A DNA stretch of 64,000 nucleotides from assembly GCA_001574975.1 (NCBI GenBank), contig KQ965741.1, positions 310,001 through 374,000 on the forward strand, read 5' to 3'. Below are positions 1 to 64,000 of the stretch, piece by piece. This DNA is from Gonapodya prolifera JEL478 (taxonomy: Eukaryota > Monoblepharomycota > Monoblepharidomycetes > Monoblepharidales > Gonapodyaceae). The first letter of the stretch is position 1. Every line of letters begins with the position of its first letter. The position numbers and the translations under genes were made by a program. Below the pieces are notes generated by a model, which was not told where the DNA came from, did no database searches, and worked only from the letters and a program-made list of their open reading frames with translations.

Positions 1-33
1 AAAAAAAACCCGACGACGATCAAGGGCGCTTAC

Positions 34-1188
34 AAAAGATGATGGGGTTGCGCATGGCCTTCCTGAACTCCTTATCTCTGACAAGGACTCGCGCAACCTC
101 GAGCAGAATCGCGACGCCCGCCGCGTCGTCGCCGGCGCCCGTCGTGCCCGTGGTGGTGTCCGTGTGGGCGTTGAAGAGGATCGCGGTGGGTGGCGAGGCG
201 TCCGAGTCGGAGTCGGAGTACCCCGAGGGGACGAGGCGGGCGATCACGTTGGAGATTTGGTTGAAGCTAGAGTGGTGTGGCGGAGGTGGCGGTGGACGCG
301 AAAAGTGAGTGGGTCGTGTGGTCAGCGGGGACGGTTCGAGATGTGGGATGTCCCACAGGCAATCTAGGTGCCATCAACACCATCCAACCTCGCAATCCCA
401 TCCAGCAAGACCTCGAAGAGCGTTTCGCTCTGCATGGGATATTCTTCGCGCTGCGAAAGTGGCCCGCTCTGCAAGAGCCTTGGTCTCCGTCGCTCAACAG
501 CCTCGGTCAGCGCCTAACGGCGCTTAGGCCTCGTGTCTCGCTTCGCTCGATGTGTCCTCGCTGCGCTCGCACAGCTCGCAACTTCGGCCTTCGGCCCCCG
601 TTGCTCGCGAACTCACTTTTTGGTGACATCAATACCTGCAATATCGAAGCGATGACTTCCCGAGGGCCGATGGACATGTACCTCCCATTTCACGCCATCG
701 GTAGCCTGGTTTCTCTGTGATTCGAGTGCCAGTGCGCCCAGCTCGCGCAAGAGGTACTCTTCTGTCCATTTTTCGCCGAGAGACCCGACCATGCGGCCGC
801 CAATGACGGATGCCAAGTGATGAATGTGATCCTTTGCGCGTGCCTCGGAAAACTCGAGGAGATGGGCATCGGAGGTGGAGTTTCTGTTGTCGATTGGAGG
901 CGGGAGGGAGTGCAGGCGGTGGTTAACAAACGCTGCAAGGAGGGCGATGTAGAGAGCGAGAAGAACGTATGTAAACAGCGGGTTCGCGAAGGAGAATTGC
1001 GACGGATTGGTGCTGCGATGTCGCGAGTTTTGCGAGTTTTGAGCGCGCCCCTTGAGCGTCGAGTCGGAGGTGGACACGTCTGCGGGCGGGACGGCGACCG
1101 CGTGCGATGCGGCGTGCGGTGCGCGATCGGGTGCGTCGTCATCCGCGTGTCTGCGTGCCGCTGCTGTTCTCCTCGTAACGTTGTCCAT
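34..1188 (-). CDS. M28-family ER metallopeptidase (ERMP1-like), 5' part only
   Basis: Probable zinc aminopeptidase anchored in the ER membrane. Exon 1 (1188-617) starts at MDNVTRR, then a ~60-residue Arg/Ala-rich cytosolic tail, one membrane segment (FTYVLLALYIALLAAF) and the luminal start SEARAKDHIHHLASVIGGR, the usual lead-in of this family. Exon 2 (266-34) reads ILFNAHTDTTTGTTGAGDDAAG. In M28 enzymes the His-x-Asp and the Asp of GDDAAG are zinc ligands. Donor GTGAGT at 616-611 and acceptor CTAG at 270-267 keep frame. Exon 2 ends at NPIIF with donor GTAAGC, so the rest of the catalytic domain and the C-terminal membrane part lie outside the window. The intron between the exons (267-616) carries a GC-rich repeat. 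Substrate unknown. Vacuolar PFF1-type M28 proteins are the alternative. Confidence 0.8.
481..610 (-). repeat. GC-rich dispersed repeat inside the peptidase intron (copy A)
   Basis: The stretch is very unlike its surroundings. It is GC-rich and built from short words such as GAGCGCAGCGAGG, GAGCGAAGCGAGA and CGAGGCCTAAGCGCC, and includes a small hairpin (AGCGCC GTTA GGCGCT). Read in the sense of the host gene, the words GAGCGCAGCGA, CGAGGCCTAAGCGC and GACCGAGG recur in the same order in an intron of SGD1 (about 52855-52990). It starts almost at the 5' splice site. No coding content is seen. Confidence 0.6.
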
Positions 1189-1559
1189 GTGTGTAAAAGA
1201 GTTTAGGCGGTGTGCTTTGAACTCCGACCACGGCACAACTGTTTCTTCTTTTGTAGTCTTTATTTCTTTTAATTCTTGGCTGATACAAACAGGAAATATA
1301 TGGATGGTGCTCTTTCTGTATGGCAGACTACTGGAAATACACTGCTGGTCACGTGTGGCTCACTCGTCCGTCGCTCTCAAAAGCCCACGGAATTGTTGCA
1401 TATAATTGATGTATTCCTTTGTGACGACAGGAGAAGACTAGCTGAAATCAAGCCGAGGAGAGAGGTACTTCTGTGGCAACATGGAACCAAATTGTAGTGT
1501 AGTTTTCTCTTTACATACTCCCGCACCCTACACATCGAATCTTTCACTTCCCAATCAAA
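1189..1559. other. Shared upstream region of divergent peptidase and UTP17 genes
   Basis: About 370 bp separate the two start codons. It is AT-richer than the flanking coding DNA, with pyrimidine runs near 1240-1275. It must hold both promoters. I see no clear TATA element or repeated operator. Confidence 0.5.
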
Positions 1560-4500
1560 ATGCGGCGCGCGGCGCTCGCCAGTGGGTCGGCGATTGGAGC
1601 GATCCGGACGACACAGGCAGCGCTCTTTTCCCATGACTCGAGGTGGGTGGGAATGTCCCAATCGAAGGAGTCCATCCAGTCCGACTGGACTTCTTGTCGC
1701 CTTTAAACTGACCCTCGCGACCCATCTTCCCGCTCTCACCCACTCTTCGCACCGCCTGGCACTGCACCAGCCTGTTTTTTATAACCGCGCCCGGGTGCAT
1801 TCGTGTCCACTCCACGCAAACGTCTCGCCTGGTGCGCACCTTGGCACCCACACCGGCCTCGGAGCCCGCCGCGCTGCAGCTGCACCCGTCGTCGCGGAGC
1901 CTCCTCTACGTCGCGTACGCTGATGGCAACGTCAGGCTGTGGGACTACGACAAGGGAGCGGTGGTGACCGAGTTGAAGCTGGGATTTCCTGTCATGCACT
2001 TTAGACTGGACCCTCTCGACCCCGCAGCGTGCTACGTCGTCGTCGGCAAGCACACAAAACCTGCACTTGCACCTGCACAACAGAGTGCCAGCCAGAGCCA
2101 CCTCGCATCCCGCTCCCGGTCCCAGTCGCCCGCACGCCAGTCTCCCTTACCCACCTCCGCCTCCGCAATGGACGACGACGCCGCCTCCCACCCGCCCACG
2201 CCTCGCTCCACACGAGCGCAAACTCCGCTTCGCATCTCCACCACCCTCGCTGCCGCCGCGGCGTCCGGCACTCCCAACCCTCGCGACTCCCCCGCGCCTT
2301 CCACCCCACGCGGTACAGAGCGGAGAGCCCAGCTGGGCACACCGGGGCAGGACGGTAAAGGCGCTGGATCTCAGAGCGATGGGAAGTCTTCGAGGTAAGT
2401 TGCTCGATGTCGGAACTGCCATGCCCCACCTGCGGAAGCATGTCAGGGCACACCTGGACCATTTCTTGGGAGCGAGAGCGTTCATCAAAACAGAATCAAT
2501 AGTTGCCATCACCTCGCTACTGTCACGAGGGGGACGGTGTACTGCGCGTCCACCACCACCACTCATCACAACCACCCCCACTCCCCACAGTCACACTCTT
2601 CCGCCACCCAAACCCACCACCCTGATCCTCTACCACGTGCACCTCCCGACCCTCTCCCTCGTGCGCATCTCCAAACTCGCTCGCTGCTCCTGGCTCGACA
2701 TCCACCGCTCGGGCGAGTGGCTCGTCGCGCTCGACGGCCGCCGCCTCTCCGTCTGGCGCCGCGACATGTCCCTCGCACCGTCGCGACCGTCGACGCCGTC
2801 CCGCCATTCCTCTACCTCCTCCTCCTCTTCCTCCGGCCTCACCCCAAGCTCAACCTCCACGCCCGCACCCGCCCCACCCATCGTGCGGGTCACGCACCGC
2901 GCGTACGACTTCCCCTCGCGCATCACGTGCGCCGCCATCCACCCGCGCGACGGCGCCGTGGCGCTTGGCGACGACACGGGGAAGATCCGACTCGTGTACG
3001 CGCTGGTCGGCGGCGTCCATTCGGCGGGAGGGCAGGGCGTGCGGCCCGTCCAGAGTATGATTCACTGGCACGCGCATGCCGTCGGGGCGGTGGCGTTTGG
3101 TGGTGATGGTGAGTGTTGTGTCTCTCGTTGGCTGGCGCTGGGAATATCTGGAGGATGTTTTGTGCCCCGAGTGTGAACGGGACGGGAGGATGACCGAGCG
3201 GTGCTGTGTTCCGTTGGCGTGAAGTGGATCAGTTGACGCTTTCACGGTGTACTCACCTACCGTGTACCCTTCCTCAAGGCACCTACCTCCTCTCGGGCGG
3301 CCTCGAGTCCGTCGTGGTCAGCTGGCACCTTTCCACGGGCCACCGGTCGTTCGTCCCTCGCCTGGGCGGCCCCATTCACTCCGTCTCCATCTGTCCCGAC
3401 GGGCGTCTGCACGCCGTGGGACTCGAGGGTGGTACCTTCAAGGTCCTTGCGGCACACTCGGGCCAGCTCCGTGCCGCCGTCGAAGGACCCAAGACCCCCG
3501 GATCAACGTCGAAGCACCTTGCCGCGCCAAATGCGAGCAAAGGGCTCAAGGGCGCCATCACGGTCGATCCTCGGTCCGGTTACCTTGCCCTGCCGGCCCC
3601 GCGCGGCGCTCTGCAGATGTGGGACGTAAGGGGCCATCGAGCGGCTGGCGAGGTGGAGGTCGTTCCTGGGAACTGGGTGAGCAGGACGGAAGAGACCGAA
3701 GCTGGGGAGGCCAGGGTCGTCGTGGTTGATTTTGACGTCTTGGGGTCCCTGATGGCGACGGCAGATGTCAGAGAAGGTGGGCTCATGGGCAAGGAGTTCG
3801 CGAAGGAAATTGGCGTCAAGGTATGGAAGTGGGAGGAAGAACGGCAGAGGTGAGATTTCCTGTTTGGGCGGCGGGGTGAAGCCATACCTAACAATGACCC
3901 GGCGCCAGACACGCCCTCGTGACGCGAATACCGAACCCTCATGGTCAGCGAGTACCCACCAACCTTGTCTTTCGCCCCGTCCGCCTCGCCACCCAATCAC
4001 CCTTTCTGCTGTCTGTCGCCTCGGGTGACCGCGCCTGCCGTTTCTTTTCTCCAAGCTCAGAGAACGACGCATGGCACCCGACGTGGCTCCCAACGTGGCG
4101 AGACCTTGCTTCGACCTGCGCATGCTGGTCTTCAGATGGGTCCGTCGCTGGTGTAGCATGGAAAGGAGGAGCGATAACGCTCTGGGATCCGGATGCGCGA
4201 GCGCTTGTTGGTGTCGTGGGGAGTGAGACGCGTCGCAAAATGTATTCCGGGGTGCAGTTTGTCGATGATGATCGGGCTTTATTGGCGTGGGATGGGTCGA
4301 GCGTGGATTGTTTTGATGCAGCCAGTGGAGCGATATGCTGGTCATGGCAACCAGCAAAGGATGGCGACGCGTTCCCAAGACTGGTCGGCATTGTGAAAGA
4401 TGGAAAGACAGTCGTGGTGGGATATCAGGGAAAGCGGCGGGCCGGGTTCCAGTGGATCGAGGAAAGCAGAGATCTTCGACTCAAGGGAAGCGTCGCCGTG

Positions 4501-5413
4501 GAGGAGGGATGCGAAGCCTTTGCACTAGTGAAAACGAATGCAGGTGTGATTGGTGATTCCCAACAAGGCTCTTTAGTGTACCTCGACCGGCATGGAACCC
4601 TGAGAGCAGTGACTCATGGGAAGGCGGTTGAGGCACTTGCCGAGCGTGGAGATTCCGAACCTTCCCAGAGAAACACGAACGCATTGGAGGTATTATTCGG
4701 GACTGCTACCGGTCCTGCACTTCCTCGAACGAAGCTTGACTTGTCTTCCACGAACCCCGCGAAACTGCAAGATCCACTGGTCGGCATGCCTGCACATCTC
4801 ATGCCACCGATCACCGTGATATTTGAAGAGATGATGGCAGGGATCATGGCCAAGGCCTCTTCTGTAGACGAGAATGGCCGGGAGCGACCAACGGAAGTGT
4901 CCGACACTGATAAAATCGCTTTGGACGATGTGTCGCCGGATCTACCCCCCGGAAATCCATTGAAAGACCGGGGGACTAGCAAACGGCTGGATGACTTGGT
5001 CGGGCTGACGGAGGATTTTTCATTTTTGGATTCCTTGATTCGCAACGAAGGTATGTCTCGAACAGTGGAATAAGAGGAAATGGGGCTCTGATCTTTTCAC
5101 TGCAGAGTATACCAAACCTACTTCGCAAGAATCTGTCGAACACGGAACGAACGACCGTTCAGCGCCGAAAAAGTTTGTCTCTGGGCGTGCAAACGGTGCA
5201 CCATCCTCCAAGTCGTCAAAACCTTCCAAACGGCATGCTCACTTGGCAGCCTTGTTTAAGGCGAATGGACATGCCAGCACAAATGGACATGTTGACGGAG
5301 CGGGTTCATGGTCCAATTCTTCAGAAGACGAAAGTGATGAAGACAGTGACTCTGATTCCCTGCCAGTTCCCTCCAAAAGCGGACCAGCAAACGGTCACGC
5401 CAACAAACGATAG
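1560..5413 (+). CDS. UTP17: UTP17/NAN1 (WDR75) WD40 protein of the small-subunit processome
   Basis: Nucleolar two-propeller WD40 protein of the t-UTP/UTP-A complex, which binds pre-rRNA early and supports Pol I transcription and 18S processing. Six exons were placed by eye: 1560-1642, 1771-2394, 2591-3108, 3279-3849, 3909-5050, 5106-5413. They total 3246 nt, exactly 1082 codons including the stop, which supports the model. It opens with an FSHDSSLFFITAPG blade, then NVRLWDY, a HWHAHAVGAVAFGGDGTYLLSGG blade, ESVVVSWHLSTGH and FVPRLGGPIHSVS. These align in order with human WDR75 (HWHHDMVMDLAF, LLSGGRESVLVEW, FLPRLGATIEHIS). Oddities are a Ser/Pro-rich disordered insert (~2060-2394) in the first propeller and a Ser/Asp-rich tail. 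The start is the first ATG of the frame, in good context. The next gene starts 105 bp downstream. Confidence 0.9.
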
Positions 5414-5518
5414 ACTTATAATTATAGCTCTTATAAGATACATTTTGTGAATAGCCCGATGACTTGATTGGGTCACAACTGATCATCAATGCAGTGAACC
5501 ATTTTCATCTCTCTGGCG

Positions 5519-8500
5519 ATGGACCTCTTTCGAAACCTAACGTCGAAGTTAAAACCACCATCATCACTTTCGCCAACCATTGGCGGCTCTCGCCGGCGAT
5601 CACCCACATCGAGCTCAACATCGGCCGAACCGCACCCGCCAAACCCACGATGCCCTTGGTGCGAAAAACTATCCTCAGAAACGGTTTTGTCAGGATCGAA
5701 AACAGTCGGATGGACGGAAGTGGTCGGTCTGGGGACACCAGAGCTATTCGAAGAATGGGCACAGTTCTCGTCTGTTCCTGTTGAAGATGAGGCAAGGAAG
5801 AAGGCCGGACTGCGTGCATTCGCGCGTGTGTTTAACATGTGGTGGAAGGCGCTGGACTTTGGGGACGTTACCGAAGAAGCGTTACACGCAGATCCGTTAT
5901 CACCGGAGAGCTGGATACATACCTCATCGCTACGTTCATTAATGCGATCAGAGCCACCATCTGGTCATTCGGGATCTGACTCGCCCACCAAATCAGAATA
6001 CAACCCCTCAGTTTCCCTCGAAGGTGGTCCTCCCTCCTCTGTTACAATTTCGCTCTGCATGGGGTTTTCAGAACTTGCAGAAAAGCTTCCGGCGCAAACT
6101 GAAGATGGCCATAATGATGTGTTGTACCCAGGGCTGCTTGACGATATTGCGCTCTTTTCCCGAACAATGGAGGTCCTGACTCGGTATAAGTTTGCCCGCG
6201 CGGTCATGCGTAATCACGGCGGCCCAGAAAGCCTTGGCAAAACGTTTGCTTCGATAGCTGAAATGTATTCTCGACCGAGGACCAACGCCAGTCCACTCAC
6301 CGAAGCCATTCTGTGTAGCATCACTACTGCGCTATCCAGGATAGTGGACCCAGCTCAAGTCTTCGTAGACTTTCTTCCCAACTTGTACCCCTCCGACATT
6401 TCAAAATTACCGCCTCTTTCTACCGTGGAAGAATTATTGGAAGACAAGGTGTCCAAGCTGGTCGTGGAGTCAGCGGTCCGTATACTTTCCTCAACAAATC
6501 CAGCTTCGCCACAAGCACCGACACCACGGCAGAGAACACTACAATTCATCTGCCTTGGGCTTCTGGGATGTTATCTTATATCGGAAAGACAACCCACACA
6601 TATCTTTGACAAAAGCGGTCTAGCCGCACTTATTGGGCTTATCGCTCCGTCAAAAAATTTGTCCAGCACCCCTACCGCCTTCAGGGTTCACCTACTTTCG
6701 ATGCGTATTGCGAATCTCGCGTGTCGCCTTCAGCCGCTTGTCGCGGAACAATGGAGCCTTTTAGAAGGGTGGAAGAGTGTTTCTGAACTTGTTCTTGGAA
6801 CGGCGAGCGAAAGCAATGTAGCCTCGGCATTTCCTAAGGACATTTGTGATAGCCTCTACTCTGATTTTCAGTCCCTATCATCATCGAATAATGCTTTGGA
6901 TTCTGACCCCCCAATCAAGTTGTCCTTGAGCGTTGACAGTAGAGCCCCGAACGTGACTGCGACATCAACGGAATTCAGCACTCTGACAATCGAAGAAATA
7001 GAAAAATCGTTCTTGGAGGTGAGTCCTCCAATCCTTGGGTTTCACTCGAAAATCGAATTCCACATTGCATCACAGGGGAAATTTCGGAACCTATCGCGGC
7101 GAGATTCAATATTGTCACCAATAGTGCCAATGGAACTCCGCCACCAGAAACTTGATGTCCTTTTCAGTATACTCGCGGAATCGGCGAAAAGCGCTCCTTG
7201 CAGAGACTTTCCTGTGCCAGAACGCACCGGACGACCTACCATCGTGACCTCGGTTTCAACAGACCACAGCGATGTTGAATGGATCTGCCGAGTAATCGCA
7301 CGATCTCTACACGAGTCTCGTATCGCGCATCAATCATTGTTGGCCCTCTACGTCATCCCTCTTATGGACGCCCCACTAACCAGTTCTGGAGATTTGCCTC
7401 CATCACAAGTCACCTTCAAACGGAAAAAGTGGCTGGAGGGATTCCTTAACTTTGGGGTGTGGGAAGAACTGTGGGAGGTGTGCAACTCAAATACACAACC
7501 ATTTGTGGATGATGCATCTGGACCTACAGAAGTGAATACTTCAACGAAAGCCGAGCCATCCCAGTTGGAAGAAAACCAGAGCGACCTACCTGAGATCATG
7601 GAAGAAGACCCGACATGTCATGACGTGTTGCCATCCACCACAGACAGCTCACCTTTTCGGACACCTGAATATGGAGACATCATTTATCGCAATGGTTTGT
7701 CTATCTTTGAACGAGCAGCTACGCTACCTCGTCTGGCAAATCAGGCAGAAATCGAGAAGTTTTTGATGTTGGTAAGGCATTTGGATTCAAGACGACCCTC
7801 CAACGTGATCGATGTAATGGCATCGCTCAAGCTAGTACTGGAAGCGAAACCCTACTCCACTCAGGTTCGAATATATCACTCTCAAAGTAGAGAGCAACAC
7901 TTATGGGCGGGATTCTTGCGTTAAGGTTTCGTTCAAAAATCAGGACCTGTTGGATTCCATCAATTCCCTTATCCTGCAGGCTGTAAATGCGTGTTCGGAG
8001 GTGCCGACGTCTCTTGACCCCTTGAACCATCGTGCGAAATGTGCTCTATTTGCATTCGTGGACTCTTTGGTGGAGCTTGCACCCTCATACATTGGCAGCG
8101 ACAGTCCATCGCTTGATATACTGCTGCAACTGATGTGTCGGAAGGGTGAGGGCACTTTCTCACCATCTTGTCTTCCCCTTTACTCACATCACCTGAATGG
8201 CAGGATGGTTCGATTTCAGAGTTGCTCTTTCCCAATACGTCAAGCTGATAGGCAGGTTTGTTCTTACTCTGCGAGTACTGACGCATAGCTTTGTCATGTG
8301 ATTCTTTAACCACTCAAGCCTCGTGGTACAACGACCCAATACCTTTTCAGAACCATTTGAACCAATGTCGCCCTCTGCCTTTTCCCCCAGCTCTGCCGAA
8401 CCCCCACGACTATCAGATGTTGGCAGTTCAAGAGTGTCAGATGCGGCTGAAAGGTCGCAGCGCAAGTTGTCTGCCGAAGAGATAAACTCCTCATCTCTAC

Positions 8501-11500
8501 TTTCACGATACTTGGACGCTTTCCCCCGCGAACTTAAGTCGGACTATGCCGCTACATTGCAGATTGAGCTTCTCAAAGGTGTACGAAAAACAATGGCAAT
8601 GTTCGCCGCCGGTTCCCGCCGAAGAAAGGTGGGGTCGCGTGGAAAGTTTCTCAAATTTTCGTTGTTTTACATTTTCATTTGTTTACTCCCAACGATACGT
8701 CTGTATTTTGCACACATCGCCCTGGGATTTGTAGACCCTCCAATGTTCGTGGGTTCGCGCTAAGCTGTTTGAGAAATTATTTGAAGTGATGATGCTCGAC
8801 GTTGATGTTACGGAACCTGATTCGAGCATGCGATCCCTGCTCGGTGAAGTGGTGAAAACGATTACACGTCTACTTGAGAACAATGAAGTTGCTCGGTCCC
8901 GCTTCGTAGAGATCGGAGGTTATCGCAGATTGTATGATTCTATCGTTCTACCTCGGAAAGTCAAGAATGCTCGTTGGTTCGAAAGCTGGGAGGTGATTCG
9001 ACTCCTCGTTGGAATGATGTTGGACGTAGAGGAATGGACCGACGAGTCCTCCGCCTCTGTGATACGTAATCGCCAAGTAGTAGAGTTGCTGATTCGTTTG
9101 GCAGCACAAATGAATTCGGAGCTTCAATGTCGCTTGATTTCGCATCTCTTGAGATTGGCTAGGTCTCACGATTTGAACAGGTGAATTTTCGGTTGAAGCA
9201 TACGAAATAATAATGATTCAACGTTCTCACTCATTGTGTTTGTCAGGAGTACTCTGAGTGCAGTCTCGTTGACTGATCGATTGCTGCATGACATTTTACC
9301 GACTTGTGAAAAGGATAAGAGCGTCGCCACCGACGCATTGAGGCTGATAGAAGAAGTAGCCTCATTTTCTATTTCCGGTTGGTGGACCACCTCTTCGTTT
9401 CCACGACAATGGGTGCTTTATCCCCTTCTTCTCACCATTTCTTCTGCACAGTCTCAGAAGTTAAGACATTGCTTGCTTGGCTCAGCAGATTGGCAGTGGC
9501 ATCAAGTGGACCTCGGAACATTGAAGACAAAGGAACTGTTGCGAAGTCCACTCATCAGTTGACGGTCGACGCATTGTCGAGGAACAACATTACTTTTGGC
9601 GAAGTTCTATCCGCTATTTCAAACCTTGCAAATCGCTCGACTGGCGATTTGGATATATTTTACATGCCCGGTGTGGAAAGTGGGATCCAATTACCATCGA
9701 TCGAACGGTTTCCCATCAGTTGGTCGGTCACAATATGGTGCAAGCTCGAAGCTCTTTCAGAGTCTGAGATCACAGGTTTCTTGGATGATGATCGACAAGA
9801 AGAGATATTTGATGACTCGGCGGCAACTGAAGAGGCTTCTGGCAAAAACTCCACTTCCGTCCGGACTTCAGCCCCATCCAAGTACCAACCTCGTTTGTTT
9901 TCATTTATCTCGACAACACGAAGCGGTGTAGAGGTTTTCTTTGATCGTGATGGATCAATGCATGTCGCAGTAGTTCGCAAAGGACAGATAATCGCGGATC
10001 ACAAGGTTCCCGGAATGGTTTTCCGTCGAGACATTTGGTATCATGTAGCGCTTTGCCAGGAGACGCACGTGCGCCCTTGGAACCGGACATCAGAAATTCA
10101 TTTGTATGTGGATGGTGTGCCGAAGCTTGACATTCGGGCGGAACCACTTCCGGATACCGAACCCTTCGATCAATGTTTCTTTGGAGCAACTCGATTAGGT
10201 TTTCACAGGACAGACGGATCACCTGTGTCTAGCATTTATGACAAACCACTTTTGGAGCGTCCTTTTGGAAGGCTTTGGGCACACTCACCGATAACACCGA
10301 CAGCAGAGCCTACACAAAGCACGGCGAAAGGCCAACGTTCTAGCTCGACCCCCTTGGGAAAGAGACTTTGGCAATCTTTCTGTGGCTATATCGGCCCAAT
10401 AACGATGTTCGACGATTCTCTCTCGCCGGAACTTGTTCGGGACATCCATCAACTTGGGCTCACATGTGGGACAACATTCTCCCCAAGTGAACGGGAGAAG
10501 TATCCTTCCGTCGAAAGTGAAAGATTGTTTGACGGGTGAGAGCTCAATCCATATTTGTGTCACACTTCGTCCTTTCTTATTGAGCCCGCCCTTCCCAAAT
10601 ACAAAACAGGGTGCTTTCTTCGAAACTACTTTTACTTTTTCACCCTCGAGCGCACGATCGCGATAATTATTCTGCGCCGAACCTGGCCTTTCGTACTTAT
10701 CAAGGGTCGTCCGCGCGTCTTCAGCGAGTAGCTTCGTGCCACACGAAGAGCTTCTCAACCGTCCTTCATGCCCTTGGTGGAATTGATACGCTTCTACCCT
10801 TGTTCTCAGCAGCGGCTGGGATGAAAGATTCTGTTAATATCGACAAATTTGGGATTCTCCTCTCCCTATTATCAGCCATTCTCGCGCAAGACTTTCTGCA
10901 TCGACGTGTCGCATTGGCAGATAAAATATCTCGTACTTTGAGTGTTATTCTAGCGCAGAAGAGTGATCTCCTTCACGCGAGTGGAGTAGACTCTTTGCAC
11001 GACCTTGTGGTAAGGCTAACGGAAGCCAACAGCGATTTGGCAGCTGATTTTACGGTCAACATACTGCTTAATTTTCGCTTTTGGAGTGCATGCACACGTG
11101 ACGTACAAGAGCATCACCTTGTTCGCCTTCACGCTATTTTCGATGATTCTGCGCACCCAGTTCATGACACCATTGTGGAGTGCGGCAGTATCCAACTTCT
11201 TCTCGATGTCCTTGAGGTAAGGCGATATACCTGTGGATCAAACGCTTTGAATCACTTGAAATTCGGAATAGGTGTATTATGGCTGCAATCACGACGAAGC
11301 TGTTCCTGTTGGGACAAAACAGCCTGGTTGCAACTCCGTGACAGAAATGAAAATCTTGAGAGCACTGCGGAAGAAACTATGGGACTTGGTCTACGCACAG
11401 TCGAAGGCAACTCCCGTCGCTGAGGTTGCTCGTGCATTTTACAATGCGTTGGCGCGCGCAGCTGAGGAAAATCACCGGAGTGAACTTTTTGCAACTTTGT

Positions 11501-14500
11501 ATGAACTTGTGGTGCATCGCAAAGTGGTACCCGGGTTTCTGGACTCCTTTTTCGGTGCTGGTGGATTTGACGGTAGGGGTATTGGCTTTCACAAGCTCTG
11601 ATACATTCAATTATAACTTTAAATCTCTAACAGTACTCTGGTCACTTCTGAAAAGTAACCACTCGGAAACAAGAGTCGATGTAATCAAGTTCTTCACTTT
11701 CGTGATCGTGACCAGTGAAAATGTCACAGCGACAACACGTCAAAGATGTCGCTTCGAAAATTCGACTGCGGCTATCCTGGCATGGCCCTTGAATGAATAT
11801 TCTCTCGAGCCACCAATGTACAATGCACTCTTGCAATATTCCCTCGAAGATGTCTTTGTGGATTTCTTTTCCACCGAAGCCCTGGAACTCGGCGATAAGA
11901 GTCCCCGCAATTGGGGTGCTTATCTGGCCCTCTTGAAAGTTGCATCCAGTGTCGCCACCCCACTTTCGCTACGGCAAAGAATTCTTCAAGATCTCCTCGT
12001 ATTATCTATGAGACCAGATTTCTCCCATCGTGACTTTCGCGGATTGCAATACCAACTCGTACAATTAATTCCTGTTCCCGAAAGAGCGACAAAGGATGCA
12101 AGTACGAACGAGGGATCAGATGCTGACCGGATCCAGGGTCTTGTCCTCAGCATATTCGTTCAGGCATTTGTGTCTGTAATGAATGAAAAAAAGAGCTGGC
12201 GCTACTTCGAAGAATGCTTGGTTCTGATATGGCTCACTGAGCGCCCAGACGCATCGATCCTCATAAGAAAGTTTCTGTGCAAGCTATTGGGACAAATAAC
12301 GCAAGAACTGCAAACGTCCCAAGAAGATTTGCCCCTGATGAAGTTGGTGAGGAGTTTTAGACATACGGAGCTTCGCTCAGTCTCATTCCTCTCGAATGAA
12401 CTCCAAGGAATCAATTCTTTATGTCGTTGCAATTGCAGAAGATCTTACATTCCATCGGCGTCTCATAGAAGATACTGTAACAGCTGGGATCAATTATGCA
12501 AAAGAACTTCCCATATTACTTGGGTCTTCTGCTTCGCTATCCCAGCCTCCAACACCCCGTAAGTGAAATATTGAGTTTATATTACCATTAATGACTCTTT
12601 TCCCCCGGTGTGAATCAAAAGCATCCTTTGAACCTGCCGCCGATGAGATTGAAGATCTTGGAGCTGGAACCAAACGCCTTGATGGATTGGACATCTCCTA
12701 CCCGTGGTAAGGTTCTCGATAAATTGTAGAATTCAGATTCATAATTTTTCCTTTTTTCTGTTAACCGGCAGGGACGATGCGTCTGAATTCCCACAGTGCC
12801 AAATGCTTTTGGATTTGGTGCGTTGTCTAACACCTTCTTTGTCATCTTTCGATCACCGAGAGCATTTCACTGCAGCTCTGGGAACTTCAAAAGCGCAACC
12901 AAGTCACTAGCTATATCGATAAGGTACGTTTTGGTATTACAACTGGATATTGAACTGACATTATAATGTCTTCGTCAATAGAATCGATGGCGGCCTGGGG
13001 GCCTACACAGGATCGTTTTTCGGATATTTGCAAGCAGTTTGTATGTCTTTGACCCAGACGTAAGTGCTGCTCTGCACTGTCTAACTCCGCTGAACTAGAA
13101 GCAAATTCCTTCGTGTCAGGTTTGGGAGCTGAGTGTAAAGTATCTGGTTCCTTTTCTTCAGCGGCTATCCGTCCGCCAACCCGTTGACAATGACGGGAAA
13201 ACGAGGATTTTTGCGCTCACTGCACAGGTTCATGACTCTTATATCCAGTGCGTAAATTGTTTTTGGCGAGATAAATAGGGGCAGATGTTTACCTGGTCTC
13301 CAAAGGTCAAGTGGTGATCTTCGCAAAACACTTCTTCCCATTTACTGTTTAATCGTTCAGACATGGTGGGATGGACTCTTTTTGACCATCAAAGACGACC
13401 GAGGAGCATTTGTACTTGACTCCGCCATCCGAAATAATGTGTTTCCGGGGAATGAGGAAAGCTTGAATGATCTGATAACGTCGAAAGCTTGGACTGCCCT
13501 GTATGACCATTTTCTTTTTTCTTCTATGAGGCTGATAGAAGAAGAGCCCTTGTCTTCACTTGCAATTGTTACTCATCGAATTGGAAGCATCAGTCGGAGG
13601 GTAACGAAAAACTGGCGTACGGATGAAGCTGTCACAGCAAGACGAGCAGCTGAAACAACCTTAATGTGTCAAACTGCGGTAGAAAGTACAGCCGAGATGG
13701 AGCTCTCCCGCATTGCTTCAGTTGTAAGAAGTCAGGAAATTGAGGATCGAATGGCAACGCGAACGTGGCAGAGCAAATCTAGTTTCATGACACACGGTCG
13801 AGGAGCGCTAACACCTGAAGATAAAACATTACTCAAATGGAAACTTGGTGAGGGCTTTCGCCGTAAGGGGGATATTGTCACTTTCGTGCCCAACTAGCTT
13901 GACTAGTTGTCTTGCACCAGAACCAACGGAGAACAGTGCAAGGATCAGACGTAAACTGATGCCGAACTATGACTTTGATGATTATGGCTTTGCTGCATCC
14001 CGTCGGGACAGGACAGTCTCCTCAACAACCAAAGAAGATGAAGAGCAGCTTGATGCGCTTCGGAAAGTGTCCATGCGAGTCCAATCGGTGGCAAATTCAA
14101 GTGACGCAGAGGAAGTATTTGGCATTGATCAAGATGGTAGTAGTGCACCTCCCGGGGACAAGTCTCTGCTTTCCGTCTTTTGTGATCTCGTTTATCTGAC
14201 CGTCACTGTTCCTGGTCGGCTGGAGATATCGTCAAAAGGTTTCAGCTTTAGTGTTGAAAGGAAGGACACCCTGGAGTATCCGCGCGTTATTGAAGCCGAG
14301 TGTCTCAAGGATCGTCGCTGGCCTCTTGAAAGTTTGAAGGAGGTTCATCTTCGTCGGTACCACTTGAGAAAGTCGGCACTAGAGCTATTTTTTTCGGACG
14401 GCACCACATCTCTCTTTCACTTTCCAGACCCGAAAGATCGTGTGAACATTGTCAACAAGATTATCACCCTAAGACAGTCGTCTCTCGTTTCATGTGACAC

Positions 14501-17043
14501 CAGATCGCCATATGATCAATTCAGAAGATCAAACATGATGGAGAAATGGCAGCGCCACGAAATCTCCAACTTCAGTTACCTTATGTGGCTTAACACCATT
14601 GCAGGCCGAAGTTACAATGACTTATCTATGTACCCCGTCTTTCCTTGGATATTAAAAGGTGAAAACATGCGTCTAAGAGCGAATCTCTTGCTTATTTTAC
14701 ATTTCATTTTCGTCCAAAGACTACGCTTCACGAAGCCTCGACCTTGACGACCCAAACGTATATCGTGACTTAAGTAGGCCTATTGGCTCCCTCGAGCCGA
14801 CGTGTTTGCAGCAGGCAAAAGAACGCTATAAGTCTATGGAACAGGAACCTGGAGGCGAGAGACCATTTCACTATGGGACGCATTATTCGAGGTGTGCGCT
14901 GAGTAACGCGGGAAGCGTTGAAATCCGAATCAATTGTTTCATATTGCAGCGCCGGGGCGGTGCTTTTTTATCTTGTGCGACTTGAGCCGTTCACGGGTCT
15001 CCATGTTGATTTGCATGGGAAAAAAGTGATATTTTGTCATTCAAAGGGTTGGGTTGCGGACATCCCTCGTAAACATCTTTATTTCAGTTCGACCATCCTG
15101 ACCGCCAGTTTCACTCGATTGCTGGCTGCTGGAAATCGGTTTCCACAAGAAGCAGTGATGTGAAGGAGTTGACCCCTGAATGGTTTTTCTTACCTGAGTT
15201 CCTGGAGAATTCCGTAAGTGCTTAATCGATTCAAATAATTATGAACGGATTGAAAAAAGGTCACAATCGAAGAACGGATTCAACCTTGGTCTTCGACATG
15301 ATGGGGTCTCAGTGGGAGACGTCCTCCTCCCTCCGTGGGCGAAGTCCCCGGAAGATTTCATACGAATACACAGTCAAGCGCTCGAGTCAGGTGAGACTAC
15401 AATTTTTTTTTTTCTGGAACAGATCCTGAATATTTCGCAGATTTCGTTTCCGACCGTTTACACGAGTGGATTGATTTGATTTTTGGATACAAGCAGCGCG
15501 GAGAAGAAGCCATCAAAGCCTGTAACGTCTTTCATATTCTCACCTACGAGGACTCCGTTGATTTAGATAGTATTGCCGACCCAATCGAGCGGCGTGCTAT
15601 CGAAGACCAGATAGCAAACTTTGGGATTACACCGTCACAACTTCTGCGGCACCCTCACCCAAAACGACTTCCTCGGAAAGTAGCGCCGTCCAATGTGTGG
15701 AACCGAGCCACCTCGTTGAAGTCATACCTGATCACTGGGGGAACTGCCAGTATTCTGCACGTTTCGGTTTGTGATGAAGAAAGGACGCTCACGACTTTAG
15801 GCCTCTTTGGATCGCCCGTGGAACGGGTCATGGTGGTTGACCGTCAACGCAACATCTCTGCCCATCGGTTCGAGCATGCCCCAACCGGGCATGGAGTTCC
15901 TTTCACGTTCCAAGTAGATCCTGCCCAAAAGCGGTGCGTCGCAAGACTTTCGCTGATTTAACGTTTATGGAAACAGTTTTGCATCGCACAGTCGAATAGC
16001 CGGGTTTTCACCAACACTTCCTGCGACATCTCGCTCCTTTGCATTTCTTTTCAATGGGAAAATGGTCGTCACGGTGGGAGCTTGGGATCAGTCAGCTAAC
16101 TTTATAAGCACCTTGGACAGCAAGCTGGTACACTCCGTTTACAGTCATCACGATGTCGTCACCTGTGTCGCAACATCGGAAGACAATCAGTGGATTGTGT
16201 TTGGTTCGCGAGACAGCACACTTACGTCCTTCGAACTCGAACAGACTTGGTCGGACTCTGTCCCTCCCATTAGGACTCGCTCCCTTCAAACATACTCTGG
16301 ACATGATGACGAGGTGACGGCCACATTGAGTGCTAAGCTCATGACTTATGTTTAAGTGTCTTACGCAGGTTACTGCTGTTGCTGTAAACTCTGACCATGG
16401 CATAATTGCGAGCGCGTCTAAGGTAAGTCAATGGAGTTCACCTTCAGAACTTGTGAATTATGTCACCGTAAAATCCACCAGGATGGCACTTGCGCAATTC
16501 ACTCGCTGCGCTCTGGGGAGTACGTGCGCGGACTGTTCCCCCTCACAGGCGAAGTTCCCCATGCATTCAGCATCAAGATGGTGGACATCACCGTTGATGG
16601 CCGAATACTTCTTTACGTGGAACGATATGCTCCCGTGAGGATTTGACCTCCCTTTTGCTACAACTTATTTCAATGCATTGGTACTCTCGTCACCGCAACA
16701 GGAGGAATACGTTCTTGTTTTGTTCAGCATTAATGGAAAGATCCTTTCCCAGCGTACTCTGCCGCAAAAGCTGAACTGCGTGCTTCAAGCGACCAACGGA
16801 AAGCAAATTATCTGCGTTGACAGCGCTTTGACGATATCATTTGTCTCACTTGACACGTATGTCACACTTCCTGCGTATGGTGGCAAGTGTTGTGGAAATG
16901 CTCACTCCCAAAATTTCAGACTTGAAACTCTGTCGCAATTTGGCACTACTGATACTGTTTTCTCCATCGCAAAAACCAAAAACGAACAAAATCTGGTGTT
17001 GGGTCGCTACGATGGAAACCTGCTCGTTCTAAGTGTGAATTGA
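5519..17043 (+). CDS. Giant BEACH-WD40 protein (BPH1/neurobeachin/LvsA type)
   Basis: Very large scaffold of membrane trafficking and autophagy/lysosome function, about 3,200-3,400 residues in some twenty or more exons. In order: N-terminal armadillo-like region (exon 5519-7863 and on); a laminin-G/concanavalin-like segment around 9660-10320 ([48 protein letters not shown]); more alpha-solenoid; a PH-BEACH domain about 14180-14500 ([16 protein letters not shown]); the BEACH domain about 14510-15680, with [65 protein letters not shown] and a final LLRHPHPKR; then WD40 blades to [13 protein letters not shown]. No FYVE finger follows, so it is not a full ALFY/WDFY3 type. Start is the ATG at 5519 ([10 protein letters not shown]). 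The last exon is split by an intron near 16858-16920. Confidence 0.9.
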
Positions 17044-17214
17044 TATTGAATTTTTGTTATCAATTAGAGGACTGACGAGTAGAAATGGAAAAAGAGAAAG
17101 CTGAACGAGCGAAGGGAATGGGGATTGTGTGACGGAGGTGCTGACTTTGGTCAACCACGGGATCCCACCAACCTAACCTTGTTTCGGACAGACGTTGTTC
17201 TCGGGCGTCGCCTC

Positions 17215-20200
17215 ATGGCCCATGGGCTCTACCCGCCGAGTCAGCTCGATCAGCTTCTCCGCGCGTACCCAGGACCAGGACTAGCAAGGCAGGGCAATGC
17301 ACAGGGAGCAATGCACAAGACTGCGAATATGCTTCAAAAACCTCAGGGGAATGTGCTGCCCGCTGCCCCGCCAACACCACCGGTTCCAGTGAAGCGATAT
17401 GAACTGGCGCCGCCAGCGAATCGATGGCTTCACACCTCGTTGGACGGGAAGGCACTAGACTACGCAGACTTTTATCCGCAGAAGCCGAATCAGGTCGAGG
17501 ACATTTTAAACGAGGCCAGTGTTCGACAAGGATTGATGGACAGACCGTTTCTCAACAACGAGACGCTCTCTGCATACGATCTACTTGTTGACCGAGTCAA
17601 GTCGGATTCAACTCTCGCGACAATGACGGCGTTTGCGGGCGAGGTCATTCGAACTAAAGCGGACGCGAGGATATTCCCAAAGTGAGCATCGCTACATACT
17701 TTTTTTTGGATGGTAAGAGGGCCTCAAGGGGAATCGCGTAACTGATTGGTGGTCACCGACTCTCCCTTGTTTTGGATTCCTTCGCAGAGACGTTCCGCAG
17801 AAAGTGCCATTTCGTGCTAATCTCAGTGACGCCAACCGGGAACAATGGATTCGTGACCTCAAGGATCCCCATATCCCCTTGCACGTGCTTGAGAAGACGA
17901 TTCCCCAAGGATACAAGGGCGATCGTTTGCTTGAGGTCCTAGTAGTGCACCAAATCCCTCTTGTAAGGGCTACATGGTTCGTTAAGATGGTTACCGTCGC
18001 AGAGTCGGTGAGTTGGAATGCCATGACGAGATGATGGTGTTCATCCAGGTGCGATGACGGCCATCCGTACCCCATTAGGTCTCTCAGAAGTCAAAGGAAA
18101 AGGAGACAAACACAACAGAATGGACGCGTGTTGTGGAGAACTCTCTACAGCGATTTCTAGCCGATCTATCCCCACCAGCTCCACGACCTTCTGCGAACAC
18201 CGATGCGCCAGGTTTGGCTTCACCGGCACGTGCTGGTAGTGGCCGAAACGCCACCACTGAATCAACCGGGTCAAACGCGTCGAGTCAGTCTTCTCCTGTT
18301 GCGCTCAATCATGGACGGCTTCTCTCTCAATCCCCAGAGGCCCGCACCACGTTCATTACAAAGTGGAAGTATCTTCTTAAGCTCGCCCGATATCATTTTG
18401 TCGAGAATCTCGTGGACCAAAAAGAATTCCTACAGTGGATCCTCCGCCAGATTCGCAGTGCTACATTTGATCAAACGTCACTTCTTCTGATCCTCATTTC
18501 GGATTACATTGACGACATGGCCAAGTCTCGGAGCCTCATGAGAACATTCGTCGAGATCGCTCTTGGGCGTATGGAGCGCCTTCGTGGGTCTTCTCCAGGA
18601 GGCATCCTCGAGTCTGATCAAGTTGTCGCAGTGCAGTATCTGGAATGGGTTCGAATTGTTCAGCGGTGCATTTTGGCTGCCCCGGAAGCGGTGGTTTCTC
18701 CCAAATGGTGGTCCACGTGCGAAAGAGTTGTAGAAAACATTCTGCTAGATGTGGAAGCACCTGATGAAATGGTGCGTGCCATCGAATTTATTGTCGAAGG
18801 ATTTTGTGAAACCTGTTCTCGCGTTTACCTTTGCTCCGCGGATACTGTCCCCCCGTACCCAACGATGTAGTTACCGGCTTACTCTGCGCTTGCTTCCTCG
18901 GTGCTTCACTCTCTTTATAAACGAATACGTCAGCGCAATTCAGCGTTCCAAACATCCCCGATTCTCCATCAGACCCCTCCAGATCGCATTATTGGGCTGC
19001 TCGATCGTACGGATGTCAACACAGATCTTCAATCTCTAACGTGCGAGATCTTCCCGGAGCCTCGCGAGGTGGAGCGGGATTGTGCTGTTATCCAGAGGGC
19101 TCTACAGTGGGCAACTGTGCGACATCCACGGAGTCTTTTTAGAGCACACTTGGTTGCTGGATTGGTGAGGCGATACACCGGGCTCCGCGGGGAGGAGCTC
19201 GACGGTAAATGGCGGGAGGAGGTGGAAAGCGCAGTCTTTGGTTTCTTGGACGAGTTCATCCCCGGAAATGATGGTGAATGGCAGTCGGTGGCGGACGTGG
19301 TGGGGGAGTTGATGAGAACGGAGGTAGTATCTTGGCAAGGATATGCTCAATGGCTGATTGTGAGGGGCCGGTTGCAAGGGAATGAGACGGAAAATGATGT
19401 GAGAAATGGGTTTCAAGGACTAAAACAGTCATTTTGCTCACTCTTTCCTTCAAGACCACCCTGCGCCATCTTCGTCATCTGCGCGCTCTCCCGTTTGCCC
19501 CATCGGAAATTCTCGGCCAGCTCAGCCATCGAGCGGCTTTACTCGATGAGCACGACATGCTGGAAGATCTCTCGGCGTTTCGAATCGCGTGTACAGCTGT
19601 TGCGGAAACACTACCAGGACTTTGCAAAGAGCCTTCCCTTGCACATGCCCCTAAATTAACGATGGATCAAGGAGAAAGACCATTTCGCAAGGCCGGCGCA
19701 TCGCTTATGGCAACACTAAACAGTTTACAGCGATTCTGGCAGCTGGAATTGTCGCGATGGCTTCTTGAACTCATTCGCCAACGTTTGTCCGATGGATCTG
19801 AAGCACTACTGAAGGGACCAGAGCGAGCCTCCCAGTGGACCTCTGTCAACTCGAGGATTGTATCACTGAGCCTGGAGGAAATTGCAATTACAACCTTAAT
19901 TTTGGAAACTGTCGGAGACTATGAGTCCCTCTTGGAGGTATACATACGATTTCATATTACGTCTATATTGTCGATCTTACGGGGTTTCGCTTTAGATTTG
20001 CCTATTGCTCCTGCAGAAGAAAGCACTCTCAACACCGAAACTTTGCTCTGTAGTTGGAGAGATTTTCGTGAGGAATAAGCTCATTTTCGCCTTAATGGAT
20101 CAAATGGGTGTTATCTGGCAAGCTATGATATCAAAGGTGCGAGAAATTGCATTTCGGGCATTTTGAGCTGTTTGACTGAGCTCACAGTGTTGCTTGCAGC

Positions 20201-23008
20201 TCCAAGAACTTCATAGTGAGGGACTCCTGGACCTTGAGCCCACCTTTCTCCGATGTTTGGTGGAAATGTCCAGGGTACGCGTTTGCACTCTTATACAACC
20301 TCTCGGAGATCTAGAGGGCCTTCTCCGAAGTCCCACACACTCGGAGTTCGAGCGTAGAGCGACCATTTGCCTTCCCTCTGAGGCACTTTATGTTCAGAGG
20401 GTGCCTCCAGCCTCGTCAGAGTTTGCTGCTACCTCGGTTCGTTCGGTAGTTCCGAAGCTATGGGACTCGAAGTCAGCACACGAAGAATTAATTCAAGTTC
20501 TTGGTGCCCGGATGGACCACGAGATACGTGAATCTTCAAGGTGGGGCTTGACTCTATCCGCTCAGCTGGCGTCTCTGTACCTCTTATCCCTGCCCGCGCA
20601 TGTTGTAGCTCTGAAGTACATCGCGTATTGACTGCACAAGCCGAGTTTCTCGGATCTATTCAACAAATCACAGGTCTCGTGGAGGAGACTCTTTTGATGC
20701 ATTTAAAATCATCGCTTGACCATTATTCCACAACGTTTACTTTCGGAACCTGTCTTCTATCTGCCGATGATGTTCGATCTAGTATCGGTATTTCCCTTGT
20801 TACTGCTCTGATTGCGAGTGGGGCTTTATCCCTGGAGAGAATTCTAAGCTCGTACATTTTCGACGTAATGATGCAATTGATTGAAGAGCTACGAGGAACC
20901 GTTGCGCCGCGGAAGGATTTCGCACCCTTGTATCTCAACGTGCTTAGACTATTGAGGGGGATCACGGTCGTTTCCTTCGATGACGACCCTTCCCTTGCAA
21001 TGGTGGGTTCACAGTGTTCTGTTGTATGCGTATCTCTGCATTCTTTATGATTTCTCTTTGAAGTCTCTGGACGCTCAAAGAGCAATCGACGCCACTTCTG
21101 TGCCCTTCCAAAAAATCGTTTTCACGCTGATTCGTGAGATGATTCTCATTGAATGCCTTGTTGAGGGACGCACCACAGCTTCACCACCTGCGTCGCCGTC
21201 TCCATTCCCCGTCGATCTGGGGCATATAATCAGAATTATGCTTCAAGAGATCTCGAACCAAGCCTGGTTTTCTTTTATGGTCGCGTCACACACAGATTAT
21301 GCATACTCTGTGCTCATTGTACCGACACTGAAGGGCAAGTGGGCCGCCCAGCTACACGGCCACGTCGACGTTGTATCAAAATTCCAACACACGTTGAGCG
21401 TAGGCAAGATACCGCCTGAAAAATTTATGTTGATCGCGGAAGAGATTCTCTTCACCCCATTCAAAGCCCAAGGAGCGGAATTGGGTGTTTTCTTTTCCTC
21501 TCTTAAATCACTGCCATTGGAAAGTGTGCAGAATAATGTCCTTGCCACGTCAGCGCCTGATTTCTTTCGGTGGATTGTTGATCAGGTGGATGAATGGAAT
21601 ATTGAATCGTTCCTTTTGTGTTTGAATATGGTGATGGACTACCTCACCTTTTCTGCGAAAAATGGTGAAAGCACCCCAAATGAAATACCCTCTCATGATG
21701 CTGGAATGCTCGGAGTGCTTTCGCCGGCTTCCACCGTTCCAGACGTGCAAGAACATAAGAATGACTCCAATCCCTTGTCGGCGTTTGTTGAAGTTCTTGT
21801 GCGAAATGGAGTAGGCGGCGCTATCACACCGCGAATTCTCGCCATGATATTAGAAAAGCTGGACATATCCTATAGTGTTGCTGTGAGTCAATGGGATCTA
21901 ATCTCGTGCTTTGTTACCATTCAATTCTCTTTGAACAGGTATTCCAACACTTTCTGGCTTTTCTTCAAGACGTTCGTGGGGGATTGTTCAAAGTTTTTAC
22001 CGATCACGAGACCTTTGTCGATGCACTATTGGTTTGCTTGCAAATCTTGGAAAAGTCAGGTTCTGAAGGGGTATCTGCTCGATATGATCTATTAGAGCAA
22101 CTGCGGCTTCAATTAGAATGGTTTTTGAACCATTCTCGGGAACTAGAAATTGTCGTGAGCTGCAGCATGTCGTTTGAAGATGCACATCACATTGTGCAGG
22201 GCACTTCAGAACCGGTGGTACGTGTGCATTTAAAAGCAAAATGTGCAAATCACAAAACTCAGAACCACTTTCAGACATCGATAATAGATTCTGTTAACCA
22301 TCAAGCTCGAGCGTCGTCTTACCAAATGTATCTGGACAATGGGGACGTTTCCTCGCTTACATTTGGGTAAGTAACGACTTTGGATCTGAGCTGACGGTTA
22401 TCCATTTGAAGTTTGCATCTGGGTGCAGTCTTTCCCTTAGACTTCATTTGCTTTCCAGCCTTGTAGCTAACTACCAAAGTCTCTCGGGACCTTTGAAGCT
22501 CACCGAATGGTTGCGAACATTATTTTTCTTATTGGATGTGCGTTGAAATTTCATCTGGGAGAAGTCGGATGATATTTTCATTTTTACGTCATAATATTGC
22601 ATCCAGATCCCCCTTCTCCGACGCTTCGAGCCTGACGACAATCCACTACTTGAGGTCCTCGTTGACTTGCTTTCATTTTTCCTGGATGCTTCGTTCGAAG
22701 CGTCAAAGGAGGTTAAAGTTTCTGTGAATGCACTTCTCAAAGTGAGGTTGAAACTTATGTCTTGTAAGCGGGCATCGTCCTCACAAAATTTGTTACAGGA
22801 AGTCTCGACATTCCACTGGAAGGACCCTCAGATCTTGGCCCGGGTTGGTCCCATTTTACCCTTCACCCAATCTAATTCCATACCGTATGTTCGGGGACAG
22901 CAACTGTTGGAGGAAACTGGCAGTGATATCTCAGCGTTCCCCCTTGGACTGTTCGGCGCGAAATCCGCGGAAGAGCCTCCACAAATGCGAATTATGGGAC
23001 AGTTTTAG
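17215..23008 (+). CDS. MED12: Mediator CDK8-module subunit MED12 (Srb8)
   Basis: Subunit of the Mediator kinase module; it links CDK8/cyclin C to MED13 and activates the kinase. The N-terminal signature is clear: YADFYPQKPNQVEDILNEA, then VRQGLMDRP (17458-17545). Next come HVLEKTIPQGYKGDRLLEVL and IPLVRATWFVKMV (17880-17990), matching the MED12 LCEWAV-type region. The remainder is a long helical body with many short introns, roughly 1,600-1,700 residues. In the long reading frame the first ATG is at 17215 (MAHGLYPPSQLD). The frame is open further upstream without an ATG, so a small 5' exon is possible, for example from the ATG at 17085. The end is taken at the TAG 23006-23008, after FGAKSAEEPPQ. 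No Gln-rich C-terminal tail like that of animals is present. It lies 171 bp after the BEACH gene and converges on DNAAF3. Confidence 0.85.
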
Positions 23009-23015
23009 ATGGACA

Positions 23016-24961
23016 TTATTTATTTACTTGTTGCCGGAGAATTTGCATGCAGTCGTACCCAGTAAGCTTCATTTGACTATATTCATTAGTTTTGGCAATT
23101 TCTTGTATTTTATCATGGAAGGTCGTCGTTTGTTCTGAATTGAGCTGGATGAAGTATCTACGGGATGAAAATGTATGCTTGTATCAATTTCGTTACGCAA
23201 GCGACAGCGAAGCTCACTGCGCGGTCTCCACAACCACTACACCATCCGGTCGCAAGAGGTCTTTTACATCCTTTAATCGGTGAGCCATTGAGGTTCCGAG
23301 GAAAACAGCATCGAACTTTCGAACAAGTTGACTCTTTCTACGTTCCAACGAAACAGAGGGATCGACAGGGAGAAGCTTTACTGATAGCCTATCACGCAAA
23401 AGATCGACTGTAAAAACGAAACGAGTACAAATTCGATGTATTCTAGCCGCACAGTGCGTGAATGATATCGCACTCACCTCCCCCCGCTGCCCGAAGTTCC
23501 ACGAGGTGTTCACTTATATTGTATCGCGCAATGTCATTGGCGGTCTGCACAAGTCCATATCATTAGCATAGCTCAGTGCTTGAATTGTTTCAATATTACC
23601 TTCACGTGCTGGCCATTTTGGGTCTTCAACAGCTCTTTGTTATCCGTCACCACTCCATGCGCGAGAAAAGGACCAACAACAATATCCCCAAAATAGCCCC
23701 ACTTGTTCACTGTGATCCCAGACTAAGAAGGTACTTTAGCGTCTGGCTCAACGCTAACATTTTTTTCTACATCATGCTCACCTGTTTCATTCCGCTAACT
23801 GTGGCGAGTGAACGGTTGGCATGCGTGTAGGCAGAATCCCGTACTTGGAATGCAACACCATGGTCTCTCCATGCACTATATTCTGCCTTCGATATCATAG
23901 GTGCCTGTGTACGGTGGATGTAATGTTTTATATTGCGTTCGGCGGACAGAGGATATCTCACCTTGTCCCTCAGCTTCATTTGGTAGTCCCAGTCGATTAG
24001 ATTATCCCTATGGTCGTAACGCTCCCCATATAGCTTTCGCAATCTATTTTCCCTGATCAGCCGTCAGTTGTAGCAACGATGCGGTCGAACCTTGGGTAAG
24101 ACAGGGGGGCATACCAATATGTCTTCATATCGAACACCTTGCTCTCATCCTTCCAAAACTTGAACGTGAACTCCAAATCATCCCGCTCCTTGAACTTGAG
24201 CTGTGAAAGGTCCAAAATGGAAGTTATATTGCCCTCAGCATGAGTTACCGACCTTTGCTTGACAGGTAAGCGAAACAGGATTGCAAAAAAATCCTACAGC
24301 TCACCGGATTAACTCATTCGCTCGTCCCTTCAAATAATGAGCACATTTCTCGCGAATGAGCGCGTCACCATACAGCTCCAGGATCAAATCCGCGTGGTCT
24401 TCAATGGGGGCAAGACGTGCAATTAGCGGTAAACCCCCAAAAAGCATCATTTGAAGTCAACCTTGAATAGAGTCCGGATGTTCCAACAACATGGATAGGA
24501 AGAGCATGTGTCGAGCCAGGAGAGGCACTTGGCTCTCAAGAACAAAGACCTGACAGCTTTGTGTTCTAAGAGGCTGTTCCCATCGCTCAAACAGCTCCGC
24601 TTACATTTAATTTGGAAGGTGAATGTCGTCCGAATCGACAGATGGTTTTGATGAGGTGGCGAGTATCCACAACGCCAAAAAAGAAAACGTTGATCTCCCT
24701 TTCAGACTCTGTGACCCATTAGTTTCCATCGACAACAATCGCAGAAAAGAGAAAACATACTGTCTTGGTCCCCATTTTCTATTAGTGGAATCGATGCTGG
24801 GGACTCGTGATTGAGTTCTTTGCGGACATCATTGAGGAGCTGTTGAACATCAATCGAGGGCGAAAACCCTGCGAGCCGATGATTTGGCTTTCTATTATTT
24901 TGTCGACTTACGCTCCCGTACAAGACTTACCCCATGAGGACACTGCACCCAGGCCATCCAT
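23016..24961 (-). CDS. DNAAF3: Dynein axonemal assembly factor 3 (DNAAF3/PF22)
   Basis: Cytoplasmic factor that preassembles outer and inner dynein arms before they enter the cilium. The ATG at 24961-24959 opens MDGLGAVSSWG; an intron with GTAAGT follows, then FSPSIDVQQLLNDV. Human DNAAF3 has GFGSVSWWGLSPALDLQ here. Further matches in order: LLARHMLFLSMLLEHPDS, a KFWKDES segment, LRKLYGERYDHRDNLIDWDY, EYSAWRDHGVAFQVRDSAY, KWGYFGDIVVGPFLAHG, LLKTQNGQHVKTANDIARYN, KFDAVFLGTSMAHRL and VVVVETAQ. A last intron joins VETAQ to YFIQLNSEQTTTFHDKIQEI, which parallels human LARYLVDVRQEQLQGF. The stop is 23018-23016. About eight small exons, ~480 residues. It implies a motile flagellum in the life cycle. 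Confidence 0.9.
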
Positions 24962-25358
24962 ACTGTTTTGATGAGCGACACTCTCCCGGCGTTCGCCGCA
25001 CTCGCAATATATAATATATAACAACAATTGTGTTAAACAATACATCGCTAACTTCTCACAATGTTCCTATTGTGTATTTTTTACTCAAATGTTGGAGTAC
25101 GTCGGTACCAACCCCTGAAAACGACGATTGACTATTTGTCCGCTGGTCACCAGACCACGACCTCCGGAGTCGACCGAGATATCCCTGGGGCTTCCCGTCA
25201 AATGATCTGCCTCTCTCGCGAGTTCCTTCTCGACTTGTGGGTGGCAAGGCGGACTCAGATACCGGATCCCGATAGGATTTTACACTGGCGCGAAGCGCCT
25301 CTATCCGATGCAGCTCATGAGGAGGAATGAGGCTTTTATCTTCAAAGGGCGCGCACGG
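24962..25358. other. Intergenic region between DNAAF3 and the ankyrin gene
   Basis: About 400 bp, AT-rich near 25000-25060 (TATAATATATAA-like words). It probably holds the DNAAF3 promoter. A 63-codon minus-strand frame at 25056-25247 has no upstream exon that I can join and no recognisable motif. Confidence 0.4.
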
Positions 25359-27191
25359 TTAAGACCAAGACCAAGGAGCTGTGATGATGAACCCACCAAA
25401 CAGAGTGGACAGATATGGGTCTCGATATCCACGTTTGAGAGCCATATCATCCGTACTTTCGCCAGCGTCGTTCCTAATTTCACGGAGAGCTCCAAAATGG
25501 ACCAGCAACCGTACTACTTGCTCATGCTTGCGGCTCACCGCTTCATGGAGTGGTGTCCTTGTTAACGATGCAGGTTTGACGAAAACCTTTATGTCCCTGG
25601 TGAAAGAAACACGTAAACATACCAGCCATTTTCACCTCGTTCGTTCACATCAAGAAACTCGGAGTATATTGCGACAAGGTCCGCCGCACCAGCTCTTGCC
25701 GCGATATGCATAGGATTGCACCCACTTAGGATCAAAGAACCATCATCGTACTGGAGGTCATTGAGCAACTAAACGAACGCTTACGTAGGAGTCCTTTGAT
25801 TTGGGCGGGCACCCGCCTTCAAGAGAGTAATCGTCACAATTGGATCCTGTTGCACGAGGAAACAAAACTGGGATCGCTCAAAGTCCCTCGAGTCCATCCA
25901 TCGTATGATCTGGAGAAGAATATCGCAATTCATTGTTGCGGCCGCAACATCGATAGGAAAGAGATCTCGGGATCGGGCCCATTCCAAAGTGACCTCCATC
26001 GGCTCTTTCGAACGCCATTGCTTTCCAAAAGCTGGCTTCGCATTCACCATTGAAATGTCCTTGGGGAGGCACTCAAAAATGTTGGACTTCAGCGCTCGAA
26101 GAAGCTGAAACATTTCAAAAGGAAGTGGCGCCATAACGTCGGCGCCTCCTTCCAGAAGAAGATTGACAAGAGATAATCTCTCCTTCGCAACGGCAAGGTG
26201 AATAGGGGATAGGCCCAGCCATGCTTGGTTCAGATAAGCCCTCTACAACCGACACGATGTGTTAAAACATGCTGAACAAGTAACTATGGAAGACGCAGAC
26301 CTTCATCATCGCTTTCACTACGGCATCAGATCCGAGCCCTATCGCCAAAAGAAAATAAGATGGAAACGGAAAGTCGCCATCACCACTTCCGTTCCGGGTG
26401 GCGAAAATTGGGGCGTTGCAGTTCTTCAGTATTCCCTTTTCGAAAAGAGCCAGCGCAACTTGATCCAGTCCGTATGAAATAGCGCTGAGAAAGTGCTGAC
26501 TGAACTCGGGGGTTCGCTTCTTTCGCGAGTCTGTGTAGGACATATCTTCCAGAATCTGAAGCGCTTTTATGGTTTCACGGTCATGCATGTAGACTCTGAG
26601 AAGATGAGACGAGTCCGCAAAGCTTCGTTTCGTTTTCTTTTTTGAGAGGAATGCTGAAACTCGGTTCATGGTATCAACAGTGCGTTTGGAGAGGCTGTAA
26701 TCCGATCCTACACATTCCAATTAAAAAGCTCAAATAGAGGAATGGAATTATAACATTCGTGACGGAAACTCACGTCTCTTGCCCTTTAGAGCTTCTTTCG
26801 ATAGTTCTTTCATCTTCCCAGTGGTCTTAAGCTCAGCCTCTTTCTTTTGTAGAGTGAACATAATCATTCGTTGTCGCCTTGGATACATATCATACAGCTT
26901 GAAGGTCCCAAGATCCACTGTCGGGTTCTGCACTGTGTCGTCCGAGTCTTCATCACGCTTCTTGGGCAGAGGCAACGTGCTGGCAGATAGCGGATAGGAG
27001 GTTGACGTGCTTGTGCGCCGTCGTCGAGGGTCTGGAACGGGAAAGATGGCGGGAGATGGTTCCGTGGGCGAGGATCGCGATCTGAATCGCTTAGGTTTCG
27101 AGTTGGCGGCATCGAAGGTCGTAAGAGGACTGAGATTGTCTCGTGAGACAACAGACGAATCGCTGTTGGGCGCGATTTGCAGGATCTCCAT
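25359..27191 (-). CDS. Ankyrin-repeat protein, function unknown
   Basis: Starts at MEILQIAPNSDSS (27191). Residues ~1-100 are disordered and Ser/Pro/Arg-rich, followed by a basic segment DMYPRRQRMIMFTLQKKEAEL. The rest is degenerate ankyrin repeats: FLSAISYGLDQVALALFEKGI, LAIGLGSDAVVKAMMK, GLSPIHLAVAKERLSLVNLLL, DAVTITLLKAGARPN-like, GCNPMHIAARAGAADLVAIY and TPLHEAVSRKHEQVVRLLV. The last introns join by frame (donor GTAAGC near 25785, and donor GTATGT at about 25621 paired with an acceptor ending about 25597). The stop TAA is at 25361-25359, after FIITAPWSWS. About 500 residues, no membrane segment or enzyme domain. The N-terminal part resembles nothing I know; probably lineage-specific. It sits between DNAAF3 and raptor on the same strand. 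A link to the flagellum is only a guess from position. Confidence 0.75.
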
Positions 27192-27374
27192 TCGGTGTCT
27201 GTTGGAATGACGCCTTGAACGCGAGCGGTTCCGGATAACCGGCGTTATTTCATTTACCCGTACTTAGAGGAACCTTCGGGGACGGAAGAGGAGTATGCAA
27301 AAAATAGGTGATAAAAAATAAATGTAGTAAACCGCAGGACTCAAGTCTAAATTTAAAACGACGTAGACGTGACG

Positions 27375-30300
27375 CTAAACAGGTCTTATCAAACCACTCT
27401 CCGACATCCTCTCTGCCTCAGACCTCCACGTCAAAACGTGACCATCGGCACTCCCACTTGCCAGTACTAATCGGTGCGGATGCAAAGTCAATGTATGAAT
27501 GACACTTCTGAACGATCCCAAAACTCCTCCCTCATATGGACGTATCATGGAGAGGATGTGTCCTTCTAAATTCGTCATTTTGATTAATTGATTGGAGCTT
27601 GCGCTGATGCGACCGTCAAATTAGCAACTTCAGAAGTAAGCAAGGAAGGAACGCATCTTACCTCGCGATTATGGGTGCGTGATTGTGAACACTCATGGTC
27701 ACCATTTCACTCTGCTGGAACATGGAGATCGTTCGAACTGAGCTTTGTTGACGCAAATCCCATATTCGAACTTCTCCGCTGGTAGCTCCAGCCACGAGAT
27801 CTTGCGAGCCGGGTCTCAAGTGTACATTGACGATCGGTGATGAGTCATTTGGCTGCTGCAGTACCATCGCCAGACTGCAAACGTACAAAGGTATTAGCCT
27901 CCACGTTCACCATTTCACTGAGCACATTAACAAACCTGTCACGTGAGGATGATCTTCGATCATAAATCCGCACCGCCCCGTCCGTGAAACCTCCAACAAC
28001 GTGCATTCCAGATACTCTGTCACTGGTCATGCTTGTGACGGAACTGTTGGATTTTGTGGGGAAGTCCTGCAGATTAGGTGATTGATGACGTTAAATAAAG
28101 AATGTGCATCGGTTCTGTTCTTTCACCTACTTGGACACACAACTCCTTTTCCGCGTCCCACACACGGATAAACTTCACATCGCCTGCAACTAGCAAGGAC
28201 CCAGTGACCTGCTGCCAGTCGGTTATGAGACCAGTCCCGCGAGACGTCGGGAAAAGGTCTGTGAGTGCTCTCCAAGCAGACACTATTTCAATCCGCTCAG
28301 GGGATTCATAGTTCCTGTAAAGTCTCACAACACCCTCATCTGTCATGTAATATATTGAACACTCGTGAGACGACGCGGAGAGGGGCGGTAACATGTCTCG
28401 TCTCACCAGATCCCACCAGCAACAAAGCGACATCTTCCTCGTTAATAAAGCGAACGGATGTTGGCCGGCTTCCCGTCGGATTTCCGTTGGAGAAGATGTT
28501 AAGTCTCGAAGACTGCTTCCAGTCCCAAACACTGTGATCCGGTAAACATTCACATATTCATTCATTCAATTGCCGTGAAGATCAGGAAACAAACCTTATT
28601 GTGTCTTTATCATTAGCAACAACCAAGTGATCTTCAAATTGGTGAAAGCACAAAACTTTGGCGGGTTCTCCATCGTTTGCAAGGGTTGCAGATCGTTCTT
28701 CGAATTTCGTCGTACCTGTGATCGGCCGTTACTATTTTCACCTTTGTCTGTGTCAAACCATTCCTACCAGACAACTCATGCACGAGTTTAGATTCGTATA
28801 GAACACGATTATTCCGCTGTTGCCTCCAGAGGCGCTCATTGGAGCGTACGCTACCGGGATCATCAACTTCAGGGACCTGAAAGTCCATCGTCATGATTAA
28901 CTTTTGCAAGGTGATGAAACCAACAATACCTTCATCTGCGGCTCCGCAAAATATTCACAACACCAATCATAAAAGACTGACTCCAACGGTAAGCCTTCGG
29001 CTCCTCCGAAAACTGAGGAACTAGCAATCGAGATGCGACCATCCTCAGACATTGCGGAAGTGGCTGGTACGTCTTCGTACTTCTCCGCATCCGGTGACGC
29101 TGCCAAGCTCGCCACAGCATTTGCGGTCGCGACGAGGTTTGGGGAAGATCGGTTTCCGAGATGGGCAAATCGCGGTCGAATGTATCCCGCGACACCAGGG
29201 AGCGTAGGAGTGCCTTTTGGCGTTATTCTTCCGCTCTCCACCCCTACCAAAATGTTGTCCGACGAGTGCGACGTAGAGAGACCGGTAATATTGCGAAGAG
29301 AGTACGCAAACGACGCGGACCTTCGGATGTTGTTACCATTTCCTACTTTTGTGCCAAGGCTGAGAGAGGAATTCAGGTTGATGGCTAGCCCCGCGCTTGA
29401 GGGCATGGTTTTTGGTGAAGCAGTCACAGCGCGCTCGATTCCGTTCACAGATAAACTCGATGGTCCTGATGATGGCCCTCCGTTCACAGATCCTAAAGAC
29501 GGGGCGGACGTAACTGCAATGGGAGCGTCCGCTGAAGGATTGGTGTCCAGTAAGTTCGCTGTAACGAGCTGCAAATTGATGTAGTCCACAACCCTGGATG
29601 CATAGCTCGCAACCTCAGGATGCGGGTCAACCGACAGGTTTAGTAAAACCTTCCATATACAGGTGTATACGGAAACATTCCCTGCACGCGAAGCCCCATC
29701 TTGTCCGCCAGCTCGACCTGCGGCACCTCCTTGACCTCCATTGGGAACGGCAGCTCGCTTCGCTCTCCTAGGGTCTTCCGTTGAGCCACCGGTCCTCTTC
29801 TGGTCCTCGCCCAGGAGCTCAAACGCAGCGTCCACAAACTTTTTTGAGTAAAACCATACCACTTTCGAAAGACAGACCACAAGCTCTCGCCGGACAAGAG
29901 GGCTAGCGTCTGCAGTCGCTGCAAGGACGGAAATAGAAACGTTGTGCTCGATGTTGACTACATTCTCTGAGCGATCCGCATCTCCCATAAAGGCGCCAAT
30001 GGCGAACATTGCTGCAGCACGAACTTCTGGTACTACGTCCCCGAGCATTGCACATAACTTTTCGTGTACAGAGTCTTTGATCGCAGCAAATTTGGCTTCG
30101 GGAAGACGTTCCCAAAGCTTTCCAATGCATACGGCAGCCCACTGTCGAAGGAGAGGGTCCGAATCCGTCAGGTGTACAACTGCAGCACCTAAAACGTTGG
30201 CCTTCAAGCACGCTTGCTGTCCTGCTCGAAACTCGTGGCAGAAAACGGAGAGAATGAAGCAACACATGGCGCGATGCTCTGAAATATTTGGTACCGGAGG

Positions 30301-32514
30301 CATGTTCACTGACGACGCAAGAATGTTGACGAAGTACATAAATCCAGTGTCCTTGAGAAGCTCATTCTGGCAAGACGAATCAACCGCCAAAATCTTCGCC
30401 CAGATGAACACAAGAACAGGTTTTAGCTCAGCAGCAGGCGATTGGAGAAGTTTGAGAACGTAGGGGAATATGCCAACTGAAAGTGCAAGGTTTACAGACC
30501 TTCACAAGAATACTATTTATCATGTGCGAACTTGGCAAGTGCACTTCATCACACTCACCAGGGACCCAAGTCCAAAAATCGGCTCAGCAGCATGAGGGCA
30601 CGCAATCTATGTACCTGACTTAGCAGTACTTGCAAAACGATTGGAAGCTGTTCCGGAAGTCTCTTACTGATCGCGCCTTTCGCTAACCACACCTCAAATG
30701 CCGTCAGTTGCTCGGCAAAAAAGGCGCTGTGTCGGTATGTGGTAAGCGGTTGCTGGGCTGGGTCGGGTAGTGATTGTGCGGATGGTGCGGCAGAAGGAAG
30801 AGGAGTTACAGGGGTAGGCGGAGTGGCACCAGTGGTACCTGGAGCAGGAAGTTGCGTTCCTCGGGCCTCTGCGGCCGCATTAATAGCTGCAGGTACTGAG
30901 GTGGGTATACCGGGAGATACATTCGCAATTTGCAATATCTGGCTGTTGGCTTGGGCCTCTTCTGCTGCTAACAGAGCAGGGAGCTGTGACAGCACCATGT
31001 CCGCGGCCAAATCCCAGGACTGCCAGAGTGGATGTTGGTGTGTTGGAGGTAGCGCCGGGTAGGACATTGGAGTGCACTTGAAAGAACGCATGACACGCTC
31101 TGCAAGTAGGTAATTGCGGAACAGTGCAGCCACCATCAAGTCTTGACGGAAGAGTCTCTTGAACAAGTCATGCGGAAGAACGTTCCAAGCTATAGTGTCT
31201 GTGATGGCGGTGAAAATCCAATTGAGCTCTCCAAGTGGTGTTCGGCGATCGTTTAATTTTCCAGGGATCTTGTTGATCATTTCGGGAGTGATGTTGGAGA
31301 GGGGAGACTTCTGCATCACGAACCACCGGAGTGCTATCTCTATTGGCGTGGTGAGGCAACAAGTAAAAATGTCCGCGGGAAGATCAGGATTCATTGGGAG
31401 AATTTCTGTGGGACCACAAGCGGCGAGCTGGATGCAGTCGCGGAAAGGTACGTATGGAGGTGGACCGGACGCCACATTACTGGACGAACCCGGCGGAGTC
31501 CCCGGAGTTGAACCGGGCGGAAGAGATGATTGAGAGCCACCCAAGGAGGCTAGTTGGCGAAGTGCCTCTGTATCCCGTTGCTCGGCAAACCTGAGCAGGT
31601 TAAGAGTTCCGAGAGCGCATTAGGCAATCACCTATTTCACTAACGCAAATAAAAAGGTGTTCACAAATCACCTGTTGAAAGCAGTGAGAATGTTGCCCGC
31701 ATTTGAACAGTCGTACACAAAAATACATGGCGATCCAAGCCACGTTTGCAATTCATATATGGACACCGGTATGTACTGCGTGTAGTTCTTGTTGAAGACC
31801 CAGATCTCCCCGCCCTGCGTTGGTTTCGGAACACCGTGTCCATTGTAATGGAACAGGATACGTTCATCCTTTGCGTTCCGACGGAGGCCCACGCAAAGCT
31901 TCTTCGTCTCCTCCACGGAAGGGTCCAGCGACAGCTTGTATCGGGCTCGGGGCTGCCACACCTCGTATTGCTGCTGGAGATTCCGTCCTATCGTGTCCAG
32001 GGCCTTCTGAGGTGCCATGGAGAACGGATCCACCCAAGCTTCAAGTTTGGCGCACGGAGAGGTCTTCACAATGTCCGGCGGATCTATCCCGATGTTCAAG
32101 CACAGAACCAGAGCAACTGAGACGGTTTTGAGGCGCTCCCGCATTTTCCAGTCGTGGGCTGGGTGGAGCCGCGAGGGATGGTCCGGAAGGGGATTGGCGT
32201 TGGTTTCATGTCTAGTGTCGGGAAAGCGCGTGTGAGACGCGGGATGGATTCACGTCGCGGACGGGGTTACGATCGTGCGATCGTTGGTGAAGACGTTGGT
32301 CCTCCCACCCGCAGAAGGGACAAGCCCGCACTGGGCGAAGCTCCAATTGCACCAACCTTCGTTCGGAATAGTACTGGTAGAAAAACACCGCGCGGGGTTG
32401 CGCGACACCCGTCCGTCCGCCCTGCACAACTTCTTGCGCATCCTCTGGCCCCCCCGCCCGCTGATCATGCGCCCTATCCCTCCCCGAGCCGGGAACGGCT
32501 TGAGGTGCCATCAC
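27375..32514 (-). CDS. KOG1: Raptor (KOG1/Mip1), scaffold of TOR complex 1
   Basis: Raptor recruits substrates to TOR and links TORC1 to Rag GTPases on the vacuole. The RNC (caspase-like) domain is very well conserved: [97 protein letters not shown] repeats follow ([77 protein letters not shown]). Then comes a Ser-rich linker with [12 protein letters not shown] and a C-terminal WD40 propeller ending [19 protein letters not shown], stop at 27375. Versus animal raptor there is a ~70-residue Ala/Pro/Thr-rich insert before [15 protein letters not shown] (about 30720-30950). The 5' exon (32514-~32340, [10 protein letters not shown]...FFYQYYSER) is less certain. The start lies 123 bp after the Ku70 stop. 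Confidence 0.93.
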
Positions 32515-32637
32515 CCGGCGTGGTGATGGAGTGCAAAAGAGGGTCGTCCGTGGACTGGTCGGGGTTCAGCCTGTGCAGTGGAACGAGCTTGCCTTCTGCC
32601 CTGGCTTTTACAACGAATCATATATTATGCAAAATGA

Positions 32638-35600
32638 TCACGTGTCTGCCGCGAGCTGGATTTCTACTAGCGAGAGCAAATCGTCCTTTTTCCGTGGAAG
32701 TGTGCCCGTGACCCTCTTACCACGGAGATATGCCGTTAAACTGGCAACTGTCATTTTCGCGAGCTTGTGGGAGTAGACGTGAAATGACATTAGCCGGAAA
32801 TATTCAAACGCCTCACGCGCACAGAGCAAAGCTCTCACCTTGCCCTCTCTCGCCGCCTCTTCCACCTCGTCCAGACTTGCCGGAGGCTTCTGCACCCTCT
32901 TCTTTTTGGGCGTCTCTCCCTCGTCTCCGTCTTCTTCGCCCTCATCCCGCGGGACCGCCCGCTTTTTGCCCTTGGCAGGTTTGGGGGGCTCTTCTGGTGT
33001 CGGGAAGTTGCCAAGTTCTTCTGCGAGCTTCTCCTTGAACTCTCTGATCGAAGGACCCGCAGCTCGGTCGACCAGGCGGTGATTGGGGAGGGTATTGTCT
33101 GACGCACGTTTACTTCAGCATCGCGGTATGAAAACGTAAACTGCCAATACACACCTTCCATCTCGATGTTCTTAAGATCTCTGTCAAGGGCGACTGTTTC
33201 CACCATCATATAGTGTCGCTGGAGCACTGGAAGATACAGGTGTCGGCACGCACCGACACGCTCAACATCAACAGGACTTGAGGTACGCACCTGGATTGGC
33301 AAAACTCGCAGGCAAGTAGCGCTTCGTGTTAATTTTACCCAAGGCAGCACTGAGTGACCCAATTGTCCTGTCGACAACCTCCAAATCTGCGTCGACGTGG
33401 ATGTTCAGGTCGAGACCGTTGGTGTCAACTACGCCAGCGGAGGAACGAGAGTACAGGACGCAGTGCTCAGCTCACCTGGCACATACGGAAGATCAATTGT
33501 CCTAATGTCGTCCGCGAATGGCAACGGGTGAATTTGGAACCCGGCAGGGCGATCCTGGTGTCGGTCTCTGTACTCGATCTGACCGCCGCACCCGAAAAGA
33601 AAAGGCAACGTTTCGGCAATTTCAAGGTGCCTAACGGGGGAAATCCTTCCTCACCTGCGGCACCAACGCCACCAGCCTCAGTGGAGCGTTCCTCCGTGGT
33701 ACAAATGAGCATATCGCCACCATGTCCCTCTCCTTGAGCCTGTTGAGCAGCGTGGCAAACAGGGACATGCTGCCTTTAATTTCCTGTTGGTAGTCGACCG
33801 GTCGATTGGGAAAGGGTGCGAAGGGATGCGGTTAAGGGGGAGAGGAGGTGGGGGGTGGGACGGGTGGAAATGAGGGAATGGTGCAATACAGCAGCACGAG
33901 GGGGACTCACGGCCTCGTCGGGATACAGTAACATGCTATGTCGAATCGTGTTTTTCCAGTGGTACGCGCCCAGGGCGGAAGAGGATTTGAAGCCCAGAGT
34001 GCGGATACCTGGTACCAAGAGGAGGTTCCAAAACGTGCATTTAGTCAGCGCGCTGCAGAAACAGACGCCATCTCATGCTCACCAGGCTTTGACACGTCAT
34101 GGTCCTTGAAGAGTCTGATCTTGTCCATCTCTTCCTTCGTAAACACCACCCTCTTGCCGCCATACTCGTAGGCATATTTCAAAGTGCCTTCGGTCGCGAG
34201 GAGGGGTTGGTCAGTGTCCTGGTGGGAGGTTGAGCGTTATCGAGAGGTGAAGACGCTCCGTGAAAGTCCTTTGCACGTGTGTGCATGTGTTGGGACACGA
34301 CTGCTCACCATGTCATACCACGCCGTGTTCGGATGGACTTGCTTGTTCTGGAACCGGTCCACAAGGACGTGGTTGGGCCTCTTCTGCTCGACAACGAGGT
34401 TATACCTGCCCAAGACCAGACCGTTTTAATTCCACCTGAGGCACCGCGCGGTCTCGAGACAACCAACCCACCCAGCGACCGCAATCAGCACGCCCTCGGC
34501 AATCGTCCAGTCCACTCTGAACGCCGTGCGCTTGGGGAAATCTCTCTTGCGCACCTCGTCCTTCATCTGCTCGAAGCTCGTGATGGCGTCGGGGGGCTTC
34601 CAGTCACGCGGGTCTTCGTCGGGTTCGGCAAAGGTTTGGATGAGTTCCTAGACAAGGGGGGAAAGGGGGCAAAGGGAGACGGAGCGACGGGCGGGCATGA
34701 GGCGGTGTGATCCAAGCAAGTATGAGAAATGTGGTCGTGCCAACCTTCCAGAAGTCCCAGCGGAAGGATGTAGGCGGATCCCTCTCAAAGAGAAAGGGGT
34801 AGACGGTCATACCCTGGTTTTTCAAGTCCTGATATGGCATCGCGGCGGTTGGTGTGGGTAGTGTCGGTGTGAGGAACCAGCTCGTTGCTAAGGAGGAAAG
34901 ATGGTTGACGAACCTCTGCCCGCTTGATGATGACGGACCTCTGCGCAGCATCCAACGCCATGTGATCGTCCTTGGTGACGAAAAAGATGCGCCGGGTGCT
35001 AAAAGAGGCCGCAGCGCCTCTGGTGTGGTTCGGGCAGCATGGATGGGGAAGGGGGACGGGAAGGGGGGGGGGGATGGGAGGACGAGGGCATGTGAAGTTG
35101 TGTTTGTTGAGAGTTGGGTAAGCCGTAAAAACAAAAGAGGTGGCGCTCACGCTCGTGAAAACACGTCCTGCGCGGTCCAGAAGACCTCCTCCATCTTGGC
35201 GGCGTGGGAGCGGAACTCGTCGCGGAATTTGGCCGAGTCGCCTGCGGTGCAGGACCAAAAAAGGTGTCAGTGCCATTACCGTCCGACACTTGCCACTTGG
35301 CACCACTCTCTCGCTCAAGGTGGAATGAGAAACAAAGCCTCAATCCGGTCCAACCTTATCACCCCCTACCCCACCCAACATCACCACAGCCCACATCCCA
35401 GTGCCATTGACGTCACGCACGTGCCAGTTCCACCACTTTCTCGCTCCAGGTCGAGTTGGAAACAAGGCTCCAATCCTGTCCAACCACCAACCCAACATGG
35501 CGACAGCCCCGCACCTTCACCCACCTCCCGCGCTTTTCGCCATCTCCTCCATCTTGAGAATCCGCGGGGCGTCCGGGACGTCCAAGTCCGCGATTTCGAC

Positions 35601-36481
35601 GATGCCCTGGTAGTTTCGGGACAGGGCGTCGCGCGGTGGGTAGGCGGCGGGGCTTGCTGGGGTCTGCACCGGGGAAAGAGTTAGACGTGCAGCGACAAGG
35701 ACGACGATGGGGACAGGAGTGCACTGCAGGTTCGAAATCTCCCCGATGGGTGTGGTCGAGGCTGCCATTTCGTCTGTCGGTCACGACGGAGGCATCATGG
35801 ACGGTTGTGGTGCGATCCCGAGCTCGTCTCCACGACTTCACTCCGTGAATCTAGAACGTATTTGAATTTAAAGCCTCCGACGGTGAATCTCGGGATCGTG
35901 TCCACTGAGACCCTCTCGATTGGCTCTCGTCTGCGGCCTTCCTGGCCAGTGAGCTCTTCTCCACACCCCGTTCACTCCATTCCCGCTGTGTTAGCCCCGC
36001 AAACTCACCACATTAATTAAAAGCACTCCTACGACATCCGCCGGCGCCGAGACAATCTTCTGCTTCATGAGTGTGGCGGACAACCAAAGAGCCGACGAGA
36101 CCGGTGTTTCCACGTCTTTTGGGACGGGATCCGGCGCCGTGGGTGGTTGATCGGCTTGCGCGTCTGCAGATTTGGCCTTTTTCTTTTTCTTGGGTTGCGG
36201 GAGGTCGAGGTTCTCGAGCATGTTGGGTTGGCAGTCGATGACCCACAGCACGGCATCGCGCTGGCGTTCGCTCTAGCGAACAGGGTGAAGCGGGGCGTTG
36301 AGAAAGAGCGATGAGATTGCACGAGAACGAAGGATCGAACGGCAGATTGGGGCCATTGCGCGAAAGTGTTGTGTGGGCTGTCGCGCACCTTTTTGAAGTC
36401 GTCGGCGTCGTCGTCGTTGTCTCCGAAATCGTCGTCCTCGTCGTCCTGCGGGAATGCGCTGAAGGTGTCTCGCCAGCTCAT
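32638..36481 (-). CDS. KU70: Ku70 (XRCC6/YKU70), DNA-end binding subunit of the Ku heterodimer
   Basis: With Ku80 it rings broken DNA ends for non-homologous end joining and protects telomeres. Exon 1 (36481-~36392) is MSWRDTFSAFPQ followed by an Asp-rich stretch, like the acidic Ku70 N-terminus. The next exon begins SERQRDAVLWVIDCQPNMLE, the first strand of the vWA domain, and later has LMKQKIVSAPADVVGVLLI. Further exons give EIADLDVPDAPRI, RRIFFVTKDDHMA, QGMTVYPFLFERD, GRYNLVVEQKRPNHVLVDRF, GRYEYGGKRVVFTKEEMDKI and LGFKSSSALGAYHWKNTIRH (the core beta-barrel). The C-terminal SAP domain is VASLTAYLRGKRVTGTLPRK KDDLLSLVE, which separates Ku70 from Ku80. A Lys/Pro insert interrupts the vWA start (PKKKKKAKS). 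Stop at 32638. Confidence 0.92.
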
Positions 36482-38368
36482 GTCTGCGTCGAATCAATTT
36501 TGCATGCGAAGACAACAACCCCGCGCTGTGGTCCCGCGGCACCTGCGGTCACACTTTGTGCCGATTCCCAGTGAGTGTTATGATCATGCGATTATGTCTT
36601 TAAAGTTAAGAATTGCAGGCATATTTCGCATGCCGAGATGGCTTAGACTAATTGTCAACGGTAGAAGGCCCATGTGGTCGTGAGAGAGTGGTGGAGAGGT
36701 CACCAATTGGAAGAAAGGGACTTTCGACGCAAGAACACAAGAAGTCGATAATATCAGTATTGTAGTGAAGGTTGACTAGTATCACTGCAGCTCTGTTTTC
36801 AAGAAGCTACATGCGTATCGAAATACAGCTTGGCAAACCGTCAGCCACCCACTATCTGGGCGTTTCCAGGACACACCCACGAGGAGGTCGTCCGCCGAGT
36901 GTCCCATAACTACGCTAGCTACTCTATCCACCGTCTCTTCCGAAGTCCCTCGTGCTTCCATTCCAACTCCTCCCCCCCAACCATCGGTGCCGCCAATCTC
37001 GTAGATATCATGTAAACTAAATTAGAAAGAATGTTGAACCTGCTCATAACAAAAGCGAAGCACTTCCCTTGCCTGTGTTTGCATCCGTTGCCAGAGAGCT
37101 TCACGCCTCATCTGAACCCAGCCCGAATATTGAAGACAAGAACCCCGCCAGCCAGACGGGTCAGATCGTCAAGCCCTACTAGCACACGCCGGGCGTCGGA
37201 CAACTCTCCCTTTGTGATAAGTCGATTGTCCAAAAGACAGACGGCCGCACAGTCCGCCCGCGAACACGAACAAAGGCTGTGCGATACCACATCGTCCCGG
37301 CTTGTCCAAGTCGACGTGGCGAAATTTGGAGCTTCACCCCGCCGACTAGAAGATCTGAATGCCAACAACCTGAGTTGCACGGTCCGCCCTTGTTCGCCAG
37401 CACCGTACACCCAGATCAGAGAGCCACTCACGCGGCCCACACCGCCCATCTGCATGAACATGGCGCTCCCATCGGACCAAGCTCAGGGAGCGACGCATCT
37501 CGTTCCCCTTATGGTGTTCACGACGTTGCTGCTGCTGCTGCCGCCGTCGTCGAGGGGTGTCCCGACTCTCCGATGTTGTCCGATGCGGTCCCGTGATGCT
37601 CCTCTGAAGTTGTGCTCGAGATTGGAACAGTGCCACTGCAAAATCAAAATCAATGCGAGAAGTGAATTCGAAAAGACGGAATACCCACCAGCACACGACA
37701 AGGCACACAATTGCGGTATCAAATCTCAGTCATAGACATTTGCTGTCAATCGAACACCTCGTTTCGCGTGAAATCGAATCTGTCGAATCAATCGTAATTT
37801 TTATCGTTTGCCGAGTTAAAGTCGCGTCGCCCGTCGGGTTCACACACCTTGCGACATCGGAGGTCGAGGAGACGCGATGGTGCTTTAAGCGGTAGAGACT
37901 ATGGGTTCGCGTCCGTTGCTGCACATCAAATGCGTTCGAGAGTGTCGAAAGGTTGAATCGCTGGCTCATCGCGGGTAATTTTATCGCCCCTGGACCGTCC
38001 GTAGCTTCGCATTGATATCTTTGGTTCGGTAATGCAGCGTCTGTCGTAACTGCATCAAACTGAAAAGCGGGGTTGTGTTCTTCAAGCTCATCTCTGTGCA
38101 TTCTCTTAACACAGTTGTGGATACACCAAGGTCAAAATAGCAAACGGCATATTCAAAACGACGAGAACAGGTCAAAGTCGTATCCCTTCAAATAGTCAGA
38201 CTTCCTTCGAACTTCACAGCAAGAGTTTTTCACTTCGAATCATAGATGCACATTTGTAGGAGCATGGTGTCACTCGCACCGTCGGCGTCGGAGGACCCAG
38301 CGGCCTCCTCTCCGAGTGACTCTATATGAAATACAATAACCTGCGAAACAAGAACGAGGAGAGATGAC
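36482..38368. other. Long intergenic region, no confident gene
   Basis: About 1.9 kb between the Ku70 start and the ubiquitin-like/RING gene, so it must hold both promoters. Overlapping frames of 79-234 codons lie at 37031-37735 on both strands, and a GCTGCTGCTGC microsatellite is at about 37527-37550. The minus frame starting at 37722 has a signal-anchor-like stretch (SNSLLALILILQ) but no downstream exon that I can join. Nothing resembles a known family, so I leave it unassigned. Confidence 0.4.
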
Positions 38369-39844
38369 GTGTCCGTTCTGACGTGGTGGCGCAGACATTC
38401 TCACACAACCTGCGGCGACAAAGGTGCTCAACAACTTTGTCAACAACTTTGGCAGAATCGCAAAGTTGAGAAGGCGAAACGCACGCAGTCGCAGCGTATG
38501 TACAAGGTGCCCACTCTGCTTGCAAGTTACATTTGCAACTCACACGCTTGCCCGCAAAGTCATCACACACTAACACCTTTGCAGACGTGGACCCTCTTGT
38601 CTTATCGACCTCTACACCAACTGAAACTCGCGCTTTCACTCTCTCTCTGCGACCTAAGACGCAAATCTTCATCAAACTCCGTAAGTGATTCTCTGCTTCC
38701 ACATTGTTCTCCTGGTGACATCATTCCCACAACCCCACCCGCAGTCACGAGCGAGACGATCACGCTCGACGTTGCGCCCACAGAGACCATTTACAGCGTG
38801 CAGCGCAAGATTGAGGGAAGGGCAAGGGCGACATCGCCACGAAACGCCTCGTGTTCGCCGGCAAAACAGGTGTCCTTCAAATCCGTCTTTCGCCCTCCAC
38901 TACGCACCCGGCGCATCGCGTCCAGCGCGCGTACGCCCACCCTGGAGGTGTACCTCCCCGCGCACAACAAGTTCGTGACGGTGCCTTACAATGCTTCGGA
39001 GTCCTTCGAGGTTCTCAAGCACCAAGTCGAGATGCGCGCGGGGCTCGTGGGATGCGAGTGGAACTTTTTTGTGAGCGCTGTCGATCTGGAGAACGAGAAC
39101 GAGGTGGAAATGGATTGCTTCCGTGCTTTGGGCGGGCCGTGGGTTGCGAAACAGGTACCAAAGGAGGTCGCAGTGGAGGACCCGAAGCATACACTGGCAA
39201 AGTACCAGATCAAGTCTGGAAGCACAATCCACATGGTATATGCGCTGCAGGGTGGCGGGTCTCGGCTTCCAGGGATGGAAATGATGGGCGTCGAGTTCGC
39301 CGACCTCTCGGCCCCCGGTGGCACCACTCGGATCGAACTCAGCAACAATGCACCCCGTGGCCGGTATGTTGTTCCAGGAACAAACATAGAAATGCAGTGT
39401 CGCTGCACTTCGTACCAAGGCATCAGCCAGCTGGGGCTCTGCCTGTTCGATCTAGTGTATGACGGGGCCACCGTCTATTGTCCCAATTGCGACGTCACGG
39501 GCGGCAAGTTGGTGACAGATGGGTTCTACCTCTGCGAGTGTAAGATCCACGGGCTCAAGGCCGGCCGCGACGGGCCCGAGCCATTCGAAACGGAGTGGAC
39601 GCGTGTGGGAAACGATGACGCGTACCAGCTCTTCGACACAAGCAAGAACGTCGGCAAGGCGACTTGGCTGCGTCTTATCATTGACTCTAAGCGCCTCGAC
39701 TCGGGTACGCCGTGCAGTATCTGCTTGGAGACGCTGGGTGGGGAGACGGAGGCGCTCAAATGCCGGCACACGTTCCATAAGGCCTGTGTGGAGGCGTGGA
39801 GGAAAAAGAAGCCAACTTGTCCAATGTGCAGGGCGGGAATGTGA
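38369..39844 (+). CDS. Ubiquitin-like repeat / RING-H2 E3 ligase-like protein
   Basis: Likely ubiquitin-pathway protein. Exon 38585-38680 ends TQIFIKL and joins (donor GTAAGT, acceptor GCAG at 38741-38744) to SETITLDVAPTETIYSVQRK IE, which follows ubiquitin [20 protein letters not shown]. A second ubiquitin-like fold (about 38940-39250) runs from LEVYLPAHNKFVTVPYNASE to HTLAKYQIKSGSTIHMVYAL QGG. A Cys-rich middle (CRCTSY, YCPNCDVTGG, YLCECKIHG) follows, typical of protist and fungal proteins of this architecture. It closes with a RING-H2 finger, CSICLETLGGE to CRHTFHKACVEAW to CPMCRAGM. The 5' end is not fixed: the upstream frame (QNRKVEKAKRTQSQ, donor GTATGT at 38496) has no in-frame ATG. 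Inside the first ubiquitin-like unit the frame appears broken (see findings). Confidence 0.8.
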   Translation: MSVLTWWRRHSHTTCGDKGAQQLCQQLWQNRKVEKAKRTQSQRMYKVPTLLASYICNSHACPQSHHTLTPLQTWTLLSYRPLHQLKLALSLSLCDLRRKSSSNSVSDSLLPHCSPGDIIPTTPPAVTSETITLDVAPTETIYSVQRKIEGRARATSPRNASCSPAKQVSFKSVFRPPLRTRRIASSARTPTLEVYLPAHNKFVTVPYNASESFEVLKHQVEMRAGLVGCEWNFFVSAVDLENENEVEMDCFRALGGPWVAKQVPKEVAVEDPKHTLAKYQIKSGSTIHMVYALQGGGSRLPGMEMMGVEFADLSAPGGTTRIELSNNAPRGRYVVPGTNIEMQCRCTSYQGISQLGLCLFDLVYDGATVYCPNCDVTGGKLVTDGFYLCECKIHGLKAGRDGPEPFETEWTRVGNDDAYQLFDTSKNVGKATWLRLIIDSKRLDSGTPCSICLETLGGETEALKCRHTFHKACVEAWRKKKPTCPMCRAGM

Positions 39845-40408
39845 TGTGCTCTTGGGTGTGGGAGTTCAGGGGGTTGAAATTGTGGGCATTCATTGGAATT
39901 TTAGTTTGTCGGACGACCTTTCATCGGATTAAATCTTGCACCCCCTTTTGGAATGGCAGAGAAGAGAAGAAGAATAAGATATTGTGAAACGACAACTTGG
40001 CAAGGATTGGAGAGAAGGGGAGAAATGGGGGTGTGGGGGCTCCTACACAGACTCCCCGAACTCTCCTATTTCTATTACTTGCTAGCCGTGATAGTATCTC
40101 CAGAAACAAGAAATGTAGCACCAGGCAAACGAGAGGTGATTTCTGGTCCAAAGTGACGGAGGCAGTCGGATATACCTCCAACAATACATTTTTATGTATG
40201 TGAACAGAAACAAAACGTTGTACATCAAGCAATTGATGGATACGAGCGAATGGATGAAACAACTACCGAGGTCAGTTGGTACAGTCAGGTGGCTATGGAT
40301 ACAATATGGATATAATAAATTGGCTTTTGGGGTGAAGCCAAGAACGGTTGGACCCAGCTGCACCTGTTCCCAAATTCCCGAGAGCCTCTCCGCGGCCGCG
40401 CTTTTGCA
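39845..40408. other. Intergenic region, nothing recognised
   Basis: About 560 bp, AT-rich after 39930. It carries the 3' end of the RING gene and the promoter of the membrane-protein gene. No conserved frame or repeat is seen. Confidence 0.4.
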
Positions 40409-42173
40409 ATGAGCGTCAACCGCGCGATGGTGCTGAAGCCCCTTCTCCCCAGCGTCGAATCACTGTCTCCGATCGCCGGGCTGTCCGAGACACAAGCTCC
40501 CCCATTGCCGAATGCGTCCACCTCCTCGGCGACGCTTGATGTACCAGAGAGAGAAACCACGCGCGAAAGCGAGAGCGAGACGGTCACCACGTCGACGCTG
40601 CGGCCGAATGGACCACTTGGATGGGTCTTTCTCGTACGGGAACGCATGAGGAGTGTGGGGAGTGTGGGGTTTGGGGGGCAAATGCTGACTCAGGCCGAAA
40701 CTCTCACGTCCACGCGGTTTTCCACCCGTAGAACGTCAATGACAAATGGATACGAATAGGCTTCCTCTTCTCGTGCGTCCAGATGATTGTTGGGGTCACG
40801 TTGTTGTGCGCGATCTTGGCACTGCACGACCTCATGGAGAAAGACTTGCAACTCCACGTAAACCAGCAAGGAGAAGACGTAAGATCAATATTTGTGATTA
40901 GGGAAGAGACTTTTGAGAAAGCATAATCCTTCGTTCTTTCAGGAATCGGACTGGCTGCTTGTCCAAGTAACCGCCAAGGCTCTGAAACTCTACCACTCTA
41001 TCTACATGGCAAGCTCTCTCTTTCAATTCTGGCTCTTCGCAGACTCCGTAAGTGTTGTTGTGCATCCCCGCATCGCTCTTTCACGGCGCCACTCAAACGC
41101 ACCGATCTCTCAAACAGATGGCAGCCTACAACACAATGCAGCTGCTCGCGTTCTTCGTGTTCCAAGTTATATCCGCGCTTTACGCCGTCATGAACGTCGT
41201 GCAAGAATCCACCCTCAACAACGCCATACACGTCAACCTGCCCACGTACGTTCCGGGTGCCAAGGAGGATGTACACAAAGTGCTGGGCATTGTGCTCATT
41301 GCGACGTCGTGCTTGGCGACATTGCTCTGGGGCGTGGTGGGGACCAAGGTGTACCATTCCATCGGGTGGAGGATGTTTGAGCGCACGGGAGCGGACCTCA
41401 AGCGCAGACGTACGTCGCTTGTGGCTCGGCAACTTGGGTTTCCTTTTCCCCATTCACTCAAATGCATCATTTCACACCCAGGCCGCCTGATCTGGCACCA
41501 CCTGTTCCTCCTGTTCCTGAAGCTCGACGTGTTCTTCTACCTCGGGTTCGCGTTGCAGTACATCGTACTCATCATATTCAACCCGTTCCGCGCGACCCTC
41601 GCTACTGGCACATACGGAGGATATACAATTGCCATCGTTGGGGTTCCGACAGTTGTACTCGCGTCGGGGTTTTACGCGGTACGTGGTGTGGAGATCCCCC
41701 AAAGCAAAGACGTCGACTAAAAAAGCATGCCGCCCCCCACGCCTCCCAGATCAATCGCCAATCCATCCACCTTCTGACATTGTTCAGCGTGGGCTCGGTG
41801 CTAGGCCTCGTACTCCTCGCTGCGATCCTCTTTTCAGTTCTCGGGTTCGGCTTTGACGATGTCGCGAAGGAGTACTCGGGATCGCAAGTGGGCCTGGTGA
41901 TCTTTGGTGAGCATGCGTCGCTTTTTGTCCCCAAGGTCGGCAGTTGGACTCACGCTTCCTGAACCACGTGAATTCCCTCCTTAATCATTGCTTTCTCCCA
42001 AAGTTGCGGGCACTTTCGCATTCGCTCTCGCAACGCTCGTGATCGGCGGCGTGAACGGATGGTACATCTCTGCAGGAAACGCAATTCTATCACAGCGGCG
42101 AGATGCCCGCGTGCGGAAGGGCGGTAGGCGCGAGGACGGAGCTACGGATGGCGGAAAGTGGGACTTGGAGTGA
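40409..42173 (+). CDS. UPF0658-type Golgi multi-pass membrane protein
   Basis: Resembles the fungal UPF0658 Golgi membrane family (S. pombe C23H3.04/C1952.10c type), whose biochemical role is unknown. Start is MSVNRAMVLKPLL, followed by ~65 hydrophilic Ser/Thr/Glu-rich residues. About eight membrane segments follow across six or so exons: IGFLFSCVQMIVGVTLLCAI, the family-typical VTAKALKLYHSIYMASSLFQ FWLF, YNTMQLLAFFVFQVISALYA, VLGIVLIATSCLATLLWGVV, KLDVFFYLGFALQYIVLIIF, YTIAIVGVPTVVLASGF, SVGSVLGLVLLAAILFSVLG and FAFALATLVIGGVNGWYISA. The exon with the first segment begins after the acceptor CCGTAG at about 40732. The tail is short and charged, stop at 42173. The topology and the AKALKLYH motif are the main evidence. 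Confidence 0.8.
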
Positions 42174-42489
42174 AATTTTGAGATTGTGTTTCTTTTTCTT
42201 CTGTAGCATACCTTGTTGTTGATATCATAAGATAGTAATTCTTGCTTGCGACGATGAGCTCTCCATACTGCGGTAGTGTTTGCAGTCGACTGTCATGTTC
42301 CAGCGCGTCCAACCCATCAAAGGACACTCAAACGGAATTGCATGTGGAATAATTCATGTCACAAATATATTTTACGTTTGCTGGTTGCAAGAGATCGTAG
42401 TTCCTCTACCAGGTTGTTGCCAATTACATTCGCTGTGGACATCGCAGCGAACTGTTGGTCAAGTGTTTCAATTAACGACTCCCACTCCT

Positions 42490-43579
42490 TCAACACTCAC
42501 GCGATAGATTCAGTAATGTAAGTGTCGTGTTCAGTTTGAGGATTGCAGCGACCGCTCTTGCGCCATCATCGCCAAATCGGTTGCCTGCGAAGAGTGGACA
42601 ACCACACAACAACTCCTCGCTTGTCCGCAGTGACGAGGACATTGCCCGTTTCAAGTCGGTGTGGATGACGTGCGCAACTTCGTGCAGATACAACATGCCT
42701 CTGGCAACGTCATAGAGCTGGTACAGAAGCAAGATATTTGAGACAGAGACGCTCGCAGACCGCATTCGGGACGAGCTCCTTACCAACCCAAAACCTCCTC
42801 CTGGTAACCATCACCGACGCCGTGCACTTTCTGCACCACTCGTAGATATGTTCCCACATTCTTATTCTCCACGATTGGGGATATAAAGTAAGGCCTTCCT
42901 TTCACGTCGGATCCGACGCCGAAAAGAGGAAGCACGAAGGGGGACGTCATGGAGTACCACACGAACGCTTCCCGGTCAAAGTCCAGTTCCAAAATAGTCA
43001 CCCGGTGCTCTCAATAAAGTTGCGATGTGAAAATTGCTCACAGCTCTGGAATAACCACCGCTTCTGTCCATCTCACTGTCCGCTACGAATGTCCGAGTAG
43101 GGAAAGTTGTTCGTGCAACCCTCGTTCCGCTTTCGACACGAAGGGTTTTCTCGGCGAAAGATGGGTAAAGTTGCGGTTGTGTGGATTGTTTTGCGGATGT
43201 GTAGTCCGAGAGGGGATTTGATGTTTGGATGGATGGAGGTTTTACATTCGAGGATTCGGCAGAGCGTGCGATCGATGGCGCAGAGGACGATTCGGACTGT
43301 ACAGCCCGTGCTTCATCGAGAAAGACTTGTTTGAGCGCCACCGGTACGCCTCGCCAATAACCACGATACACGGCTCCGAACCCTCCTCTCCCCAGCACCT
43401 CCTCCGTCCACCGGATTTCTTTCGCGTCCACTTCCCAGAATTCCGGTACTCACGCCGCCTGGATGCCAGTGGACATCACAGGCTTGACATGTGTGAATGC
43501 AAAGTTGGCGTGTCAGTCCTGGCAGGTCCAAGGCAGACACCGGCATCGCCCAACTAATTCCGGCCCAAGTCTCGAACAC
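42490..43579 (-). pseudogene. Broken tyrosine-kinase-like protein kinase joined to a leucine-rich-repeat fragment
   Basis: The N-lobe is clear. EIRWTEEVLGRGGFGAVYRG is the glycine loop and PVALKQV holds the beta3 lysine. EFDREAF-like and SMTSPFVLPLFGV mark alphaC to beta4. LYDVARGMLYLHEVAHVIHT DLK is the catalytic loop (HTD in place of HRD, DLK kept). Directly after DLKRA the frame is lost: the kinase sequence NVLVTADKRGVV is present but one frame away. Soon after, the DLKRA frame reads FAGNRFGDDGARAVAAILKL NTTLTLLNL, a ribonuclease-inhibitor-type LRR. It then stops, so the kinase C-lobe is missing. The N-terminal exon (MFETWAGISWAMPVS) joins the kinase only across a 35-nt GTGAGT...AAAG segment. 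Most likely a dead kinase next to an LRR fragment. An expressed truncated protein cannot be excluded. Confidence 0.6.
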
Positions 43580-45869
43580 ACAAACATTCTTTAATCGATG
43601 TTGCGTTCGTAAGTCGCGCTCGCTCGTGAATCCTTTCTATCAATCATTTCTAACTCTTGTCTACAAGTTTTCTCCTCCGGTCAGGCCCCGGGTCAGGCCC
43701 CAGAAATTGGTCGGTACATGCACTGGCACGTCGCTTGCTGCGACCCCGGCCAATGTCATCAGGCGAAGGGTGTTACTGTGGATACTGGGGAGGACGCCTT
43801 TGTGGGTACTGTCGTTCGGTCGGAGGAGAGGAAGAACGACAACCCTTCCTTACTTTTCGACAACCCGGAACGGACCTCGGACTCTTCTCACGAGGCTCCG
43901 ATTGACCGTAAGTAGTTTTGGTTGCTCTATGTTGTGGATTTACCTTCCGCCTCTTCCTTTGCTCATTCCTAAAGTCTTCAAGTGGGTCCGAAGACCTCCC
44001 ACTTCTGTCCAGGCGGAAGATAATGGGGAAATCTCATCTATGGCACCGAATTCAGGGGTTGCGCTGGTAGAGCTGGAGAGCGGGTAGTCTCATCCATGGC
44101 ACCACGGATGCTGGGGACTCGGTGTTCGTCTCGCCTGCACAACAGAGGAGGCCATGCAAGTTCTGGGTTTTGCCGCACAACCTCTCGCTCTGAAGTCCGT
44201 ACTTGTTTCCGGTCCAGATTAACGCGGTGGGTCGTTGAGAACCCCGAGTGGCATATTGACACATGCCCTCATTGGGGACCGATCCGCGATGTGAGCGGGC
44301 CGTATGTCTTCTGCAGACTAGACGCGGGAAAGCTGTGTGCTTGAACGTGGAGGTCTCGCATTGGCATGCGCGTCAATGTCATCGAAATCTCTTTCACATT
44401 TGTACGGACAACTTAAAATGAATGAAAACTCCGAACTCAGTCCACCTTCTTCACCGGGTCTCTTGGTGCACAAAAAGTCGGGATCGGAGTTCGCGCTGGT
44501 TCCTCTGGCGTTGGGCTTCGCCAGTTTCCAACTCCGTCCATCTTATTAACAATTTGTTCGGATAGGCAATATCTCCACGTGAATGATTTTTCGCGCAAGA
44601 CAAGAGACACCTTACGCACGTAAGCGTCCGAGAAGCCACGCAAAGACTCGGCGGTTGATGAATGGTCAGGATGGCGCAGGGCAAAAAGCGTGTGTTTGCA
44701 AGCGAATGCCTTTCGACAATTGCATTCCCAAAAAGCGATCCTTAATTCTCCATCAACGGGCATCATTCAACACATTTTCTAATATCACTACAGTGCGCCT
44801 TTTCATTATCAATACAGTGTATCTTGAAATAAGTGGACCCGGCGACGTCGCCGTACTCCTGTCAAAGTTTGGTCGACATTTTAAAGTTTTGGATAATTAC
44901 GCAGGGACTTCAGCGTTTGTTAATGAGTCACTGCTTTGGTTGCTGGGATTCACTTTGGTCTCACTCGAAGCGAAGAATTGTCCGACAATGAGCGCAAACT
45001 CTGGTCCGCCGTTCGAAAAGCGCACCACCAAAGAAAATGCCTCGCGCATCCATAATGCTGGTGCCGAAAGATGTTGTCGGACTAGGAAATCAGCTTGCTG
45101 TGATGGGAAACGTGGTGGGGACACTTCGATTTGACGCCCCGAGAAGAAGGTGCCACGATTTATCTACTTTCTTACAGCACGGTGCGAGCAAAGAAGATTC
45201 CCTGACCCAAAAGCCCCAGGTCGTTGTGAGTGGTGGGCGTCCCATCCTGGCAAGTGTCCCATCTCAAACTATTCTCAGTGTTGCGACTAAACGTCTTTAC
45301 ATCCTACGATAGGAATCTCTCAAGAGAAGCGAGAGGCGTCGGACGGCAGCTGTGGGCTCGCTGGTGTGTTTCCAACGGACTAACAGTAGTAGTATTATAT
45401 TGCTAGTCGGATCTTCAACTCGGCAACATCGCTTCTCAATCGTCTACGCCTTTAAGGTCAGCGTCGAAGAGCAAGCAGGCACATTGGACAGATGGAAGAA
45501 AGCGCTCGTGGTCTCAATTCTTTGGAGGTCATCAAACCCAACAGTTTTCCTCTCTGTGATAGAACTCGACGAACAAGGAAGTGCTCGGTGGCAATGACGA
45601 AAACTCTATCTCTGGTAGCAGCGACGTGAGTCATGCCGCGTACCTTTCGAAGTGCAATCGCCGTGAAGTCCTTTCACCTACTTACAAACTGCCCTTGAAC
45701 CCCCGAACCGGATGGTAATTTGCTCTTTGATTCCACCAGCATTCTCAAGATGAGATTCTCAGGGGTGGACAAATGTGAGGGAATTTTACCCGTGACAAAT
45801 GGTTGGCCACTTTATTGACGCAGCCATTTCGCATCGCACTGACAGAACGAATACTGCATCTGTGATCGA
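43580..45869. other. Gene-poor stretch with unassigned short frames
   Basis: About 2.3 kb. The plus strand has scattered frames with protein-like composition but no family that I know: VTVDTGEDAFVGTVVRSEER near 43760-43820, NPEWHIDTCPHWGPIRDVSG near 44240-44300, GLGNQLAVMGNVVGTLRFD near 45075-45135, and a frame to 45597 ending SVIELDEQGSARWQ. They sit in different frames. Joining them into one gene needs more introns than the splice signals support, so they may be relics or exons of an uncharacterised gene. Confidence 0.3.
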
Positions 45870-46507
45870 ATGCCAGCCGCGGTGGAGACATGGAAGGGAC
45901 TCGTTATTTTCGTGGTTACACTGCTCGTCGTGTTTTTGTTAATGTGTGCGTTGACTCAATTTCGCTCTTTAAGACCAAATGGAAATATTCCTTGTAGTCT
46001 CATCACGGCTGGCGTAAGGGACAGTCTTGCCCTCGCACGCATCGAAGAACTCTCAAATGAGCTGAGTTCTCTCAAGGAAGAGTTGCGAGCTGAGAAAGGT
46101 GAGAATACAACGCTCTTCTATCACAACTGTCATTGGATTGTGCTCTTTCTGAAACACAGCTCGTGGGGATGTGCTCAAGAGGGAGGTCTATGGACTTCGT
46201 ATGAATTTGCTTGTGATGAGAAAGGAACAGGCTGCCGAAATGGAGCATTACAGAAAGTACCAGACTGCCGAGTTTGAGCGGTACAAAGAGCAATACAACA
46301 CCACATTGCGCAATGAGGTTCGACTGCAGCTGAAGAAGCAGGCAGGTAAGGAATCAACGTGTACCTAATGATGCTCATTTTGTCACCAAAAGCGTAACTG
46401 CAGACGACGCAATCAATCACCACATCCGGTACATTTTTTACGACGTCACTCTCCGCCACCTGCGTTTTTCCGTGCTCAACGCCCTCTTTGGCCGTCCAAT
46501 CGAATGA
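45870..46507 (+). CDS. Small single-pass membrane protein with coiled coil, unknown
   Basis: Three exons: 45870-46098, about 46160-46347, and about 46405-46507. Exon 1 joins exon 2 in phase (AAA G|gtgaga ... cacag|CT CGT), and exon 3 begins after AACTGCAG. About 170 residues. MPAAVETWKG is followed by one membrane segment LVIFVVTLLVVFLLMCAL. A heptad-like coiled coil spans exons 1-2 (ARIEELSNELSSLKEELRAE K and MRKEQAAEMEHYRKYQTAEF ERYKEQY). It ends with the conserved-looking tail HHIRYIFYDVTLRHLRFSVL NALFGRP. The clean splice signals and codon-like composition argue that it is real. I know no homologue. A tail protruding from an organelle membrane, acting as a tether or adaptor, would fit, but that is inference. 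Confidence 0.55.
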
Positions 46508-48604
46508 TGTCTGAGGGAATGTTAGACTTCGGTACTGTATCATAATCGCATCCACAGATTGCAACGCATTAGATTGACATCATCTGTAAACATAAAATGA
46601 TTACGCGTAATTTACAATTTTATAAATTGAAGCCTCGCAGTCGCTGCGTACGGTGACGTGAGATGGGCTTCGACGGTTGTTCTTCCGTCATATCCTTCCT
46701 ACGACCTGGACATCATAAGATGTAATTCGCTTACTCCGCTCCGTAGGTTTTGCTCGTGCAAGCGGACTCGGCTTGCTTGTTTCACCGAGGGGAGGTGCCG
46801 AAGAACGGGAGAATGTTTGCGGTAGGCCCATGCCAATCGGCGTTGTAATCTCTTGCTTCATTTATTTCCAATTTCAGATAGAAAAGAAGATACCGGCAAA
46901 GAGCATCACAGGTCGCTAGTCCCCATGAGCCCATAGCGATTCTTCACAGACCCACCGGGTCCTCCGGAGCGAGAAACCAGAGCCGACATTACAGTAGTTG
47001 GGTTGTACAACGAACATTGCAAAATATTTGACCTCTCGAACTTTTGAAAAGGGGGAGAACGTAAATCGGCCAAACATGAGACACCCCTTTCTCCTTTCAA
47101 AACGCAGTTCATATCAGCGGATCCAAAGGAGGGGAACTGAACGTTCACCCAGCCATCGTTCCACCGATGAGTCCGTTGTCATGGTGGCTGCTTTCCAGGA
47201 GACGAGCGTTTGTAAGCCCGCTCCTAACCTATACCTCTTCCGAGCAGGAGCACCCATGCGGTTGTATCTTGTTCAAAATCCCACCGGCGTCGTTTCGATC
47301 ATCTCTGCCTTTTTTTGGTATGCCATAAACTGTCGCTTTTCGTCAACAAACGACGGTCATGCTGAGTAAGCTGTTCTGGCTTCTTTGAGGAAGGTGCAAC
47401 TTACTTGACATGTTCAGAATTGTTAAATTTGTCCGTCCAGTCAAGAAAGTCATTCCCAGAGCCATGCTGAACTCATTTGACACACAAAAGAGTTCAGCAT
47501 AACCCTGGAAAATACTTCTTCGTTGCCCGGATGGTTTCGTGGCAATGCCTCCTGGTGACTGAGCGATCAATACAATTGCAAATGATGAAAAGGTTGTAGA
47601 GAGTCGGAGTACGCTCAAGCTCGATCAAACAACGCGGAAAGAGTCCATTTGTTGACGATTCAGTGGAACACTCCCACAACTGGCGCTTCTTTATCAACAG
47701 ATGTAATGTTCCACAATCAAAAGTCTCTTCCCTTCCGATTCCTTTCCCTCTGAGCTGAACTAAATTGCAATCTTTGGATGCACGAATGTGAATAGATGAT
47801 CAACAGTTCTTGTTGATACGAGGGAGCGCCATACGCAATCGTGGCCCCATTTGTTCAAGGAGCAGAAGGCGAGCAGAGAAATGGCTGCATCACAGAGAGA
47901 ACGACATGAGGTGGCTCGTTGGGACGGCTGGCGATGGCGATCAAACGCCTGAGTAGGTGCGCAAACTTGCGGCGATACTAGAACTCAAGGAGCGGTGAAA
48001 GCGGTCGCGGAGCTCTATAATTGAACGAAGCGCGTCGTCTTGGGGACAGATGCGGCCACCACTGAGCAGTAGAGGGGTTGGTTTGTGTCTAGAAAAAACA
48101 AACTGGTCGCAGATGAGAAGTACAAGAGTGTAACATTCCTATTTTAGAATATTACAACAGATACGCCAGTTCCACCTCTAAAATCAAGCCCGCTTCATCT
48201 TCACAAGTCTGAAATGACACCAAGCAACGGGTGTGTCTGGTATGTTTGCATTGTCCGCTCTCTGCCACATAGTATCTCTTCCTCTGATGAGAGTGGACCC
48301 CTCAAGCTAACCATCCTGGTCACGCTGCGGTGCTCGGAGAGAACAAGCGCTTAAACTTGCCTCTCCGGGAGACTGTCACACGGAGACGATGACGGGTGAC
48401 CTGGGGGGCCAAGGTTTGCGACCGGAGAACGTCCCTGACGAAGGTGATGAGATCTATTATCGTCATGTCGACGTTGTGAATGTGGAAACACAAATGAAAC
48501 TCACAGCCGGAACATTCCACGCGGTTGCAGTATTACTCTGGTACTTGATCTTAAATCCTTCGTGGCGCAGTGTAATGTAAGTTCCGCGCGATGCCATCCA
48601 AGTT
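46508..48604. other. Gene-poor stretch, no supported gene
   Basis: About 2.1 kb, with AT-rich parts at 46570-46630 and 47690-48200. Short frames on both strands (minus 47343-47618 and 46906-47148, plus 48389-48580) have no recognisable domain and no good splice partners. No repeats stand out. Confidence 0.35.
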
Positions 48605-49763
48605 CTACACACCGGGCACGCGGTCTGAAGTCCTCGGACTGGCAACGTCATTATCCGAGGCTCGAATACTCATGGGTTCGTGATCACGCGTGCTCTCCAC
48701 CACCGGAGCCTCCCCCCCCACGCCGCCATCCCCACCCATCTCCCACCCGACACCAACAAGTCCCCTCCCGAATCGCGCTAGCACCCGGCCGACACGCTCC
48801 ACTTGACGCACCACGACACCCTGCCGCGTGCGAAGGTCGCGCAACTCAGCGGCAACGGAGGCGTCCCTGGATTCACGCTGCTTCTCACGGCGTTCGATTC
48901 CGGCCAGGCGGGACTCCAGGGATGCACGCGCGGAGGACTCTCGAGCAAGAGCGGCTTCAAGGTTGGCGATATGAGTGGTCTGGGCAGTTTCGACGGCAGC
49001 GAGACGGTATTCGATGTCCCCGACACGTTGCAGGACCGTGGCGACGTCAGTGCCTTCCCCGCGGTGCATGCGGTTCACGAGGGCGCGCATGACCGACACC
49101 TCTTTGCGTAATTGGGCCAGGTGCGCGTGCATGGATGGTGGGGGGAGGTTGGGTTCTGTGGGTTGTGGATCGGTGTCGGTGGCGAGGGAGCGCAGTGACG
49201 CGGGGCAGGGTGCACGGGCGGGAGGGGTGGAAACTGGTATTCAAGGAGATAGGAATGGATCACGGTGGGTTTGCGTGGCAAGGAGAGCGAGGGCGTTGGT
49301 CAGTTGCGAGGACGTACAAGATGAAGAAAAGTTCGCTCGAAGACACACCTTCCTCGCCCGCACCCTTTTGGCGCACGCGGAACTCGTACACTCCGCCCCG
49401 AGCGATAAAGTCCGGGACCGTCAGGGACGCCAGGTGTGCGTCGGTGTCGGAATTCGAGTTGACTTTTCCTTTCGCGTTGGATTTCGACGACGCCCTGTTC
49501 GTCGGACCGGCCGGGGGCCCAGCAACCTCCGACAAGACCGGTACAACTTCCACAACGTACGCCTCTCGGTCCAGTGTCAGGACGCCCCCCTCGCGCAAGC
49601 GAGCGTGGACACGGTCTGCGAGGAGGCGGCGCAGAGACTCGGAGATGGCATGTGTGCGGGCAAGCGAGGCCAGCGGGCGGTCGACGGAGAACGCGAGGTC
49701 GGTGGGCGAGCGGAGGGGGATGGCGAGGAGGAGGGTATCGGGGTCGGGGTCGTTTGATGACAT
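48605..49763 (-). CDS. Disordered coiled-coil protein, unknown
   Basis: Two exons. Exon 1 (49763 to about 49349) starts MSSNDPDPDTLLLAIPLRSP and contains SLARTHAISESLRRLLADRV, then a beta-rich part LDREAYVVEVVPVLSEVAG and VPDFIARGGVYEFRVRQKG. The donor after GAEEG-like codons pairs with acceptor CCCACAG just before PNLPPPSMHAHLAQLRKEV. Exon 2 holds a long Arg/Glu/Ala coiled coil (VLQRVGDIEYRLAAVETAQT, LEAALARESSARASLESRLA, AAELRDLRTRQGVVVRQVER) and ends in a Gly/Ser-rich tail, stop at 48605. About 300 residues. The N-terminal half might be a small ubiquitin-like or RNA-binding fold, but no signature proves it. DNA here is GC-rich like the conserved genes, which supports coding. Confidence 0.55.
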
Positions 49764-52382
49764 GGAGAGGAAGGTTCGTGAGGCGGCGAGAAGGAGAAGG
49801 CACTATGGTAGACGATGAAAAGAGTGTATCGTGTTGGTGAGAGGTAGGTGGAGAGGGCGCGTTCCAGATGAATCGTTTGTGAGCAATGCGCGATGATTTC
49901 ATTCCCACCGACCGATCCCCGATTCTTCATCAACGCCAGCCATTCGATACATATTTTGAGTTTCAGCGCGGTTGCGAGGAGAAAATTGTGTTCGGACTCG
50001 CTTCTGGTCGTCCGTTGCGTCTTGCTTTCGAGTCGAAGGGGATCGTCCCCGTCGTTGACGCTCCGAATGCGTGGTAATCGTTGGGTGACAGTCCAGGCTT
50101 TGAATACTTACGGCGATCCTTCAATTGCCTGGATTTGCTGGTCAGGCGAATGAAATGTGAGTGACGGAAGTGTGAATAACGTTGTGAATAACGTTGTGAA
50201 TAACGTTGTGAATAACATGTGAATCACAGCATGCTAGAATAACATGGAGACAGCTCATTTTCGAATGTGAAAGTCGACGCTACATCAAATTAAAGCTATT
50301 ACTCCCGCTATATTGCTGCTCATTCGCATGTCACCATCTTCGCGACACCACAGAATGAATCCCTCACACTACTCCGAGTAATAAGTTAACCGCTTGAGAA
50401 TCTCGTCATTCCGTAGCCTCGACTTTTCATTGGTTTGCATTTTTGGAATAAAAGGCATCGAGCAGGGTAATCCCCACTCTGTTTAAAAATATCGCCATCG
50501 AACAGTGGAGGCAAACGCCGAAGCGTTGGGGGGAAAGCAAACGCATCAACGACGACATCCACTCCCTCTCCCGTGTTCAACCGTCCGCCCTGACTATTCC
50601 ATCCGCGAGATTCTCAACCAGAGAGTTCAATGCCCGAACTGCGCAGTGGCGTGCGAATTCCCTGCACCCGGAGACGGGCAACGCAAGGCCCTCTCGAGCC
50701 CTGCGCGGCGCGCGCCCGTTCCAGAGGACTTACACCACAAAGGAGTCACTTAGAGTTCCTCCACACTGCCGACTGTCCCCCGAATGGGAGGCAAAACATC
50801 TCACACTCACTTGGGTTCCATTCGATGATCCTGCGGGGCAGTGTGAAGAGGGATATGTTTGGATGAGAGGGCGTGTGGGGAGTGATGGTTGGAAGGTGCG
50901 TGCGGAAGGGCAGGCCTTTTAAAGCAATGGTGCACAGGCCACGTGTGCGCAGTAAATTCCTGCGCTTGGCGCGTGCATAAAAAGAATAAGAATAATGGTG
51001 CGCAGTGTTCGTTCTGCTGGTGCGAATGATTCTTTGACCGAAAAAACGATTTTCGGTTTGAGAAGATCGTTCGAGTCCACAGGAAGACAAAAAACGAAAG
51101 TATTTTGCTCATTGATGGAAATAAAATGTATCGTAGTGTCACGCGTGAGACGTGCGGATGCCATTTGTGAATGAGGTTGATCTTGTCAGAAGTGGTTTCT
51201 CGAATATTCCACGTTCGAACACCCGACGCAAATCTGTCCTCCGAATCTCAAGAATTCCATCCCAAAACACGATGCAGATCCAAAAGATGTCCCAATCCTT
51301 GCTTGATTGGCGCTTCAATGAAAAGAGAGGGACAGAAGCTCGACCTCGACAGTGAGTCAAGAAACCAACTCCATTTCCAAAGCATCGCTCCGAAAAGGCA
51401 ACGTAGCGTCTCGCCAAAGAATCGCATTTCTTACGCCTAGACAGTCCAGCCTGGAGCAGATTGCCAACAAACTCCAATTAGAAAGGGCATCGGAGGTGCA
51501 TTCTGTCGTATGGAGCTCCCTTGGAACCATCAACTCGACAAGGCAACAGAGACTGTACTGCAAGACTCCGCTTCGCTCTTCTTCGGCTGGCTCTATGCCC
51601 GTGGGTCCTAGTTCGTCGATCGGTTCGACATGTCGCCCAGCACGGCACTCGAGCGCGTATCGTCGCCATCTCGTTCCGGTTTTCCTTTGAACAATGGTAG
51701 AAACGCCGGCACGAAAGGTGTTTGTCGTGAAAACGACGCTCCTGAAAGGAAAACTGCGCCATTGGCAGTATCTTTTGTGTGGTGCATGGACCTCCAGCCA
51801 GTGAGTGTCGTGATTCTTTGGGTGACTACGGCAGCGATTCCGGGGCACTTTCATTCATTCTGGGTTAGTTCTCCAACGAGGTGTGGTGCTTGTCGTCCTG
51901 AATTCTGCATACGGGGACTCATTGATCCTCTCGCAATCAACTCGATGCAAATTACCAAGCCTCAGCGGTAAGAACTCTCTTAGTGCCCACTGAAAGTCGC
52001 GTGCAGCTGAGCCATTGGAGTTTGAGTTCATTGTGGGGCTTTACCGAGTCACTCACCAGCACCCGGGACGACGGTAATCGTGAGCCTGGTTGTCGCTCTG
52101 CATCCAAGAGTTCCGTTGTAATTCATTGATAGGGCATAGAGGCTCGTTTGTATTCGTTCACATTGGTAAAAAGCACTCGACTCCTCCTCACGTCCATTAT
52201 CGCCCCGTTTTCTCATGCCTTGGCCTTCGTCCGGTCTCCCTCTCCCTACGCTTGCGGCTGCTTTCAAACTGATGCTCGGCAGCAGAGGAAGCGAATGGGG
52301 GAGGGGGTTGACGATGGTGAAGACGGATTCACAAAACGGAACTTGTGGCCACAGCAACAAAGAGAAAGTCGTACACACGAAA
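49764..52382. other. Gene-poor stretch upstream of SGD1
   Basis: About 2.6 kb. Frames at 50505-50753, 51352-51690, 51357-51854 (minus) and 51630-51971 overlap one another and show no known motif or convincing splice signals. The part at 50160-50230 is a 12-bp tandem repeat. The last few hundred bases should hold the SGD1 promoter. Confidence 0.35.
50169..50227. repeat. 12-bp tandem repeat (GTTGTGAATAAC)
   Basis: Three exact copies at 50181-50216, with a near copy on each side (TGTGAATAAC at 50171-50180 and ATGTGAATCAC at 50217-50227). A simple minisatellite in non-coding DNA. Confidence 0.9.
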
Positions 52383-55300
52383 ATGGGGCCGCTAAGCAGA
52401 GGAGGGCGCGGATCGTTTGCAGGGCGAGGTCGCTGGGGACGAGGCGCAGGACGAGGTGGAGGCGGAGGGGGCCGGGGTGGCGGAGGAAGGAGTGGAAGTG
52501 GAGATGGAGGTGGCGGGAAAAAGAGGTCGCTGACGACGGACATACCGAAGAAGCTCGACCTGGACAGCGCAGGTGAGTCGTTTTGAGTGCGGTGGGAATG
52601 GTTTTGAGAATGAATCTCTGATTCATTGTGTGCCGTACGCGCGCTCAAAACTTTCACGACCCACAACCCACAACCGCGCCCAACCCTAACCCCCTCAGAC
52701 GCCGTCCCGGACGACGGCAGGTTTGGGTTGCGGTTCAACAGGCGCATTCTGGATCGCAAGAGGCTGCGCAAGGAGGAGCGGAACCGGAAGAAGAGGGACA
52801 AGGATGCGAATTACAGAAACAGGCACAAGGTGGGTTGGAGTCCCAGCGGAGCGAGGACGGCGAGGTCTAAGTGTGAAACACTGACTGAGGGCACGAGCGG
52901 AAGGAGCGAGACATGAGCGCAGCGACCTCGAGGCCTAAGCGCTAAGCGACGACCGAGGAGTCCGCCGGAGGGCGAGTGCCCCGCGAAGCGCCGTAAGCAC
53001 ATTGAATTGAAACTGGGTGGATGGGCGGGAAAGAAGGAAGGGAGGCGTGGTTGGTGACGTGGAGGCGACGAGGGGGATCTTAATTGAAATGGCTGTCGAG
53101 ATGGAACCCAAAACGTAATATGTGACAACGTGGGCTCTCAAAGATCGCTCTACAGAAGGAACTGCCTTTATGTTCCACGGACAAGGATTCGATAAATCGA
53201 ACGCATGATGTGCGGAGGTAAACGACACTGGGACACGTCACGACGTTCGGAAGTGTCGTGTGGGATCATCAAACACTGACGAGAGGTTACGCGATCTTCG
53301 TTCGCTCATGGACCGGTGTCACGCCTTCCATCTCGAGGCAAATTTATTCCTCACATCATCCTTTTCTCCCATCAAGGCCCACCACCAGGCTGGCGCCGCC
53401 GCGACCTCCACACCATCCCCTGCGATCACCGACCGCACACCCCCCTCTCCAGCCACCTCCACCTCCCTCAAACGCAAATCTACGAGCTCGGACAGCGCTC
53501 CCTCCGCCAAAAAATCCCGGCTGGAACGCTCCCCGTCGCCAGACTCCCTCTCGCGCTTCGCCGAAACCAACCCGGCCCTGTACTCGCGCCTGCGGCGGTC
53601 CGGTCTGATCCCCGCGTCTTCTGCAGGGGATAAAGTCGCCGGGTTGGAGGAGGACGCGCGCAAGGAGCTGGAAAGAGTAGATAGGGAGATCAAGCGGTAT
53701 GAGAAGCTGCTCGGGATGGGTGGGAAGAAGGGAAAGAGGACGGACAAGGAGATGGAGAAGGACGGTATGGATGGTAAGTTGAGTTGTAGGAGCGCAGGTC
53801 CAGGGTTGATGTTGATTGCTAATGACGGTGCGTTGCGTTGTAGGTCTGCTGGCAGAGCTGGACGCACTGCAGGAAGACGAAGGCGGAGAAGAGGGCGATG
53901 GGCGGGCAACAAGGGGAGGAGTCGATGTTGGGGACGAGGATCAGGAGGTCAGCGAGGACGACGACGGTGGGAGCGACGTGGGGCTCAATGAGGGTGACGA
54001 AGAAGGCGAGAACGAGATGGACAGCGAGGAAGAATTAGATGAGGAAAACGACGAGGACGACGAGGAGGATGAAGAGGAGGACGGGGAAGAGGAAAGTTTC
54101 GGGTTGGAGGACGACGACGAAGATGGCAGCGAGCTTGCTGATGAGGAAGACGACGACGACGTCCCAGCCTCAGCGTCGGAGGATGACTCGGATCTCGAAG
54201 AGGGTTCAGAACAAGACGACGACGAAGAATCCCGCGTTGCGTCCGAGGGCCCAGCCGCCGACACGCCCTCGTCGAGCGGCAAGTATGTTCCTCCCCATCT
54301 CCGGAGAGGCGTCGCAGCGAACACTGTCGGGAGCGCACCTGCCGCACCTGTTAAGAAGGACAGGCCTGAGACCGAGGCCGACCCACGCCTGGCCAAGACG
54401 ATCCAAGGGTTGCTCAACAGGCTGTCCCCTGCGACGCTTGAGCATGTGTTCAGTGGTGTTGAGGAGTGCTACAGGACGTACCCGAGGGGCGGTAAGTTGT
54501 GGAGCCGGCTTTGAGGTGGGGGGCAACACGCGCAACTCACCATAACCTCCCCACCACACACGCACGGCCAGACGTCACGGCGACCATGTCCCGTCTCCTG
54601 ATCGCCTCCTCCATCTCTCGGGGCCACCTGCTCTCGTCGTACGTGCTCCCGTACGTCGCCCTCGCGTCGCTCTTGCACCGATGCGTCGGGGCGGACGTTG
54701 CCTCGCGCGTCGCGGAGGACGCCGTGGAAGAGACGCTCATGTGGTATGAGAAACCGGGGGGTGGCGGAGAGGGCAAAGAAGTGTCCAACTTGGTGACGGT
54801 GGTGGCGTGGATGTATGATTTTGGTGTGGGTGCGGTGCGGTGCGGTGGGCTTACTCGATGGTAGACATGCTCAATTCATTTGCTCCCTCAAACCCGTTCC
54901 CTATGGCTCTCTGTGCAGATCGTCTCCTCCGTTCTCATCTACGACTTTGTCAAGATGTTCATCAAGAGCCTCGCTGAGCTCGACGTGGAGCTGTTGCTCA
55001 GAGTGCTCAAAGGTACGTAAGATCACATTGATTTGCGTTTCTGTGAAGCTGTTCCAACGCAACGTATGTTTGCGACGGATAGTGGCTGGATTCCGACTTC
55101 GAGGAGACGATCCGGTAGCGCTCAAGGAGATTATCAATCTGTTGAACGAGGAAGTGAAGAAGAGGGAGCAGGGGGGCTTGAGGTTCGTGTAGTTGCCCTT
55201 TTGTTTGACCCACATCAAAGACTTTAATTCACCGTACATCCCCGCTAACCCTGCCGCTCCCGCGTCATTAGCACGCGCACGAAATTCTTGCTCGAATCAG

Positions 55301-56668
55301 TGACGGATCTCAAGAACAATCGGCGTCGAAACCGCAAGGAGGGGGAGGACGAGGCCGAGCAGCTCAAGAAGGCCGTGCAGAACGTGGCGAGGAAGCGGTT
55401 CGGTGGGTTCTATTCTTTCCTTGAATGCATTCTCGATGAGGAAAACTGACTGGGTTGTCTGGTGGACGATCGTAGCGTCCGGTGGAGAGCCGCTCAGGTT
55501 CGGTTTGGACGACCTCAAGAATGCCCCAACGAAAGGTGGGTTCACGCTTATGCTCACGTCTGCGTCTCGATGAGACGACTTTATTTCTGTCCTGTCCAGG
55601 CAAGTGGTGGCTGACGGGAGCTGCGTGGACCGGACACGACTCAGGGGAGACCGGAGTGAACGGGAACACTGCACCAGTAACGGACGTGGACGTGCTCGGC
55701 GGGACCTCCAGTCAGGCGCTCCTTGCTCTCGCGAGGAAGATGAGGATGAACACGGATGTGAGGAGGAGCGTGTTTGTGGTGCTGATGGGAAGCGAGGTGG
55801 GTTGGGTTGGTGGTAAAGGATAGAGACTGTTTGGTGAAAAGTGATCGCCGTTCGTGGCTTGCGAATAGGACTATGTGGATGCGTTCGAAAAGCTGATGAA
55901 GTTGAATTTGAAGAATAAGCAAGAGCGGGAGATTGTGAGGGTGTTGATTCACTGCTGTGCGATGGTACGTTGCTCCCTTGTTCCTGTTGCCTAATCCTAG
56001 CGGAGTGTATAACTCTCACTCTCTGCGTCACCAGGAAAGGCGATACAACCCCTACTACTCGCTCCTGTCGAACCGCCTGTGCGGGTACAGCGTGTCGTTC
56101 AAAGTGACGTACCAGTTCACACTCTGGGACGAGTTCAAGGAGCTCGCGGAGGTTTCCGACATCGACAAGGCCCTCAAGAGACGCATTGTAAATATTGCCA
56201 AGCTCTATGGATACCTGATTGCCGAGGGTGCGCTTGCGCTGATGGTGCTCAAGGTAAGAAAATGTTGAGGTGTGGTGTGCGTGCTCTTTCTTACCGGTCG
56301 TCCTTGATTATTAGACATACCCTATATCAGGCCCATCAGATGCATTGATTGCCTTTTTGCGTGTGCTTCTGACGACCATTCTTCTACACCTGCCCGCGAG
56401 CGAAAAGGACGCGCCCAAGTTCCTCAAGACTGTGTTCGAGAACACGGGGAAACACAAGAAGGCCGAGGTCGTTGCGGACCTGAAGACGCTCAAGGAGGGA
56501 CTTGCGATCTTTGTGCGCCAGTACATGACGCGGGAGCAGGACTCGGATGCTGTTGCGGTGCATCTTTCGGAACGGGACTTGGGCGTGTCGGATGAGAATC
56601 GGGAGGTGTTGAAGGAGAGAGTCAAAGCTGCGAGGAAGTTGTTGACGGAGGAGAGCATGGTGATTTAG
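52383..56668 (+). CDS. SGD1: Nucleolar MIF4G/MA3 protein SGD1 (NOM1)
   Basis: Nucleolar factor for 18S rRNA maturation; NOM1 in animals also binds the eIF4A-like helicase Fal1/DDX48. Exon 1 (52383-52572) is Gly/Arg-rich (RGG-like) and ends KRSLTTDIPKKLDLDSA. Exon 2 (52699-52829) is DGRFGLRFNRRILDRKRLRK EERNRKKRDKDA. Exon 3 (53377-53773) is a Lys/Ser-rich linker. A long Asp/Glu-rich stretch follows, then SGKYVPPHLRRG and the MIF4G domain from IQGLLNRLSPATLEHVFSGV to LVTVVAWMYDFGVV. Later come DDPVALKEIINLLNEEVKK, TKFLLESVTDLKNN, KWWLTGAAWTG, SQALLALARKMRMNTDVRR, AFEKLMKLNLKNKQEREI and the MA3 part RRYNPYYSLLSNRLCGYSVS. All align in order with human NOM1. Start chosen at 52383 (MGPLSRGGRG, aaaATGg context); an ATG at 52215 is in frame upstream. 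Intron 2 is unusually long (547 nt) and holds a GC-rich repeat. Confidence 0.92.
52855..52990 (+). repeat. GC-rich dispersed repeat inside SGD1 intron 2 (copy B)
   Basis: GC-rich block with GAGCGCAGCGAC, CGAGGCCTAAGCGCT and GACCGAGGAG, the same words and order as in the intron of the first gene (481-610, copy A), in the same orientation relative to transcription. It begins about 25 nt after the 5' splice site. The rest of the intron is ordinary sequence. Confidence 0.6.
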
Positions 56669-57769
56669 ATTGTACACAGCATTACCGTACAGGGCAAGCA
56701 CCCAGTCCCGGACTACTCTATATATCGGTCTTTGTCTTTCGATCTTCTGTCGTTCAACGTTTCGTTTCGTTGTCTCGTTGTGCGAACAGATGTGGCGAGT
56801 GCGAAGTATTTGGAATACGTGACATGTGTCTCAAAAATATTGCGTTTTGGTCAGCAACCCGAACGGCGAACTCCGCCGGTTCGTTCGTTAGTCCTACGTA
56901 GACGGCCCTCGTTAAACTTACTTGTAATTAGCTCAGCACAAGGACCGTGCTTCTCAGACGGAGGGACCGCAGATGCCTCGCCTGCTTGGGGAGCCTCCTG
57001 ATTCGCCCCTCCTTGTTCGGCCCATCTCCCTATAGCCCCACGGATGCAGAGTATTGCTTTGATGGGGCACCATCCTGCAACGACTGTCCTGCACTGGCGT
57101 ACATCGGGTTCCCCTGCTTCAGTCCCTTAAACGGAAGTTGTAGCCGGTGCGAGATAGGTGCTTCATTGGATCAAAGTGGGTGCTTGAGTGGGGTGCAAGA
57201 ACGAGGCTCAGGCGCGACATCGCCGACCAAGGCTGTCGAGCGAAGTGAGACGATCATCGGAGACGGGTACACGCCGCCAGGTGGGACGCGTGTGCACTGC
57301 GGCTTCAAACTCGCCCAAGCCGATATGCTTTGACAAGACGCGTGGGAAGTGTGGAACGTGCGACCCTCGCTCAGGTTAAGGTTTATGGTGACAGTTGGGT
57401 GAGCCTGGGCCCGGATGCATATACCATGAGAGTGTCAAATGATCATTCTTCCGTCAGGCAACAAAGTAGTGTGAGCTGTTTCTTTATTTGTCAGCGTTTG
57501 GCTTCGGGCTTATGATTGTATGCGTGATGCTGTATCAAATCTGATCAGTGTTCGGATTACAATTGCAAATTCATTTGGAATGCAACGTTCGTGCGAAATG
57601 GAGCGAATGTGGAGGGACGATCCTAAACACAGGGCAACGGGGGACGCCGTGGGAGGCCAAATTCCTACTGTCGTACATACGAACGTTTCAATAATATCAC
57701 GTTCCAAGTTCGGCAGCGTTCAAGTCTCGAAAATCTTGTTACAGGTCAACAATGTCACAAACGTAGAAA
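56669..57769. other. Intergenic region with a diverged GC-rich repeat (copy C near 57175-57265)
   Basis: About 1.1 kb between convergent genes. Around 57175-57265 it has GACCAAGGCTGT and CGAGCGAAGTGAGAC, close to words of the intronic repeats at 481-610 and 52855-52990. No conserved coding frame is visible; short frames such as 56947-57333 are Cys/Gly-rich by composition only. Confidence 0.35.
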
Positions 57770-60047
57770 CTACAAAAGTAAAAGCAATCCCAATCCACTA
57801 GAGCTGTATGTTCTTCCCCTTGTTCCGAAGAATGGACGTCGCGGCTTGCTTTGTCGCAACATCCCACGGATCCGACTCCCATTGCGCTTACGGAAGTCGA
57901 TCCGCACCATCGGGGCGCAGCAGCTGCTGCAGGAACCGGAGAAGGTCTTGCAAGCACAACAATTACTTTCATCACCATGTGACAAAACCTTGCTGTCTTA
58001 CTTTCGCTCACTTCCTCAGGATCGCGGAATGAGTCCCTCAATTCGCCAAGGCTCCGTTCGGCGCGGTGGCCTGATGGCAAGGTGAGATGGAGGGAAAAGA
58101 TTTACACCGAGCAAGCACACTGACCTTCGTGTCCTGGCTGGGCATTAAATAATGCCATACACAGGCGCGCACTTTTGCGCAATCCATTCCATGCACAACA
58201 CCAACAATCGCCCCAACTCCGTACAAATCCCCCTGTTCCAAAGTCTCCGCCTCAGGCATAAAGCTGTAAGGATGCATGGGACCGGTGTTGCTGGGGTACT
58301 TGAAAGTGACGAGCCCTGGCAAGCCCAAACCGATAAGTTTCGAAAGAAAACACCTTTAAGTACTGAAAGACACTGGTAGCAAAGGCAACAGATTCAAATA
58401 TCATAAGGAACATGTCATCTACCATCACATTGGCACCTGTAAGGTTGGCATGAGCGAGCGACTTTCGGTGCATTTTCTGCACGCACAGATCAGCTGCCCA
58501 CTCCACACAGTCGCCAAATCCGCTGATGCCGTCCTTGTAAGTGGTAGCAAAGCGTCACACAAAGGAACACCGTGGACTTTTCCATGATGATCACGTAAAA
58601 GGTTTCCGTGTTCGCTAATTCTGACGGCTGTCCTGGTAAGGTAGGATGGACGATCTTTTTGAAGTCCCTCTTCAATTTGGGCACTAACTCCACATCCCTG
58701 CACCGGTAGAGTACCAAGACCTCATGTGGAACGGGAGTTCCAAATATTTTGATCATGGTTGGTAAGCACCGTCCAACCGTTTCAAGTGCTCGAACACCTC
58801 GCCATACCACTCTGGAAGAGCATTTTCTGTCAAGCCAACACGTTTCGATTCGTGGAGGTATTTAAATGCTCTCTTGAAGGAGAGACAAAGACTTGAGTGG
58901 GCAACAGGATATAAGTTGGGGAATATCAACATTACCTCTTCCTCTTCCTCCTTGTATTTGACACCGCAAACTGTCCCAGACCGTCCAGAAGCAATCACGT
59001 TAAAGGCCGGTTCCGGTTGAAGAACCAGTCGATCGAGCAGGTGCTCCGGAACGATGGCGGTTAGATCGCGGGAAAGGATGGCGTCGCCAACATGATTGAG
59101 GTTCGGAATTTCGCCACCAAACACATCCAGGAGGTCCCCGGAAGCTAATGCCGGAAAAGTTCTTCTGAAGTTCCCGGAATCGACTTGCAACAACACAGCA
59201 TTTTGGATATCTCCTGTGATATGATGCAATGAAGGACCAGACCACTCACCTCCAAGTGCACTGAGCTTTTCTCGCACTCCCGCGTAAAAGGCGCCAGAAA
59301 AGTAGTTCGCTGATGTGGGAGGACCCGTAGTGTGTACATCTTGAGTATAAACATCTGAAGTATCCTCACGTTCTAGGTGAACAATGTCCGTCGCGTCCTT
59401 GATCTGTTGTCGAGAGATGCCGCCCAACCCTCCGCTTTCGCCCATTCGAGGTGGGTTTCAAAAATAACTCGATAGTTTTGCTTGGTGGGTGAGCAACGCT
59501 TTGAGCCGGAGTCGGTGGAGGCGAGAGCGGTCGTAGCAGATTCTCCATACTCGACAAGGTCATCTTCTTTTTCACTGGAAGCTGTGTGGGCCCTTGTGCT
59601 GCCCCGGCTTCCTTTGTGACATCACCTTGGCTGTCGGTGCCAGATTGACCTTCAACCGTTGCCGCAGCTTCTCCTTGATCCTCCGCTCCTTCTTCAGCCT
59701 GAGAGATCTCCTGCGCCGCTTCCAAAGCGGCCTTATCCGCCATGTACGCTTCAAGCTCCGAAGGCGGAGTTTGAACAAGCGCTTTTCCTTTGGCAGAGCC
59801 AAAAGGACCTTGTTCCTCGTCCATAACGAATTGGATGTTACTCTGATGCGAATGACCGGAATGACGTTACGAGAACAATCGCTTGTGGTCCAGGCACGGC
59901 TGTTTTCAGTCGGGACCAAAGCACAAGTTCACCCGAAGACAACCGTCCAGGATTTGAATGTATAGCCAGCAGACTACGCTCAATGCGATCGGACACGGCA
60001 ACCAATTTTGGATCCGACGGCGAAGTGATTACAGGATTGCCGCGCAT
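57770..60047 (-). CDS. Degenerate kinase-fold protein (probable pseudokinase)
   Basis: Start taken at MRGNPVITSPSDPKLVAVSD (60047). An acidic/Gln-rich linker follows (FVMDEEQGPFGSAKG, QEISQAEEGAED), then KKKMTLSSMENLLRPLSPPP. Next is an N-lobe-like region (AFNVIASGRSGTVCGVKYKE, FKRAFKYLHESKRVGL) and KIFGTPVPHEVLVLYR. The loop HRKSLAHANLTGANVMVDDM aligns to HRDLKPENIMV, with the catalytic Asp replaced by Asn. GLGLPGLVTF stands where DFG should be, then LEQGDLYGVGAIVGVVHGM and a C-terminal LLRFLQQLLRPDGADRLP, ending near 57770. The fold is inferred from these motifs. Frame is kept across 59843-59870 and about 59412-59436 only if 28- and 25-nt GT...AG segments are removed. It is also disturbed near 58757. 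So it may be a pseudogene rather than a working gene. The family is not recognised. Confidence 0.5.
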
Positions 60048-60317
60048 TTGCAAAGCTGGTGGTATCCGTGGACAAGAGCTGCTGTTGTAACGTCGCACGA
60101 AGAGGACCGGTGAGAAGAATAATTGCGATCCTCCATAAAATTAAGCACGCTAACAATTTGGCCGACGGAGGCCCGACGGCTTGCTCCATGCCATACCGGA
60201 CGTATTCTCATGGATGGGACCTCAAAGAACAATGGAGCGGGTGGAACCCAGCCCACCGAGGCAAAATCTCCCAATAAACATTTTGTTGGGGTCTGCCTTT
60301 TGGGTATGACTCTTTTG

Positions 60318-60675
60318 GCACTGGGCAACCCCTCCTCCCCATGTCGCGCTCATCCTTTATCGACACAGGAGTACGCTCCTCCCCTTCATTCCCTGTTGCA
60401 GCACGTATGTTTATCGGCATAGGAGCCCAGCTTCTCCCCCTTGTTCCCCTTTGCAGCACTTATCACTTATCGGCACAGGAGAATGCCCCTCCCCTCCTTC
60501 TCCTTACGCCATCGTTCTGCGACATAGAAGCTCAGCTCCTCCACCTTCGTCCCCCTTGTAGCATCGTTTTTCGGCATAGGAGCTCGTTCCTCTCCTTTCT
60601 TCCTTGTTGCAGCATGGACGTTTATCGGAACGGTAGTACGCTCCTCCCCTTTCTTCCCCCTAGCAGCATCCGATG
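60318..60675. repeat. Hairpin tandem-repeat array 1 (about 6 diverged units)
   Basis: Units begin near 60367, 60421, 60477, 60526, 60578 and 60632, with one weaker unit at about 60319. Spacing is 49-56 bp. Each has a GGAGC...GCTCC-type inverted repeat preceded by TATCGGCATA, then a C/T-rich run and TTGCAGC. It is the same family and orientation as array 2 but more diverged (hairpin arms such as AGGAGTACGCTCCT). It lies just upstream of the kinase-like gene. Confidence 0.85.
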
Positions 60676-61400
60676 GTTTACATTTGGTTTTGGTGAGTGT
60701 GAAGGCACCTTTCTGACCAGAGAAAGTGGTCTCATGGAGAGTTTGAAGCACCCGAAACAGATTCGTAGGAAATACCGGACACTTCCTTTTCAATCCTCCC
60801 GCGTTTGAGTGAGTAGTCTTGATTGACTAATAAAACGTCAGCAGCATGTTGATGATCATTTTATTTAGAGCGTTGGAATTTGTGCGGACTACATTGAGGA
60901 GCTCAGCGATTATTGTACGCCCAGCGTTTTAGATTTATTATGGTTACTAATACACGTGCATGGATATCACGTTCGTTCCATCCATAAGCTAGGTAGCAAG
61001 CAGGGAAGATCGACGTGCGGGGTCGTCGGGGTCAGCAGCTCCATTCACACGAACTGCCGAAGCAAACGACGGTGCTCGGAGACCTCCAAGACGACCTGAA
61101 GGCAGAGTTTCCGATTATCCCCAACGCATGTTTGCAGACTTTGTTTGGGCAAGCAGGGCTTAGTCAGACTTAGAGTTGCCGAGGCACTTTTCGGCGAAAC
61201 ACTTGAGGTCCACATAGCCACTCCAATTTCCACTGCTCAACCCGAATCACACACCCAGAACTCCCACTGTAAGTGCTCTTATCTTGCTGTAGCTTCTCTG
61301 TGCCGTTGGGATCTTTCTGGTGTATTCGGGATGAGCACGTTTCTTCTCCCTCCCTGTATGATATTCTCTTGCATGTCGCCTCAGTTGGACGTTGCCAAAG
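60676..61400. other. Intergenic region upstream of the secreted-protein gene
   Basis: About 720 bp between array 1 and the surface-protein start. AT-rich at 60810-60960. No conserved frame. It should hold the promoter of the plus-strand secreted gene. Confidence 0.4.
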
Positions 61401-62306
61401 ATGCTTCGAGGCAAGAACCTGCCACACGTTGGAGTGTTGACTCCAATACTCAGCCCCCTGCTCGTACTCGCGGTTTCGACGTATCTGATCGTGGCGCCGG
61501 TACTCGCAACGCACTTCGATCTGGTCTCGCGACAAAGCAACCCGTGCGCCGGTTTCAGCGCGGCTGAAGCCAAATTTTGCGGCCAAGACACTCTTGCCGG
61601 GTATCCCATCAACATTTGCGCATTCACCTCCACGGCCGATATCTGCTGTCCACCCGTCCGTAACGGCGATGGACGAACCATTCAGCTCACGTGCAGCCAA
61701 AGTGGGAACTATCCTTATTGTTGTGAAACCAACATCAGCGGCAACGATCCAGGCATTATTTGCAGCGCGGACGCATCAGTCTGGAGATTTTATAACTCTG
61801 TGTACCCATGCCTGAATGCCCCCAGATCATCCACCAAGCCCGCGAAAACGAGTACCGTGTTACTCACAGCCTCAAACGTCGCTCCACCGCCAACATTTCC
61901 TACCGGACCTTCCGTTCCCCCTCCACCGGCTCCACCCCGTCCGCCCCCTCCACCGCCTTCGCGCCCTCCCCCTACACCGCCTCCACCCTCGCCACCTTCT
62001 CCCCCACCGCCACCGCCGCCAACACCCTCGCCACCGTCGCCAACTCTTGCAACACCCCAAGTACCCGTCGCTTCTACCGCTGTTGGCGCCTCAACCACGT
62101 CATCTCCAACACCTCCAATCGACACAACTCCAACCGACTTCGGAACCAACAAAGCCACTCCAGCGCCTCCAGAGCCGTTGCCAACAACTCCTGTTCCTGC
62201 ACCAGTGAGGACTGCTGGCGCTCTTGACAGCAAGGTTCAGACTGGTTGGGCTGCGGTGGCAGGTGTTGCAGTGGTGTTGATGCTGGTTCGAGGGATGGGG
62301 TTGTGA
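61401..62306 (+). CDS. Secreted Cys-rich, Pro-rich surface protein with a C-terminal anchor
   Basis: Single exon, about 301 residues. MLRGKNLPHVG leads into a signal peptide (VLTPILSPLLVLAVSTYLIV, cleavage likely near APVLA). The mature N-terminus has about ten cysteines (NPCAGFSAAEAKFCGQ, INICAFTSTADICCPP, TCSQSGNYPYCCETN, GIICSADASV, YPCLNAP), which suggests a disulfide-tied extracellular module. A ~70-residue polyproline/Ser stretch (about 61905-62050) forms a stalk, then a Thr/Pro/Ala-rich part that could be O-glycosylated. It ends in a hydrophobic GWAAVAGVAVVLMLVRGMGL, a GPI-type signal or membrane anchor. The layout is that of a cell-wall or cell-surface protein. Ligand unknown. An ATG three codons upstream (61392) is equally possible. 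The two hairpin arrays lie on either side of it. Confidence 0.75.
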   Translation: MLRGKNLPHVGVLTPILSPLLVLAVSTYLIVAPVLATHFDLVSRQSNPCAGFSAAEAKFCGQDTLAGYPINICAFTSTADICCPPVRNGDGRTIQLTCSQSGNYPYCCETNISGNDPGIICSADASVWRFYNSVYPCLNAPRSSTKPAKTSTVLLTASNVAPPPTFPTGPSVPPPPAPPRPPPPPPSRPPPTPPPPSPPSPPPPPPPTPSPPSPTLATPQVPVASTAVGASTTSSPTPPIDTTPTDFGTNKATPAPPEPLPTTPVPAPVRTAGALDSKVQTGWAAVAGVAVVLMLVRGMGL

Positions 62307-63075
62307 ATTGGTGTGAAACTAGGGGCTTCTTTGAATGTTAGTTTTATAGGTGTCGTGCGACAAGGCGAATGTCATAAAATCGTTATCAAATTTGGAGTTT
62401 TGAATGGTTTACATCGGCATGCAACACAAAGCCGGAATCAAGCCACGCGAAGAAGCGAGTGTTCGATAATCTATCAGACTTTTTATGAGAAATGAAGGCA
62501 ACAACCCCCGCGAATCGGCATGACGCACGTGATGATCCACATCTACGGAGGGGAGAGAAATTGTAGTCGCACGGTGAAAATTTATTTGTTGTGCCAAGTT
62601 CACGCAAGGGCAGTCAAACCCTTCCCCCGCAATGTCGAAGTTTCTGTCGCCCGCGGTGAGTAATCCATTGCGCGGATTCAAATCAACGCAGAGACCGATG
62701 TTTGTGCTCAATCTCTTGAATGAAATCGATTGCTTCCTCGAGAGTTTGATCGGTTCCTCCCGCGATTGTTGGAAGATGCCAACCTGGAATTGGAAGGAAT
62801 CCTTTTCCACCAATGTGCAGTTTCTGTGCTTTTTGCTTGCTCATGATCGGTGACAGAGGATTCTGCATTTGTGGACGTCCGCTGACAATATCTTGTCCTC
62901 CCGCTCCCATCTGCCATTCGAATATCAGAGCATCGCATTACAGGAATTTCACTATCCGCCGCCAGCCAATCGCGTCACGCATGAGAACACAGGGTGAGAC
63001 GTTCCAGATTTCACCACTCCCTTTCAAGTTTGACCTGATTCCCCTATGCCGAGCTCCTCCCCATTCTGCCCGTCA
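62307..63075. other. Intergenic region with unassigned minus-strand frames
   Basis: About 770 bp. Minus-strand frames (62910-62683 and 62813-62409) contain GWHLPTIAGGTDQTLEEAID and, one frame away, LCVDLNPRNGLLTAGDRNFD. The first looks protein-like, but I recognise no family and no clear intron links them. They could be a relic. Confidence 0.3.
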
Positions 63076-63080
63076 CGTTC

Positions 63081-63885
63081 ACCGGCATAGGAGCTCGCTC
63101 CTCCCTTTGCTTCCCCTTTACAGCGCTTATCCGTCATCGGCAAAGGAGTACGCTCCTCCCCTTTCTTCCCCGTTGCAGCGACGTTTATCGGCATAGGAGC
63201 TCAGCTCCTCCCCCTTCTTCCCCCTTACAGCATTGTTCTTCGGCATAGGAGCTCGCTCCTCCCTGTTCTTTCCCCTTGCAGCACGTATCTTTTATCGGCG
63301 TAGGAGCTCGCTCCTCCCTGTTCTTCCCCGTTGCAGCGTCGTTCTTCGGAATAGGAGCTCAGCTCCTCCCCCTTCTTCCCCCTTACAGCATCGTTCTTCG
63401 GCATAGGAGCTCGCTCCTCCCCTTTTTTCCCCGTTGCAGCGACGTTTATCGGCACAGGAGCTCAGCTCCTCCCCCTTCTTCCCCCTTTCGATATCGTTCT
63501 TCGGCATTGGAGCTCAGCCCCTCTCCTTTCTTCAAGTGGGGCATCGTTCTTCGGCATAGGAGCTCGCTCCTCCCTGTTCTTCCACCTTGCAGCGACGTTT
63601 ATCGGCATAGGAGCTCAGCTCCTCCCCTGTCTTCCCGTTTCAGCACGTATCATTTATCCACATAGGAGCTTAGCTCCTCTCCATTCTCCCCCTTTCAACA
63701 CGTCTCGCTTATCGGCATAGGAGCTCGCTCCTCCCCTTTCATCCCCATTGCAGCGCTTATCCATAATGTGCACAGTAGTAAGCTTCTCCCCTTTTTCCCC
63801 ATTGCAGCATAAGTTTTCGGCATAGAAGCGCAGCTCCTCCCCTTTCTTTCTCACCGCAGCTTATCGACATGGGAGTTCAGCATGT
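63081..63885. repeat. Hairpin tandem-repeat array 2 (15-16 units of ~52 bp)
   Basis: Hairpins start at about 63089, 63144, 63195, 63247, 63302, 63353, 63405, 63456, 63508, 63558, 63609, 63664, 63719, 63775, 63824 and a partial one near 63869, spaced 45-56 bp and mostly 51-52 or 55. Unit layout: CGGCAT, then an inverted repeat of two kinds (AGGAGCTCGCTCCT or AGGAGCTCAGCTCCT), then C/T-rich CCCCTTTCTTCCCC, then GTTGCAGC or TTACAGC, then a short variable link (GACGTTTAT, ATCGTTCTT or ACGTATCATTTAT). The whole unit is conserved, so there are no unique spacers. The last units are more diverged. Confidence 0.95.
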
Positions 63886-64000
63886 GAGTCGCTGTGTTTG
63901 AAGTTCATACCCGAGTATCAACTGAAGAATTTCAAATAGCTCGACACTTTGATGCATGTATTTTTTTTCAGTACCAAATGCATTATGATGATAAATATAA

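What the first reader, a model, noticed from the sequence alone, without database searches (positions are those of the whole stretch)
63081..63885. Tandem array of a ~52-bp unit in which every copy carries a near-perfect hairpin
Fifteen to sixteen units all keep a 6-7 bp stem with a 1-2 nt loop (AGGAGCTCAGCTCCT or AGGAGCTCGCTCCT). Changes in one arm are often matched in the other (AGGAGTACGCTCCT keeps a 5-bp stem), while the linkers vary. That pattern suggests the hairpin is maintained rather than drifting. Two alternating hairpin types and two unit lengths (51-52 and 55) hint at a higher-order dimer. I know no named fungal satellite with this unit.
Basis: partly seen in the sequence, partly recalled or inferred. 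Interest (0 to 1): 0.72.

Follow-up and report, generated by a model that had tools for sequence, protein, structure and literature searches.

The report
Old hairpin-bearing tandem repeat, one contig
A short DNA repeat with a small palindrome forms four old arrays in one 200-kb stretch of a single eukaryotic contig; its core sequence is kept while its linkers drift, but the hairpin pairing itself shows no sign of being protected.

Summary
In a 47.6-Mb genome, arrays of this unit were found only on this contig (C11): four of them over about 200 kb, 50 full units. Three are the centre of one noncoding element with a shared left flank of about 440 bp and a partly shared right flank. So it is neither an assembly artefact nor a genome-wide satellite.

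The inference that compensatory changes maintain the hairpin fails. Of 50 units, 19 have arm substitutions: 14 break a pair, 4 leave G-U, 1 is compensated. Covariation does not exceed shuffles, and RNAalifold predicts no consensus structure. What is conserved is an asymmetric core of about 24 bp, CGGCAYAGGAG-(4/5 nt)-CTCCTCCC, which reaches beyond the palindrome on both sides (6.8% deviation against 22.8% in linkers). Units are no more alike within arrays than between them. The one array without flanks has a looser core but ordinary linkers.

Best reading: an old, locally duplicated minisatellite-bearing element whose core may be a clustered protein-binding site. The function is inferred, not shown.

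The parts
63076..63857 (+). array A2: 15 units stepping by 50-55 bp, C-rich on the + strand
   Evidence: TRF, profile and unit extraction
60354..60670 (+). array A1: 6 units, no shared flanks found, core more decayed
   Evidence: TRF, genome DNA search, units, flank comparison, core decay
62604..63045 (+). left flank of the element, shared with the arrays at C11:256994 and C11:454659; three copies found in the genome, apparently noncoding
63898..64000 (+). last part of the right flank of the element (homology ends at C11:374002, 2 bp beyond the window), 75% identical to C11:258113-258212
63189..63212 (+). example of the conserved core of about 24 bp within one unit (CGGCATAGGAGCTCAGCTCCTCCC)
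   Evidence: read; column statistics over 50 units

Best explanation
Shown: the array is the centre of an old noncoding element (left flank about 440 bp, 13-16 units of about 52 bp, right flank up to about 290 bp) present within about 200 kb of one contig as three flanked copies, one of them inverted, plus one array for which no flanks were found. Each unit keeps an asymmetric core of about 24 bp (CGGCAYAGGAG, 4 or 5 nt, CTCCTCCC) that contains the palindrome, while loops and linkers have drifted. Inferred: the core is kept because a DNA-binding factor reads it in double-stranded form, so that each flanked array is a cluster of 13-16 binding sites acting on its neighbourhood (silencing, insulation or enhancement). 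The palindrome would then mark two half-sites rather than a working hairpin.
For: Arrays found only on C11: 28 of 30 pattern hits genome-wide lie in the four arrays (reversed control 1), 21 of 21 hits of a core pattern (control 0; none of the 21 is in A1), and 5 of 5 DNA matches. Shared flanks found only there: left 3 of 3 matches, right 3 of 3. Core columns 8-18 and 24-32 deviate from the majority in 6.8% of cells against 22.8% for linker columns 1-7 and 33-43 (Mann-Whitney over columns, p 7e-6). Array A4 has the most diverged linkers (28.5%) but a core as intact as the others (4.9%). Sameness is not explained by within-array homogenisation: identity 0.712 within against 0.708 between arrays, p 0.25. 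The bare array A1 has a looser core (9.6% against 4.6, 5.9 and 4.9%; p 0.022) but ordinary linkers (p 0.57), as expected if constraint was lost with the flanks.
Against: The gap between half-sites is 4 nt in 21, 5 nt in 28 and 6 nt in 1 of 50 units, unlike a rigid dimer site. Paired columns are not kept significantly better than their neighbours (p 0.21), and rare variants alone do not separate core from linker (4.3% against 5.0%, p 0.24), so part of the linker variation may be old subfamilies; some column pairs are linked (71 of 406 at p<0.05). Linkers of A2 are somewhat more alike within than to other arrays (0.707 against 0.650; the reverse in A3 and A4). Almost no solo cores elsewhere (2 hits outside C11, 0), so no general factor is indicated. 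The A1 test rests on 6 units and was chosen after looking. No expression or binding data.
Confidence: 0.4

Rival explanations
1. A functionless old minisatellite. A palindrome-bearing seed expanded by slippage, the surrounding block was copied locally, and the arrays now decay. The core looks conserved because short-tract conversion, possibly started at the palindrome, keeps refreshing it, or because linker columns inherit old subfamilies and indel misalignment.
For: All arrays and flanks found lie within 200 kb. Unit order between arrays is largely lost: order-shuffle p from 0.011 to 0.77 over six array pairs. Rare variants are as frequent in core as in linkers. Degenerate end units exist in A2 and A3.
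Against: Conversion within arrays should leave units more alike within arrays, which is not seen overall (core within-array 0.887-0.911 against 0.897-0.904 to other arrays). The conserved block extends outside the palindrome on both sides. Edge units are not significantly more decayed (p 0.30 core, 0.15 linker).
Confidence: 0.4
2. A transcribed array whose RNA hairpins are the working part (hairpin small RNAs or a structured noncoding RNA).
For: Whole arrays fold better than dinucleotide shuffles (z -3.4, -3.5, -5.2 for A2 on both strands and A3 on one; A1 and A4 not folded). 31 of 50 units have perfect 5-bp arms.
Against: No covariation beyond shuffles, no consensus structure, 14 of 19 arm-substituted units break pairing, six single units fold no better than shuffles, no Rfam match in the window at gathering scores.
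Confidence: 0.08
3. A non-autonomous mobile element with a central tandem array, like the Helentron-derived HINE elements, that hopped locally.
For: Same anatomy: left flank, central array, right flank, in three copies at separate places, one inverted. The right end carries a short AT-rich palindrome in A3, imperfect in A2 (seen by eye).
Against: No inverted repeat found between the ends of A2 or of A3. Only three copies found, all within 200 kb. No Helitron_like_N match, though that search rang in no control either. Gene X was also duplicated beside A2 and A4, which fits ordinary local duplication.
Confidence: 0.1

Closest known systems
Minisatellites / short satellite-like arrays of eukaryotic genomes
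   Same: head-to-tail units of about 52 bp, diverged, unit order between copies largely lost
   Different: no overall within-array homogenisation; uneven conservation along the unit; found in one 200-kb region only; three of four arrays sit between conserved noncoding flanks
HINE elements (non-autonomous Helentrons with central satellite-like repeats, e.g. Cg_HINE in oyster, PMC7492417; listing, abstract and passages seen)
   Same: left module, central tandem array, right module
   Different: no subterminal inverted repeats found, no genome-wide spread, no Rep protein detected (that search had no working control)
Arrays of palindromic protein-binding sites such as F-plasmid sopC or the EBV oriP family of repeats (recalled; the paper search gave listings only, none read)
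   Same: tandem units of tens of bp, each with one imperfect palindrome
   Different: half-site spacing varies by 1 nt between units; no cognate protein known; on a chromosomal contig
Double-hairpin elements of fungal mitochondria (recalled; search listing only)
   Same: short hairpin-bearing repeats
   Different: one hairpin per unit, tandem, on a 621-kb contig whose neighbouring genes, judged by eye, carry introns

Membership tests
Minisatellite | head-to-tail units of roughly 10-100 bp | tested here: met
   50 full units in four arrays
Minisatellite | concerted evolution: units more alike within than between arrays | tested here: not met
   0.712 against 0.708, permutation p 0.25; linkers of A2 alone lean that way (0.707 against 0.650)
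HINE (Helentron non-autonomous element) | central tandem array between left and right modules | tested here: met
   definition from passages of PMC7492417
HINE (Helentron non-autonomous element) | subterminal inverted repeats of 11-12 bp | tested here: not met
   no 12-mer pair with at most 1 mismatch between terminal windows of 150-160 bp in A2 or in A3; A4 not tested; more decayed repeats would be missed
[quoted passage not shown]
   short AT-rich palindrome at the right end of A3, imperfect in A2, judged by eye, no statistics
HINE (Helentron non-autonomous element) | autonomous Rep/helicase partner in the genome | tested here: inconclusive
   no PF14214 match, but no control genome rang either
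Structured RNA / maintained hairpin | compensatory substitutions above chance | tested here: not met
Palindromic protein-binding array (sopC / oriP-like; features recalled) | each unit holds an inverted repeat within a conserved core | tested here: met
   31 of 50 units with perfect 5-bp arms
Palindromic protein-binding array (sopC / oriP-like; features recalled) | fixed spacing of half-sites | tested here: not met
   gaps of 4 nt (21), 5 nt (28), 6 nt (1) among 50 units
Palindromic protein-binding array (sopC / oriP-like; features recalled) | a cognate binding protein | not testable with these tools
   needs binding or ChIP data

The most novel reading that the evidence does not exclude
A chromosome-specific cis element: three flanked arrays of 13-16 near-palindromic binding sites each, confined to one contig, that a dedicated factor reads to mark or regulate that chromosome or its local gene block, with the bare fourth array a relic that lost function along with its flanks.
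Probability: 0.1. Interest if true: 0.7.

Novelty: new member of a known kind. Interest (0 to 1): 0.33.

Why it matters
If the core is selected, this is an unusual tandem array kept site by site rather than by homogenisation, and restricted to one region; comparing the bare and flanked arrays gives a natural test of what keeps a repeat array intact. If it is not selected, it is a useful warning that a hairpin seen in most units of an array need not be maintained as a hairpin.

Tried and rejected
Hairpin maintained by compensation: rejected. Assembly artefact: rejected, since the arrays and flanks are about 70-79% identical at separate places. Genome-wide satellite, or a centromeric or telomeric repeat shared by other contigs: rejected, arrays found on one contig only, with the tool's warning that repeat counts are lower bounds. 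C11 is not among the contigs listed with TTAGGG arrays, but only about 100 of 133 hits were listed. Coding repeat: rejected, because units of 52 and 55 bp shift the frame and the gaps in the left-flank alignment are mostly not multiples of three. An ORF at 60341-60808 crosses A1 but nothing supports it as a gene. Tandem splice acceptors (pyrimidine tract plus CAG in many units): considered and dropped, because the CAG columns are the least conserved of those measured (identity about 0.51). Known RNA family: none in the window at gathering scores. Viral relative: 13 IMG/VR stretches with one match each of the core pattern, taken as chance and not read. Named fungal precedent: not found in the listings; these are listings of an open-access library, not proof of absence from print.

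Rows dropped before counting: 4 of 54 profile hits (one at each end of A2, one at the start and one inside A3) were left out as partial or degenerate. One row of the 50 (A3_266) is misaligned by one base in the hairpin of the alignment, which counts slightly against pairing but not.

Full report
What is there. Window 63076-63857 holds 15 head-to-tail units stepping by 50-55 bp, with one degenerate profile hit at each end. A second array of 6 units lies at 60354-60670.

Genome distribution. A DNA search with the array gave 5 matches, all on C11, in four arrays: A3 at 256994-257926 (+), A1 at 370356-370661 (+), A2 at 373075-373848 (+), A4 at 454659-455320 (-). The pattern AGGAGN{3,4}GCTCCTCCC hit 30 places, 28 of them in these arrays (8 in A3, 1 in A1, 11 in A2, 8 in A4) and 2 elsewhere, against 1 for the reversed control. 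The pattern TCGGCAYAGGAGN{3,6}CTCC hit 21 places, 7 each in A2, A3 and A4, none in A1 or elsewhere, control 0. The search tool warns that repeat counts are lower bounds.

The element. The left flank (window 62604 to about 63045) was found again only beside A3 and A4 (3 of 3 matches on C11 including itself; 79% over 298 bp and 76% over 432 bp for the other two). The three copies align over 470 columns, 274 of them identical in all three, with gap lengths mostly not multiples of three. The longest fully identical run is 14 bp, not beyond chance for that identity (p 0.086). A 19-bp block next to the array has exact matches in just these three places, plus one 2-mismatch hit elsewhere, against 3 control hits. 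The right flank of A3 (C11:257933-258218) is shared in its first part by A4 and in its last part by A2. A1 showed neither flank in the 840-950 bp compared on each side. Nearby, a 1482-bp block at 86% identity is shared between 374207-375681 (+) and 457483-456024 (-). It contains gene X, an open frame of about 200 codons (199 and 207), with no Pfam match for the 164 residues scanned and found only at these two places. X lies downstream of A2 but upstream of A4 (in the orientation of each array), so the region has been duplicated and rearranged.

Is the hairpin maintained? Over 50 full units (4 of 54 hits dropped as partial), 31 have perfect 5-bp arms. Of the 19 with arm substitutions, 14 break at least one pair, 4 leave only G-U, and 1 (A3, AGGAT...ATCCT) is compensated. 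On the alignment, 90.9% of cells pair against 90.1 +/- 0.5 in shuffles (55 of 500 at least as high), covariation is 0.092 against 0.084 +/- 0.008 (69 of 500), and pairs changed on both sides are 2 against 1.1 (150 of 500). Sliding the partners by 1-3 columns drops pairing to 38-58%, as expected when the structure is read from the consensus. RNAalifold predicts no pairs. Whole arrays fold better than shuffles as RNA (A2 on both strands, A3 on one; 20 shuffles each), by eye mostly through pairing between units; six single units do not. The high percentage of pairing comes from conserved letters, not from linked changes.

What is conserved. Columns 8-18 and 24-32 of the unit, CGGCAYAGGAG and GCTCCTCCC, deviate from the majority in 6.8% of cells, linker columns 1-7 and 33-43 in 22.8% (p 7e-6 over columns). 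Paired columns are not significantly better kept than their immediate neighbours (5.6% against 9.0%, p 0.21). Counting only rare variants, core and linker do not differ (4.3% against 5.0%, p 0.24), so subfamily history may contribute; linkage between polymorphic columns is present, much of it among neighbouring columns (71 of 406 pairs at p<0.05). Mean identity is 0.712 within arrays and 0.708 between, p 0.25; taken apart, linkers of A2 are more alike within (0.707 against 0.650), those of A3 and A4 less. Core deviation is 9.6% in A1 against 4.6, 5.9 and 4.9% in A2-A4 (p 0.022), while A1 linkers are ordinary (p 0.57), and arm substitutions occur in 5 of 6 units of A1 against 14 of 44 elsewhere (Fisher p 0.024). 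That comparison was made after the flank result was known and rests on 6 units.

Higher-order structure. Hairpin types alternate significantly in A3 only. In A2 the first six steps read 55, 51, 52, 55, 51, 52, a trimer that TRF scores above the dimer. Unit order between arrays is mostly lost (p 0.011 to 0.77 over six pairs, two of them below 0.05).

Mechanism. The anatomy is shown; the function is inferred. A cluster of double-stranded binding sites explains the asymmetric core, its survival where linkers are most diverged (A4), and its loosening in the bare array. A functionless, locally copied minisatellite is as likely. RNA hairpins are unlikely on present evidence.

Novelty. I found no named repeat with this unit in the listings, and no Rfam family in the window. 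As a kind it is a minisatellite-bearing local element, hence a new member of a known kind with two unusual traits: no overall concerted evolution and an uneven, core-centred conservation.

Noticed in passing
C11:374207-375681 (+) and C11:457483-456024 (-): A two-copy block, 86% identical, carrying gene X (about 200 codons, no Pfam family, two copies found in the genome), next to arrays A2 and A4 but on opposite sides of them.
   Followed up: partly
L002:1-1220 and L003 about 1-390: Leucine-rich-repeat genes lie beside arrays A4 (Pfam hits on its first 108 residues in the locus) and, judged by eye only, A3.
   Followed up: partly
window 61392-62306 (+): Open frame for a likely secreted protein: cysteine-rich first part, long proline-rich middle, hydrophobic C-terminus (by eye); no Pfam match, and no second copy of its first 154 residues found in the genome.
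   Followed up: partly
right flank of A3 and A4 (within C11:257933-258218 and 454522-454647): Both copies keep an intron-like stretch from GTGAGTA to CTTACAG of about 55-60 bp; a GTGAGTAATC is also kept near the start of the left flank in all three elements (by eye). The element may be, or may once have been, transcribed and spliced.
   Followed up: no
window 50171-50224: A short array of 4.6 copies of TGTGAATAACGT, unrelated to the finding.
   Followed up: no
units with loop TAC in A1, A2, A3: Five units carry the loop TAC (two in A1, one in A2, two in A3, none in A4), four of them with C before the left arm; one stands first or second in A1, A2 and A3, suggesting that array starts keep their register while interiors do not.
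   Followed up: partly
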